NCBI GenBank assembly: GCA_003131585.1
Contig: PKVW01000010.1
Location: 84,996 to 132,581 of the forward strand
Direction of reading: 5' to 3'
DNA from: Acidobacteriaceae bacterium
GTDB taxonomy: Bacteria > Acidobacteriota > Terriglobia > Terriglobales > Acidobacteriaceae
Length of the DNA: 47,586 nucleotides
The translations under genes and the position numbers were made by a program. The notes beneath the pieces are model-generated. The model saw only the letters and a program-made list of their open reading frames with translations, made no database searches and was not told the DNA's origin. Shown piece by piece: positions 1-47,586 of this stretch. The stretch's first letter is position 1. Each line of letters opens with the position of its first letter.

Positions 1-110
1 CGGGCTTGAACCCGGCCTCCCGGACGTTATCCGGCACACTGCTCTGCGGAGTTCGGACTTTCCTCTGCCCGCGTCCGAAGACGCAGGAAGCGACCGTCCG
101 GTCCAGCTGC
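1..110 (-). ncRNA. rnpB: RNase P RNA (class A type), 5' portion, cut by the window edge
   Basis: On the minus strand this stretch carries the hallmark 5' core of bacterial RNase P RNA: GAGGAAAGTCCGAACTCC (complement of about 48-65), followed by CAGTGTGCCGGATAACGTCCGG, which matches the conserved region after it. The 5' strand of P1 starts near 110 with GCAGCTGGACCGGACGGTCGC, close to the E. coli layout. RNase P RNA is the catalytic subunit that removes 5' leaders from pre-tRNAs. Only the first ~110 nt are present; the rest, including the 3' strand of P1, lies beyond position 1. The exact 5' end (about 110-114) is inferred from the stem and the promoter spacing. Confidence 0.9.
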
Positions 111-121
111 CAACAGGAATC

Positions 122-127
122 ATTATA
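122..127 (-). promoter_or_regulatory. -10 box of rnpB
   Basis: A perfect TATAAT reads leftward here and ends about 8-11 bases before the predicted 5' end of RNase P RNA, the right distance for a -10 element. No good -35 hexamer is visible 16-18 bases upstream. Confidence 0.6.
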
Positions 128-240
128 TGCGATGTGCCGGGCTTCGGGCTCCGGCTATCGGGCGTCGGCTTACCCCTCGAAGGACTGTGTTGCTGGTAGA
201 CTTATCGACAAGTGGGCACGGCGAAACGCGGTTTCTTGCC

Positions 241-261
241 GCAGCCCGCAGCCCGCAGCCC
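241..261 (+). repeat. three tandem copies of GCAGCCC
   Basis: Three perfect 7-base units lie immediately before the start codon of the first permease, where a ribosome binding site would be expected. No Shine-Dalgarno sequence is seen. Confidence 0.7.
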
Positions 262-266
262 GCGCC

Positions 267-1496
267 ATGAACGTCGCCGAAGCCATCCGAATTGCGTTGC
301 AGTCGCTGTGGGCGAACAAGCTGCGCTCGGTGCTGACGCTGCTCGGCGTGGTGATCGGGGTGGCTGCCGTGATCGCCGTGGTCACCTTCGTCTCTGGCAT
401 CAACGATTATGTGGCGCAGAAGATCTTCAATCTGGGCGCGGACGTTTTTATCATTTCTAAAATGTCTCCCGTCGAAACGAATGTGGACCACTTCCTCGCG
501 GCCGAGAAGCGCAAGAACCTGATCATGGAGGATTATGAGGCGGCGCTTGAGGCCTGCCGGCACTGCGAATCGGTGGGAGCGGTGCTGCGCAGCAGCGGTA
601 AGGTAAAACATGGAGAACAATCGATTAGCGACACTACGGTGCAGGGAATCACGCCGTCGATGGCGCAGATCCAGGATACGGATCTCACCTCCGGCCGCAT
701 GCTGAACGAGACCGATTTGAACAGCCGGTCCGCGGTCGCCGTCATCGGCAGTGACATCGTTGAACATCTGATGGCCGGCGCCGATCCGTTGGGTAAAGAG
801 ATTCGCATTGATGGCTGGACTTACCAGGTGATCGGCGTAGGGAAGAAGAAGGGCAAGACTCTGGGGCAGAGTGCCGACAACTATGTGCTGATTCCCATCA
901 CCGAATACCTGAAGCAGTACGGAACTCACAACAGCAGTATCGGCATCTGGGGCAAGGCGCTGGAAACTGGAGTCCCACTGAACGAGGCCATGGACGAAGC
1001 TCGCGTGGCGTTACGAGCGCACCGCCACGACCGCCCCGGAGAGGACGACAGTTTCGAAATCGAGACCAACGCCAGCCTTCTCGGTATCTGGGCCGGCCTG
1101 AGCAATACGTTTTTCATGGCTACCATCGGCATTGCCGCTGTCTCGCTGGTGGTCGGCGGCATTGTGATCATGAACATCATGCTGGTATCGGTGACGGAGC
1201 GCACGCGCGAAATCGGCATTCGGAAAGCTTTGGGGGCGCGGCGCGAGGATGTGTTGCTGCAGTTTCTGATCGAGTCCGTGACTCTGGCGCTCGCGGGCGG
1301 CGCCCTGGGGGTGTTGTTGGGAGTGGTCATGGCCCTGACAGTTACTTTGTTGATCGGGATGCCCTCGGCGATCAAGCTCTGGGCTGTGGCCGCCGGCCTG
1401 ATTGTCTCGGCAAGTGTGGGAGTGTTCTTCGGAGTCTATCCCGCGCGCAAGGCGGCGCTCCTGGATCCGATTGTGGCATTACGGTTCGAGACCTAG
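267..1496 (+). CDS. MacB-type ABC transporter permease
   Basis: A 409-residue inner-membrane permease of the MacB/FtsX family. It has an N-terminal membrane segment (LRSVLTLLGVVIGVAAVIAV), a large periplasmic MacB_PCD-like domain and three C-terminal membrane segments. The family signature [20 protein letters not shown] lies between the second and third segments. Such proteins pair with a LolD/MacB-type ATPase and drive mechanotransmission in the periplasm, in efflux, toxin or lipoprotein export. The start at 267 is chosen because the predicted protein then begins like its neighbour, a few residues before the first membrane helix; the open frame extends to position 6, but over rnpB. A second permease follows at 1611. 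No ATPase or adaptor gene is adjacent, so the substrate is unknown. Confidence 0.88.
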   Translation: MNVAEAIRIALQSLWANKLRSVLTLLGVVIGVAAVIAVVTFVSGINDYVAQKIFNLGADVFIISKMSPVETNVDHFLAAEKRKNLIMEDYEAALEACRHCESVGAVLRSSGKVKHGEQSISDTTVQGITPSMAQIQDTDLTSGRMLNETDLNSRSAVAVIGSDIVEHLMAGADPLGKEIRIDGWTYQVIGVGKKKGKTLGQSADNYVLIPITEYLKQYGTHNSSIGIWGKALETGVPLNEAMDEARVALRAHRHDRPGEDDSFEIETNASLLGIWAGLSNTFFMATIGIAAVSLVVGGIVIMNIMLVSVTERTREIGIRKALGARREDVLLQFLIESVTLALAGGALGVLLGVVMALTVTLLIGMPSAIKLWAVAAGLIVSASVGVFFGVYPARKAALLDPIVALRFET

Positions 1497-1501
1497 GGAA
1501 G

Positions 1502-1597
1502 AATTTGTAATTTTGGAATCGGGCAATTGTGTAATTTAGAACCTAATCGTATTCCAAGCGTTGCGGTTCGAATTGCCCAATTCCAAAATTACCAAAT
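1502..1597. repeat. long AT-rich inverted repeat between the two permease genes
   Basis: Positions 1507-1528 and 1571-1592 are inverted copies, 21 of 22 bases matching. With one single-base bulge the pairing extends to 1502 and 1597, leaving a loop of about 42 bases. The arms are much AT-richer than the flanking genes. It occupies nearly the whole space between the stop codon at 1496 and the start at 1611. It could be a MITE-like insertion or an mRNA stem-loop separating the two cistrons. There is no clear U-tract, so a simple terminator is not indicated. Confidence 0.75.
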
Positions 1598-1610
1598 TAC
1601 TCAATCCTTC

Positions 1611-2873
1611 ATGATTCGCAAAGACGAATTCGGCGAGATCGTCCAAATGGCGACGGACACCATTCGCAGCAACAGGCTGCGCTCGTCGCTTACTGTGCTG
1701 GGAATCGTGATTGGCGTCGCCATGGTCATTGGCGTCTCCTCCATCGGGCGCGGACTCGACGACAACGTCCGCGACGTGGTTACCAGCATCGGTTCCAACA
1801 TCATTTTTGCCTATCACCTGGAGCCGTTTACCTTCGGGCGCCCCACCGAAGAAATGCGTATGCGCAAGAAGCTGACCTTCGAGGATGCGGAAGCGATCCG
1901 GCAACTGCCGCATGTGAAGGCCGTATCCGCGGGAATCCGTTTCTTCCGCCCCGAACTCGGAGTGGGTACTTTCGCGGTGAAATATCAGGATCGCAAGGCC
2001 AAGAACACCATCCTCGAAGGAGATACGGCTTCCGTGAAGGATGTTTTCGATCTGGCGATGTCCTCCGGACGGTGGTTCACCGAAGCCGACGATGAACGGC
2101 ATGCCGCGGTCATCATTCTTGGCCACGATACGGCGGAAGAGCTATTCCCGGTGGAGAGTCCTCTGGGGAAGGAAATCAACATCGAGGGGCGATTGTTCGA
2201 GGTGATCGGCGTTTTAGCGAAGATCAAGTCGGTGTTTGGAGGCGGAAAAGATCCCAACGACAACCGGGTCTTTTTCCCCCTGACTACTTTCAAGACGCTC
2301 CACCCCGAATTGAAGGATCACTGGATCAGCGCCAAGGCGACGTCCCACGACGACATGCCGAAGGCCATCGACGAAATTCGGGAACTGCTGCGGCGGCGGC
2401 GAAAAGTCGCACCCGACAAGCCGGATAACTTTGCCGTCTTCACCTCGGACTCGATCTCGGACGTTTGGAATCAGCTCACCGGCATGCTGTTTGTGGGAAT
2501 GTTTGCGATTTCGAGCGTAGGGCTGATTGTCGGCGGCGTGGGCGTGATGAACATTATGCTGGTGAGCGTCACCGAGAGGACGCGGGAAATCGGCGTTCGC
2601 AAGGCGATCGGCGCGCGCAAACGGGACATTCTGTTGCAATTCACTTTGGAGGCGATCATTCTCACCGCCGTTGGCGGTGTGATTGGGATTCTGCTGGGGG
2701 CGGCCATCGTCTGGGTGATTCCTGCGTTCTGGCCCTCGCTGCCCGCCCATATGTCGATATTCTGGACGATCTTCGGCTTCACTTCCGCCGCGGGAGTTGG
2801 GCTTGTCTTCGGCATCTATCCCGCGTGGAAGGCGGCGAACCTGGATCCGATTGAGGCGCTGCGTTACGAATAG
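1611..2873 (+). CDS. MacB-type ABC transporter permease
   Basis: A 420-residue paralogue of the preceding permease with the same layout: a membrane segment near residues 22-45, a periplasmic MacB_PCD-like domain, and three C-terminal membrane segments. The conserved [20 protein letters not shown] motif and the ending DPIEALRYE mirror DPIVALRFE of the first gene. The start at 1611 gives an N-terminus matching the family; the upstream in-frame codons from 1527 run through the inverted repeat and look non-coding. No convincing Shine-Dalgarno precedes it. The two permeases probably form a heterodimer or serve a common ATPase encoded elsewhere; this is an inference from adjacency. Confidence 0.87.
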
Positions 2874-2885
2874 TTCGGGCTTCGT

Positions 2886-2958
2886 TGTAGCGCCGCCGTC
2901 CCGGCGGCTTTCAGGTGCGAGTCCCGCCCGCGCACGTGCGGCGAGACGCCGGCGCTAC
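2886..2958. repeat. intergenic inverted repeat of the GTAGCGCCGGCG type
   Basis: GTAGCGCCGCCGTCCCGG at the left and GACGCCGGCGCTAC at the right are inverted relatives, with GCCGCCGTCCCGGCGGC forming its own local stem. This style of element, a GC-rich palindrome between genes, recurs in the window in other sequences. It overlaps the region upstream of the glycosyltransferase start. Confidence 0.6.
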
Positions 2959-2977
2959 TAAGCTGCACACTGACTGC

Positions 2978-4168
2978 ATGGTGCATTCCATCCTCAGAGT
3001 GGCACTGATCATGGCGGTCCTGGGGATCTTTTCCAGTTCGATCTACTACCTTCTTTGTCTGTGGAGTGCAGCAGGTTTCTTGCGAGAGCGGAAAGCCGCG
3101 AAGAAGGCCTCTTCCGATCCAAACCGGAGTGATGCGCAGTCTTTGCCGCCCATCTCGATTCTGAAGCCGCTCAAAGGGACCGATCCTGAAATTTATGAGA
3201 GCTTTCGCAGCCACTGCCTACAGGACTACCCGGAATACGAAATCATCTTTGGCGTGAACGACTCCAGCGATCCTGCGATCGAGAGCGTGAAGGAGCTGCA
3301 ACGGGAATTTCCGGGCCGCAGAATTCGGTTGGTGGTGAGCCCGAAAATTCTGGGCGCAAATGTGAAGGTCAGCAACCTGGCGCAGATGCTGGCGGAAGCG
3401 CGCTACGATTACCTGATCGTCAACGACAGCGACATTCGAGTGGCGCCTGACTACTTGCGCCGGGTGACGGCGCCGTTGGCCGACTTGCGAGTGGGGATGG
3501 TCACTTGCCTTTACCGCGGAGTGGCGGGTGCGACGCTGGGTTCGCGACTGGAGGGATTAGGCATTAGCACGGATTTTTGCGCGGGTATATTGGCCGCGCG
3601 TCAGCTTGAAGGCGGCATTCGTTTTGGGCTAGGTTCCACACTAGCGTTCCGCCGCGCCGAGTTGGAGAAAATCGGAGGGTTCACTTCATTCAAGGACCAT
3701 CTTGCCGACGACTACGAACTGGGAAAGCGCATTGCCGGCATGGGTCTGGCCGTGAAATTGTCGGATGTTGTGGTCGAGACATATCTCCCGGCTTATCGCC
3801 CCCGGGAATTCTTCGCGCATCAACTTCGCTGGGCACGTGGCGTCCGGGACGCGCGTGCGGGCGGTTACTTAGGTCTGGTTTTCACGTTTGGGCTGCTGTG
3901 GGCATTGCTGGCTCTGGCGGCGAGTCGAGGAGCGTTCTGGGCCTGGAGCGCGCTGGCCGTCACGCTGTTTCTTCGCCTTGCGGTTGCGCTGGTTGTGGGT
4001 CGCGGTGTTCTGCAGGACCGCCAGGTCTTGAGGGATGCCTGGCTGATTCCGCCGCGCGATTTGCTGGCGGTCGCAGTCTGGATTGCGAGCCTTGGCGGTC
4101 ACACCGTGACCTGGCGCGGCGACCGTTTCTGGTTGAAAGATGGCAAGCTTACCCGGATCCCGCCCTAG
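2978..4168 (+). CDS. hpnI: GT21-like glycosyltransferase, probable hopanoid glycosyltransferase HpnI
   Basis: A 396-residue membrane-bound glycosyltransferase of the ceramide glucosyltransferase/HpnI family. HpnI adds N-acetylglucosamine to bacteriohopanetetrol in hopanoid side-chain synthesis. Visible features are an N-terminal membrane helix (about 4-34), the nucleotide-binding start SILKPLKGTDP (60-70), the metal-binding DSD at 150-152, DDYELG with catalytic-type aspartates near 244-245, the acceptor motif QLRW at 282-285, and two or three C-terminal membrane helices. These match the D1, D2, D3, (Q/R)xxRW pattern of GT21. The start at 2978 begins directly before the first helix; an earlier in-frame codon at 2915 lies in a repeat. 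No other hopanoid gene is in view, so ceramide-like lipid glucosylation is an alternative. Its 3' end overlaps the convergent kinase gene by 20 bp. Confidence 0.8.
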   Translation: MVHSILRVALIMAVLGIFSSSIYYLLCLWSAAGFLRERKAAKKASSDPNRSDAQSLPPISILKPLKGTDPEIYESFRSHCLQDYPEYEIIFGVNDSSDPAIESVKELQREFPGRRIRLVVSPKILGANVKVSNLAQMLAEARYDYLIVNDSDIRVAPDYLRRVTAPLADLRVGMVTCLYRGVAGATLGSRLEGLGISTDFCAGILAARQLEGGIRFGLGSTLAFRRAELEKIGGFTSFKDHLADDYELGKRIAGMGLAVKLSDVVVETYLPAYRPREFFAHQLRWARGVRDARAGGYLGLVFTFGLLWALLALAASRGAFWAWSALAVTLFLRLAVALVVGRGVLQDRQVLRDAWLIPPRDLLAVAVWIASLGGHTVTWRGDRFWLKDGKLTRIPP

Positions 4169-6134
4169 CGCTATAAGGGAGCTCAATCGCCCCAGCCGCT
4201 ACGGGAACGGCATTGCGGTTGTGATCGAGCACCATTCGAACTTTGCTTGCCAGTTGGTTCAAGGTGAATGGCTTCTGGAGGAAATTATTTTCGACATTGA
4301 CGACTCTATGGTCCAGTATCGTTTGGCCGGCGTAGCCGGAGACGAACAGCATTCTGGTCTCCGGACGAGCCGTTTCCAATTCCTTCGCCAGTTCGCCCCC
4401 ACTCATGTGAGGCATTACGACATCGGTGATGAGCAGATGGATCGTCGATCCATGAACTTTGGCAACGGACAGAGCGTCCAACCCGTCTTTCGCCTGCAGC
4501 ACATCGTATCCACGAAGGCCAAGAAACTCGGCGGCCGCTCGGCGTAGCGCTTCCTCATCCTCGACCAGCAGAACGGTCTCTGTGCCGCGCAGTACGCTCT
4601 CGGCACCCTGATCTGGAATCTCTGAAATGTTGGGCTGACCCTGTACACAGGGCAGGTAGATCTTGAAGATGGTGCCCATTCCGGGTTCGCTATAAGCCCA
4701 GACGAATCCATGATTCTGTTTGACGATGCCGTACACCGTGGCCAAGCCAAGGCCGGTACCCTTGCCGGAGGGTTTCGTAGTGTAGAAGGGTTCGAAAACG
4801 TGCGGCAGATGATCCGCATGAATACCGGTGCCCGTGTCGGTCACGGTTAGAACCGAATAGCGTCCTGGTGGGATGAGGGCCCGCTTGCGGTCGATGTATT
4901 GCTCGTCGAGCTGTACATTGGAGGTTTCAACCGTGCACCGTCCCCCCTGGGGCATGGCATCGCGAGAGTTGGCCGCGAGGTTCATGAGAATTTGCTCGAT
5001 CTGCACGGGATCCAAACGAACTCTGCCCAGGCCCTCGCCGGGGACAAAGATGAGATCGATGTCTTCTCCGATCAGGCGATGGAGGGTCTTGACGATGCCA
5101 CCCACCACCGGGTTGAGCTCCACGACGCGCAAGGCTTGCGGTTGTTTGCGGCTGAAAGCGAGCAACTGCCGGGTCAGATCGGCGGCGCGATGAGCGGCAG
5201 AAAGGATCTCCTGAATCCGCGCCTGGGTGGAGCTTCCGGCGGCCACGGAGTCGAGCGCGAGTTCGGAGTAGCTGGTGATAATGGTGAGCAGGTTGTTGAA
5301 GTCGTGGGCAACGCCTCCAGCCAGTCGGCCGATGGCGTCCATTTTTTGTGACTGGAGCAACTGGGCTTCGAGACGAAGGCGTGCAGTGAGATCGCGGCCG
5401 TTGGAGACAAAGTGCGTGATCCTTCCTTCGGCGTCCCTTATGGGGCTGATACTCTCATCGACGTAGTACACCTCGCCATTTTTCTTGCGGTTTACCACGA
5501 CGCCGCGGCAAACGTCGCCCGCGCGAATGGTTTCCCACAATTCGCTGTAAAGTACGGGCGCTTGCAGATCTGACTTCAAAATGCTCTGGGCCTTGCCCGC
5601 GACTTCCTGCCGGGAATAGCCGGTCAGCGCTTCAAAAGCGGGGTTCACATATTCGATGATGCCCTGGCTATTGGCGATAAAAATAGTGTCGGCCGACTGC
5701 TCGACCGCGCAGGAAAGCTTGCGCAAGGATTGCTCCGCCATTTGCCGCTGCAGCTGCGTCGAGTGCAGACTGAGCGCGCAACGGATCGTGCGCACCAGGT
5801 TGGCTCCGTTGAGCTGCGATCTCTCCATGCAGTCCCAGGCACCGGCCTGGATGATTTCAGCGACCGCTTTCTCATCGGCGCGCTCGGTCAGCAAGATGAA
5901 GGGCATGGCGCCCCTGCTGTGCAGAAACTCGGAGAGAAGCTTGGTAGCGGCAGCATCCCCGGTCTCATGTTCAAACAAGACCAGCCCATAGTTCCCACGC
6001 TGCAACATCGCCTTAGCCTCTTCCAGCGAGCCCGCATGGTCGAGCTCTGCCGGCAAAGCGCTCCGATTGCGGTCGAGGATTTCCCGGATGAGAAAAAAAT
6101 CCTCCTCCAGGCTTCCCACCAGCAGGACGCGCAA
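4149..6134 (-). CDS. PAS-domain hybrid histidine kinase with C-terminal receiver
   Basis: A 661-residue soluble hybrid sensor kinase. Domains in order: a degenerate receiver at about 1-115, where the usual phospho-accepting Asp position (GLVLFEHE) carries Glu; PAS at about 138-255 (EYVNPAFEALTGYS); a HisKA phosphoacceptor with His277 in GGVAHDFNNLL; HATPase_c with N box (NLAANSRDAM, 385-394), G1 DTGTGI (433-438) and G2 KGTGLGLA; and a complete C-terminal receiver starting VLLVEDEEAL with Asp571 in LLITDVVMPHMSGG. No membrane segments are present, so it senses a cytoplasmic signal. The start codon is TTG, chosen because the receiver fold begins at once (MRVLLVG); no Shine-Dalgarno is visible. 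No cognate output regulator is adjacent. Confidence 0.92.
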   Translation of the reverse strand: MRVLLVGSLEEDFFLIREILDRNRSALPAELDHAGSLEEAKAMLQRGNYGLVLFEHETGDAAATKLLSEFLHSRGAMPFILLTERADEKAVAEIIQAGAWDCMERSQLNGANLVRTIRCALSLHSTQLQRQMAEQSLRKLSCAVEQSADTIFIANSQGIIEYVNPAFEALTGYSRQEVAGKAQSILKSDLQAPVLYSELWETIRAGDVCRGVVVNRKKNGEVYYVDESISPIRDAEGRITHFVSNGRDLTARLRLEAQLLQSQKMDAIGRLAGGVAHDFNNLLTIITSYSELALDSVAAGSSTQARIQEILSAAHRAADLTRQLLAFSRKQPQALRVVELNPVVGGIVKTLHRLIGEDIDLIFVPGEGLGRVRLDPVQIEQILMNLAANSRDAMPQGGRCTVETSNVQLDEQYIDRKRALIPPGRYSVLTVTDTGTGIHADHLPHVFEPFYTTKPSGKGTGLGLATVYGIVKQNHGFVWAYSEPGMGTIFKIYLPCVQGQPNISEIPDQGAESVLRGTETVLLVEDEEALRRAAAEFLGLRGYDVLQAKDGLDALSVAKVHGSTIHLLITDVVMPHMSGGELAKELETARPETRMLFVSGYAGQTILDHRVVNVENNFLQKPFTLNQLASKVRMVLDHNRNAVPVAAGAIELPYSARAGSG

Positions 6135-6640
6135 AAGGGAGGGCCCGGGTTGGGTCGCGGTTGACAGGGGGAATCCTTCGGCTACTCTTTGTCTATCGGA
6201 AAGCTCCAGTCGCGGCGTCGTCTGGGGAGGAGACCGGCAATCATTGAGTCGAGAAGAAGTCCCAGATTGGGGATGGGTTCAGTCTGGAACTGGACTGGCC
6301 CACTTTCCAGCCGGAAAGTGTTGGTCAGTACCATGCTGCACATCCTGTTTGTGTTTACCGGTCATTAGTCTTCAGTCTTCAGTGATGCTTCGTCCTGCCA
6401 GAAAATCTGCTATCCGTCTCTCTCAAGGTTCCATACTCCATCCTGAGCCGAGAACCTGGCCCGGAGTTCTCATTCGGCGGTTAACCAACTCTAACTTCCA
6501 TCGTCTAATACCCAAAGTCTGGACGTACCTATAAGGATGCTTCTCGTCCGGGCTGAAAATGAGGGAACCCCGGCCCAGTTTCCTGCGTATCGATTAAAGA
6601 GCCAGAGTGAGCCGAACAGCGAGGGTGATTTGGGGGATTT
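6135..6640. other. 506-base intergenic region with a possible promoter and stem-loop
   Basis: I find no convincing gene here; open frames crossing it have no recognisable protein. It holds a plausible plus-strand promoter (TTGACA at 6161-6166, 16-base spacer, TACTCT at 6183-6188), a perfect 8-bp stem-loop at 6301-6320 (CACTTTCC, loop AGCC, GGAAAGTG) and a short direct repeat CTTCAGT near 6370. It could be a long leader for the gene at 6641 or hold a small RNA; neither can be shown from sequence alone. Confidence 0.4.
6161..6188 (+). promoter_or_regulatory. possible sigma70-type promoter
   Basis: TTGACA (6161-6166) and TACTCT (6183-6188) are separated by 16 bases. The -35 is perfect and the -10 matches four of six. 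Transcription would run rightward, about 450 bases before the next start codon. Confidence 0.35.
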
Positions 6641-7156
6641 ATGCAGTTCCAGGACAGCGCAAGCACGATGAGAACCATCGCCAGCAACGGGGATGGCCAT
6701 GTGCAGGAAGTGGTGCGGCAGGCCCACGAAGAGCTGCGGCAACTCTTGCAACAGCGCTCCGAAGTGATGCGCCGGATCGGCACCATCAAACAGACCATCG
6801 CCGGCCTCGCCAACCTCTTTGGAGACGACGTCCTGAGCGAGGAATTGCTGGAGTTGGTCGATCGCAAGAGCAAGGGCCGCCAGCCGGGGTTTACCAGAGC
6901 GTGCCGTATGGTCTTGATGGACGCTAACCGTGCCCTCAGTGCTCGCGAGCTCTGCGATCGGATTCAGGAAAAAGCGCCGCCCATGCTGGAGCGCCACAAA
7001 GACCCCATGGCCTCGGTAACCACGGTGCTCAATCGTTTGGTGGCGTATGGAGAGGCGAGGGCCGTGGCTCTCGACAGCGGTCGACGCGCCTGGCAGTGGG
7101 TTGCCGACTCAGAGTCTGAGTTGACGCCGGGACCGGCGGCGCCAGCCCAGCAGTAG
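6641..7156 (+). CDS. conserved hypothetical protein with coiled coil and winged-helix-like domain
   Basis: 171 residues and no membrane segment. Residues about 20-60 are rich in Glu, Gln and Arg (EELRQLLQQRSEVMRRIGTI) and look like a coiled coil. Residues about 85-155 (MDANRALSARELCDRI ... SVTTVLNRLVAYGEARAV) read like a HARE/winged-helix DNA-binding domain, with the final RAWQW as a wing strand. The C-terminus is a short Pro/Ala tail. A GGGGG stretch six bases before 6641 supports this start; an in-frame ATG at 6668 is the alternative. A DNA-associated role is an inference. Its 3' end faces the ABC operon on the other strand, with four bases between. Confidence 0.7.
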   Translation: MQFQDSASTMRTIASNGDGHVQEVVRQAHEELRQLLQQRSEVMRRIGTIKQTIAGLANLFGDDVLSEELLELVDRKSKGRQPGFTRACRMVLMDANRALSARELCDRIQEKAPPMLERHKDPMASVTTVLNRLVAYGEARAVALDSGRRAWQWVADSESELTPGPAAPAQQ

Positions 7157-7160
7157 TCGC

Positions 7161-7874
7161 CTATCCCGGTGGCAGCAGCATCCCCTTCTCCAGATGCCGG
7201 GTGACGCGCGCATACGAAGCTGCGTGCGGATCGTGCGTCACCATCACAATCGTCTTGTGGAAGTCTTCGTTCAGCCGCTTCAAGATCTCCAAAACTTCCG
7301 TGGCCGAGTGACTGTCCAGGTCGCCCGTGGGTTCATCCGCCAGTAACAGCGTAGGGTCGCTCACAATCGCCCGGGCGATTGCAACCCGCTGCTCCTGTCC
7401 GCCGGAGAGCTGCTTCGGCAGGTGGTTGACCCGTTCTTCCAGGCCCACGAGTTTCAACGCGGTCATGACGTGGTCGCGCCTCTGCTGCGGGTTGAGCTTG
7501 GTCAGAAGAAGCGGCAGCTCCACGTTCTCGAACGCGGTCAGCACCGGGATCAGGTTAAATGTCTGGAACACGTACCCGATGTGTTCATTGCGCCAGTGCG
7601 CCGCCTGCGAGTCGCTGAAGCGGAAAATGTTCTGATTCTGCACCAGCAACTCGCCGGAGGTTGGCCGGTCGATGGCTGCGATCATGTTCAGCAGCGTCGT
7701 CTTGCCGGAGCCCGAAGGCCCCATCAGCGCCATAAATTCTCCGGCCGCGATGTCAATCGAGACGTCGTCGAGCGCCTTCACTTCAAAGGCCTCGCGCTTG
7801 AAAATCTTGCTGACGTTGCGGGCCTGGACCACTTTAGTTCCGGTAGCGATCTTGTTTTCAGCCACTGTGCTCAT
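7161..7874 (-). CDS. LolD/MacB-type ABC transporter ATP-binding protein
   Basis: A 237-residue ATPase that powers the permeases encoded just upstream in the same operon. Walker [10 protein letters not shown] is at 52-60, the Q-loop glutamine near 104, the signature LSGGQ at 156-160, Walker B LLLADE at 176-181 followed by the D-loop, and the switch histidine near 214. The signature reads [14 protein letters not shown], with Glu where family members often have Gln. Sequence style and length match the MacB/LolD/FtsE group, which works with FtsX-fold permeases. It is the last gene of a five-gene minus-strand operon; its start lies two bases after the stop of the adaptor gene, suggesting translational coupling. 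Confidence 0.95.
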
Positions 7875-7876
7875 AA

Positions 7877-9244
7877 TTATGACTGCCCCTTGATTTTGAT
7901 TGTGTCCCCGTCTTTGAGGTCTTGCGGACCTTTGCTGATCACGCTTTCACCCCCCACCAGTCCGTCCACGAGAAAGCCGTCGCTGCGCTGGCTCAACACG
8001 TGAACCTCGCGCATGCGCGCCTTTCCGTCGAAAGCCAGAAACACGATCTTCTTGCCTTCATGATCCCGCACCGCGCTGGCCGGCACAAACGCTCCCGCCG
8101 GTTGCGTGCTGGTAGCTTTTTGCTCATCCGCCAGGAATTTCACCGTGGCGTTCATTTCCGGACGCAGATACTCGTCCGGATTCAGCACCTGCACCTTCAC
8201 TTGTACGGTGGCCTTCTGTCGATTGGCTTCCGGCGAGATCTGCGCGATTTCTCCGTTGTACTTGCGATCGGGGTAGGCATCCACGGTGACGATGCCTTTC
8301 TGTTTGGGACCGAGCCGGGCGAAGTCGGACTGCGCGATATCGAGCTCGACCTGAATGTCGTTCAAGTCCGCCAGCGACACGACCGATCCTTGAGGGCCGC
8401 CAGCCGCCGCGCTGGCAAACTGCGCGGTAATCAGTTCGCCTTTTTCGGCGGTGCGGTCCAGAATCGTCCCGGTGACGGGCGCGCGAATCACGGTGGCGTC
8501 GAGTTGCGACTTCGCGTAGTCAAGCTGGCCCTGCGCTTGCGCCAGCGATCCGCGGGCGCGGGCGATTTCTTCCTGGCGCGGACCGATCTTCATCAGTTGG
8601 AAAGCTTTGTCCAGGGAGTTGACTCGCTGCTGATCCGAGTCGAACTTGGCGGTAGCGTCGTCCATGACCTGACGCGAAACCACGCCGGCGGCGGAGAGTT
8701 CCTTGGTGCGGTCCAGAGTCAGCTTGTCATCGACCAGCGTGGCGCGGGCTTCGTCAAGGTTGTGTTGGGCTTCTTGAATCTCTTCCGGCCGGGACCCGTG
8801 CTCGAGTTCGTCGAGATAAGCCCGAGCATTATCCAGTGCGCCCCGCGCCTGCTCGTAGGAAGCGCGGAACTCCTGATCCTCCAGCCGCACCAGAACCTGA
8901 CCCTCTTTCACCTTGTCGCCTTTTTCCACGCCAATCCAAGCCAGGCGTCCGGTGACCTTGGAATTCACATTGATCGTGTGATGAGCCACGATGTAGCCCG
9001 TGGCCGAAAGCACTGTGCCGCCCACGTCGCTGCTCTCCGCCGCCGCGCGCGCCACTTCGACTTCCGGCACATCGCGCGAAAGCATGCGGTAGGCCAGAGC
9101 GGACAAGCTCAACACGGCGACGATCACGATTCCAATGAAGATGTAGCGGCGTGCCCAGGCGGGCGGTTCCCCATGGCCGGCGCCGCGCTCCGTGCGGTCG
9201 ATTCGCAGGCTCTGCAAGTCTTCGTGTTTGGCGTCAATCGGCAT
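7877..9244 (-). CDS. periplasmic adaptor (HlyD/MacA family) of an ABC efflux system
   Basis: A 455-residue membrane-fusion protein. After a short cytoplasmic N-terminus, one membrane segment ([19 protein letters not shown]) anchors it. Next come a lipoyl/biotinyl half ([20 protein letters not shown]), a long alpha-helical hairpin of about 150 residues rich in Ala, Gln and Glu, the second lipoyl half ([19 protein letters not shown]), a beta-barrel and a membrane-proximal domain ending [17 protein letters not shown]. It bridges the inner-membrane permease to an outer-membrane channel, none of which is encoded here. The start at 9244 is preferred; the frame extends to 9325, but there it translates a tandem repeat (positions 9286-9325) into a nonsense N-terminus. 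Confidence 0.92.
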
Positions 9245-9285
9245 AGGAATGAATACGAACTGTCTGCTGATCGGGTTTCCAGAAC

Positions 9286-9325
9286 TGCAAATCAATGAAT
9301 TGCAAATCAACGAATTACAAATCAA
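9286..9325. repeat. 15-base tandem repeat, about 2.7 copies
   Basis: TGCAAATCAATGAAT at 9286-9300 is followed by TGCAAATCAACGAAT at 9301-9315 and a partial copy to 9325. It fills most of the gap between the permease at 9322 and the adaptor start at 9244. Its AT-rich character contrasts with the flanking genes. Confidence 0.8.
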
Positions 9326-10485
9326 CCTCGTAACGCGGTGAGAATATTCTGCCGCGCCGCATGCCAGGCCGGCGCAAATCCGCCCAGCAATCCCATGATC
9401 AGCGCGAATGCGACGGCGTAACCCGCAACCTGCGGCGTAATGCGCAGGCTGAACACTACCTCGCTAAACGTCACCGCATTCGACGTTCCCGTCTGCATTC
9501 CATTGAAGGGCAGCATCAGCAGAATTCCAGCCGCCGCACCTAACAACGCCAGCAACAGGGATTCCAGAACAAAAGACGTCAGAATCGCGGGGCGCGAGAA
9601 TCCCAGCACCCGCAGAGTTGCAATTTCACGCCCGCGGTACGCGACCGCGGCGTACATCGTATTCATCGCCGCAAAACTCGATCCGATCGCCATAATGATC
9701 GCGACCACGATGCCAATGTATTTGATGGGTGCGCCCGAACTGGTTTGCTTCGCGTAATAATCTGTCTCCAGAATTCCTTCCAGCTTAAGACGCTGGTCAT
9801 CGCTTACCCGGTTCTTCAACGCATCGGCCGCGATCGGGTCGGTCGCACGCAGGTAGGCGGAGGAATAGCCGCCCTGCCGGTCGAAATCCGCGGCCATCTG
9901 ATTCACGTCGCACCAGATTTCCGATTCATAGGCCGAACCGCCGGCGTCAAATACTCCAACGACTTTCCACGATCCTTTGCCAAACTCCATGGTGTCGCCA
10001 ATGTTGGCATGGGAAAAGCGCCCGCGTATGGACTTGCTGACCACTACTTCGCGCTGTCCCGTCTGGAACCAGCGTCCCTCGATCAGCTTCGCGCTGGGCC
10101 GAAGTTCGAGGCCATCGGGCATCATGCCACGCACCGTGACGTTCACTTCGCCGGTGCCGTCCTTGCGCGGCAACACGATCACAACCACCCACTCGCCGGA
10201 AACCATGGGATCGCCGTGGCTGTCTTTCGCAATGCCGGGAAGAACCTTGAGGGTGGGAAACAGCGCGGCGTCAAAGCCGCCGGACAATTCCGCTTCCGAC
10301 CCTTTGCGCAGCACCAGCACATTCTGTGCATTGCCGCTGGAAACGAAAGCGCGCTTCAGGCCCGCCAGCAGCGCCATCAGGAAGATCGCGGTGGTAACCG
10401 TCAGCGCAATGCCCAGCGCCGTCATGATGGTAAGCCCTTTGCGAAGCTTCAAATTGCGGACGTTGTAGCTGATTGGTATCGCCAT
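9322..10485 (-). CDS. FtsX-family ABC transporter permease
   Basis: A 387-residue permease with an N-terminal membrane segment (MTALGIALTVTTAIFLMALL), a periplasmic domain of about 230 residues (MacB_PCD type) and three C-terminal segments (about 258-285, 307-330, 352-375), one containing GREIATLRVLGFSR, the FtsX-fold equivalent of the TREIGIRKALGA motif. It is third in the operon, 15 bases downstream of the previous permease. It is clearly more divergent from the two upstream permeases than they are from each other, so it probably forms the other half of a heteromeric transporter. The substrate cannot be read from sequence. Confidence 0.9.
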   Translation of the reverse strand: MAIPISYNVRNLKLRKGLTIMTALGIALTVTTAIFLMALLAGLKRAFVSSGNAQNVLVLRKGSEAELSGGFDAALFPTLKVLPGIAKDSHGDPMVSGEWVVVIVLPRKDGTGEVNVTVRGMMPDGLELRPSAKLIEGRWFQTGQREVVVSKSIRGRFSHANIGDTMEFGKGSWKVVGVFDAGGSAYESEIWCDVNQMAADFDRQGGYSSAYLRATDPIAADALKNRVSDDQRLKLEGILETDYYAKQTSSGAPIKYIGIVVAIIMAIGSSFAAMNTMYAAVAYRGREIATLRVLGFSRPAILTSFVLESLLLALLGAAAGILLMLPFNGMQTGTSNAVTFSEVVFSLRITPQVAGYAVAFALIMGLLGGFAPAWHAARQNILTALRG

Positions 10486-10500
10486 AAGTTCACTCTGAGT

Positions 10501-11652
10501 TCAGCCAATGTGGCGCAACCCCTCCACGATATTGATGCGCGACGCGCCGTATGCGGGAACATATCCGCTCAGAAACCCAACCGTCGCCGCTACCAGTAAC
10601 GACAAGCTCATCGTGGGCAGCGTGACTTTCATGTTGATGGGAACTCCCACTGCGATCGAGGAGTGCGTCAACCACTGGATCAGCCCGGCCGCTCCTAATA
10701 TTCCCAGCAGGCCGCCCGAAACCGCCAGAGCCACGGCCTCAAACACGAATAGCGACAACACGCGCTGACGGGTGAATCCCAGCGTTTTCAGCAGGGCAAC
10801 TTCGCGGGTCCGGCTGCGAACCGACATGGCCATGGTGTTAGCCGAAACCAGCAGGATGGCAAATACCACCGCGCCGCAGATGCCGATAATAAAAGCCTTT
10901 ACATTGCCCAGGGTAGCGACAAAATCGAGCTGGAAAGCCTTCTCGCTCTCCGTTTTCGTCCGCTGCGGCGAGTTGCGGAATATATCGTCAATTTCACTCG
11001 AGACTCGCGCCACATCCTCTGCCGAGGCTACCTGAGTGGAATACCAGCCGGCTCGTCCTTTGAACCAGTCCACGGACTCTTCCAGATACTTGGCGTTGAA
11101 ATATAGTGCGTTCTGCGGCGGATCCCGGTGGTAGATGCCGCGAATCGTCAGCTCCGGATTTGCTGGAAATATCGTCCCCAGAAGCGTGATTTTATCGCCG
11201 ATCTTCCAACCATATTTGTCAGCCAGCGTAACATCCACCAAAGCGCCGGCGCGGTCGTGCTGCCAGGCCGCGGCCTGCTCCGGCGGGACGATCTTGTCGG
11301 AGGCAACTTTCAGATACTCGTCCGGGTCGGTGGCAATCTGCGCAAAGAAATTCTCCGGACGGTCATCCTTATAGCGTCCTCCGAACCATGTCATCGGCGC
11401 TACCGCCAGCACTCCGGGGAGGCTTCGAATCTTCTCGCGATAATACCCGGGCAGCAAGAATGCTAAAGACACGCGATCGCGGGTAATCACTCGCCTGGCC
11501 GAATCCGGCGCCCCCGCGTCGATGTAGAACGTGTGCCAGATGGCAATCATCAGTGTAAGCAACAGCAGCGAAAAGCCGATGCTCAGCATCGTCAGCAGAC
11601 TGCGCCGCTTGTTGCGAAACGTATTGCGCACCACAAAGCTGCTGAATGTCAT
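10501..11652 (-). CDS. FtsX-family ABC transporter permease (tandem paralogue 2)
   Basis: A 383-residue permease with the FtsX layout: helix near 15-38, periplasmic domain with the conserved block LPGYYREKIRSLPGVLAVAP, and C-terminal helices with TREVALLKTLGFTRQRVLSLF. It is the same length as the next upstream gene and very similar along its whole length, for example WFGG-YKDD-PENFFAQ-ATDP in both, so the pair arose by tandem duplication. It begins four bases after the stop of that gene, and the operon is probably translated as a coupled unit. Either copy may partner the more divergent permease at 9322. Confidence 0.9.
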   Translation of the reverse strand: MTFSSFVVRNTFRNKRRSLLTMLSIGFSLLLLTLMIAIWHTFYIDAGAPDSARRVITRDRVSLAFLLPGYYREKIRSLPGVLAVAPMTWFGGRYKDDRPENFFAQIATDPDEYLKVASDKIVPPEQAAAWQHDRAGALVDVTLADKYGWKIGDKITLLGTIFPANPELTIRGIYHRDPPQNALYFNAKYLEESVDWFKGRAGWYSTQVASAEDVARVSSEIDDIFRNSPQRTKTESEKAFQLDFVATLGNVKAFIIGICGAVVFAILLVSANTMAMSVRSRTREVALLKTLGFTRQRVLSLFVFEAVALAVSGGLLGILGAAGLIQWLTHSSIAVGVPINMKVTLPTMSLSLLVAATVGFLSGYVPAYGASRINIVEGLRHIG

Positions 11653-11656
11653 GATT

Positions 11657-12808
11657 TCAACCGATGTGGCGCAATCCTTCCACGATGTTTACCTGCGAGG
11701 CGTGGTACGACGGAATCACCGCGCTCACCAAGCCCACCACTCCCGCAACCAGCAGCGCCACCGCTATAGTGGTTGGGGTAACGGCGATATTGGCAAAAAA
11801 TCCGCCCGCCTGCGGCGAATGCTTGAATGCGGTTACTGCCCCATAGGCAATCATGGAACCGAGAAGGCCGCCGATCAACGAAATGGCCACTGACTCCCCC
11901 ACAAACAAGCTGAGCACGGTCTGCCGCGTGAACCCCAGAGTCCTCAAAACTGCCACCTCCCGCGTCCGCTCGCGGATCGACATGGCCATGGTATTCGCGG
12001 AAACCAGCAGAGTCGCAAACACCACCGCCGAACAGATCATCAGGATGAAAGCCTTCACATTGCCGAGCATGGCGACAAATTCCAGGCCGAAAGCCTTCTC
12101 ACTCTCGCTTTTCGTAGGCTGGGGTGAGTTGTGAAACATGTCGTCCACGGCGACCGCGATCTTGCTGACGTCGCCGGGAGAGTTCGCGAGAATCCCGAAC
12201 GTGCCCGCCGTTCCCTTGAAGAACGACACCGCCTCTTCCAGGTACTTGGCGTTGAAATAGACTGCCTGGTCGTCAGGCGTGGAGTCGAAGATGCCCCGGA
12301 TATATAGCTCCAGGTCGACCGGGTAACTTGTCCCTTTAAGAACGATGCGGTCTCCCAGCTTCCAACCGTATTTTTTCGCCAGCGCGCTATCCGCGATCGC
12401 TCCCTGACGGTCGTGCTGCCAGGCCTGCAACTCGGTGGGCGAGATCGTGAAGTCCCGGTACACCTTGAAAAACTCCTCCGGATCGGTGGCAAATTGTGCG
12501 AAGAAATTCTCCGGTTTGTCGTCCTTGTAAATGCCCCCGAACCACGAAACTGGAACCACCGCCGCTACTCCGGGGACAGCACGAATCTTCTCGCGATAAT
12601 AGCCCGGCAGGGCGAAGGTGAGGGAGACTTTGTGACGCACCACCAGCCGCTGGGCAGATTCGGCGCTGCCGTTGTCCACATAAAAGGCGCGCCAAATCGT
12701 GATCATCAGGGTCAACAGCAGCAGAGAAAAAGTGATGCTCAGCACCGTCAGGATGCTGCGGCGCTTGTTGCGGAAGGCGTTCTTGGTAACAAATCGGCTC
12801 AAAGTCAT
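11657..12808 (-). CDS. FtsX-family ABC transporter permease (tandem paralogue 1)
   Basis: First gene of the five-gene transporter operon, 383 residues. The N-terminus FVTKNAFRNKRRSILTVLS with a following hydrophobic helix, the periplasmic block LPGYYREKIRAVPGVAAVVP, and TREVAVLRTLGFTRQTVLSLF before the last helices are shared with the downstream copy. The ATG at 12808 gives an N-terminus aligned with that of the paralogue. Upstream (12809-12900) no strong promoter is evident, but a small perfect palindrome lies at 12863-12875. An export or efflux role is inferred from the adaptor and ATPase in the operon. Confidence 0.9.
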   Translation of the reverse strand: MTLSRFVTKNAFRNKRRSILTVLSITFSLLLLTLMITIWRAFYVDNGSAESAQRLVVRHKVSLTFALPGYYREKIRAVPGVAAVVPVSWFGGIYKDDKPENFFAQFATDPEEFFKVYRDFTISPTELQAWQHDRQGAIADSALAKKYGWKLGDRIVLKGTSYPVDLELYIRGIFDSTPDDQAVYFNAKYLEEAVSFFKGTAGTFGILANSPGDVSKIAVAVDDMFHNSPQPTKSESEKAFGLEFVAMLGNVKAFILMICSAVVFATLLVSANTMAMSIRERTREVAVLRTLGFTRQTVLSLFVGESVAISLIGGLLGSMIAYGAVTAFKHSPQAGGFFANIAVTPTTIAVALLVAGVVGLVSAVIPSYHASQVNIVEGLRHIG

Positions 12809-13315
12809 ATCTGAAACCCAGTTGAACCCCAGGAAAGACGCGGCGTGCCGGGCAACCGACGAGCTTGGTCCAAGCAGGCCTACAAGGATAAACGAATGAG
12901 TCCGCCTCCGACAACTGGCTCCGGCCCCGGCAGAGTATCACCTGCACGATCTGACCCGAACAAGCGCATTCCTATGCTCAATTCCTATGCTCAATCCCGG
13001 CGCGCGCGCACACCAGTGGAGATCGTCATCCGGCTTACGTGACAAATGTCACACTCGTTTCCGTCAAGAGCGTTAAACCGTGCTTCCTCGCGACAGGTCA
13101 TGCCGGCGATCGAGCTATTTTCCGCGCGATACCACACGGCTCCTCGGACCGTCATTGCAGCCTGCGTCGCCCGTTCCGTCCGCTTTCGCGGTACTTTGGT
13201 AACTCGAACCTGAATCTCGCGGGCGATATCCTAGCCATACCTGCCCCGGGGTTCAATCCACGCGGATTCCCAGTGGAAACTGCGCGGCTTTTTTCTGCGA
13301 TGAGGCACGGAACTA
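12809..13315. other. 507-base divergent intergenic region
   Basis: It separates the leftward transporter operon from the rightward pseudokinase. I see no gene. It contains a palindrome GCTTGG-T-CCAAGC at 12863-12875, a 13-base tandem duplication (ATTCCTATGCTCA at 12968-12980 and 12981-12993) and the palindrome at 13039-13052 listed separately. Both promoters must lie here but I cannot place either with confidence. Confidence 0.6.
13039..13052. promoter_or_regulatory. perfect palindrome GTGACA-AA-TGTCAC, possible operator
   Basis: The two 6-base arms are exact inverted copies separated by AA. The site lies between two divergent transcription units, a typical place for a dimeric regulator site. 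The regulator is unknown. Confidence 0.4.
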
Positions 13316-15898
13316 ATGTCCATGAAGATCGGCCACTTCGAAATCCTGAGTGAACTGGCGAAGTCTGCCACCGGCACGATTTACAAGGCGAACGATCCGC
13401 AAACCGGCCAAACTGTCGCTTTGAAAGCGATCCAGTTGTCCGCCTTCGGCGAACACGCCGCCGAACTGGAGAAGTGCCTCATGGAAGAGGCCGAGACCAC
13501 AAAGGTCCTGAGCAATCCCAACCTCGCGCCCGTTTTCGGCGCGGGAGAAATCGAAGGCCAATTCTGCGCCGCGATGGAATACATCCAAGGCAACAGCATC
13601 GCCACGATGCTGGCACGCAAAGAAGGATTTTCCATCTGGGACCTGCTCGATATCGGCAGACAGGTGTGCAGCGGCCTCGATCACGCTCATTCCCACAACG
13701 TATTTCACTTCAGTTTGGAGCCCGCCAAGATCATGTGCGGCTGGGACGGCACCGTCAGAATTCTGGGATACGGCGTTTCCAGTGTGGGCCGCTTTAGCGG
13801 TCAAATGCCCGGCGTCCCGTCGATCCTGCAGTACATGTCTCCGGAGCAGGTTCGCGGCGAGAGTATCGATGCGCGATCGAACCTCTTCAGCCTGGGCGCC
13901 ATTTCTTATGAGATGGTGACCGACCGCAAGGCCTTCGATCGGGAAGATGCTGAATCCCTTCGTCGGAGCATCCTCGAGAGTACGCCGATGCCTCCAATGC
14001 ACGTGAATCCCAAACTCCACCCGGTGCTGAGCGATCTCATCATGAAAGCGCTCGCCAAGGATCCGGCGGAACGCTACCAGAACGGGAGGGAATTGCTCGA
14101 CGATCTGGAGAAGTGCAAGGAATCCAAACCGCAAGCGGCGAAGCAGCCAGCAGCTCCGGCCCAGACCCCGGCCGTTCCAGACACGGTCAAAGCCGCGACC
14201 CAGGCGAAATTCGCCGGCGCTTCCGCGCAACCTGCGGCAGCCAGACAGGACACTGCGGCCTCCGCTCCGAGTCGTCCCGCTGAGGCCAAGCCTCCCGCCT
14301 CTCAGCCGACCCAGAACCAGCCGACCCAAAACCAGCCGATTCGAAACCAGCCAGTTCAAAACCAGCCCATTGAAAAGAAATTCGCCGCTGCCCCGGAATC
14401 CGCTCCTGGCAAAGCGGCGGCTGCGGCGGGAAGGGCAGGCGGCCAGTCAGCGTCATTCAAACCGAACGCACCAAAACTCGGCGCGCCGAATCAGCCCGCC
14501 CCCTCGTTCGTCAAGGCCGCCATGGATGCCGCAATGCAACCGTCGGCCTCCAGGTCTTCAGCCTTCCTCAAAGGGCCCGCGGTAGCCGCTCCCCAAGTCG
14601 GGGCACCGAAAATTGTCGTGGACCCAATGATGGCTGAGGATGGTCCGTCTCGCGGCAGAAGCGTGAGCTTCTCGGAGATGACCGAGCTGCCTCCGCTCAA
14701 GGAAGCCTACAGCGCTCCTCCTCCGCCACCTCCGGCCTTCGAGCAGCGAGCTTCTCAGCCGTCCAGCCTCACGGCCTACGACGGTGAGCCGGAGAAGCCG
14801 AAAGTTCAGCCCCGCGAAGTCGCCGAGAAGGCAATGAAGGAAATCAAGAACGTCCCACCCCGGCTGATGGTTTACTCCATCGCCGGCGCGGCGGTCTTGA
14901 TTCTGATCATCGCCGTATTCCTCGTCCTCCATGTCAACAGTTTGAATAATGACGGCGACTCATCTCGCTCCACCGCCGCCGAATCCACCCCTCAATCTGC
15001 GGTCAGCCAACCTGCCGCCCAGCCCCACCCCGCGCAGTCGCAACCGGCGCAACCTGCCGCCACGGCCCAAGCCCAGCCCTCCGCTCCTGCGGCCGAAGCT
15101 GAACCGGCGCCAACTCACGCGGCCACCGCGGCCGCCAGAGGCAAGAACGCCAGAAAGAAACCCGCGGCACCTGCGGCTCCCGCAGTCGTGCCCGGACAGA
15201 TGGCGATTGATTCCACACCCCAGGGCGCGCAAGTGCAGATCGACGGAAAGACCGATCCCTCCTGGGTTACACCTTTCACTTTGTCGGGTCTAGGCGCCGG
15301 CCAGCATTCGGTCGCCGTCAGCAAAGCCGGTTATTCCCCGGATACGCGCATCGTGGATGTGGCCTCAGGCACTAAATCGTTTATCATTACCCACCTCGCC
15401 CAGCTTATGGCGACGCTCGCCGTCTCCAGCAGCCCCGCTGGAGCCAACATCTACGTTGACGCCAAAGACACCGGCAAGCTCACGCCCGCGCAAGTCTCCG
15501 TGGAGAAGGGACAGCACGTGGTGCTGGTGCGCAAAACCGGCTTCGTCGACGAGACCACCAGCGCGCAGTTCATCCTGGGCCAGACCATAAACTTCTCGCC
15601 CACACTGCGCTCGCTCGGCAATGTCGACGACATCAGGACCGTCGGAAAAATGAAGAAGCTGTTCGGCGGGAAAGAAGCGCAAGGCCTGGCCACGGTCAGC
15701 GTCAGGACCCAGCCGAAAGGGGCACAGGTGGCCGTCAACCAGCACATGCTCGATAAAGGCTCGCCCGTCGACTTCACGCTCGATCCCGGCAACTACGTCG
15801 TCGACATCACCCTGACTGGTTATGCTCGCATCCACAAAGTCATCACCGTGGATAAAGGCGGCAAAGTCGTCATCGACGAGATCCTGCAGCACGACTAG
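13316..15898 (+). CDS. PEGA-domain protein with a serine/threonine pseudokinase domain
   Basis: 860 residues. The N-terminal ~265 residues have a Hanks-type kinase fold: Lys37 in VALKAI, a C-helix Glu near 58, YMSPEQ in place of APE (173-178), and DARSNLFSLG of the F helix (185-194). The catalytic residues are gone: the glycine loop is LAKSATGTIYKA, HRDLKPEN is HFSLEPAK (131-138; catalytic Asp to Ser, Lys to Glu, Asn to Lys), and DFG is GYG (151-153). A long Pro/Ala/Gln linker includes QNQP repeats and a PPPPPP run. One membrane helix (about residues 519-541, LMVYSIAGAAVLILIIAVFL) follows, then an Ala/Pro stretch and three PEGA-like repeats (about 630-860). It probably relays or binds a partner rather than phosphorylating. 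Start ATG at 13316 or 13322. Confidence 0.88.
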   Translation: MSMKIGHFEILSELAKSATGTIYKANDPQTGQTVALKAIQLSAFGEHAAELEKCLMEEAETTKVLSNPNLAPVFGAGEIEGQFCAAMEYIQGNSIATMLARKEGFSIWDLLDIGRQVCSGLDHAHSHNVFHFSLEPAKIMCGWDGTVRILGYGVSSVGRFSGQMPGVPSILQYMSPEQVRGESIDARSNLFSLGAISYEMVTDRKAFDREDAESLRRSILESTPMPPMHVNPKLHPVLSDLIMKALAKDPAERYQNGRELLDDLEKCKESKPQAAKQPAAPAQTPAVPDTVKAATQAKFAGASAQPAAARQDTAASAPSRPAEAKPPASQPTQNQPTQNQPIRNQPVQNQPIEKKFAAAPESAPGKAAAAAGRAGGQSASFKPNAPKLGAPNQPAPSFVKAAMDAAMQPSASRSSAFLKGPAVAAPQVGAPKIVVDPMMAEDGPSRGRSVSFSEMTELPPLKEAYSAPPPPPPAFEQRASQPSSLTAYDGEPEKPKVQPREVAEKAMKEIKNVPPRLMVYSIAGAAVLILIIAVFLVLHVNSLNNDGDSSRSTAAESTPQSAVSQPAAQPHPAQSQPAQPAATAQAQPSAPAAEAEPAPTHAATAAARGKNARKKPAAPAAPAVVPGQMAIDSTPQGAQVQIDGKTDPSWVTPFTLSGLGAGQHSVAVSKAGYSPDTRIVDVASGTKSFIITHLAQLMATLAVSSSPAGANIYVDAKDTGKLTPAQVSVEKGQHVVLVRKTGFVDETTSAQFILGQTINFSPTLRSLGNVDDIRTVGKMKKLFGGKEAQGLATVSVRTQPKGAQVAVNQHMLDKGSPVDFTLDPGNYVVDITLTGYARIHKVITVDKGGKVVIDEILQHD

Positions 15899-16116
15899 CC
15901 ACTGAAAAACGCCTGCAATCCGCTTGGCTCGTGTGGCGACAGCCCCACCGCTGTCTAGCACGCTGCGGAAAACTCGCAAATCGGTGAAGTACCGTGGAAG
16001 AGCGGCGCTTCAGCGTCGCGTAAAGCCTCTAAAATCAGCGCGGGCAGCCCCAGTGGTCGGAGGCTGGCCCAGTGGGATTCTCATCCACCTTAATCTCTGA
16101 GTTCAGGTTTTATGGG
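15899..16116. repeat. intergenic region with hairpin repeats
   Basis: Contains GTGTGGCGACAGCCCCACCG, a relative of the element at 43211-43236, with a GACAGC/GCTGTC stem at 15938-15943 and 15950-15955, and a second structured stretch AGCGGCGCTTCAGCGTCGCG near 16000-16020. GCTGCGGAAAACTC near 15963 resembles GCTGCTGAAAAACTC near 17468. No gene is evident. Confidence 0.5.
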
Positions 16117-16632
16117 TTAGCACTGGCAGTGCGAGCCAGTCGCTAGCTCGTCTGCCACCGCAGTGCGGACGGATTCGAGGAGCGGTTCGTCGGCATGAGC
16201 AAACCACGTCACAACATAAGCCACCGGCCTCTTGGGAGGGCTCATCATGGGAGTAAGCATGGCAACGATCCTGTCACCCCGCTTCATGTCGAACCGGGCG
16301 TCCGCATTAGCGCGTCGGTACGACACGACATATGTGCGTTCGTGTTGATGTCCAAGTATCACTTCTACCGGTTTCACGCGCAGCAAACAATATTCTTCCG
16401 GGTGGCCGTCGCATGTTGGTTTTCCCAGCGACTCCAGTACAGCAATCTCGAAATCGCGAGGCCAATTCCCGATAACGAACCGCACCTGGTCTTTTACCGG
16501 ACGGTGATAGTCGATGGAAGCGTTGTGATCAGCATCGGCCGGAATGGGCGCGGACACTTGCGCCTCCGCGCTATTAACCCCGCTTCCGATCAGGAGAAGC
16601 AGAACAGATAAAATCAAAATGCGGCGGTCCAT
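16117..16632 (-). CDS. secreted hypothetical protein
   Basis: 171 residues with a clear Sec signal peptide (MDRRILILSVLLLLIGSG, likely cleaved after SAEA near residue 24). The mature part holds RFVIGNWPRDFEIAVLESLG and several Cys residues (CDGHPEEYC and a C-terminal CQC), which could form disulfides or bind metal. I do not recognise a family. No neighbour on the same strand is close: the next gene ends 139 bases upstream. It is flanked by repeat-bearing intergenic DNA. Confidence 0.75.
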   Translation of the reverse strand: MDRRILILSVLLLLIGSGVNSAEAQVSAPIPADADHNASIDYHRPVKDQVRFVIGNWPRDFEIAVLESLGKPTCDGHPEEYCLLRVKPVEVILGHQHERTYVVSYRRANADARFDMKRGDRIVAMLTPMMSPPKRPVAYVVTWFAHADEPLLESVRTAVADELATGSHCQC

Positions 16633-16771
16633 CGGGAATCCTCCTCAGATTTCTGCGTGAGAACTTTCATGCCAGCCAGGCGGCGATGAGCGAGATGCAA
16701 CGTCGGTTGCATTGCGGCATGCTGCTCTCCGCCGCCCTCCCGGAGGCGGTGAACGGCGTTATGCGCAGCGC

Positions 16772-17359
16772 CTACGCCAGGAGTTTCTCGATCGGCTCCC
16801 AATAGTGTGCCTTCCATCCCGAAGCCAGAACTTCCGCCTCGCCTTTAGGGAAGCCCGTATGGTCGAATACAATCTTGGTCCCGGAGCCTTGCTCCACAAG
16901 CTCGAACTTCGCAATCGAATAGACGCCTGGAGCCCAGCGGCCCGTTCGCCATGCCTGCACGATTCGCTCGTTCGGCAAGAGTTCGACTTGTCGTCCCGTG
17001 ATGTACCCGCCGAAGAGCGTGAACGCGCCTCCCACTTCACGACTGATCTCCGCGGGCTTGTCTCCGAGGTGCATGGCTTGCATGACCCCACTGAGCTGTA
17101 TGACTTTGTCGAACTGTTTGGAGTCGGTGAGGGCTTCGTAGACGCGTTTCCTGCTCGCTTTGAAAACAGCCTCCTGGTGAATGGATTCAGCCGTATGAGA
17201 AATCCCATCATCGGATCCCGCCCAAGCCTTAGTTGACCCCAGGGCTAAATCACCCAGGGTTAAACCACCGAATGCCATCGCCACCCCGACAATTGCTTGT
17301 CGCCGGGTGGGCCCTTTGGCCAATGCTGCCAGATTTGTTCCATCACTCATCATCGTCAT
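16772..17359 (-). CDS. Tat-exported SRPBCC/AHSA1-type ligand-binding protein
   Basis: 195 residues. The N-terminus has a twin-arginine signal (TRRQAIVGVAMAFGG, residues about 18-32, then ALGSTKAWAG), implying export of a folded protein. The rest is an SRPBCC/START-fold domain: SIHQEAVFKASRKRVYEALT is the usual opening, GGAFTLFGGYITGRQVEL the middle strands and WKAHYWEPIEKLL the C-terminal helix, as in activator-of-Hsp90-ATPase homologue proteins. Most relatives are cytoplasmic, so the Tat signal is unusual. SRPBCC proteins bind hydrophobic ligands; no specific ligand can be inferred. A palindrome lies upstream at 17419-17440. Confidence 0.8.
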   Translation of the reverse strand: MTMMSDGTNLAALAKGPTRRQAIVGVAMAFGGLTLGDLALGSTKAWAGSDDGISHTAESIHQEAVFKASRKRVYEALTDSKQFDKVIQLSGVMQAMHLGDKPAEISREVGGAFTLFGGYITGRQVELLPNERIVQAWRTGRWAPGVYSIAKFELVEQGSGTKIVFDHTGFPKGEAEVLASGWKAHYWEPIEKLLA

Positions 17360-17418
17360 TACCTTTAGTCCTTCCGAATTTGTCGTTCAACCGCGCCTCA
17401 CATATCAGCACTGGACGA

Positions 17419-17440
17419 AAATATGTTCAAGATCATATTT
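17419..17440. promoter_or_regulatory. inverted repeat AAATATG-N8-CATATTT, possible operator
   Basis: Perfect 7-base arms separated by TTCAAGAT, in AT-rich DNA 60-80 bases upstream of the SRPBCC gene start, where a promoter should be. It has the size and shape of a TetR, ArsR or PadR-class operator. The binding protein is not known. Confidence 0.45.
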
Positions 17441-17462
17441 CTTTAGACAGATACTTTCTGCA

Positions 17463-17482
17463 CCTAGGCAGGCTGCTGAAAA
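17463..17482. repeat. interspersed-repeat fragment GCTGCTGAAAAACTC
   Basis: AGGCTGCTGAAAAACTCGAT matches a short sequence that I recall as common between genes in many bacterial genomes, and a relative lies near 15963. It is followed by GGCGCAGCGC/GCGCAGCGCC, which can fold. This identification is by memory only. Confidence 0.35.
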
Positions 17483-17560
17483 ACTCGATGCGGGACTCGA
17501 TTTTGCGTGGCGCAGCGCTTCCAGCGCAGCGCCAACCGGGTCTTTTTTCCGCAGACGGCT

Positions 17561-17947
17561 TTAGTCCCCGAACTGTGCAAAAGTCAGGACGTGCCCGGCT
17601 GGGTCTTTCACCCCGATCTCGCGTGCACCGTAGAAAGTCTTTCGCTCCGGCAAGACTACCGTGGCGCCGTCAGTGGCCGCGATCACATCATCCAGACTGT
17701 CGACCTCGATGTACAGGAACGTAGGACCCTTGGCATAAACCTGGGCCGAGAATGAACTATCCTTCTCGACGCTGGCATAGCTCTGATACATCAACTCGAC
17801 TCCTGCCTTTTGCAGCGAAACGAACCCGATCTTGTTTCCCTCGGGAACCTCTATTGCAACCTCGAAGCCCAGTCGCTCCTTCCAGAATCTAACGCAGGGC
17901 TCGACTTCCTCTACCAGCAGCACGGGCGTGATTTTCTTAACCGTCAT
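17561..17947 (-). CDS. VOC-family (glyoxalase/bleomycin-resistance fold) protein
   Basis: 128 residues forming one vicinal-oxygen-chelate module pair. ITPVLLVEEVEPCVRFWKERLGF is the classic first beta-alpha unit, GPTFLYIEVDSLDDVIAA starts the second, and VKDPAGHVLTFAQ is the closing strand. It matches single-domain glyoxalase-like proteins of unassigned substrate. AAGGAG lies upstream of the ATG at 17947. It is divergent from the HHH gene at 18076, and a 19-base palindrome (18017-18035) sits between them. Confidence 0.85.
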   Translation of the reverse strand: MTVKKITPVLLVEEVEPCVRFWKERLGFEVAIEVPEGNKIGFVSLQKAGVELMYQSYASVEKDSSFSAQVYAKGPTFLYIEVDSLDDVIAATDGATVVLPERKTFYGAREIGVKDPAGHVLTFAQFGD

Positions 17948-18016
17948 CAGATTTCTCCTTTGCTAACTGTCGACCTCAGCGAAGTAGGGAAGCCAAATTG
18001 TTCCTTGCCAAGCTGA

Positions 18017-18035
18017 CTAGTCTGATTTAGACTAG
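18017..18035. promoter_or_regulatory. palindrome CTAGTCT-GATTT-AGACTAG, likely operator
   Basis: The 7-base arms are perfect inverted copies with a 5-base centre. The site is in the 128-base gap between the leftward VOC gene and the rightward HHH-PadR unit, and would overlap promoter elements of either. A dimeric repressor is the natural ligand; PadR (18344) or the broken TetR gene (18964) are the closest candidates. Confidence 0.55.
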
Positions 18036-18064
18036 ACACACTATGAGAGATTCCAAAGTTCGTC

Positions 18065-18071
18065 AAGGAGG
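18065..18071 (+). promoter_or_regulatory. strong ribosome binding site deciding the HHH start
   Basis: AAGGAGG lies four bases before the ATG at 18076 and fixes that codon as the start rather than the in-frame ATG at 18043. Confidence 0.75.
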
Positions 18072-18075
18072 TTCT

Positions 18076-18360
18076 ATGATCGGTGAAGAACGGCAGTTGA
18101 GCGACCTGGTTTCGATTGGCCCGGCGATGCTGCGCGATTTCGAACTTCTCGGTGTTCGCAGCGTGGCGCAGTTGGCGCGGCGCAACCCGGAGAGGATGTA
18201 CGAGAAGCTCTGCCAAGTCACCGGCCAGTCGCAGGACATCTGTTGTCTGGACGTATTTCGAGCGGCGGTAGCGCAAGCCAAGAATCCGAATCTGCCGATC
18301 GATCAGCGCCAGTGGTGGCAGTGGAGCCGCAAGCGCAAGGCAAGTGATGCCTGCCAGTAG
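18076..18360 (+). CDS. helix-hairpin-helix protein of the Cdd1/pathogenicity-locus type
   Basis: 94 residues. LSDLVSIGPAMLRDFELLGVRSVAQLARRNPERMYEKLCQVTG is a helix-hairpin-helix unit (IGPAMLRDFELLGV), followed by CCLDVFRAAV, the pattern of the small Cdd1/pathogenicity-locus family (HHH proteins often annotated as mitomycin-resistance related). HHH domains bind DNA non-specifically; the cellular role of this family is not established. The start at 18076 is set by AAGGAGG. Its end overlaps the start of the PadR gene, suggesting co-transcription. Confidence 0.8.
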   Translation: MIGEERQLSDLVSIGPAMLRDFELLGVRSVAQLARRNPERMYEKLCQVTGQSQDICCLDVFRAAVAQAKNPNLPIDQRQWWQWSRKRKASDACQ

Positions 18361-18928
18361 AAAGCGCGAGCTCACGACTCCCGACCTTGTGCTCCTCAGC
18401 CTGCTAGCGGAGCGACCGCTGCACGGCTACCAGGCCAACGCAGAGCTGGAACGGCGTGAGGTATGCGATTGGGCTGGTATTTCGCGACCACAGGTGTACT
18501 ACTCGATCGTGAAGCTGGCGCAGCTCGGGCTGGTTAGAGCATCCGAGAATGACTCGGCGGCGGCCGGCCCTGAGCGCAGGGTTTTCCAGACGACCGCCAA
18601 AGGCCGGGCGGCCCTAGCCGATGCGCTTGAACGTGAGGAGTGGGCGACGCACCGTGAGCGGCCACCGTTTCTCACCTGGATCGCTCTCTCCTGGCAGGCG
18701 AGGCCCGGAGTGTTTCGTCAGCAGATCGAGCGCCGCCGGGAATTTCTGGAGGACGAGTTGTCACGGGAAGAAGCGACACTACTCTCGATCAAGAAAGAAG
18801 TAGGCCACCGGTTTCATGAAGCCGTCTGGATGGTCAGTCTCATGATCGAGCAGTGCCGTTGCGAACTGCGCTGGCTGCGGAAACTGGAGCGCGAACTCCC
18901 GCGGCGCGGCGCCGCGAAGCACGTATAG
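18344..18928 (+). CDS. PadR-family transcriptional regulator
   Basis: 194 residues. The N-terminal winged helix is typical of PadR: LVLLSLLAERPLHGYQANAELERR, then ISRPQVYYSIVKLAQLGLVRAS and the wing PERRVFQTTAKGRAAL. The C-terminal half is helical with many Glu and Arg (QIERRREFLEDELSREEATLL), as in the Vir-like dimerisation domain of group I PadR proteins. The start is GTG at 18344 or ATG at 18347, inside the end of the HHH gene. It may act on the palindrome at 18017-18035; this is an inference from position. Confidence 0.9.
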   Translation: MMPASRKRELTTPDLVLLSLLAERPLHGYQANAELERREVCDWAGISRPQVYYSIVKLAQLGLVRASENDSAAAGPERRVFQTTAKGRAALADALEREEWATHRERPPFLTWIALSWQARPGVFRQQIERRREFLEDELSREEATLLSIKKEVGHRFHEAVWMVSLMIEQCRCELRWLRKLERELPRRGAAKHV

Positions 18929-18963
18929 TTTATGAGAGTTAGCCTAGAGAACAAGGAGGCGTC

Positions 18964-19591
18964 ATGCCGTATCCCACCGGTCATCGCGCGACAGTAAAGA
19001 AGGAAATCATCGACAGCGCACGCAAACTGTTTAATCGTCATGGCTTTGAGAGTGTCTCTCTCAACCAGATTATGGCCGGTGTCGGTCTGACGCATGGCGG
19101 GTTTTACAGCTATTTCAAAAGCAAGAGCGATCTGTACACCGAGGTATTTAGGGTGTTTCTTCACCGACCCGCAATGGAAAAGCTGCTGGGAAGGTGTGCA
19201 TGTGGATCTCTCATCTACCGATGTTGGACCCCAAGTCGTCCGCGCCTATCTATCCCGTCAGCATTTCGAGGATGTCGAGAACTCCTGCCCCATGGTCGCA
19301 TTGCCGACCGATGTCGCGCGTAGCAATGTAAGCGCAAAGCGCGCTTTCGAGACTGTCTTCAAAGCAATGGTGAGCGTCCTCGAGCGGAGTTTGATCGAGA
19401 AAGGCCGCCTTCGCCGTTCCACCGCACAGAGCATAGCTGCCTTGTCCATAGGAGGTATGGTCGTGGCGCGGACGATGGTCGACCGCGCTCTTGCTGATGA
19501 ATTGCGCGCCGCCTGCATGGCCGTCGCTCTCAATCTTGGTGGCTGGAACAAGACAAGCAAATCGAAAAACGGCAAATTCAAGCGATCCTGA
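18964..19591 (+). pseudogene. TetR/AcrR-family regulator interrupted by a one-base frameshift
   Basis: The first frame (from ATG 18964, with AAGGAGG upstream at 18953-18959) encodes the TetR helix-turn-helix: IIDSARKLFNRHGFESVSLN, QIMAGVGLTHGGFYSYFKSK, SDLYTEV. It then derails and stops at 19323. The other frame continues the same protein to 19591: YLGCFFTDPQWKSCW, YLSRQHFEDVENSCPMVALP, ending LNLGGWNKTSK. Removing one T from TTT at 19147-19149 restores one protein of about 208 residues (EV-LGCFFTDP). The lesion is either a recent mutation or a base-call error in a homopolymer. The C-terminal half matches the conserved ligand-binding region of this TetR subgroup. Confidence 0.82.
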
Positions 19592-20161
19592 CCGCTCCGC
19601 GTGGCCTGGCGATAGCTCCAGCAGAGGTGATGCGGGCTGGCGCACCTTTGGATCATAATAAAATGCGGCTGCCCCACCTTTCGTAGTTTTCGAAAGGTGG
19701 GGATCTGTGAATCCGACGCACCGTTGTCTAGACATCGCTCGCTCCCCACATCTTTCCACAGCCCCCATGTGACATCTGACCTTGCGCTCACCATCGAAGT
19801 TGCGCAATCATGGTCGAGGCCATGACGGTTGGGTGAACCCACTTCGTCACGCCCCTAAGTCCTTTGTTTCACGGATTATAGTATCTAAGTTCTTTGACGT
19901 CCGGATTTTGCGAGGAATTTCCTGCTAACCCGATGATTCCAATAGACCCCAGGGGGGAGGGGGATCGAGATGAGAGGATCTAGAGTGATCAAGAATTGCA
20001 CACTCGAACCCATTCTCGCTTGAAATATTTACGGGCAGAAATTCACAGGCTGGATTTCACAGCAGATTCTCAGCGGCAAGCCGCGGCAAGCGACCGCGCC
20101 CGCAAGATTTTCAATTGACAATCGGAAATCGTCCAGTTCGGGGCCAAAAGCCCGCGAGACT
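19592..20161. other. 570-base intergenic region without a visible gene
   Basis: Convergent flanks (TetR remnant and TonB-fusion gene). It contains the hairpin at 19672-19702, a G-run (GGGGGGAGGGGG near 19951) and AT-rich DNA. Open frames on either strand resemble no protein I know. No tRNA or other RNA fold was recognised. Confidence 0.6.
19672..19702. repeat. perfect hairpin CCCCACCTTTCG / CGAAAGGTGGGG
   Basis: A 12-bp perfect stem with a 7-base loop (TAGTTTT). It lies about 80 bases after the stop of the TetR remnant. There is no U-tract after either arm, so it is more like an interspersed palindrome than a factor-independent terminator, although it could still stop transcription or protect mRNA ends. 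Confidence 0.7.
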
Positions 20162-21787
20162 CTAGCGCGGCAGCTTGAAGTTCACCGTGACCTGCGTCTG
20201 AATTTCAACTGGCTCGCCGTTGAGCAGGTAGGGTTTATATTTCCACCGCTTCACCGCGTCCGCTGCGGCGCGCGCCAACTGCGCATCTCCGCTGAGAATC
20301 TTCACCGCCGAGATGTCGCCGTTCTTGGAGATTGTCGCCATAAGCTGCACCGCGCCTTCAACGTGCATCCGCATTGCGCTTGCCGGATATGTGGGCTGAA
20401 CTTTTTTCATCACCAGTCCTTGCGACACTCCCTGCGAGACGTTCAGCGTCTGAAGCACGGGAGTCGCCGCTTTGCTCTGGCCCAAGAGATTGGGAATCGC
20501 CCCACCGTTGTCGGCTGCGGCAATACCGTTCATGTTCAGAGCCGGCGCATCGGTAGTTGCCGCCGATTTTCCAGCCCGTTGGGAATGGTGATTCTCAATC
20601 ACAATCGTTTGTGCATCCGGCTTCGTTGCCGGACCTTTGTTTGCCGCCAGAGCCGAAGCCGGAGGCTTGGACAAGTCCGCTCCAGCGATAACCTTGCGCG
20701 GACGAGCTTGTGCATTCTCCGAGCCTCCGATGGTTTGCCCATCGGAAGAGGAAGATGAAGCAACCGCAGCCGAGCTCGGCGCCCCCTGCGGAACGGTGGC
20801 CCGAGTGGCCGCGCGTTGCGCGCCAACGCTGGTGGGGACACTTGCCGTCCCGTTCGAGCGTCCCCATTGCGTCCATACTCCGTAGCCACCGGCTGCAATC
20901 AGCACAACCGCGGCCACTGCCAGCAGCGCCTTCTTGCTTCCGCCGCTGGCGGACTCGGTGTCGCTGCTAACACTTTCGCCGAATGGGAACGAAGGCGCGG
21001 GCGCGGAAGTCTCTTCGAGGGAAGAACTGGTCCCGCCAGCCGCGAGTTTCTCAACTGCACTGTCCGGCTTCGAGAGGACCGCCGAAGATTTATCCTCGGT
21101 GGAAGCACTCGGTTCTTGCTCGCGCGCCGGCGCCGGCGCGCTGGCAGCGCCCGACGCAACCCCCGGCGAAAATCCGCCGCTCGGCGGAGGCGACAGAACT
21201 TCCGGCGTTCTGGATGTTATCTCTGACTTACGGTCGCCAGGCTGCAGCCCCTGCGCTGCGAGGCTTGCCGTTGCACTTGCCACCAAAGGGGCAATCGGTA
21301 AGGTTGGGCGCGAAGCGGCAACGCTCGAGATTGCTGGCACCGGCGTTGCCGGTGCTGGTGCGGAGGTTGCGGGCTTTGCCGTTCCAGTCGCCGCCGGGGT
21401 CGCGGGTCTTGCCGCTTCACTCTTGCGCAACAGACCGCGGGCAACGCGCAACGTGCCTTTCGCCTGCTCCACATTAATGGGTTTGGTGAGAACCAGGTTC
21501 GCGCCGATACGGAAAGCCTTCGCGACTCCCGCTTGCCCTTCCACAACCGCCACCGCCAGTGACGACTGGTTGTTGGCTGTGTTGCGCGCGCTCTTAAACA
21601 GCAGCGTGGCGTTCTGCTCGTTATCGCAATCCACGACGACGGCATCGAAGCGCTCGCCCATCAATTTCTTGACCGCGGCGAAGGGTTCGGTGCAGGGAAC
21701 GACGGTGAAGTCCAGCTCACTGAGAACCTGCGTTACGGTGCGAGCCGTCTTCTCATCGGGGCAGAAAAGGAGTGCTTGGTAACCCAT
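20162..21787 (-). CDS. receiver-like / transmembrane / TonB C-terminal fusion protein
   Basis: 541 residues in three parts. Residues 1-120 look like a response-regulator receiver fold: acidic D11/E12, D53 in AVVVDCDN, K102 in VLTKPI. Residues about 125-285 are a Pro/Ala/Ser-rich linker. One membrane helix (KKALLAVAAVVLIAAGGYGV, 286-304) is followed by another low-complexity region and a C-terminal TonB domain (VQPTYPASAMRMHVEGAVQL, AAADAVKRWKYKPYLLNGEP, ending VTVNFKLPR). If oriented as usual the receiver is cytoplasmic and the TonB end periplasmic. TonB normally needs its helix near the N-terminus with an SxxxH motif; that motif is not visible, so energy coupling with ExbBD is uncertain. No ExbBD genes are nearby. 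Confidence 0.82.
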   Translation of the reverse strand: MGYQALLFCPDEKTARTVTQVLSELDFTVVPCTEPFAAVKKLMGERFDAVVVDCDNEQNATLLFKSARNTANNQSSLAVAVVEGQAGVAKAFRIGANLVLTKPINVEQAKGTLRVARGLLRKSEAARPATPAATGTAKPATSAPAPATPVPAISSVAASRPTLPIAPLVASATASLAAQGLQPGDRKSEITSRTPEVLSPPPSGGFSPGVASGAASAPAPAREQEPSASTEDKSSAVLSKPDSAVEKLAAGGTSSSLEETSAPAPSFPFGESVSSDTESASGGSKKALLAVAAVVLIAAGGYGVWTQWGRSNGTASVPTSVGAQRAATRATVPQGAPSSAAVASSSSSDGQTIGGSENAQARPRKVIAGADLSKPPASALAANKGPATKPDAQTIVIENHHSQRAGKSAATTDAPALNMNGIAAADNGGAIPNLLGQSKAATPVLQTLNVSQGVSQGLVMKKVQPTYPASAMRMHVEGAVQLMATISKNGDISAVKILSGDAQLARAAADAVKRWKYKPYLLNGEPVEIQTQVTVNFKLPR

Positions 21788-21925
21788 ATTAAGATCATCG
21801 TAGGTACACTCGTAAGCCTCATCAAGTTACGGTGGTAATTCCACGTAAGCCAGTTTGGGGCTGCCAGAATGGGCTTTTGGCGCTTTACGATTCCAGACTG
21901 TTCCCTGCGGATACAATACCGGGTC

Positions 21926-22525
21926 ATGCGGATCCCGCTCTGGCTCAAAGTGGTTTGGACGGCGTGCGTGATTGCCTGGATACCTTTGTACTGGCGGCAG
22001 TACGGGCTGCAGAACTTTCTTTTTTTCTGCGATCTCGGCAATCTCTTCATTGCCGTTGGCCTCTGGCTCGAAAGCCCGCTCATATTCTCGTGGCAGGCAA
22101 CCGGGTTGCTGTTGTTCCAAAGTCTTTTCACGATTGACTTATCGGTTGCTCTTGTAAGTGGTCGGCACGTGATCGGCGGAACCGAATACATGTTCGACCC
22201 GCATGTTCCGCTTGCAATTCGCCTGCTTAGCCTGTTTCACGTGGTGACGCCGCCATTGCTGCTGTGGGCGATTTGGCGTTTGGGTTACGACGGGCGAGGC
22301 TGGAAATATCAGACGGTGACCGCGTGGATCGTGGTTCCGATCAATTACTTCTGGCGTCCGGAATACGATGTGAACTGGGCCCGCGGCCCGTTCTTTCACG
22401 AACAGCACGCAGTGCCCGGACTCATGTATCTGTTGGGATACCTTATTATCGTTCCCGCCGTCGTTTACTTTTCGACGCACCTGTTTCTGGTCTGGTTGAC
22501 GCAGCGCTGGCGGGCGAAGTCCTAA
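21926..22525 (+). CDS. small integral membrane protein of unknown function
   Basis: 199 residues with about five to six hydrophobic segments (for example VVWTACVIAWIPLYW and LLGYLIIVPAVVYFSTHLFLVW). Polar signatures between them include GGTEYMFDP and NYFWRPEYDVNWARGPFFHEQ, which are Asn/Trp/His-rich and might face a ligand. I do not recognise a named family. The ATG at 21926 is chosen because the first helix follows at once; the frame opens earlier at 21869. TACAAT at 21912-21917 would place a transcription start at or next to the ATG, so a leaderless mRNA is possible, but no -35 supports it. It overlaps the convergent MscS gene by four bases. Confidence 0.7.
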   Translation: MRIPLWLKVVWTACVIAWIPLYWRQYGLQNFLFFCDLGNLFIAVGLWLESPLIFSWQATGLLLFQSLFTIDLSVALVSGRHVIGGTEYMFDPHVPLAIRLLSLFHVVTPPLLLWAIWRLGYDGRGWKYQTVTAWIVVPINYFWRPEYDVNWARGPFFHEQHAVPGLMYLLGYLIIVPAVVYFSTHLFLVWLTQRWRAKS

Positions 22526-24315
22526 TCATCCTTTCCCGCGTTTTTTCCCGCATCCCACTTTTGGTTGCGCAATGCCGATTCTTGCTGAGGATAGTCGATC
22601 GAGCCCTGGAAGGAAGAAATATCCTCGTCGGTGAAGTCAGGGAAGGGCAACCGCTTTTCGTCGCGCCACTCCGCAACTGTTTTCACCGCAGCATCGGCTT
22701 TTTCTTTTTCCAATCCGGAGTCGCGGCCTAAATAAAGGGTTTGCGACGGGAAGGCGAAGCCGGTTCCGGAGTCCTCCACCAGATTCATGATGCGCAGGAG
22801 CAAATCTTCCCTTACGGCGGCGAATTCGTTGAAATCCTGCGTCAATACGTAACAGAGAAGTTCCACATTGATGGAGCTGGAGGCCAACTCGGTGAGTCGC
22901 ACGCGAACTGTTTTAGTTTCGATCTTGGGATGGCTGTATAGCACGCGTCGAATTTCCGAAAGCACGTAGCGGAGATGGTCATGCGAGGTCTCCGATCGCA
23001 GACCCAGGACTGTCTTGAAAAGAATCTTATCGCGGCGGCTTAGATTCTCGACATTGATGGCCGCGACCGTGCCGTTGGGGATGGCTAACAGCGTCCTCTC
23101 TTCGGTGCGTACCCGAGTGGAGCGCAGTCCTATATCCTCGACCGTTCCGGTGCGATCCCCGAAGCGGCAAACATCGCCCACGCGAATCACTTCGTCGCCC
23201 AGGACCGAAACGCCGCCGAATAAATTCTCGATCGTCTTCTGCGCGCCGAAGCCGATGGCGAGGCCTCCAATGCCAATTCCGGCCAGCGCCGTACTCATGT
23301 TGAAGCCGAGGATGCCGAGAATGAAAAATACCGCCATCGTGAAGACCAGCGCCTTGACGATGCGCTCGCCGAGCAGCATCAGCGAGCCCGTGCCTCCGTG
23401 ACCGCGAGCAAGGGCGCGGTTTCGTAGGCGCTGCAAGAACCAGCGAATCACACGCCAGAGAATCCAGTTCGCGCCGATAATGACCGCGACCGTCGTGACC
23501 TGCACATAGTAGTGCCGCTGCAGCAGGGGCATGCCGAGGTAGCGGGCCAGAATGCGGTGAATCGCAGTACCGGCGAGCAGCCATAATGGCCCGGAAACCG
23601 AGCGCCATTGCTGCATTTCAGCTTGCCCGCGTCTCCTCGCCCACCATCGCAGAGGGATTTCCAGCACCACCAACAGCAGCCAGCCCGCGGCGGCTGCCAC
23701 AGGAATCATCAGGATCAAAGCGAACGATTGCCACAGCGGCATTCCCGCCAACTGATGCTTCACGATCCAGGCGGGCAATCGCGTTTCCACTTGCCGCGCC
23801 TCGACCTGCTCATAGAGTTCGGGGACTCGCGCTAGAGTGTCGGAGGAGACCAGCCAGATTTTCCCCGCATTCGGACCGGAAACGCGGACCAGTTCCAGGT
23901 CCGCTTCCGCGTCACCGGACGACATGGTTCCGAGCTTCTGCCGGCCCAGCGAGACGCCTTCCTGCGGGGCGCCTTCGGGCTGCGTGCTCACATTCTTCAG
24001 GCTGCCGGCAAACGCGCGGTCCATCACAAGCTTCAGATTCGCCGCCACCGCCTCGCCTTCGGACTGGCGGCGTGCGGCGTTGAGCTGCAGATATTGCGCT
24101 GCGATGCCGTAGTTGCCCGATTGCGCCGCCTGCAGAAATCCGAAGACCGTCCCATACGGCGTATCGCGTCCCAGCGGATCGGCCGGGGTCTTGGGGGAAG
24201 TGCTCGCGGGGGCCGCGGGTTGCAGGATCTGGCTTAGCGGATTCTGTGCCGAGAGTGGCTGACAGGCCGCTAGAGCAAGGGCAAGAAAAACAATTGCTTT
24301 GGAAAACTTGGACAT
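22522..24315 (-). CDS. mechanosensitive ion channel of the MscS family
   Basis: 597 residues. An N-terminal signal sequence (AIVFLALALAACQPLSAQ) could be a lipoprotein signal (LALAAC) or a Sec signal. About 160 periplasmic residues follow, then several membrane helices (about 190-340) and the MscS core: ALAGIGIGGLAIGFGAQKTIENLFGG is the pore-lining TM3 with glycine packing, and GDVCRFGDRTGTVEDIGLRSTRVRT is the beta domain. The C-terminus is cytoplasmic alpha-beta. Such channels release solutes on hypo-osmotic shock. It follows lpdA by 15 bases and is therefore probably the last gene of the pyruvate dehydrogenase transcript, an unusual companion. Confidence 0.93.
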   Translation of the reverse strand: MSKFSKAIVFLALALAACQPLSAQNPLSQILQPAAPASTSPKTPADPLGRDTPYGTVFGFLQAAQSGNYGIAAQYLQLNAARRQSEGEAVAANLKLVMDRAFAGSLKNVSTQPEGAPQEGVSLGRQKLGTMSSGDAEADLELVRVSGPNAGKIWLVSSDTLARVPELYEQVEARQVETRLPAWIVKHQLAGMPLWQSFALILMIPVAAAAGWLLLVVLEIPLRWWARRRGQAEMQQWRSVSGPLWLLAGTAIHRILARYLGMPLLQRHYYVQVTTVAVIIGANWILWRVIRWFLQRLRNRALARGHGGTGSLMLLGERIVKALVFTMAVFFILGILGFNMSTALAGIGIGGLAIGFGAQKTIENLFGGVSVLGDEVIRVGDVCRFGDRTGTVEDIGLRSTRVRTEERTLLAIPNGTVAAINVENLSRRDKILFKTVLGLRSETSHDHLRYVLSEIRRVLYSHPKIETKTVRVRLTELASSSINVELLCYVLTQDFNEFAAVREDLLLRIMNLVEDSGTGFAFPSQTLYLGRDSGLEKEKADAAVKTVAEWRDEKRLPFPDFTDEDISSFQGSIDYPQQESALRNQKWDAGKNAGKDD

Positions 24316-24330
24316 GGGTTTCTTCCCAGA

Positions 24331-25752
24331 TTATCCGCGCTTGGGGCGGAACACGTGCGTGCTGGTGCCAAAGAAAACTTCCGCGGATTCCATGAAGGTC
24401 TCCGAAAGCGTGGGATGGGGATGGATGGTCATCGCGATATCGCTGGCCAGCGCGGCCATTTCGATGGCCAGCACTCCCTCTGCGATCAGCTCGCCTGCGC
24501 CTATGCCAACAATCCCCACGCCCAGCACGCGTTCGCTCTGCGGATCAAAGATCAGCTTGGTCATCCCCTCAGGACGGTCCAGCGTAATGGCGCGTCCGGA
24601 TGCGGCCCAGGGGAATTTCGCGACTTTGATCTCGCGGTTTTCTTTTTCCGCCTGAGTTTCGGTCAGACCACACCAGGCAACTTCCGGATCGGTAAACACG
24701 ACTGCCGGAATCGCATTGGGTTCGAAAGCGACCTTGTGCCCAGCGATAGCTTCGACAGCTATACGTCCTTCGTGGGAAGCTTTGTGCGCCAGCATGGGCT
24801 CGCCAACCACGTCGCCGATGGCATAGATGGACGGATCGGCGGTCTGCAATTGCTTGTTCACCTCGATGAACCCCCGCGGGCCGACATGAACTTGCGTGGT
24901 CTCGAGTCCGGGGATCTCCGAGTTCGGCTTGCGTCCCACCGACACCAGCACTCGGTCAAACGTTTTCTCCTTCTCTTGTACCGCCCCGCCTTCGAAGGTT
25001 GCGCGAATTCCCGCGCCATCTTCTTTGAGGGAAGCGACGGTAGTGTTGAGCAGGATTGCTTCAAACATTTTCTCCAGGCGTTTGTGCAGCGGAAGAACCA
25101 GATCGCGATCCGCGCCGGGAAGCAGGCCGGGCAGCATCTCCACAACGGTAACGCGCGTTCCCAGCGCCGCATATACCGAACCGAGCTCCAGACCGATGTA
25201 TCCGCCGCCAACCACAAGCAGGCTGCCGGGGATGTCTTCGAGAGCGAGGGCTCCGGAGGAATCCATCATGCGCGGCGAAGCCAGCTTGAGCGCTGGAATG
25301 ATGGCGGGCCGCGAGCCCGTCGCGAGGATGATCCGATCGAAGGTGAGAACCGCTTCGGTGGAGTCCGCTTTTGTGATTCGCAGCGTTGTGGAATTTGTGA
25401 ATGCCGCGCGGCCCTGGATGTATTCCACATGACGCTGCTTGGAGAGTTGTCCCAGGCCGCCGGTGAGCTTCTTGACGACACTTTCTTTCCACGTGCGCAA
25501 CCGAGCCAGGTCGATCTTTGGCGGAGGAAATTCGATCCCCCAATTTTTGGCCTGCTGGGATTCTGCAATCAGCTTGGCAACGTGCAGAAGTGCTTTTGAA
25601 GGAATGCAGCCACGATAGAGGCATACGCCGCCGGGATTCGCTTCGGGATCGATGAGCGTAACTTGCATGCCGAGATCAGCGGCGAGGAAAGCGGCAGCGT
25701 AACCACCGGGCCCGGCGCCGATCACGGCGATGTTTAGGGATGCCTCTGGCAT
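24331..25752 (-). CDS. lpdA: dihydrolipoyl dehydrogenase (E3)
   Basis: 473 residues, the FAD-dependent E3 of the pyruvate dehydrogenase complex, which reoxidises dihydrolipoamide on E2 and passes electrons to NAD+. The FAD-binding GAGPGG is at 12-17, the redox-active disulfide is Cys44/Cys49 in [13 protein letters not shown], a second nucleotide-binding motif is [13 protein letters not shown] contact is in [20 protein letters not shown], and the C-terminal catalytic His-Glu pair is in HPHPTLSE. Length matches the family. It is 15 bases downstream of the inserted GIY-YIG gene, in an operon with E1 and E2. Confidence 0.97.
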
Positions 25753-25767
25753 TTTGGTGTCTAATCT

Positions 25768-26628
25768 CTAAAATTGGTCTTCTACAGTCTCATTCGCCAG
25801 CTGTTCGATATTCACGTCAAAGCAGCGCTGGACAAAGTTAATCGTAGGTCGTTGGTTCACTAGACTGGCCTGCGTCGTTCCCCATTTCGCAAAAAGACCA
25901 GCGTTCTTCTTCCAGTATCTCGTATCGCGTCCAACCGTCTTAATCCATTTAACAGCAATCATGTACTCGCAACGATCATCGTCGTCCAAATTGTCTGCAA
26001 CCGCAGTTCGAAGTCCCATGTCGATTAGCAATTTCCCGCGTGCTTGCTCATCTTGCGCAAATCGCGGAACTCGGAACTCCCTAGCTGGAGCCGCTTCTGA
26101 CATGACGCGGCCAACTCCGACATAACCAATTCCGTTCAAGCGTGCGATTACAATATCCCCAGGACGTAACCTTCTTATCGCGTTTCGGAAAGCCTTGCGT
26201 TGACCGGCTCCTAAATAACTGAACGCGACGTTGTCTTCCCAGCACCGGTGCTTACCGTCACCCACGTTGAAGTAGTGCACTTGGTTTGGATAGTCGAAGT
26301 CTGGGAGCTTCCGATGAAGGGTATTGAGCGGCCGGAAGTTTCTGCTAAAGCTCCCTGTAGCCGCATTTGCCAGCCCACGCGAATGCCAAATCAGCGTTTT
26401 CTCGACCAACAGCGCTTGGTCTTCAGTGAGACGCTTGGCAACTACACGTATTATTGGCTCTAGTCCCTCCCTGCGGATTTCACTAATCTTCGCCGTTTTC
26501 TCCCCTTCCGCCGTATCTAAAAGGTGGGAAAACTGCCTAGAGCCTTGGCCTTTTCCGTAGTAGAAAGGCTCAAAGTTGCGTGGATCGATGTAGACGTAAA
26601 CATAGAATCTTTCCTCCCGTTCGGCCAT
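25768..26628 (-). CDS. GIY-YIG nuclease-like protein with a PUA/EVE-like C-terminal domain
   Basis: 286 residues. The N-terminus has a LEM-3-like GIY-YIG pattern: YVYVYIDP (9-16) and FYYGKGQGSRQFSHL (22-36), a downstream Arg (R51/R52) and Glu76 in LVEKTLIWHSRGLANAATG, the positions where this family keeps its metal ligand and Asn. Residues about 117-185 (FNVGDGKHRCWEDN, FSYLGAGQ, RRLRPGDIVIARLNGIGYVG, VGRV) resemble a small beta-barrel of the PUA/EVE kind that is found next to nuclease domains. It sits between aceF and lpdA with 21- and 15-base gaps, and in three sampled 60-base lines its GC was about 45-52%, against 65-68% in neighbouring genes, a sign of transfer. A defence-type modified-DNA nuclease is a hypothesis. 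Confidence 0.75.
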   Translation of the reverse strand: MAEREERFYVYVYIDPRNFEPFYYGKGQGSRQFSHLLDTAEGEKTAKISEIRREGLEPIIRVVAKRLTEDQALLVEKTLIWHSRGLANAATGSFSRNFRPLNTLHRKLPDFDYPNQVHYFNVGDGKHRCWEDNVAFSYLGAGQRKAFRNAIRRLRPGDIVIARLNGIGYVGVGRVMSEAAPAREFRVPRFAQDEQARGKLLIDMGLRTAVADNLDDDDRCEYMIAVKWIKTVGRDTRYWKKNAGLFAKWGTTQASLVNQRPTINFVQRCFDVNIEQLANETVEDQF

Positions 26629-26649
26629 CGCAACCTCCTCAGACTCGGA

Positions 26650-28170
26650 TCATCCTTGAACGGAAAGCAGGAAGGGCTGCTCGAAGGCCTCCGCCACCCA
26701 GCGCAGAAAACGCGCGGCGTCGGCGCCGTCAATCAGGCGATGATCGTAGGAGAGCGAGAGCGGCAGAATCAGCCGCGGCTCGAACTTTCCGCCGATCCAT
26801 TCCGGCTCGATGCGCGAACGCGAGAGCCCGAGAATGGCGACCTCGGGATGATTCACAATCGGTGTAAATGCCGTGCCTCCAATACCGCCGAGGTTGGTGA
26901 TGGTGAAGGAGCCGCCTTCCATGTCAGCGAGGGTTATTTTCTTGTCGCGCGCTTTTTGCGAGAGTTGCGACAACTCCACCGCCAGCTCTACGATATTTTT
27001 CTTGTCCACGTCGCGGATCACCGGAACCAGCAGGCCGCGATCCGTATCGGCCGCGACCCCGATATGGATGTATTGCTTGTAAACGATCTCTGTTTTCTCC
27101 ATATCGATGCTGGCGTTGAATTGCGGGAACACCTTCAGCGCCGCCGCGCAGACCTTGAGCGCAATCGCGGTCACGGTCATCTTGCCGCCGGCTTGTTCGG
27201 CCTTGGGAGCAAAACGGGCGCGCAATTGCTCGAGTTCGGTGATGTCGGCGCGGTCGTGCTGGGTGACGTGAGGAATCGTGTTCCAGGATTCGGCGAGATG
27301 TTCCGCCGTCTTGCGGCGAACCCCGCGCATGGAAACGCGTTCGATTTTTCCCCACTTGGCGAAGTCCGGCAGCTTGGGCTCGACAAAATGTCCGGCCCTC
27401 GGAGGGGTCTGCGCGGCGGAAACGACGGCGGTGAGCAAGGCCTTGGCATGGGCTTTGACATCGTCTTCACGGATGCGGCCGCCGGGGCCCGCCCCCTTGA
27501 CTTCGTAAATGTCGACACCGAGTTCGCGAGCCAGACGGCGCGTGTGCGGAGCCGCGGGAACCGCTTCGCGGTGCTCGGTTCCGGCAACCTTGCCCAATTG
27601 CGCAGGCATGGAGAACGCCGCGGGCCGCGGCCGCGGCTGGTCGGGAGGCAGCGCCTGTTCCTCGGTCTTGCCCTCCGCGCGAATCGCCGCCTGGAAAGCA
27701 AGGCGCGGTTCCTGCAGGCGGAATTCGCCGGCGGCGGCGGCGCGCGCCGGCGGCGCTGCGGATTGCGAGAGCGGTTGCGATGGCGGTTGCACCAGCGAAG
27801 ACGGTTGCAGTTTTGCGGCGGCCGCCGCTTGTTCGCCCGATGGACGTTTCGCGGGCGGCGCAGCCGCTCTTTTCGGTGACGGCTCAACCTGGTGCGGAGG
27901 TTGGGCGACAGCAGCAGCGGAGGCGCCATTGCTATCCGCGGTAAAAACCACCTGGCCGACCTTGATCTTGTCGCCTTCTTTGACCAGAATTTCCTTGATC
28001 GTTCCGCTCACCGAAGAAGGCACTTCTATGACAGCCTTGTCGGTTTCGAGTTCCATTACTGTCTGGCCTTCGCTGACCGTGGCGCCGGGCGCGATCATCA
28101 GGCGCACCAAATCGCCCTGTTCTATGTTTTCACCGAGCACGGGAAGTTTGAATTCGATCACCGATTCCAT
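26650..28170 (-). CDS. aceF: dihydrolipoamide acetyltransferase (E2) of pyruvate dehydrogenase
   Basis: 506 residues. One lipoyl domain at about 4-78, with the lipoylated Lys45 in ELETDKAVIEV; a long Ala/Pro/Gln linker; an E3/E1-binding domain at about 213-248 (TRRLARELGVDIYEVKGAGP, GGRIREDDV); and a catalytic acyltransferase core with the DHRLIDG active-site motif near 478-484. It transfers the acetyl group from lipoamide to CoA. The single lipoyl domain with a flexible linker is common outside the gammaproteobacteria. It follows aceE by 37 bases. Confidence 0.96.
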   Translation of the reverse strand: MESVIEFKLPVLGENIEQGDLVRLMIAPGATVSEGQTVMELETDKAVIEVPSSVSGTIKEILVKEGDKIKVGQVVFTADSNGASAAAVAQPPHQVEPSPKRAAAPPAKRPSGEQAAAAAKLQPSSLVQPPSQPLSQSAAPPARAAAAGEFRLQEPRLAFQAAIRAEGKTEEQALPPDQPRPRPAAFSMPAQLGKVAGTEHREAVPAAPHTRRLARELGVDIYEVKGAGPGGRIREDDVKAHAKALLTAVVSAAQTPPRAGHFVEPKLPDFAKWGKIERVSMRGVRRKTAEHLAESWNTIPHVTQHDRADITELEQLRARFAPKAEQAGGKMTVTAIALKVCAAALKVFPQFNASIDMEKTEIVYKQYIHIGVAADTDRGLLVPVIRDVDKKNIVELAVELSQLSQKARDKKITLADMEGGSFTITNLGGIGGTAFTPIVNHPEVAILGLSRSRIEPEWIGGKFEPRLILPLSLSYDHRLIDGADAARFLRWVAEAFEQPFLLSVQG

Positions 28171-28207
28171 TCCTTATTCTGGTCGAAGAGTATTCGCGAC
28201 TCAGCGC

Positions 28208-30886
28208 CTAACTCGTGGCCGGATTCAGTTTTTCTGCATCGATCCCCAGGTCAATGATCGCCTGCTTCACGAGATCAAGGGCAATTTTCTTTTCCCGCGC
28301 CAACGCCACCAGCGTGGCCAGCACAATGTGCTTCGCGTCCACTTCGAAGAAGTCGCGCAACGCTGCCCGGCTCTCACTGCGGCCAAATCCGTCGGTTCCA
28401 AGCGAGACCAGTTGTCCCGGTACCCATTTCGCCAGAGTTTCCGGCAGCACCTTCATGTAATCCGACGCGGCAATGAACGGCCCCGGCGCATCCTTCAGAG
28501 TCTGAGTTACGAAGGGGACTTTCGGATCTTCGGACGGGTGCAGCATGTTCCAGCGCTCACAGTCGTTGGCGTTGCGATAAAGTTCCTTATAGCTGGTGAC
28601 GCTCCACACATCCGCGGCAACGCCGTATTTCTCCTGGAGGATCGTCTGCGCTTTCAACACTTCATACATGATGGTTCCGCTGCCCAGCAGTTGCGCGCGC
28701 AACGTTGCATTCTGCGCGTCCGATGCTTTGAAGCGATAGAGTCCGCGCAATATCCCTTCGCGGACATGGTCGCCTTTCGGCATCTCCGGCATGGGAAGCG
28801 GCTCGTTGGTCACGGTGAGGTAGTAGAAAATCGATTCCTGGTCCACGTACATCCGCTTGATGCCATCTTGAATGATGATGGCTATCTCATAAGCGAATGC
28901 CGGATCGTAGGCCAGCAAGTTGGGTACCGGTAACGCCAGAACGTGACTATTGCCGTCCTGATGCTGCAGACCTTCGCCGGCCAGTGTGGTTCGTCCCGCG
29001 GTTCCGCCGACGAGGAATCCGCGGCAGCGCATGTCCGCCGCCGCCCAGATCAGATCTCCGATGCGCTGGAACCCGAACATCGAGTAATAAATAAAGAAAG
29101 GAATCGTGTTGATGCCGTGATTGGCATAAGCTGTGCCCGCTGCGATGAACGAGCACATTGACCCGGCTTCGGTAATCCCTTCCTCGAGAATCTGCCCGTC
29201 CTTCGCTTCTTTGTAGTAAAGGAGGGTGGCCATATCGACGGGCTCATACAGTTGCCCTACGCTTGAATAGATCCCGACCTGACGGAACAAGGCCTCCATA
29301 CCGAACGTGCGGGCTTCGTCGGGGATGATGGGTACAATCAGCTTGCCCAATTCCGGGTCGCGCAGCAGTTTCGCCAGCAGCCGCACGAAAACCATGGTGG
29401 TGGAGGCTTCGCGCCCCTCCGTACCTTTGTAGAACTCTTCGAAGTACGATTCGGGAAACGGCTTCAGAGGCGTGGCGCGCACTTTGCGCTGCGGCATGTA
29501 TCCGCCGAGCTGTTGCCGCCGCGCTTGCATGTACTTGATCTCGGCGCTGTCGTCGGAGGGCCGGTAGAACGGAGCGTTGTGCAGTTCGTCGTCCGGAATC
29601 GGAATTCCGAAACGCGAACGGAACATCTCCAACTCCTCTTCATTCAGTTTCTTTTGCTGGTGCGTAATGTTCTTGCCTTCGCCCGCTTCGCCCAAGCCGT
29701 AGCCCTTGATGGTCTTGGCCAGGATGATGGTCGGCGAGCCTTTGTGATCCACCGCGGCCCGGTATGCGGCATGCACCTTGATCGGATCGTGCCCTCCCAG
29801 CCGCATGCGCGCCAGTTGCTCGTCGGAAAGGTGCTCTACCATCTTTAGAAGACGCGGGTCCGTGCCGAACAGGTTCTGGCGGAAGTAAGCGCCGCTCTCC
29901 ACAAAATACTTCTGGTACTGCCCGTCGCTGATTTCTCCCAGACGCCTCACCAGCAGGCCGTCGCGGTCGCTGCGAATCAGGCTGTCCCAGTCCGAGCCCC
30001 AGATGACCTTGATGACATTCCATCCCGCTCCGCGGAAGATGGCCTCGAGTTCCTGAATGATCTTTCCGTTGCCGCGCACAGGTCCGTCGAGGCGCTGCAA
30101 GTTGCAGTTCACCACGAAAATCAAGTTATCCAGATTCTCCCGCGAAGCCAGAGTGATTGATCCGAGAGACTCCGGTTCGTCCATTTCGCCGTCGCCGAGG
30201 AAGGCCCACACCTTGCCGCCGGTCGATTGTTTCAGCCCGCGGTTTTCCAGATACCGGATAAAGCGAGCGTGATAGATCGCCTGAATCGGTCCCAGTCCCA
30301 TCGAAACCGTGGGAAACTCCCAGAAATTCGGCATCAGCCACGGGTGGGGATAGGAACTCAGCCCACCGCCCGGCTTCAGTTCACGGCGGAAGTTTTCGAG
30401 CTTCTCTTTCGGAATGCGGCCCTCAAGATACGCGCGGGCATAAATTCCGGGTGCGGCGTGGCCCTGAAAGTAGACGAAGTCGCGGTCGCCGCTCTCCGTT
30501 TGCGCCTGAAAAAAATGGTTGAAGGCGACTTCGTACAAGGTGGCCGCTGAAGCGAAAGTGGAGATGTGCCCGCCAATCCCTTCCTGAATCTTGTTGGCAC
30601 GCACCACCATCGCCAGCGCGTTCCAGCGGACCAGGCTCTTGATGCGGCGTTCCATCTCCTGACTTCCAGGGAAGGGGGGCTGTTGCGGATATGCAATCGT
30701 GTTCTGGTAAGGAGTGGTCGCCGAAAAGGGAAGATTCACTCCCGCGGTGCGCCGCGCATGGAGCGCCAATTGCTGCAGCAGTCGCCCCGCGCGAACTGGA
30801 CCTCCCTGAGACAGCACATAGTCCAGTGAGTCCACCCACTCCCGGGTTTCCAATACTTCTTGACCGTCAGTTTCCGTCTGAGCCAC
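28208..30886 (-). CDS. aceE: pyruvate dehydrogenase E1 component (homodimeric)
   Basis: 892 residues, full length for the homodimeric AceE type. It decarboxylates pyruvate with thiamine diphosphate and acetylates the lipoyl group of E2. The ThDP-binding motif is GDGEMDEPESLGSITLASRE ending in NCN, and the RAGRLLQQLALHARRTAGVN and YFQGHAAPGIYARAYLEGRI blocks are characteristic. The start is GTG at 30886 with GGAG upstream. First gene of the run aceE-aceF-GIY-YIG-lpdA-mscS. No PdhR-like regulator is adjacent; the divergent neighbour is a peroxiredoxin. Confidence 0.97.
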   Translation of the reverse strand: MAQTETDGQEVLETREWVDSLDYVLSQGGPVRAGRLLQQLALHARRTAGVNLPFSATTPYQNTIAYPQQPPFPGSQEMERRIKSLVRWNALAMVVRANKIQEGIGGHISTFASAATLYEVAFNHFFQAQTESGDRDFVYFQGHAAPGIYARAYLEGRIPKEKLENFRRELKPGGGLSSYPHPWLMPNFWEFPTVSMGLGPIQAIYHARFIRYLENRGLKQSTGGKVWAFLGDGEMDEPESLGSITLASRENLDNLIFVVNCNLQRLDGPVRGNGKIIQELEAIFRGAGWNVIKVIWGSDWDSLIRSDRDGLLVRRLGEISDGQYQKYFVESGAYFRQNLFGTDPRLLKMVEHLSDEQLARMRLGGHDPIKVHAAYRAAVDHKGSPTIILAKTIKGYGLGEAGEGKNITHQQKKLNEEELEMFRSRFGIPIPDDELHNAPFYRPSDDSAEIKYMQARRQQLGGYMPQRKVRATPLKPFPESYFEEFYKGTEGREASTTMVFVRLLAKLLRDPELGKLIVPIIPDEARTFGMEALFRQVGIYSSVGQLYEPVDMATLLYYKEAKDGQILEEGITEAGSMCSFIAAGTAYANHGINTIPFFIYYSMFGFQRIGDLIWAAADMRCRGFLVGGTAGRTTLAGEGLQHQDGNSHVLALPVPNLLAYDPAFAYEIAIIIQDGIKRMYVDQESIFYYLTVTNEPLPMPEMPKGDHVREGILRGLYRFKASDAQNATLRAQLLGSGTIMYEVLKAQTILQEKYGVAADVWSVTSYKELYRNANDCERWNMLHPSEDPKVPFVTQTLKDAPGPFIAASDYMKVLPETLAKWVPGQLVSLGTDGFGRSESRAALRDFFEVDAKHIVLATLVALAREKKIALDLVKQAIIDLGIDAEKLNPATS

Positions 30887-31040
30887 GTCTGATATCTCCG
30901 TTGGATGATGCCGAATGTTCCATGATATTCAATTACGCGGAATTTTGCTGAACGAAGGCCGATCCCCAAACGTTCTACAATGCTAAAGGTGCGGTGGATG
31001 CAAGCGTCCGCTTAAGGTGGATTTCATGCCGAGTGCCTTC

Positions 31041-31046
31041 GGGAGG
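31041..31046 (+). promoter_or_regulatory. ribosome binding site deciding the peroxiredoxin start
   Basis: GGGAGG lies six bases before the ATG at 31053. A weaker AAGGTGG (31014-31020) precedes an in-frame ATG at 31026. Confidence 0.6.
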
Positions 31047-31052
31047 TCCTCA

Positions 31053-31595
31053 ATGTTGCGAATCACGCTGCTCGTGGTTGTGGTTGTGCTCGTCATATTC
31101 CTGGTTCCGCGCCTGTTCTCGGGCTTGAGCGAGCCGGCTCCCCGCCCAGGGAGCGCCGCACCCGACTTCACATTGCCCTCGCAGGAAGGCGCTTCCGTCA
31201 GCTTGACGGATTACCGCGGTAGCTGGGTCGTGCTTTATTTCTATCCCAAGGATCAGACTCCTGGTTGCACGCGGGAAGCCCACAACTTTCAGGTGGATCG
31301 GGCGAAGTATGCCGAGCGGCATGCCGTAGTTCTGGGCGTGAGTGTGGACAGCGTGGACTCGCATAAAAAGTTCTGCGCCAAAGAAGGACTGAACTTCAAG
31401 CTGCTGGCCGATCGCGACGGCAAGGTGAGCCATGCGTATGGTTCGCTTACGAACCTTGGAGTGGTAAAGTTCGCGGCGCGGCACACCTTCCTCATTGATC
31501 CCAGCGGGAGGGTCGCCAAAACATATACCAGCGTCGATCCGAACCGGCACAGCGAAGAAGTTCTGGCTGCGCTCGACCAACTGCAGAAGCAATAG
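31053..31595 (+). CDS. bcp: membrane-anchored peroxiredoxin of the BCP/PrxQ type
   Basis: 180 residues. An N-terminal hydrophobic segment (LLVVVVVLVIFLVPRLFSGL) anchors or exports it; then a thioredoxin-fold AhpC/TSA domain begins GSAAPDFTLPSQEGASVSL. The peroxidatic Cys72 is in YPKDQTPGCTREA, the BCP/PrxQ signature. A second cysteine at 108 (SHKKFCAKEG) could act in resolution. It reduces hydrogen peroxide and organic peroxides using thioredoxin-type donors. Most BCP proteins are cytoplasmic and lack the helix, so periplasmic peroxide defence is likely here. Start chosen at 31053 for its GGGAGG. Confidence 0.88.
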   Translation: MLRITLLVVVVVLVIFLVPRLFSGLSEPAPRPGSAAPDFTLPSQEGASVSLTDYRGSWVVLYFYPKDQTPGCTREAHNFQVDRAKYAERHAVVLGVSVDSVDSHKKFCAKEGLNFKLLADRDGKVSHAYGSLTNLGVVKFAARHTFLIDPSGRVAKTYTSVDPNRHSEEVLAALDQLQKQ

Positions 31596-31648
31596 CTGAA
31601 CCTCCAGGCATGGGGAAGAGGGTCGTGGTTCCGGGCCGGAAACGCCAC

Positions 31649-33388
31649 TTAGTTTCCGCGTCCTGCCAGGGGTACGGTCTGCGGGCTGCCGCCGCCGTCG
31701 TCGGTGAGGATGACTAAGGCGGTGAGCAGGCCGGTCTTCGTCGGGGCGAAGGTTACCGTGATGCTGCACTGCGCGCCCGCGCCAACGGACGACCCGCACG
31801 TATTGGTCTCGGAAAATTGCTTCGTGTTGTCGGAACCAATTGCAATCTTGGTGAAGTTCAGCGCGGTGCTGCCCTCGTTAGTCAGCTGAATCGTCGTGAC
31901 GCTCTTGCTGCCAACTTTCTGCGTGCCAAAGCGCACCATCGGGGGCGAAAGCGCAACCACTGTGCCCGAGCCGGAGAGTTCGACATACTGCGGCTTGCTT
32001 GATGCGCTGTCTCCAAGAATCACGCTGCCTGACTTGTTGCCTTTGCTCCGGGGAGAAAAAGTTACGTTGATGGCGCAGTTGGCGCCCGCTGCAACGATCG
32101 GGCCGCAGGTCGAGTTCATGGCGAAGTCGCCCGCCATCTTCATCGAGGAAATGGCCAGCGGAGCCGTGCCGGTGTTGGTGAGGGTGACGGTTTGCGGCGC
32201 GCTGGTGGTGCCCGCTAACTGAAAAGGAAAGTGGACGGGATCGGTGGGTGAGAAGCTGACCACACTGGTGTTGAGCAGCGTGATGAGCGTGTTGTTGTTG
32301 TTATCCACTACCACCAAGTCGGGCAGGTGGTCGCCGTTGAAATCTCCGGCGGCTACAAACGTAACCTGTTCCTGGCCGGCAGGGTAAAACACCGCCGGCT
32401 GAAAGGTTCCATCGCCATTGCCTTTAAGTACACTCGCACCCGCTGGGATGCCGAGCTGACCAGAACTCGACGCGGCCAGATCCAGTTTGCCATCTCCGTC
32501 GAGGTCTTGGGCCAGAATCGATGTGGGGAACGGATCGGGATAGTTAACTGCCGGTTGGAAGCTACCGTCCCCGTTGCCCAAGAGCACGCTGATGGCTCCC
32601 AGCCCTCCGGCGACAGCCAGGTCTGCTTTCTTATCGCCGTTGAAGTCCGCTACGACTAGGGAGATTGGGCTGGGCGTGACCTCATAGTAGCCATCGACCT
32701 GAAAGGTGCCATCGCCGTTGCCCAACAGGATGGCGACACGGTTGTCCCCGCCGAACTGCTCGGTTAAGGCCACGTCCAGTCTGCTGTCGGCATTGAAGTA
32801 TCCCACCGCGAAGGCGAGCGGGGCCTCGTCATACGGGACGGGCGTGAGCACTGCCGCCCCAAAGGTTCCGTCGCCGCTACCCGGGAGCACCTCAATGCAG
32901 TGACAGGCTTGGGAGAGTTCTGTTATCGCAATGATGTCCACCTTGCCGTCACCGGTGAAATCGCCGACGCTGACCTGAAATGGATTGCCGACAGTCGGAT
33001 AGGAAATCGGAGTCTGGAAAGTTCCATCGCCATTGCCCAGCAACACATAGACGTTCTCGCTGAGGCGTTCCCCAACGACAAGGTCCAGTATGCCGTTTCC
33101 CCGGAAGTCCGCGGTGGCTATCGATTCTGATTCGACGGCAACCGGATAAGTCGCTCCCCTGCGGAACGAGCCATCGCCATTGCCCAGAAGGATAGTCACG
33201 CTTCCCTCATCATTGGCGACCGCAACGTCAAGTTTGCCGTCGCGGTCAAAATCTGCCACCACCGTCGCGTATGCTTGACCGGGGGATGCGGAGAAAACTC
33301 GCCCTCTCGTTTCAAATTGGGCAAGCAGGGGCACGCTTAGGCAACTGACCCACGCCAGTAAAAAAACGAGCCGTCTCCCAGTACCCAC
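31649..33388 (-). CDS. secreted FG-GAP/VCBS repeat protein with two choice-of-anchor-D domains
   Basis: 579 residues starting with GTG and a Sec signal (LVFLLAWVSCLSVPLLAQ). Residues about 35-375 are about seven FG-GAP repeats (DFDRDGKLDVAVANDEG, LLGNGDGSFR, GDFTGDGKVDIIAI and so on) that build a calcium-binding beta-propeller. Two ASPM-SPD2-Hydin/choice-of-anchor-D domains follow (about 375-580; PQTVTLTNTGTAPLAISSM, CGPIVAAGANCAINVTFSP, PQTVPLAGRG). Surface or periplasmic adhesion or scaffolding is inferred from the fold; no catalytic domain is present. Proteins of this layout are expanded in Acidobacteriota. Confidence 0.92.
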   Translation of the reverse strand: MGTGRRLVFLLAWVSCLSVPLLAQFETRGRVFSASPGQAYATVVADFDRDGKLDVAVANDEGSVTILLGNGDGSFRRGATYPVAVESESIATADFRGNGILDLVVGERLSENVYVLLGNGDGTFQTPISYPTVGNPFQVSVGDFTGDGKVDIIAITELSQACHCIEVLPGSGDGTFGAAVLTPVPYDEAPLAFAVGYFNADSRLDVALTEQFGGDNRVAILLGNGDGTFQVDGYYEVTPSPISLVVADFNGDKKADLAVAGGLGAISVLLGNGDGSFQPAVNYPDPFPTSILAQDLDGDGKLDLAASSSGQLGIPAGASVLKGNGDGTFQPAVFYPAGQEQVTFVAAGDFNGDHLPDLVVVDNNNNTLITLLNTSVVSFSPTDPVHFPFQLAGTTSAPQTVTLTNTGTAPLAISSMKMAGDFAMNSTCGPIVAAGANCAINVTFSPRSKGNKSGSVILGDSASSKPQYVELSGSGTVVALSPPMVRFGTQKVGSKSVTTIQLTNEGSTALNFTKIAIGSDNTKQFSETNTCGSSVGAGAQCSITVTFAPTKTGLLTALVILTDDGGGSPQTVPLAGRGN

Positions 33389-33511
33389 GACGCAGCCTCC
33401 TCAACTGGGACGAAAGGTTAGCACCGTTTCGCGGGGATAGCTATACAGTTTTCAAAAGAATCAGCCAAGACCAAGACAGCGGCGGATGATGTTGCAGTTC
33501 TCTGCAGATTA

Positions 33512-33543
33512 TTGACAAACTTTTCAGCCAAGGATGGTACAGT
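33512..33543 (+). promoter_or_regulatory. possible promoter of the gene at 33571
   Basis: TTGACA at 33512-33517 and TACAGT at 33538-33543 lie 20 bases apart, longer than ideal; TGGTAC at 33535 gives 17 but matches poorly. The -35 is perfect and the region directly precedes the start codon. Confidence 0.35.
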
Positions 33544-33570
33544 GCTCCCGTCACAAGGGAGCATTCATTT

Positions 33571-34777
33571 ATGAAGAATTGGCTGATCGTGTCCCTGGCG
33601 AGTTTTGCCGTGGCAATGTTGGTCTGCGTGTTACCGTCGGCGGCGCAGACAAATTACATGTCTTTGGGTAGTGTGAGCGCACCGACTACAATAGCCTGTC
33701 CGGCCAATCGCGGTTTCGCGGGTACGGCCTGCTCTAGCACTACAATCACCGGGTGTCCCAACGATCAGGATTTCCCACTGGTCTACTCGGTCAACGCGCC
33801 CACGAACGGGCAACAGCCGAAAGGAACCATCGTGCTGCTCTCCGGCTTCGGCGGCGGAAACGCCGTCCTGCCCGACGGAGAGGAGGATCTTTATGTCCCC
33901 ACCTACACCGCCGCTGGCTATCAAGTGGTCCAGATCGCCTGGGGCACACCCTCTGGGGCGATAGATTGGGAATTCAGCAATATCAATACGCCCTCCCTGG
34001 GTTACAACATCCGGAATGCGGCCTGCCGCCCCGCGACGTTTCTGCGCTACGTCTACGACCACATTTACACCAATCCCACCGGAAAGGCTGGAATGTGCGC
34101 CCAGGGGTTCAGCGCCGGCTCGGGCGCGATTGCCTACTCCATGGCCTGGTACGGCGCGGCCGACCAGAACACTGGCTACCTCGACAAGGTAGAACTGCTC
34201 TCCGGCCCGGAGCTTGCCGATATTGAACGTGGTTGCGAGATAGGTTCGGGTGGCGCAAGTATGCAGTTCGCATCAGTCTGCCTGGGCAACCAACCTTGGT
34301 TGCCGCGGATGGTCTCTGCAAAACGAACCGCCTCTGCCCGGCTATAGCTTAGAATTTTCGTCCGGGGAAGCGCACGGCGTCGAGGCCTGGAGTGGAGGGA
34401 CATCCGTAACCGGCCCAGCCTGCGCCAACAACAGCACCCAAACCACCTACGACCAGAACTGGCTGCACATGAGCGTCGTGGATTTATCCGGCCAGAATGG
34501 CATGCCCAGCTTCAACTATCCAAAGACGGCAATAGGGGGATGGTTGTGCGAATCCTCGTCGGTTGGAGCCAACAATTCCCCGCCACAAGGCCAGCAGTTC
34601 TACCAACAGTTCACCAGCGGATCGCAGTTCCTGGGCCTCTCGGTAAATGCGGTCATAAGTTGTCCCCATAGCCCCGAAAACGTCAACGATGGAACCGATG
34701 CGCTTACGGGTGACAAAGGATTCGACGATATCGTACAAGATATGACAGTGACCGCCCCATGTACGAAGAATCATTAA
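33571..34777 (+). pseudogene. secreted alpha/beta-hydrolase-like gene with a frameshift
   Basis: The first frame (33571-34347) has a Sec signal (LIVSLASFAVAMLVCVLPSA), KGTIVLLSGFGGGNAVLPDG and a nucleophile-elbow-like GFSAGSGAIAYSMAWYG, as in alpha/beta hydrolases, then LLSGPELADIERGCE. The other frame continues from about 34300 to 34777 (GYSLEFSSGEAHGVEAWSGG, QNWLHMSVVDLSG, ending CTKNH); it has no signal, no ribosome binding site and no start of its own. The simplest reading is one protein of about 400 residues broken by a one-base shift between about 34240 and 34330; the exact base is not determined. Mutation, sequencing error or recoding are all possible. The catalytic acid and His positions are not certain. 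Confidence 0.65.
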
Positions 34778-34795
34778 GTCGCGGGCATCCGCGAC
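34778..34795. terminator. hairpin directly after the hydrolase-like gene
   Basis: GTCGCGG-GCAT-CCGCGAC is a perfect 7-bp stem starting at the base after the stop codon. It has no U-tract, so termination by it alone is uncertain. Confidence 0.35.
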
Positions 34796-34854
34796 GCGTT
34801 CGCGCCCCGCAGGTTCCCTAGGTCTAGAGCGGCTTCTGACGCAGACAGCAGAGA

Positions 34855-35112
34855 CTACACGCTCTCCGGTCCGCGCTTCTTATGTTCCTGGCACTTCGTC
34901 ATGATGGCGGAACGGAGACGCGTACGCAGATCGTCTGGCAGTTCGTAAAGCTGGGAGTCCCGATAGATCTCGATCGTCTTCTTCGTGGTGTCGCACACCA
35001 CGTAGCAGTTATGGCACCAGGAAAGATGATTCTCCAGTTCGACTTTCGTAGGTTGGTCGAGCACGCCTTCCAAATAGTTGGTCAGCTCGTTCAAGAACTC
35101 AGAGCATTTCAC
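34855..35112 (-). CDS. zinc-finger anti-sigma factor
   Basis: 85 residues starting with GTG. KCSEFLNELTNYLEGVL and then HLSWCHNCYVVC form the HxxxCxxC zinc-binding motif of the ZAS/zf-HC2 anti-sigma family. No membrane segment, so a soluble anti-sigma factor that would hold the adjacent ECF sigma factor. Its GTG overlaps the stop of the sigma gene (GTGA), indicating translational coupling and matched amounts. Confidence 0.9.
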   Translation of the reverse strand: MKCSEFLNELTNYLEGVLDQPTKVELENHLSWCHNCYVVCDTTKKTIEIYRDSQLYELPDDLRTRLRSAIMTKCQEHKKRGPESV

Positions 35113-35738
35113 TGGTCGCCATCTCCACTCTCGCGTTTCCGAAAGAAACGTCCCAAGCGCTCGCGCAGTTGCAGGCGCGCCCGCAACAGCCGCGATTTCA
35201 CCGCGGGTACGCTCAATTCCAGAGCCGCCGCGGTCTCCTCGGTGGAAAGTCCTTCCACGTCTCTCAGAACAAACACGGTCCGGAAGCCCGGGGGAAGGCC
35301 TTGGATCGTCTTACTCAAAATCTCCCGCAACTCCGCCTGGTTGTACTGCTGCTCGGGATTCGGGCTCCAATCCGCGATCTCACGGGGAAGAGAATCGTCC
35401 TCAGTCTTAATCTCCTCGTCCAGCGAGACGGTGCGTTCGGGCTTTCTGCGGCGCAACTTCATCAACGCTTCGTTGACGGCGATCCGCACCAGCCAGGTGT
35501 AAAATTTCGACTGCTCCTGAAACTTCGCCAGGTTGCTGTACGCCTTCAGAAACGCTTCCTGCACCACATCTTCCGCATCCTCGCGGTTTTGCGTGATGTG
35601 TTGCGCGATCCGAAAGACGTTGCGGTCGTAGCGGCGCACCAGCTCTTCGAAGGCTGTGTCGTCGCCCCGCTTGGCGGCCTGCACCAGCGTCAGTTCATCA
35701 CTGACAGGCCCCTCTAGCTTGTTTTGGATGGCTCCCAT
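35109..35738 (-). CDS. ECF-type RNA polymerase sigma factor
   Basis: 209 residues. Region 2 reads FEELVRRYDRNVFRIAQHIT, then DAEDVVQEAFLKAYSNLAKF; region 4 reads LSKTIQGLPPGFRTVFVLRD, then VEGLSTEETAAALELSVPAV and KSRLLRARLQLRERL. This is group 4 sigma architecture. The ATG at 35738 is used because the frame upstream to 35837 is not conserved in character. It is encoded just before its zinc anti-sigma. The inducing signal is not visible. Confidence 0.93.
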   Translation of the reverse strand: MGAIQNKLEGPVSDELTLVQAAKRGDDTAFEELVRRYDRNVFRIAQHITQNREDAEDVVQEAFLKAYSNLAKFQEQSKFYTWLVRIAVNEALMKLRRRKPERTVSLDEEIKTEDDSLPREIADWSPNPEQQYNQAELREILSKTIQGLPPGFRTVFVLRDVEGLSTEETAAALELSVPAVKSRLLRARLQLRERLGRFFRKRESGDGDQ

Positions 35739-36011
35739 TCTCTTGGCGATGCAGTATTTTCGGGTCACGAACCGCGGCGCTGAAAAGCAAACTGTTATTC
35801 TACTTGGTAACCCGGGGATTTGCCCAATCGCTTTCAAGTTTCGATCGCGATCAGATTTGAGATAGAGTCGAGCGAGAGACAGGTACGCGGTCGAACACGT
35901 CCTGACGTACTCTGGGACGCTCCCCCAAGTGCCATATAATCAGCACTTAGGGCTCAGTTTAGGTTGGATTTTGGCGGACTGATACGATCGAGGAGATAGG
36001 GTTCTTCAGGT

Positions 36012-37172
36012 ATGGCGGAACAGAACGACAAACCAATCGAGATTCGGCAAAACGAGATTCGCCAGATTGTCGAGCACGCTGTGGCGCAAGCCCTGCAGGC
36101 GCAGATCCCGCAACTGCAGTCACAGATTGTGCGCCAGGTGCTGGAAGCGTTGCCGCCTGGGGTGGGCGAAACTCCGGCTCCGGCGCAATCCCTCTCCGGC
36201 ACGCCTGACTCCCGCAATCTGGTTCACGCCGTTTCCAATATCCATGCGGGCTCCAGCCAGAAGGAAATTTTGCGCGCCCTCTTGGACGCCGGCAGTGAGT
36301 ACTGCTCGCGCTTCGCGCTGTTCGTGGTGAAGGCGGGAGCCGCGTCGGGATGGCAATCCCGCGGTTTCGGCGACGACGAAGCGGTCAGGGATTTTTCCCT
36401 CGATCTCAGTGCCGGACCGGTCGCGCACACGTACCAGAATCGAATTGCCACACGCGGCACCATCGCGGAGATGGGCAGACGATTCAACGAGGAGTTTGGC
36501 AGCCCGGTCAACGAGCAAGTGCTGATATTGCCGCTGGCGCTCAAGGACAAAGTGGCCGCGCTGGTATATGCCGACGGAGGCGATAGCGGCAAGTTGGATC
36601 CAGACGCCCTGGAATTGCTGGTGATCGCAACCAGCGCATGGCTGGAAGTCGCTTCGCTGCGCAAGCACGCGGCAGCGCAGGAAGACGGCGAGGCGGCGAG
36701 CAGTATTGAGAGGGCGGCTCCGCCCGTGCAAACCATTTCTTCGTTTTCGGATCCATTCGCGGCACACGCGCCCAGGCAGGCGCCCGCCGGCCCCCCGGCC
36801 GAGCCCGAACCTGCGGCAGAGGTGGTGGAAGTGGCTTCGGCGCATTCCGCCAGCGCAGCAGCGCCCGCCCCGGCCACCGATCCCTGGGCCAGACTGTCTC
36901 CTGAAGATGCCGACGTCCATCGCAAGGCCCAACGTTTCGCGCGCCTGCTGGTGGATGAAATCAAGCTCTACAACCAGGCGAAAGTCGCGGAGGGCCGTCG
37001 CCATAAGGATTTGTACGACCGCCTGAAGGAAGATATCGATAAGAGCCGAGGTACGTTTCAGAAGCGCTACGGCAACACGGCAGCCGCAAGCGGCGACTAT
37101 TTTAACCACGAGTTGCTGCGCAGTCTGGCCGAAGATGACGTTTCCATCATGGGTTCGAATTTCCGCCGCTAG
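36012..37172 (+). CDS. GAF-like domain protein of unknown role
   Basis: 386 residues, no membrane segment. The first ~60 residues (EIRQNEIRQIVEHAVAQALQ) are helical and Gln-rich. Residues about 70-215 have the GAF outline (LLDAGSEYCSRFALFVVKAG, LILPLALKDKVAALVYADGG). A low-complexity Ala/Pro stretch follows (about 235-300), then a conserved helical C-terminus (AQRFARLLVDEIKLYNQAKV and RLKEDIDKSRGTFQKRY). The ligand is not apparent and it lacks kinase, cyclase or DNA-binding domains, so it may be a signalling scaffold. The sigma factor gene diverges from it, and the lytic transglycosylase follows 26 bases downstream. Confidence 0.8.
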   Translation: MAEQNDKPIEIRQNEIRQIVEHAVAQALQAQIPQLQSQIVRQVLEALPPGVGETPAPAQSLSGTPDSRNLVHAVSNIHAGSSQKEILRALLDAGSEYCSRFALFVVKAGAASGWQSRGFGDDEAVRDFSLDLSAGPVAHTYQNRIATRGTIAEMGRRFNEEFGSPVNEQVLILPLALKDKVAALVYADGGDSGKLDPDALELLVIATSAWLEVASLRKHAAAQEDGEAASSIERAAPPVQTISSFSDPFAAHAPRQAPAGPPAEPEPAAEVVEVASAHSASAAAPAPATDPWARLSPEDADVHRKAQRFARLLVDEIKLYNQAKVAEGRRHKDLYDRLKEDIDKSRGTFQKRYGNTAAASGDYFNHELLRSLAEDDVSIMGSNFRR

Positions 37173-37198
37173 ATTTTGCGGCAGGGTCTGGCAGTAGC

Positions 37199-39622
37199 GT
37201 GTCTTCGCGAAAAGCAAACGCAGTGCGATCAGGTTCGAAATGGTGCTGGGTGCTCGCAGCCGCAGTTCTCTGCTTCGGCGTTCCGCTTCTGCGGGCAGAG
37301 GCACTGCCACGATCTGCCTCCAATTCCTTTCAAAGCCGGGCGGACACGTCTCCGCAGCAGCCGGCCGCTCAAGCTATACCGAGCAGTACTAAAACCGGTA
37401 ACACAAACAAGGGTGCAAACAAGGCCACTACCGCCAAGAAGCCCGCGGCCAGCGCCGCTAGGCGTCACCCCGTCAGCGCCCGGAAGCCCCGTACGATCTC
37501 CCCGCGGGTCCGGCGCATGCGGCAGGCGTTTGTGGCTTCGGCCAGCTTGCGTCCCATGGCGCAACAACTTCTGCAGGAACGCACGCCGGCAGCCTATGCG
37601 GGAGTTGAAGCCTATGCACGATCTCACGCCAGGGAAGACGCCGGCGCGCTGGCCTGGCTGGTCGTGGGCTACGCGCATGTGCTCGATCGAGATTATTCCC
37701 GGGCGATCGATCCGCTGAACCGCGCCAAAGTCCATGCCGGAGACCTGGGCGATTACGTCGCTTACTATCTCGGAACCTCGTACCTGCAGACCGGGCGCAC
37801 GGCGGAGGCTCTGGCCACCCTGGCAGACTTTGCCCAAACGCATCCGGATTCGTTGCTGGTGCGGGACGCCCATATCCGCTATGCCGACGCGCTCCTGCTC
37901 GAAGGGCAGGCGGCGGAAGCGGCAACTTTGTTGCAGCAAGTCCGCGAGCCGGTACGCTCCGACGTGGAGCTTGCGCTGGGACGCGCATACGCCGCTTCGG
38001 GCCAGAACATGAAGGCCGCCGACGCGCTGGCAAATATTTACTACACCATGCCGGCCAGCGCCGAAGCCGATGCGGCGTATGCCGAGCTGAAGAAGCTGCC
38101 GTCCGTGCCGCCCCCGACTGTCACCCAAGGCAAGACGCGCGCCGACGGATTGATGAACCGGCATCGTTATGCCGAAGCGGCGGAGGAATATCGCAGTCTG
38201 GTAAACGAGAGCAGCCCTGATTCCAGTAATTATGATCGGGCGCCGATGCAACTTGCCCTCGCGGACGCCCTTCATCGTGCGGGCAAGAACCGTGACGCCA
38301 AGCAAGTCCTCGCTCTGCTGGGTGGCGAGAGCGGCGAGGCAAACGCGCACCGTCTGTATCTGCTGGGTCAAGTCGCCTGGGCCGCCAACGACAATGACGC
38401 CTTCTACCGCACGGTCGATGAGCTGCGCCAAGCGGCTCCAACCAGTCCTTGGCTGGAGCAGGCGCTGCTCTCCGCCGCCAATCTGCATCTTGTCCATCAC
38501 GAGTACGACCAGGCGCTCGACGCATTTCGTGAGGCACAGCAGCGTTTTCCCAACGGCGCGCGGGCTTCGTATGTGCACTGGAAGGCCGCCTGGCTCACCT
38601 TGCGGCAGGGACGCAACGAGGAAGCCAAGAAAGCCTTCGAAGAGCAGATCGCGCTGTATCCTTCCGGCGCGGAAACTCCTGCCGCTCTATATTGGCGCGC
38701 CCGCCTGGCCGAGGAAGACAACCAGCCCCTCATGGCGCGGGCGTTCTATCAAAAGGTTTCGGATCGCTATCGCAATTTCTATTACGCCGAGCTGGCACGG
38801 CAGAGGATGAAGCATCTTCCTGCGGCCGCCGATGCGACCACGCAATACGCCTTGCTCGATCGCGTGCCGCCCCTGGACAGCCGTGGCAAAGTGACGGACT
38901 CGCAACCACCGCCGGATGAGTTGCACGTGCAGAAAGCGGAGCTCCTGGCCAATGGCGGGCTGGTCGATTTTGCCGTGCGCGAATTGCAGGCCGCCACTGC
39001 GGCCGACGGCGGCAGCTGGGGCCCGGCGGAAACCGCGCAACTTTACGATGAGACTGGACACTACGACCAGGCCATCGAGTTCATGAAGCACTCCGCGCCA
39101 AATTACTTCGCCCTCGACATTCCCGATCTGCCGCGGAAATACTGGGAAGCGCTCTTCCCCAAAGCTTACTGGAGCGATCTAAAGCGCTCTTCGGCGGCCA
39201 ATGGACTCGATCCCTACCTTGTGGCGTCACTCATCCGTCAGGAATCGGAGTTCAATCCCAACGCGGTTTCGCGGGCCAATGCGGTTGGACTGATGCAGTT
39301 GTTGCCCAAGACCGGCAAACTCGTGGCCAAGGAAGTCAAGATGAAGCGTTATAACGCCAGCCAGTTGTACACGCCCGCCATAAACATGCAATTGGGCACG
39401 CGTTATTTCCGCGGCATGGTGGACAAGTTCGGCGGATCGTTCGAATACGCGCTGGCCGCCTACAACGCGGGCTCGGAGCGCGTCGAGGACTGGCTGGGCC
39501 AGGGTAAGTACCGCGATCCGCAGGAGTTCGTCGAATCGATTCCCTTCACCGAGACCCGCGAGTACGTGCAAGCGATCCTGCGCAATGCCAGCGTATACAA
39601 GCAGCTCTACGGAACGCCGTAG
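37199..39622 (+). CDS. soluble lytic murein transglycosylase with TPR-like repeats
   Basis: 807 residues starting with GTG. Signal sequence CWVLAAAVLCFGVPLLRAEA, a basic low-complexity segment, then a long alpha-superhelix of TPR/HAT-like units (AYARSHAREDAGALAWLVVG, AEALATLADFAQTHPD, and so on, about 120-620), as in the Slt70 U-shaped ring. The C-terminal SLT domain (about 660-790) has the catalytic Glu in RQESEFNPNAVSRANAVGLM, then QLLPKTGKLVAKEVKMK and YALAAYNAGSERVEDWL. It cleaves peptidoglycan glycan strands with formation of 1,6-anhydro ends, in the periplasm. Confidence 0.94.
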   Translation: MSSRKANAVRSGSKWCWVLAAAVLCFGVPLLRAEALPRSASNSFQSRADTSPQQPAAQAIPSSTKTGNTNKGANKATTAKKPAASAARRHPVSARKPRTISPRVRRMRQAFVASASLRPMAQQLLQERTPAAYAGVEAYARSHAREDAGALAWLVVGYAHVLDRDYSRAIDPLNRAKVHAGDLGDYVAYYLGTSYLQTGRTAEALATLADFAQTHPDSLLVRDAHIRYADALLLEGQAAEAATLLQQVREPVRSDVELALGRAYAASGQNMKAADALANIYYTMPASAEADAAYAELKKLPSVPPPTVTQGKTRADGLMNRHRYAEAAEEYRSLVNESSPDSSNYDRAPMQLALADALHRAGKNRDAKQVLALLGGESGEANAHRLYLLGQVAWAANDNDAFYRTVDELRQAAPTSPWLEQALLSAANLHLVHHEYDQALDAFREAQQRFPNGARASYVHWKAAWLTLRQGRNEEAKKAFEEQIALYPSGAETPAALYWRARLAEEDNQPLMARAFYQKVSDRYRNFYYAELARQRMKHLPAAADATTQYALLDRVPPLDSRGKVTDSQPPPDELHVQKAELLANGGLVDFAVRELQAATAADGGSWGPAETAQLYDETGHYDQAIEFMKHSAPNYFALDIPDLPRKYWEALFPKAYWSDLKRSSAANGLDPYLVASLIRQESEFNPNAVSRANAVGLMQLLPKTGKLVAKEVKMKRYNASQLYTPAINMQLGTRYFRGMVDKFGGSFEYALAAYNAGSERVEDWLGQGKYRDPQEFVESIPFTETREYVQAILRNASVYKQLYGTP

Positions 39623-39991
39623 TCGAAACAACTCGGGGAGCGGATTGCGCTTCCGGTGCAAGCTCGATTCATAGTCGGGCAAGTGCGATTCGTATCAGGG
39701 CACGCCTTCAGGCGTGCCGTAAGCATTCCGTAGCGAGAGCGCCTTCAGGCCCTGGCCCCGGAAGTCGGCCTCTCCGAAGTCAGCGTCGCGGAATATCCCC
39801 CTGCCTTTCTGCGTGCCAGAAAGAGCGAGACCCCGAACGCCAACACGGAGCAACGAGTAACCTCGCACGATAGGCATCGGCTCGCCTTCGTTAATCGCGT
39901 AAGCCTTTTGACCTTGTTGTCTTCGTAGACCGTGATCAGGAGAAGCAAGGCTTACGCACACTCGCGCTATGCAGGAGATTAAACCGTCCAC
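39623..39991. other. 369-base intergenic region with a hairpin repeat
   Basis: No gene is accepted here. The perfect hairpin GGCACGCC-TTCA-GGCGTGCC lies at 39699-39718, followed by a related GAGCGCCTTCAGGCCCTG. A leftward open frame over this stretch translates the repeat and has no family resemblance. Confidence 0.6.
39699..39718. repeat. perfect hairpin GGCACGCC-TTCA-GGCGTGCC
   Basis: An 8-bp perfect stem with a TTCA loop, about 75 bases after the transglycosylase stop. It resembles the other GC-rich intergenic palindromes of the window in style. No U-tract follows. Confidence 0.7.
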
Positions 39992-40405
39992 TCATCCGAA
40001 CGGATTCACAATCCGCACCCCATCGATCTCCCGGCGATCTTGCATGTCTTCCGAGAACAGTACGGTGCAACCGGACTGCTTGGCGGTACGAATGACCAGC
40101 GCATCCCAGAAAGAAAAGCCGTGAAGTCGATGCAGATCGATCGCGGCCAGGATGTCCGCCAGCTCCGGAGCGGCCACGTCAAACTCTGCCAGCAGTTCAA
40201 CCTTGCGGCGGGCAATGGCCGCATCCACCCGCAATTTCCGCGTGACTGAGACGAAATATTCCTGCAGCACCTGCATCGAGACCACGCCCGTCCCCGCGCG
40301 GCGATGCTCCGCCACCAGGGCAAGGGCGCGGCTCTGTTTTGCGGGCGCAGCTTTGTCGTCGGCGTAAAGGAGAACGTTGGTGTCGAAGAAACTACGAGCG
40401 GGCAT
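39992..40405 (-). CDS. vapC: VapC-type PIN-domain toxin
   Basis: 137 residues. PIN ribonuclease fold with acidic metal-binding residues: Asp8 in FFDTNVLLYADD, a Glu in VLQEYFVSV, an Asp in SFWDALVIRTA, and a further Asp near LFSEDMQD. VapC toxins cleave tRNA or rRNA unless held by VapB. The start at 40405 gives the standard N-terminus. It overlaps the end of the antitoxin gene by 14 bases and is translated from the same mRNA. Confidence 0.9.
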   Translation of the reverse strand: MPARSFFDTNVLLYADDKAAPAKQSRALALVAEHRRAGTGVVSMQVLQEYFVSVTRKLRVDAAIARRKVELLAEFDVAAPELADILAAIDLHRLHGFSFWDALVIRTAKQSGCTVLFSEDMQDRREIDGVRIVNPFG

Positions 40406-40628
40406 CGTCTTGCCGGGAGTGAATTTCGTCGCGATTGAAGCGCCAGCCCCGGGAGTTGCCCTTGCCCGAGAGCCGTTTGAACTCCTCGATGCTTCGTTCA
40501 GGATCATCCCCGCCAGCCAGCGATTGCAGGTAGTCCCGAATCAATTGATTGAGGCTCTTGCCGAGCGCTCCCGCTTTCTTGCGCGCGCGAACCACCAACT
40601 GCTCGTCGATAGAGAGCGTTACATTCAT
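40392..40628 (-). CDS. vapB: VapB-type antitoxin (ribbon-helix-helix)
   Basis: 78 residues. MNVTLSIDEQLVVRARKKAG begins a ribbon-helix-helix DNA-binding domain (about 1-45), and the C-terminal tail (RSIEEFKRLSGKGNSRGWRF) is the likely toxin-binding part. The ATG at 40628 is chosen because the promoter elements lie immediately upstream and an earlier in-frame codon at 40649 is inside the promoter. It should repress its own operon through the palindrome at 40631-40658. Confidence 0.9.
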   Translation of the reverse strand: MNVTLSIDEQLVVRARKKAGALGKSLNQLIRDYLQSLAGGDDPERSIEEFKRLSGKGNSRGWRFNRDEIHSRQDDARS

Positions 40629-40630
40629 GG

Positions 40631-40658
40631 ACACATTATAAGTGCACACGTAATGTGT
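40631..40658. promoter_or_regulatory. 28-bp imperfect palindrome, probable VapB operator
   Basis: Outer arms ACACATTA (40631-40638) and TAATGTGT (40651-40658) are perfect inverted copies, and the central GTGCAC at 40642-40647 shares the same centre of symmetry; 22 of 28 bases are self-complementary. It covers the whole -10 and reaches into the -35 of the vapBC promoter, so binding would block RNA polymerase. Confidence 0.75.
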
Positions 40659-40663
40659 GTCAA
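40635..40663 (-). promoter_or_regulatory. consensus sigma70 promoter of vapBC
   Basis: Leftward TTGACA (complement of 40658-40663) and TATAAT (complement of 40635-40640) are both perfect and exactly 17 bases apart. Transcription would begin at about 40628, the A of the vapB start codon, so the mRNA is predicted to be leaderless. Confidence 0.85.
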
Positions 40664-40673
40664 TAGACGCAAC

Positions 40674-41183
40674 TCAACTTGGCTGAGATTCTTCCACCCC
40701 ACTCGACTTGTGAAACAGGATTTCCAGCACCAACAATCCCGCCCCAACCACAATCGCGCTGTCCGCCAAATTAAAAACCGGCCACTGATACCGCTTCACG
40801 TAGAACAGCAGAAAGTCGACCACGCGCCCGCGGGCCAGGCGATCCCACAGATTCCCTAAAGCTCCTCCCATAATCAGCGACAAGCCAACGCCGGTGGCAA
40901 CGTAAGCACGGCTATTTTTCCAGAGCAAAACCGAGACCACCACCAGCGCGATTACGGAAAACGCGATCAGCAAGCCCGTTTTCCACGGTGCGGGTGAATC
41001 GGCGAACAAGCTGAACGCCGCGCCGGTGTTCTCGGTATGGGTGAGGCGAAAAAAGCCGGGGATGATCTGGATGTGAGAATAAAGCGAGATGCGTTGCGCC
41101 ACCGTGTGCTTCGTCCAGCGGTCAAGCAGGACCACACCCAGAGCGATCAGGAGGTAGACTGCGCGCGCGGAGTTCTTGGTCAT
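40674..41183 (-). CDS. lspA: lipoprotein signal peptidase (signal peptidase II)
   Basis: 169 residues with four membrane helices. The catalytic aspartates are Asp123 in RGRVVDFLLFY and Asp141 in VFNLADSAI, and the conserved NxxDR motif is in GGALGNLWDR. TENTGAAFSLF is another family block. It cleaves lipoprotein signal peptides before the lipid-modified cysteine at the inner membrane. It is divergent from the Nramp gene; the vapBC promoter begins ten bases after its stop. Confidence 0.97.
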   Translation of the reverse strand: MTKNSARAVYLLIALGVVLLDRWTKHTVAQRISLYSHIQIIPGFFRLTHTENTGAAFSLFADSPAPWKTGLLIAFSVIALVVVSVLLWKNSRAYVATGVGLSLIMGGALGNLWDRLARGRVVDFLLFYVKRYQWPVFNLADSAIVVGAGLLVLEILFHKSSGVEESQPS

Positions 41184-41455
41184 CCGTAATATAGGCCTTG
41201 AAGCATCTTAAACTGCCGAGGCGTAACGCGCTCATCTCAACGCCGGCGCCTCTGAAAAAACTCCGAAAAAGACAGGGCTGATGGTGACCGGCACGCGCTT
41301 TACCGATTATTTTCTCGTGAATTTTCATTTTCATCTATCCGGGGCGCACGCTGTCCATGTATTCTGATGCGGCCTTGAGCCGGACTCCGCACGCGAAACG
41401 CAGAGGGCAGTCCGGTCTCGAGTTGATTTAATTCCTATGTCGGCGAAATGCGCGC

Positions 41456-42712
41456 ATGAAACTTATGAAACGCTGGAGGGGCCGGACCCTGTTGTTCCTG
41501 GCGGTAGTGGGGCCGGGGATCATCACCGCCAACGTCGACAACGATGCCGGCGGCATCCTCACCTATTCCCAGGCTGGGGCGCAATACGGATTTCTTCTGT
41601 TGTGGACCATGATCCCGATCACGCTGGCGCTGATCGTGGTGCAGGAGATGAGCGCCCGCATGGGCGCGGTGACCGGCAAGGGACTGAGCGATCTGATCCG
41701 CGAAGAGTTCGGGCTCCGCATCACCTTTCTGATGATGCTGGGAATTCTGATCACCAACTTCGGCAACGTAGTGACCGAATTTATTGGCATCGCCACCAGC
41801 CTGGAATTGTTCGGGCTCTCGCGCTACGTGACGGTGCCAGTTTGCGGTGTGATCGTTTGGCTGATCGTGGTGAAGGGTCAATACAAGAGTGTCGAGAAAG
41901 TGTTCCTGGCAGCGTCGTTCTTCTACATCACCTATATCCTGGCTGGGGCGCTCGCGCATCCGCTGTGGAAGGACGCGGCGATGGCAACGGTCAAGCCGCC
42001 TGCGCTGCACGCGTTTCGCGAGCAGGCGTACTTGTTTATGGTGATTGGCGTAGTCGGGACGACGATCGCCCCCTGGATGCAGTTCTATCTTCAGTCCTCG
42101 ATTGTGGAAAAAGGTGTAACCAAGCGTGGGCTAAAAGCCTCGCGCCTGGATGTGGTCTCGGGCTGCATTTTCACCGACGTGGTGGCGTGGTTCATCATCG
42201 TAGCCTGCGCCGCGACCTTGTATGTGCACGGATACCGCGACATCAAGTATGCTGCCGACGCGGCCCAGGCCCTGAAGCCCCTGGCTGGGCAGTATGCTTA
42301 CATCCTGTTTGCCGTAGGGCTGTTCAACGCGTCGCTGTTTGCGGCCTCCATCCTGCCGCTTTCCACCGCGTACACGGTGTGCGAAGGAATGGGCTTTGAA
42401 TCCGGAGTCGATAAGAAATTCAGTGAGGCTCCGTTCTTCTACTGGCTGTACACGCTGTTGATTGTGGCTGGCGGCGCCGTGCTTCTCATACCCGGCCTGC
42501 CGCTGGTAAAGATCGCAGTATTGTCGCAGGTGGTGAACGGCGTGGTGCTGCCCTTCGTTCTGATTTTCATGCTGCTGCTCATCAACAAGAAAGAGCTCAT
42601 GGGGCAGTATGTGAACACCCGCTTGTTCAACGCCGTGGCTTGGGTGACTACGGTCGTAATGGTGGGGTTAACGATAGCCTGGTTCTGGACGTTGAGAGGC
42701 GGCGTAGGCTAG
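41456..42712 (+). CDS. Nramp-family metal transporter with non-canonical binding-site motifs
   Basis: 418 residues, about 11 membrane helices. It starts VVGPGIITANVDNDAGGILTYS: where classic Nramps have DPGN in the first helix this protein has DNDAGG (28-33). In helix 6 the canonical metal-binding MPHN is replaced by TIAPWMQF (203-210), so the usual Met ligand is shifted or lost. Such divergence is known in the Nramp-related magnesium transporter branch and other outgroups, so manganese should not be assumed. The ATG at 41456 is preferred; an overlapping frame starting at 41437 is a shadow. Confidence 0.85.
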   Translation: MKLMKRWRGRTLLFLAVVGPGIITANVDNDAGGILTYSQAGAQYGFLLLWTMIPITLALIVVQEMSARMGAVTGKGLSDLIREEFGLRITFLMMLGILITNFGNVVTEFIGIATSLELFGLSRYVTVPVCGVIVWLIVVKGQYKSVEKVFLAASFFYITYILAGALAHPLWKDAAMATVKPPALHAFREQAYLFMVIGVVGTTIAPWMQFYLQSSIVEKGVTKRGLKASRLDVVSGCIFTDVVAWFIIVACAATLYVHGYRDIKYAADAAQALKPLAGQYAYILFAVGLFNASLFAASILPLSTAYTVCEGMGFESGVDKKFSEAPFFYWLYTLLIVAGGAVLLIPGLPLVKIAVLSQVVNGVVLPFVLIFMLLLINKKELMGQYVNTRLFNAVAWVTTVVMVGLTIAWFWTLRGGVG

Positions 42713-42717
42713 CTTCA

Positions 42718-42817
42718 ATCACCGCGGCACAGAGACACAGAGACACAGAAAAAACAAAAGAAAGAGAAACACGGGAACACTTAGAGCTTTCTCTGTGACT
42801 CTGTGACTCTGTGGTGA
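42718..42817. repeat. inverted repeat built from GACACAGA units
   Basis: The left arm (from 42718) reads CACCGCGGCACAGAGACACA with further GAGACACAG units. The right arm (42789-42817) reads CTCTGTGACTCTGTGACTCT then GTGGTGA, its approximate reverse complement. About 40 A-rich bases separate the arms. A shorter relative of the left arm lies at 47037-47065. This looks like an interspersed palindromic repeat. Confidence 0.7.
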
Positions 42818-43214
42818 AAAGCGTTTTCCACAACAAAATCTTTCATGTTGTGACATCTAACCTTTCCTTCCACACCATCATCGCGCTAATGTTGGAATCG
42901 TAAGGCCTGGATGTGCGCCGTGCCTAGTCCTAGGAAACTCACGGCCCCCGCAACCTCCCCACGTGAGTGAGGGACAGAGGGACATCTAATCAGGGCTTCA
43001 GATCGGCTACCCTGGATAGCCCAGGACCTGTCGCCCGTTGTTGGTGGTGATCACTACCATTGAATTTAGCAAAGCAGAGGAGCAGGCAAAGATTAAAGAC
43101 AAAGAAGACACGGCATAAAGCGAGAAAACAATAGGGTTTTCGCCCGGCCACTGCTCAAGCGGATTCGAATCCGGTTCACCCTCACGCCAATTCGCTGGGA
43201 TGCTCCTTGTGTGG

Positions 43215-43236
43215 GGACAGCCGCCCTCGGCTGTCC
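43215..43236. repeat. hairpin GGACAGCCG-CCCT-CGGCTGTCC
   Basis: A perfect 9-bp stem with a 4-base loop. A degenerate copy, GGCGACAGCCCCACCGCTGT, is near 15936, so this is a dispersed family rather than a one-off terminator. Confidence 0.7.
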
Positions 43237-43281
43237 AACCGGGCGCAGCCCCGTGGTTGCGCTGCGCAAGCAACATCGGAA

Positions 43282-43300
43282 CCCATGGCTGAACCATGGG
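43282..43300. repeat. hairpin CCCATGG-CTGAA-CCATGGG
   Basis: A perfect 7-bp stem, 15 bases before the 3' end of the convergent Nudix gene. No U-tract on either side. Confidence 0.5.
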
Positions 43301-43315
43301 CACGCGAACTTGACC

Positions 43316-43708
43316 TCAAAGAAGTCTTCCCGCCGCTAAATCCTTCACCAGCGACGCGTCCGCTTCCAGAAAATCATACGAGGCCAGATCCTTGGGAGCC
43401 GGCCACTGCAGATCGCGGAAGATGCGATTCTCGATTTCGCCATCGTATTCGCGGACGACGAAGAAACGCAGCTCCACCTTGGCGCCATTCGGGTAGGTGT
43501 GCTGCAGGCGGGCGATCTCGTCGCCGATCTTGGCATGGATCCCTAATTCTTCTTCCAGTTCCCGGCGCAGGGCGTCGCGAGGCTGCTCGCCTTCTTCAAT
43601 TTTCCCCCCGGGAAACTCCCACTTGAGCGGCATGGTCTGATGCCGCGTGCGCTGGCACACCAGCAGCTTGCCATCCTTTTCGATCACCGCCGCTACGACC
43701 CGTTTCAT
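43316..43708 (-). CDS. MutT-type Nudix hydrolase
   Basis: 130 residues. The Nudix box is complete: GGKIEEGEQPRDALRRELEE then ELGI, with the REUxEExGU core that binds divalent metal. KRVVAAVIEKDGKLLVCQRT is the typical 8-oxo-dGTP diphosphatase-like start. It probably cleans the nucleotide pool of oxidised or non-canonical nucleotides. The ATG at 43708 gives the family-standard start; the open frame reaches 43918 but has no conserved sequence there. Last gene of the leftward run beginning with XdhC. Confidence 0.92.
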   Translation of the reverse strand: MKRVVAAVIEKDGKLLVCQRTRHQTMPLKWEFPGGKIEEGEQPRDALRRELEEELGIHAKIGDEIARLQHTYPNGAKVELRFFVVREYDGEIENRIFRDLQWPAPKDLASYDFLEADASLVKDLAAGRLL

Positions 43709-43802
43709 ACTTTGGCCGTGCTGATGGCGTGCGGCGCGCTGGCAACAAAATTCCGCCACGCAGGTCCCATCTCGGGCGGTCGGACCTTCCCCTTTTCGAC
43801 TC

Positions 43803-44285
43803 TCACTGCGACTTCTCCAGCTTCTTCCCCACGACTTCAGCGCAGTACTGAACGAGTTTCTGGTCTTCGGCTCCGAACGCGGCGGCGAAATGGCTGTCGA
43901 TGTCGAGCTCGCCGGCAACTTGCTTCGTCACGAAAATAGGCACAACAATTTCCGACTTGGTCTCCAGGGAGCAAGCGAGGTAGCGGGGGTCTTTGCTGAC
44001 GTCGTCCACCACGATCGTCTTCCCGCTGGAGGCGGCAGCTCCGCAAATGCCCTGGTGGAGCGGGATTCGCGTGTGCGGAGTCATGGCGCCCACGAACGCT
44101 TCAAGCACCAGCATCGGCGGTTGGGCGCCGGGCTCGAGCATGTAAAAGCCAACCCAGTTGTACTTCAGCATGCGATCGTGCAGCAGCTTGCACACACCTT
44201 CCATAAGAACCTGAGCCGTTGCGGCTGTTTGAGCGAGTGCCGTGATTTCGCTGCGAACTTCTTCGATTCTGGTGGCGACGGGCAT
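43803..44285 (-). CDS. msrC: free methionine-(R)-sulfoxide reductase (GAF fold)
   Basis: 160 residues. YNWVGFYMLE, LVLEAFVGAM, HTRIPLHQGICGAAASSG, VSKDPRYLACSLETKSEIVV and GELDIDS form the fRMsr signature. Cys81 (GICG) and Cys105 (LACS) match the catalytic and resolving region; the third cysteine found in E. coli is not seen. It reduces free Met-R-sulfoxide with thioredoxin. It starts 15 bases downstream of the BtuF-like gene. Confidence 0.92.
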   Translation of the reverse strand: MPVATRIEEVRSEITALAQTAATAQVLMEGVCKLLHDRMLKYNWVGFYMLEPGAQPPMLVLEAFVGAMTPHTRIPLHQGICGAAASSGKTIVVDDVSKDPRYLACSLETKSEIVVPIFVTKQVAGELDIDSHFAAAFGAEDQKLVQYCAEVVGKKLEKSQ

Positions 44286-44300
44286 GAGCAGAATCTTAAC

Positions 44301-45143
44301 TCAGAGTGGAAGATTCACGGTTGTGGAAGATGGCACCCAGGTAATCTGGCGGATTCCTTCCGGGCAGGCAAAGAGTTCGGGGTGGATGGCAAACGCCAGT
44401 GCGTCCAGGCCGCGAAGAAGCGTGGGAGCCGGCGTGTTGAGATGCTCGTCCCGAACGCAATAAACGCGGGAAGTGCGGGCGGCGCGAGTTCCCTGCCACT
44501 CGCGGTCGGCAACGATTTTCTCCAGCGGCACGCGGTCGCCCGCTCCGCACCAGGCGGCGATCAAGATATCGGGATCCATGCGGGCCACTTCTTCGGCGGA
44601 AATCTGGCGTCCCGGCGCACCCAGGAACTCGCCCCCAGCGGCTTCGACCAGTTCCGCGACCCAGGCTTGCGACGCAATCAGCGGCTTGCCCCATTCTTCA
44701 CAGAAAACTCGTGGACGCGTTGATCCCGCAGTCCGAGAGCGGACTTCTTCGATGCGCTGCCGCATGAGAGCGATCACCTCTTCGCCACGATCGCTCGCGC
44801 CGACCGTTCCGGCGATGGTGGCGATGTCGGTGTAAATGTCGGCGAGAGTCTTGGGGGCGAGACCCAGAAAGCGAGCGCCAGACTTGAGGATTTCTACGAC
44901 GGCTTTCTCCTGGTAAGGCACGGAGGCAATGACGAGGTCAGGCTGAGCGGCAAGAATCTGCTCGGCGTTGGCAGTCCAGGAGTCGGCAAGAATGGTGCGC
45001 GGTTGCGATGTAACTTCGGGAACAACGTCCGCGCAATACTTCGTGCAGGCGACCACGCGGTCAAGTTCGCCAACGGCGGCAAGGATGACCGTGGCGCTGG
45101 GTTGCAGGCTGGCGATGCGGCGCGGCGTGTGGGAAGAGGACAT
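44301..45143 (-). CDS. cobalamin-binding-like (BtuF/FepB family) protein without signal peptide
   Basis: 280 residues of the periplasmic-binding fold of the BtuF/TroA-like group: RRIASLQPSATVILAAVGEL opening, PDLVIASVPYQEKAVV, and DREWQGTRAARTSRVYCVRD in the C-terminal lobe. The first residues are MSSSHTPRRIASLQP and carry no Sec, Tat or lipoprotein signal, unusual for a substrate-binding protein. No permease or ATPase is next to it. A cytoplasmic corrinoid- or metal-complex binding protein is the best reading. It starts ten bases after the NifU-like gene. Confidence 0.85.
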   Translation of the reverse strand: MSSSHTPRRIASLQPSATVILAAVGELDRVVACTKYCADVVPEVTSQPRTILADSWTANAEQILAAQPDLVIASVPYQEKAVVEILKSGARFLGLAPKTLADIYTDIATIAGTVGASDRGEEVIALMRQRIEEVRSRTAGSTRPRVFCEEWGKPLIASQAWVAELVEAAGGEFLGAPGRQISAEEVARMDPDILIAAWCGAGDRVPLEKIVADREWQGTRAARTSRVYCVRDEHLNTPAPTLLRGLDALAFAIHPELFACPEGIRQITWVPSSTTVNLPL

Positions 45144-45153
45144 GAATCTTAAA

Positions 45154-45513
45154 CTATGCTCTGACGCGGCTCAGCGCCGCCGCAAGTGCATCGAGAGCCA
45201 ACTGGGCGGCGTGGGTTGAGGCTTGGGGCAGGCCTCCGACGGCGGCGCTCACGTCCTCGCGCCGCAGGTTCTGCGCTTCAGTCAACGTCTTCCCCACAAC
45301 CAACTCCGTCAAGGCCGAGCCGCAGGCAATCGCCGCCACGCATCCTTTGGCCTTGAACCGCGCTTGGGTAATTCGGCCTGCGCTTGCTTTCAGGGTTAGC
45401 CGTAACACATCTCCGCAGGCGGGATTTTCGATCTCCGCCGCGGCGTCTGCATCGGCAATTTCTCCGGCATGGCGCGGATTCTGAAAATGATCGAGTAACT
45501 GCGCGGAATACAT
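45154..45513 (-). CDS. NifU/IscU-like iron-sulfur cluster scaffold lacking the third cysteine
   Basis: 119 residues. MYSAQLLDHFQNPRHAGEI is the IscU/NifU-N opening. Cluster-ligand positions seen are Cys33 with Asp35 (NPACGD), Cys58 and Cys64 (KGCVAAIACGS). The usual HCSxLA third cysteine is HAAQLA here (101-106), so only part of the ligand set is present. It may be a scaffold variant specialised for the genes around it or a degenerate SufU-like protein. The start at 45513 fits the family; the frame extends to 45600. Confidence 0.85.
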   Translation of the reverse strand: MYSAQLLDHFQNPRHAGEIADADAAAEIENPACGDVLRLTLKASAGRITQARFKAKGCVAAIACGSALTELVVGKTLTEAQNLRREDVSAAVGGLPQASTHAAQLALDALAAALSRVRA

Positions 45514-45553
45514 TGGCAGCCCAATTGTAAACGGCAGGCGCTCGGCGGCAAAC

Positions 45554-46300
45554 TCAACTACGCGGGCGAGTACCCTCGGGAAAATAAATCCGCCATCCAC
45601 GCTCGCGGGCAGTGGACTCCAAGTGCGGATTCGGATTCACCGCAAAGGCATGTTTCGCCATCGCCAGCATTTCCGTATCCCAGCGCGAGTTGCCCAAAGC
45701 CGCGTCGATCTCCTTCTTAACTACTTCGCGCAACGCCTCTGGTTTGCCGGGGCCGGAAGGCACGCGGATCAGACGATCGGTGACGATGCCATCGTCGAGT
45801 TCGGCTTTGGTCGCGAGAATGCGGCTTTCGGGTATACCGAAGTACTTCATTCCAGCGCGAATCACCCATTCGTTCGAAGAAGAAACAGCCCAGACCTCGC
45901 AGCCGCTTTCCTGCAAGCGACGGACGAGTTCGCGCATCTCGGGAAAGATCTGCGCGACGAAGAACTGCTCGAAGAAGCGAGCCGCGGCGCTCATCATCTT
46001 CATCTCCGAAATGCCCCGATGCATCGTCACCATTTCGCCGCACATCGTGCTTTCAGCGACCTCGCCGCGCTTATAGGCGGCGTAGCGTTCCCGCCAAAAC
46101 CGGCTAAGGGTGCCGCGGCTGGCGCTGTCAGAAAAGGCGTCGTCGTCTTTCAGTTCCCAATCGAAGAAGCGCTCCCCGGTATCGCCGGACCACAGCGTGC
46201 CATCGCAATCAATCGCAGCTACGCGCGGCTGAAGGCGGAGAATCGAATCCAGGAATTCTTGAGTGACCGGAAGAAACGCTTCGGCCTCTGCGGCATTCAT
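45554..46300 (-). CDS. HAD-superfamily phosphatase, phosphoserine-phosphatase-like
   Basis: 248 residues from the ATG at 46300. Motif I is AAIDCDGTLWSGD (the DxDGT nucleophile), motif II is VWAVSSSNEW, motif III includes the Lys in GPGKPEALR, and motif IV is GNSRWDTEML. The cap lies between I and II, as in SerB-like and related C1 HADs. A GTG at 46357 overlaps the stop of the upstream gene (GTGA) and could be the start with coupling; the ATG is preferred for a clean N-terminus. The substrate is not certain, and the context suggests cofactor or amino acid metabolism. Confidence 0.88.
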   Translation of the reverse strand: MNAAEAEAFLPVTQEFLDSILRLQPRVAAIDCDGTLWSGDTGERFFDWELKDDDAFSDSASRGTLSRFWRERYAAYKRGEVAESTMCGEMVTMHRGISEMKMMSAAARFFEQFFVAQIFPEMRELVRRLQESGCEVWAVSSSNEWVIRAGMKYFGIPESRILATKAELDDGIVTDRLIRVPSGPGKPEALREVVKKEIDAALGNSRWDTEMLAMAKHAFAVNPNPHLESTARERGWRIYFPEGTRPRS

Positions 46301-46353
46301 CGATCGACGATAACGCGATCCGGGGGAAGCTCGCAATCCGGCGCGGTATTCGG

Positions 46354-46989
46354 TCACGAGGAGCGCGTCCGCAGGCCCGCATAGTCCTCCGGAGTATTGA
46401 TATTCAGAGCGACTAGAGGATCGTCGACACCGAAATATTGGATGTGCTCCTGATGCTCGTGTTCGATATCGCGGGCAATCGACGTGGCTGGAACCCGGAG
46501 AAACGCTTCCATCATTTCGCGGCCCACAAGGTAAGGATGCCCATGCTTGCCGGAAAACTCGGGCACGACCGCCCAGATGTTCTGATCCGCGTTCTCGAAA
46601 GCATCGCGCAGAATTTGGATGGTCGCGGCGGTAACCGGAGGGCGGTCCACCAGTGTAACCATGGCGGCGTCGCGGCCGCGGTTGAGCACTTCCTGCAGGC
46701 CGACTTGCAACGAACTGAACTGGCCGCGATCCGGATCCCGGTTGACCACGAGAGCCGCCCCATGGGCATAAATAATCGGGGCCAGCGCCGGCTCATTCTT
46801 TCCGACCACAACCAGGACGAAGTCCGTCCCCGGCGAAAGCGCACGGATTGCCGCCGAGAGGAACGTCTCACGGGAAGGCGCTTGCCCGGCTGCTGGCGGA
46901 GGCCACGGCAGCAAGGCTTTATCCCGCCCCATGCGCGAGGAATCGCCGGCGGCGAGGATGAGACCTGCGAAGCTGGAAGCGCGGGTCAT
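46354..46989 (-). CDS. MobA/MocA-like molybdenum cofactor nucleotidyltransferase
   Basis: 211 residues. The N-terminal LILAAGDSSRMGRDKALLPW is the GT-A nucleotide-binding motif LAAGxSxRMGxxKxLL. ALVVNRDPDRGQFSSLQVGL and AMVTLVDRPPVTAATIQILR supply the metal-binding and base-binding parts, and HGHPYLVGREMMEAFL a conserved loop. It is closest in style to MocA-type CTP:molybdopterin cytidylyltransferase, which makes the dinucleotide cofactor of xanthine-dehydrogenase-like enzymes, in keeping with XdhC next door. Start ATG 46989. Confidence 0.88.
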   Translation of the reverse strand: MTRASSFAGLILAAGDSSRMGRDKALLPWPPPAAGQAPSRETFLSAAIRALSPGTDFVLVVVGKNEPALAPIIYAHGAALVVNRDPDRGQFSSLQVGLQEVLNRGRDAAMVTLVDRPPVTAATIQILRDAFENADQNIWAVVPEFSGKHGHPYLVGREMMEAFLRVPATSIARDIEHEHQEHIQYFGVDDPLVALNINTPEDYAGLRTRSS

Positions 46990-47036
46990 GCTGCGAAGAT
47001 AGCAGGGAATGGCGGAGAATTGGGAAAAACTGAATC

Positions 47037-47065
47037 CACCACCGCGGCACAGAGGCGCGGAGACA
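47037..47065. repeat. short relative of the CACAGAG repeat
   Basis: CCACCGCGGCACAGAGGCGC followed by GGAGACAA resembles the left arm of the element at 42718. Here only one arm is present, between mobA/mocA-like and xdhC-like genes. Confidence 0.55.
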
Positions 47066-47082
47066 AGCCAGGGTCCGCCATT

Positions 47083-47586
47083 TCACTCGTGTTCATCAAA
47101 CGCCGCTGCTGGCGCGTCTGGCACACTGGTCTCCGGCGCATCGTTCCCTTCGAGCTGCGAGGTTCGAGAGTGGAACCAACTCATGTGCGGCAGGTCGGCA
47201 CCCGCGTGCCGCCGGATCGCGATCAGCTCTGCAGTGATCGCAACCGCAATCTCCTCGGGCGTGATGGCGCCGATGTCGAGTCCGATGGGAGCGTGAACGC
47301 GGTCGAACAGGTGCGCGGGCACGCCTTCCTTCTGCAGCGTCTTGAAGATTTCGATCACCTTGCGCTTGGAACCGATCATGCCGACGTAGCGGGCGCGAGT
47401 CTGCACTGCCCAGCGCAGGATGCGCATGTCGTCGCGATGACCGCGGGTGACGATCACGATGTAGGAGGACTCGTTGGGATCCAGTTTCTGGGTGGCCTCC
47501 TCAAAATCGAGGGCGTGGATTTCGTGTGCGGCAGGGAATCGTTCTTTGGTCGCGTACGAGGACCGATCGTCGGTTACGGTGACGTC
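47083..47586 (-). CDS. XdhC-family protein, 5' end beyond the window
   Basis: The C-terminal ~167 residues of an XdhC/CoxF-type protein; the frame is open to the window edge, so the N-terminus is missing. VTVTDDRSSYATKERFPAAH, IVIVTRGHRDDMRILRWA, RYVGMIGSKRKVIEI, and GLDIGAITPEEIAVAI are the Rossmann-domain landmarks of the family. XdhC binds and protects sulfurated molybdenum cofactor and inserts it into xanthine dehydrogenase-like enzymes. It is the first gene seen in the leftward run, just before the MobA/MocA-like gene, supporting a molybdenum-hydroxylase maturation cluster. Confidence 0.92.
   Translation of the reverse strand, partial: DVTVTDDRSSYATKERFPAAHEIHALDFEEATQKLDPNESSYIVIVTRGHRDDMRILRWAVQTRARYVGMIGSKRKVIEIFKTLQKEGVPAHLFDRVHAPIGLDIGAITPEEIAVAITAELIAIRRHAGADLPHMSWFHSRTSQLEGNDAPETSVPDAPAAAFDEHE

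Follow-up and report, generated by a model that had tools for sequence, protein, structure and literature searches.

A gene inside a pyruvate dehydrogenase operon of an Acidobacteriaceae bacterium probably encodes a type IV restriction endonuclease that reads modified DNA through an EVE-like, base-flipping domain, and whose most likely role would be to destroy modified phage DNA. The gene lies within a stretch of 47,586 nucleotides, which was analysed as a whole and is called the window here. It joins a GIY-YIG nuclease domain to an EVE/YTH-like domain, retains its catalytic residues, is distributed sporadically, and is missing from the corresponding site in related genomes. The analysis supports the modification-dependent restriction that an earlier note had proposed from the letters alone, with DNA cleavage, base flipping and a defence role as the predicted activities. 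The features of the locus are as follows.

25768..26628, minus strand: predicted modification-dependent nuclease gene, 286 aa (open reading frame, Pfam LEM-3_GIY-YIG, AlphaFold model with pLDDT 90.4)
26335..26607, minus strand: GIY-YIG nuclease domain, residues about 8–98 (Pfam, PADLOC PD-T4-3, PDB 9u75, conservation)
25813..26286, minus strand: EVE/YTH-like (PUA superfamily) reader domain, residues about 115–272 (VIA-align, hhalign, PADLOC PDC-S11)
26629..26649, minus strand: 21-base gap between aceF and the nuclease gene (sequence)
25753..25767, minus strand: 15-base gap between the nuclease gene and lpdA (sequence; consensus scan)
28208..30886, minus strand: aceE, pyruvate dehydrogenase E1 (Pfam PDH_E1_M, E 4e-98)
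26650..28170, minus strand: aceF, pyruvate dehydrogenase E2, upstream neighbour (Pfam 2-oxoacid_dh, E 7e-84; Biotin_lipoyl; E3_binding)
24331..25752, minus strand: lpdA, dihydrolipoamide dehydrogenase, downstream neighbour (Pfam Pyr_redox_2, E 5e-62; Pyr_redox_dim)

Read on the minus strand, the order is aceE, aceF, nuclease and lpdA, all co-directional, with the flanking genes identified by Pfam and the tight spacing described in the earlier note confirmed. The nuclease frame is open over its full length, with an ATG start and 286 codons, and the gene is present as a single copy in its genome. A purine-rich GAGGAGG within the 21-base gap, ahead of the ATG, is a possible ribosome-binding site. 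A consensus scan of the minus strand found no promoter-like and no terminator-like site in either flanking gap, and it is therefore likely that the nuclease is co-transcribed with the pyruvate dehydrogenase operon. The GC content is indeed lower than that of the flanks (0.506 vs 0.624 for aceF and 0.595 for lpdA) and is the lowest among 36 mechanically picked, non-overlapping window ORFs of at least 150 aa each (mean 0.591, SD 0.027), about 3 SD under the mean. Another AT-rich ORF of the window, at 6067–6534 on the plus strand, has a GC content of 0.536, and its third-position GC of 0.51 is the lowest of the 36. An Rfam search of the whole window at the gathering threshold gave no match. The immediate neighbours of the nuclease gene, aceF and lpdA, are housekeeping rather than defence genes, which counts against the restriction reading, and no methyltransferase adjoins it.

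The tight co-directional placement, in gaps free of minus-strand promoter-like or terminator-like sites, is what might be expected of an accessory of the pyruvate dehydrogenase operon. Comparison of the aceF-lpdA junction in relatives contradicts such a housekeeping role, which we regard as very improbable. A tblastn search with the nuclease found no copy downstream of aceF in any of 56 loci from other genomes (29 of the genus and 27 others of the family, a subset of the genomes searched; about 1.5 kb downstream per locus, where the contig allowed), so it is no conserved partner there. The gene occurs in only one of 45 genus genomes, its own, while two others match the N-terminal part only, and relatives of the nuclease adjoin other genes. 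Neither is it an ordinary partner across the phylum, where 16 of 396 genomes match: three with a full-length copy (its own included), four with the nuclease half and nine with the reader half.

In 55 of the 56 loci lpdA follows aceF, and in the remaining one (L067) only a distant lpdA paralogue was found. The gap between the two genes in these 55 relatives ranges from 0 (overlaps counted as 0) to 556 bases, with a median of 89. Of the 29 gaps of 60–260 bases, 13 can form strong hairpins, with z below −3 relative to 50 base shuffles, and these differ in sequence, so that the junction seems to collect palindromic elements (examples of the gap are L019, L045, L037, L060 and L068). It also holds stray reading frames, namely a SnoaL-like ORF in L040 (2560–2922; Pfam E 2e-13), ORFs in L031 and L032 that appear similar to it by eye, and a 174-codon ORF in L053 (2579–3100) with no significant Pfam match.

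A scan of public genome contigs with the single protein returned no relatives. A profile scan of public genomes returned 82, of which 80 were kept; these are 37–49% identical to the window protein. The alignment used below (A2) has 71 rows: 68 relatives, the window protein, L074 and L075. Left out of it were duplicates (L138, L159, L114, L115), broken frames (L109, L156, L158, L163), sequences with odd ends (L135, L137, L151) and one with an unknown residue (L105).

The N-terminal half bears out the nuclease assignment of the earlier note, with a match to Pfam LEM-3_GIY-YIG (PF22945; E 2.3e-7) that scores 31.3 bits where the cut-off is 27. The PADLOC model PD-T4-3 matches residues 7–98 (E 5e-13), over profile positions 15–114 of 256 only. 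A single-sequence search of the PDB found two solved relatives and no others, 9u75 (E 1.8e-8, residues 8–102) and 9u7u (E 1e-7), and the closest solved relative of this half is CMoRE/PD-T4-3, a modified-cytosine restriction enzyme. CMoRE is presented as a proven 5hmC/5ghmC-dependent nuclease, with 9u75 and 9u7u as its structures (PMC12923530), and PD-T4-3 is reported to restrict Tevenvirinae phages in K-12 as well as in the E. coli strain from which it comes (PMC12409345).

The nuclease motif of the window protein reads Y9-V-Y11, F22-Y-Y-G-K-G27, R31, E76 and N88. Residues Y11, Y23, G25, R31, E76 and N88 are invariant in all 71 rows, window included, and Y9 is kept in 70, the remaining row having a gap. 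In the window protein (Y9-V-Y11, F22-Y23-Y24-G25-K-G) the third tyrosine of the GIYxY-YIG motif is present, as in CMoRE/PD-T4-3. A 15-residue acidic autoinhibitory loop is described for most, not all, CMoREs (PMC12923530). The stretch that corresponds to this lid is eight residues shorter than in 9u75; at its place, residues 36–47, 70 of the 71 rows are 12 long, with 3.1 acidic residues of 12 on average. The inhibitory acidic insert of CMoRE would appear to be mostly missing here, a point against the restriction reading. The Foldseek comparison of the whole model with 9u75 gave a 251-column alignment with an rmsd of 18.9, and we therefore counted the GIY-YIG part alone. A weak PDB match of the A2 profile to a monopolin subunit (E 0.03) was taken as chance.

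The AlphaFold model of the whole protein, built from 71 sequences with a mean pLDDT of 90.4, together with the profile searches, recovered both a GIY-YIG and an EVE/YTH-like fold. Modelled alone from 72 sequences, eight of them PDC-S11-type, the C-terminal domain reached a pLDDT of 94.7. Foldseek with this domain placed the EVE-HNH protein VcaM4I first, followed by PH1033, MJECL36, a Leishmania protein and YTH domains; the PH1033, MJECL36 and Leishmania matches we take to be EVE proteins. VIA-align gave a Z of 11.5 for PH1033 (rmsd 2.9 over 122 residues) and 10.8 for VcaM4I with the domain alone; with residues 115–271/284 of the whole model, the values were 11.2 for PH1033 and 10.7 for VcaM4I (129 residues). 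YTH domains scored 9.1–9.8, and the EVE prototype 2eve scored 9.3 with the whole model. Since 2eve stands at 9.3 and YTH domains reach 9.8, this comparison does not cleanly separate EVE from YTH, and the predicted C-terminal fold is EVE/YTH-like.

The same ranking bears on the nature of the nucleic acid. The YTH domains, mostly readers of m6A in RNA, come directly after the best EVE matches, the lead of VcaM4I over them is a tie by VIA-align's own rule, and 2eve is level with them. The reader might thus bind modified RNA, as YTH or EVE-like domains, with the GIY-YIG domain acting in an RNA-triggered or RNA-cutting defence. We consider this unlikely, as PH1033 and the DNA-reading VcaM4I top the fold list. 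To our knowledge, GIY-YIG enzymes cut DNA. Furthermore, CMoRE, the nearest solved nuclease, is reported to degrade modified DNA (PMC12923530).

Profile evidence for the EVE-like assignment is middling. A profile of the domain aligned to ten EVE proteins by hhalign with an E of 6.1e-5 and a probability of 65%; the ten were taken from 13 proteins that were selected by an EVE motif out of 24 loci. The window protein has no match to Pfam EVE, and only three of the 71 members match it, with an E of 0.03 at best. The PUA/EVE-like module proposed in the earlier note is therefore upheld by predicted structure and this profile-profile match. Residues W130, D132, D158, G168, G171 and W228 of the domain are invariant in all 71 rows.

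PADLOC also links the C-terminal domain to PDC-S11, a phage-defence candidate whose homologous domain matches window residues 117–272 (E 2e-31) and is matched by all 71 aligned members. The two differ in their nuclease halves, GIY-YIG in the window protein and NucS-like in PDC-S11; three PDC-S11-like relatives match NucS_C in this half, one over the cut-off and two under it. In L007, L012 and L015 the same kind of reader domain as in the window protein is joined to NucS-like nucleases. Plasmids of Providencia, Klebsiella, Proteus and others likewise carry matches to the reader half, mostly annotated as hypothetical or DUF91 proteins.

The C-terminal 5hmC sensor of CMoRE appears to be of another kind. 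Against five CMoRE-like C-termini, hhalign gave a probability of 0.3% for the window domain, that is, no profile similarity, and of 0.2% for the EVE proteins, so EVE and the CMoRE sensor are not linked by this comparison. Among the best 50 matches listed in the C-terminal fold searches 9u75 is absent, although this does not establish that the folds differ. The window protein nevertheless resembles CMoRE in being the product of a single gene with an N-terminal LEM-3-type GIY-YIG domain carrying the extra tyrosine (Y-x-Y ... FYxGKG) and a C-terminal sensor; it departs from CMoRE in that sensor and in the shortened acidic insert.

Other known enzymes share parts of this design. VcaM4I is described as an EVE-HNH enzyme that flips 5mC/5hmC, with the pocket P24/W82/Y130 (PDB 6yex; PMC7897488). 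It likewise unites an EVE-fold reader and a nuclease in one protein (Z 10.7 over 129 residues), whereas its nuclease is HNH rather than GIY-YIG and its reader is N-terminal. In the wH-GIY-YIG enzymes Ahi29725I and Apa233I, a GIY-YIG nuclease is again fused to a methylation reader, which in contrast is a winged helix for 6mA (PMC11037411). Closest in design are the numerous GIY-YIG-EVE fusions reported as putative type IV restriction enzymes (PMC7641849), with the same pair of domain kinds and the same predicted role. Because of that report, the kind is already known as a prediction, and the window protein is a further member of it. In most members of the window family, the Pfam EVE profile does not recognise the EVE-like domain. 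Word searches of open-licence literature found no experiment on a GIY-YIG + EVE/PUA fusion, which does not prove that there is none.

Taken as a restriction enzyme, the protein would work as follows. The EVE-like C-terminal domain would bind DNA with a modified base, which would probably be flipped into a pocket, and would bring the CMoRE/PD-T4-3-related GIY-YIG domain to the DNA, which would then be cut. In this way the enzyme would destroy the genomes of infecting phages, or modified DNA from other foreign sources. The gene has no partner methyltransferase next to it. The gene itself would have been acquired horizontally and, having landed between aceF and lpdA, would be transcribed with the operon.

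Regarding the base that is read, C5-methyltransferase matches were found in 19 of 36 host genomes, the window's own genome and those of 35 of the 80 loci, in a search for C5-methyltransferases only. The window's own genome is among the 19, with three matches (one a short fragment), all on other contigs. A trigger of any 5mC would endanger hosts with C5-methyltransferases, about half of those searched, and for this reason plain 5mC is a less likely trigger than 5hmC, glucosyl-5hmC or some other modification of phages. Recognition in a narrow sequence context would likewise be more probable than the reading of any 5mC.

Family members are scattered across bacteria. According to record titles, many of them of metagenome bins, the 63 labelled rows of the alignment fall under 18 phylum labels. 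No fewer than 23 changes of phylum label are required on the tree, where 17 would be the minimum and shuffling gives 38.6 on average. The labels still cluster; these changes would fit transfer between phyla without proving it. Copies from Idiomarina, Marinobacter and Oceanimonas (L113, L119, L122) are 96–97% identical, which argues for recent transfer between genera. The gene is lower in GC than its locus in 66 of the 80 relatives. A search of the phylum with the CMoRE-like L079 matched nine of 396 genomes, the window nuclease included. We conclude that the window gene is probably a stray, horizontally acquired copy that landed between aceF and lpdA.

This copy stands apart from its family. 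It forms a long branch (1.33) without close kin, 39–49% identical to the 70 other rows, and has Arg163 where 69 of the 71 rows have a tyrosine; based on these sequence features it could have changed its specificity or lost its function. Four of the 80 relatives (L109, L156, L158, L163) have early-stop frames and are likely pseudogenes or assembly errors. Together these observations would also suit a family of restriction enzymes whose window copy is decaying or inactive in its own host. The frame of that copy is open over its full length, however, and its nuclease motif residues are kept, which makes decay improbable in our judgement.

We are evenly balanced on a broader reading, in which the family is distinct from CMoRE: a second, unrelated sensor, divergent and EVE-like and also arming the NucS-type PDC-S11 proteins, would sit on a CMoRE-type nuclease, would have spread horizontally over some 18 phyla, would read a phage modification other than plain 5mC, and in some hosts would ride housekeeping operons, borrowing their transcription. 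If the interpretation is right, one small gene encodes a complete restriction enzyme whose reader has been exchanged. Widespread across phyla, such an enzyme could reveal the modified bases of phages of soil and aquatic bacteria and serve as a tool for detecting such bases. The reader, common to two unrelated nuclease folds, clearly illustrates how type IV restriction enzymes exchange modules, and the placement shows that a likely defence gene can occupy a central-metabolism operon, beyond the reach of defence-island searches.

Tight embedding such as that in the window is unusual in the family, since only 4 of 64 loci, three of them from one lineage, have both neighbours within 30 bases. The 64 include the near-duplicates L113–L115; the other 16 of the 80 loci lack a neighbour on one side or a matching ORF pick. 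The upstream gene shares the strand of the family member at 53 of the 64 loci, compared with 504 of 719 control genes (Fisher p 0.03), and the downstream gene does so at 37 of 64, compared with 510 of 719 (Fisher p 0.03). A preference of the family for operons was rejected.

In three Chloroflexota loci (L101, L118, L145) a xanthine dehydrogenase-type operon carries the member between its genes for the FAD subunit and the large subunit, which the member either overlaps or adjoins across no more than 27 bases; the operon was recognised by Pfam in L118 (6978–11641) and by clustering in L101 and L145. A further tight embedding, L112, has phosphoesterase and ADP-ribosylglycohydrolase neighbours. 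The L141 member shares a single base with the end of a GMP synthase gene, and the L089 member shares one with an MrcB_N-HNH gene.

Surroundings of the family members give a weak hint of defence. Neighbours one or two places away, of which 148 were sampled, gave matches to 260 different defence models, compared with 141 for a sample of 148 from five or six places away. These samples were drawn from 235 near and 191 far ORFs of 100–700 aa, some of them spurious, without the duplicates L114, L115, L138 and L159, and one protein may match many models. An integron cassette was considered and rejected, as a scan with an attC consensus found attC-like pairs beside the 80 loci nowhere downstream and once upstream (L090). 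Whole loci held 0–3 such pairs each, except L100 with six, compared with 0–4 after one shuffle each.

A selfish GIY-YIG endonuclease of the homing type, inserted between aceF and lpdA, would also leave the site empty in relatives. The best viral structure matches are indeed phage GIY-YIG proteins, some named homing or intron-associated endonucleases, and a 'putative homing nuclease' is among the phage tblastn matches. We nevertheless find this origin quite improbable. The 11 phage tblastn matches span 26–56% of the protein, on its N-terminal side, five viral-contig matches reach residues 7–131 at most, and the C-terminal half has the fold of a modified-base reader. Members adjoin genes as unrelated as xanthine dehydrogenase subunits, GMP synthase and MrcB_N-HNH, and no common insertion target, as a homing endonuclease would show, is apparent across hosts; the few recurrent neighbour clusters, those in at least three loci, mostly reflect one lineage or common gene families. 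Some viral models (A0A384UIW0, A0A8S5NVT7, M1HB86 and M1HMA7) align over 170–346 columns, beyond the GIY-YIG half, and judging from these models the proteins may hold EVE/YTH-like domains.
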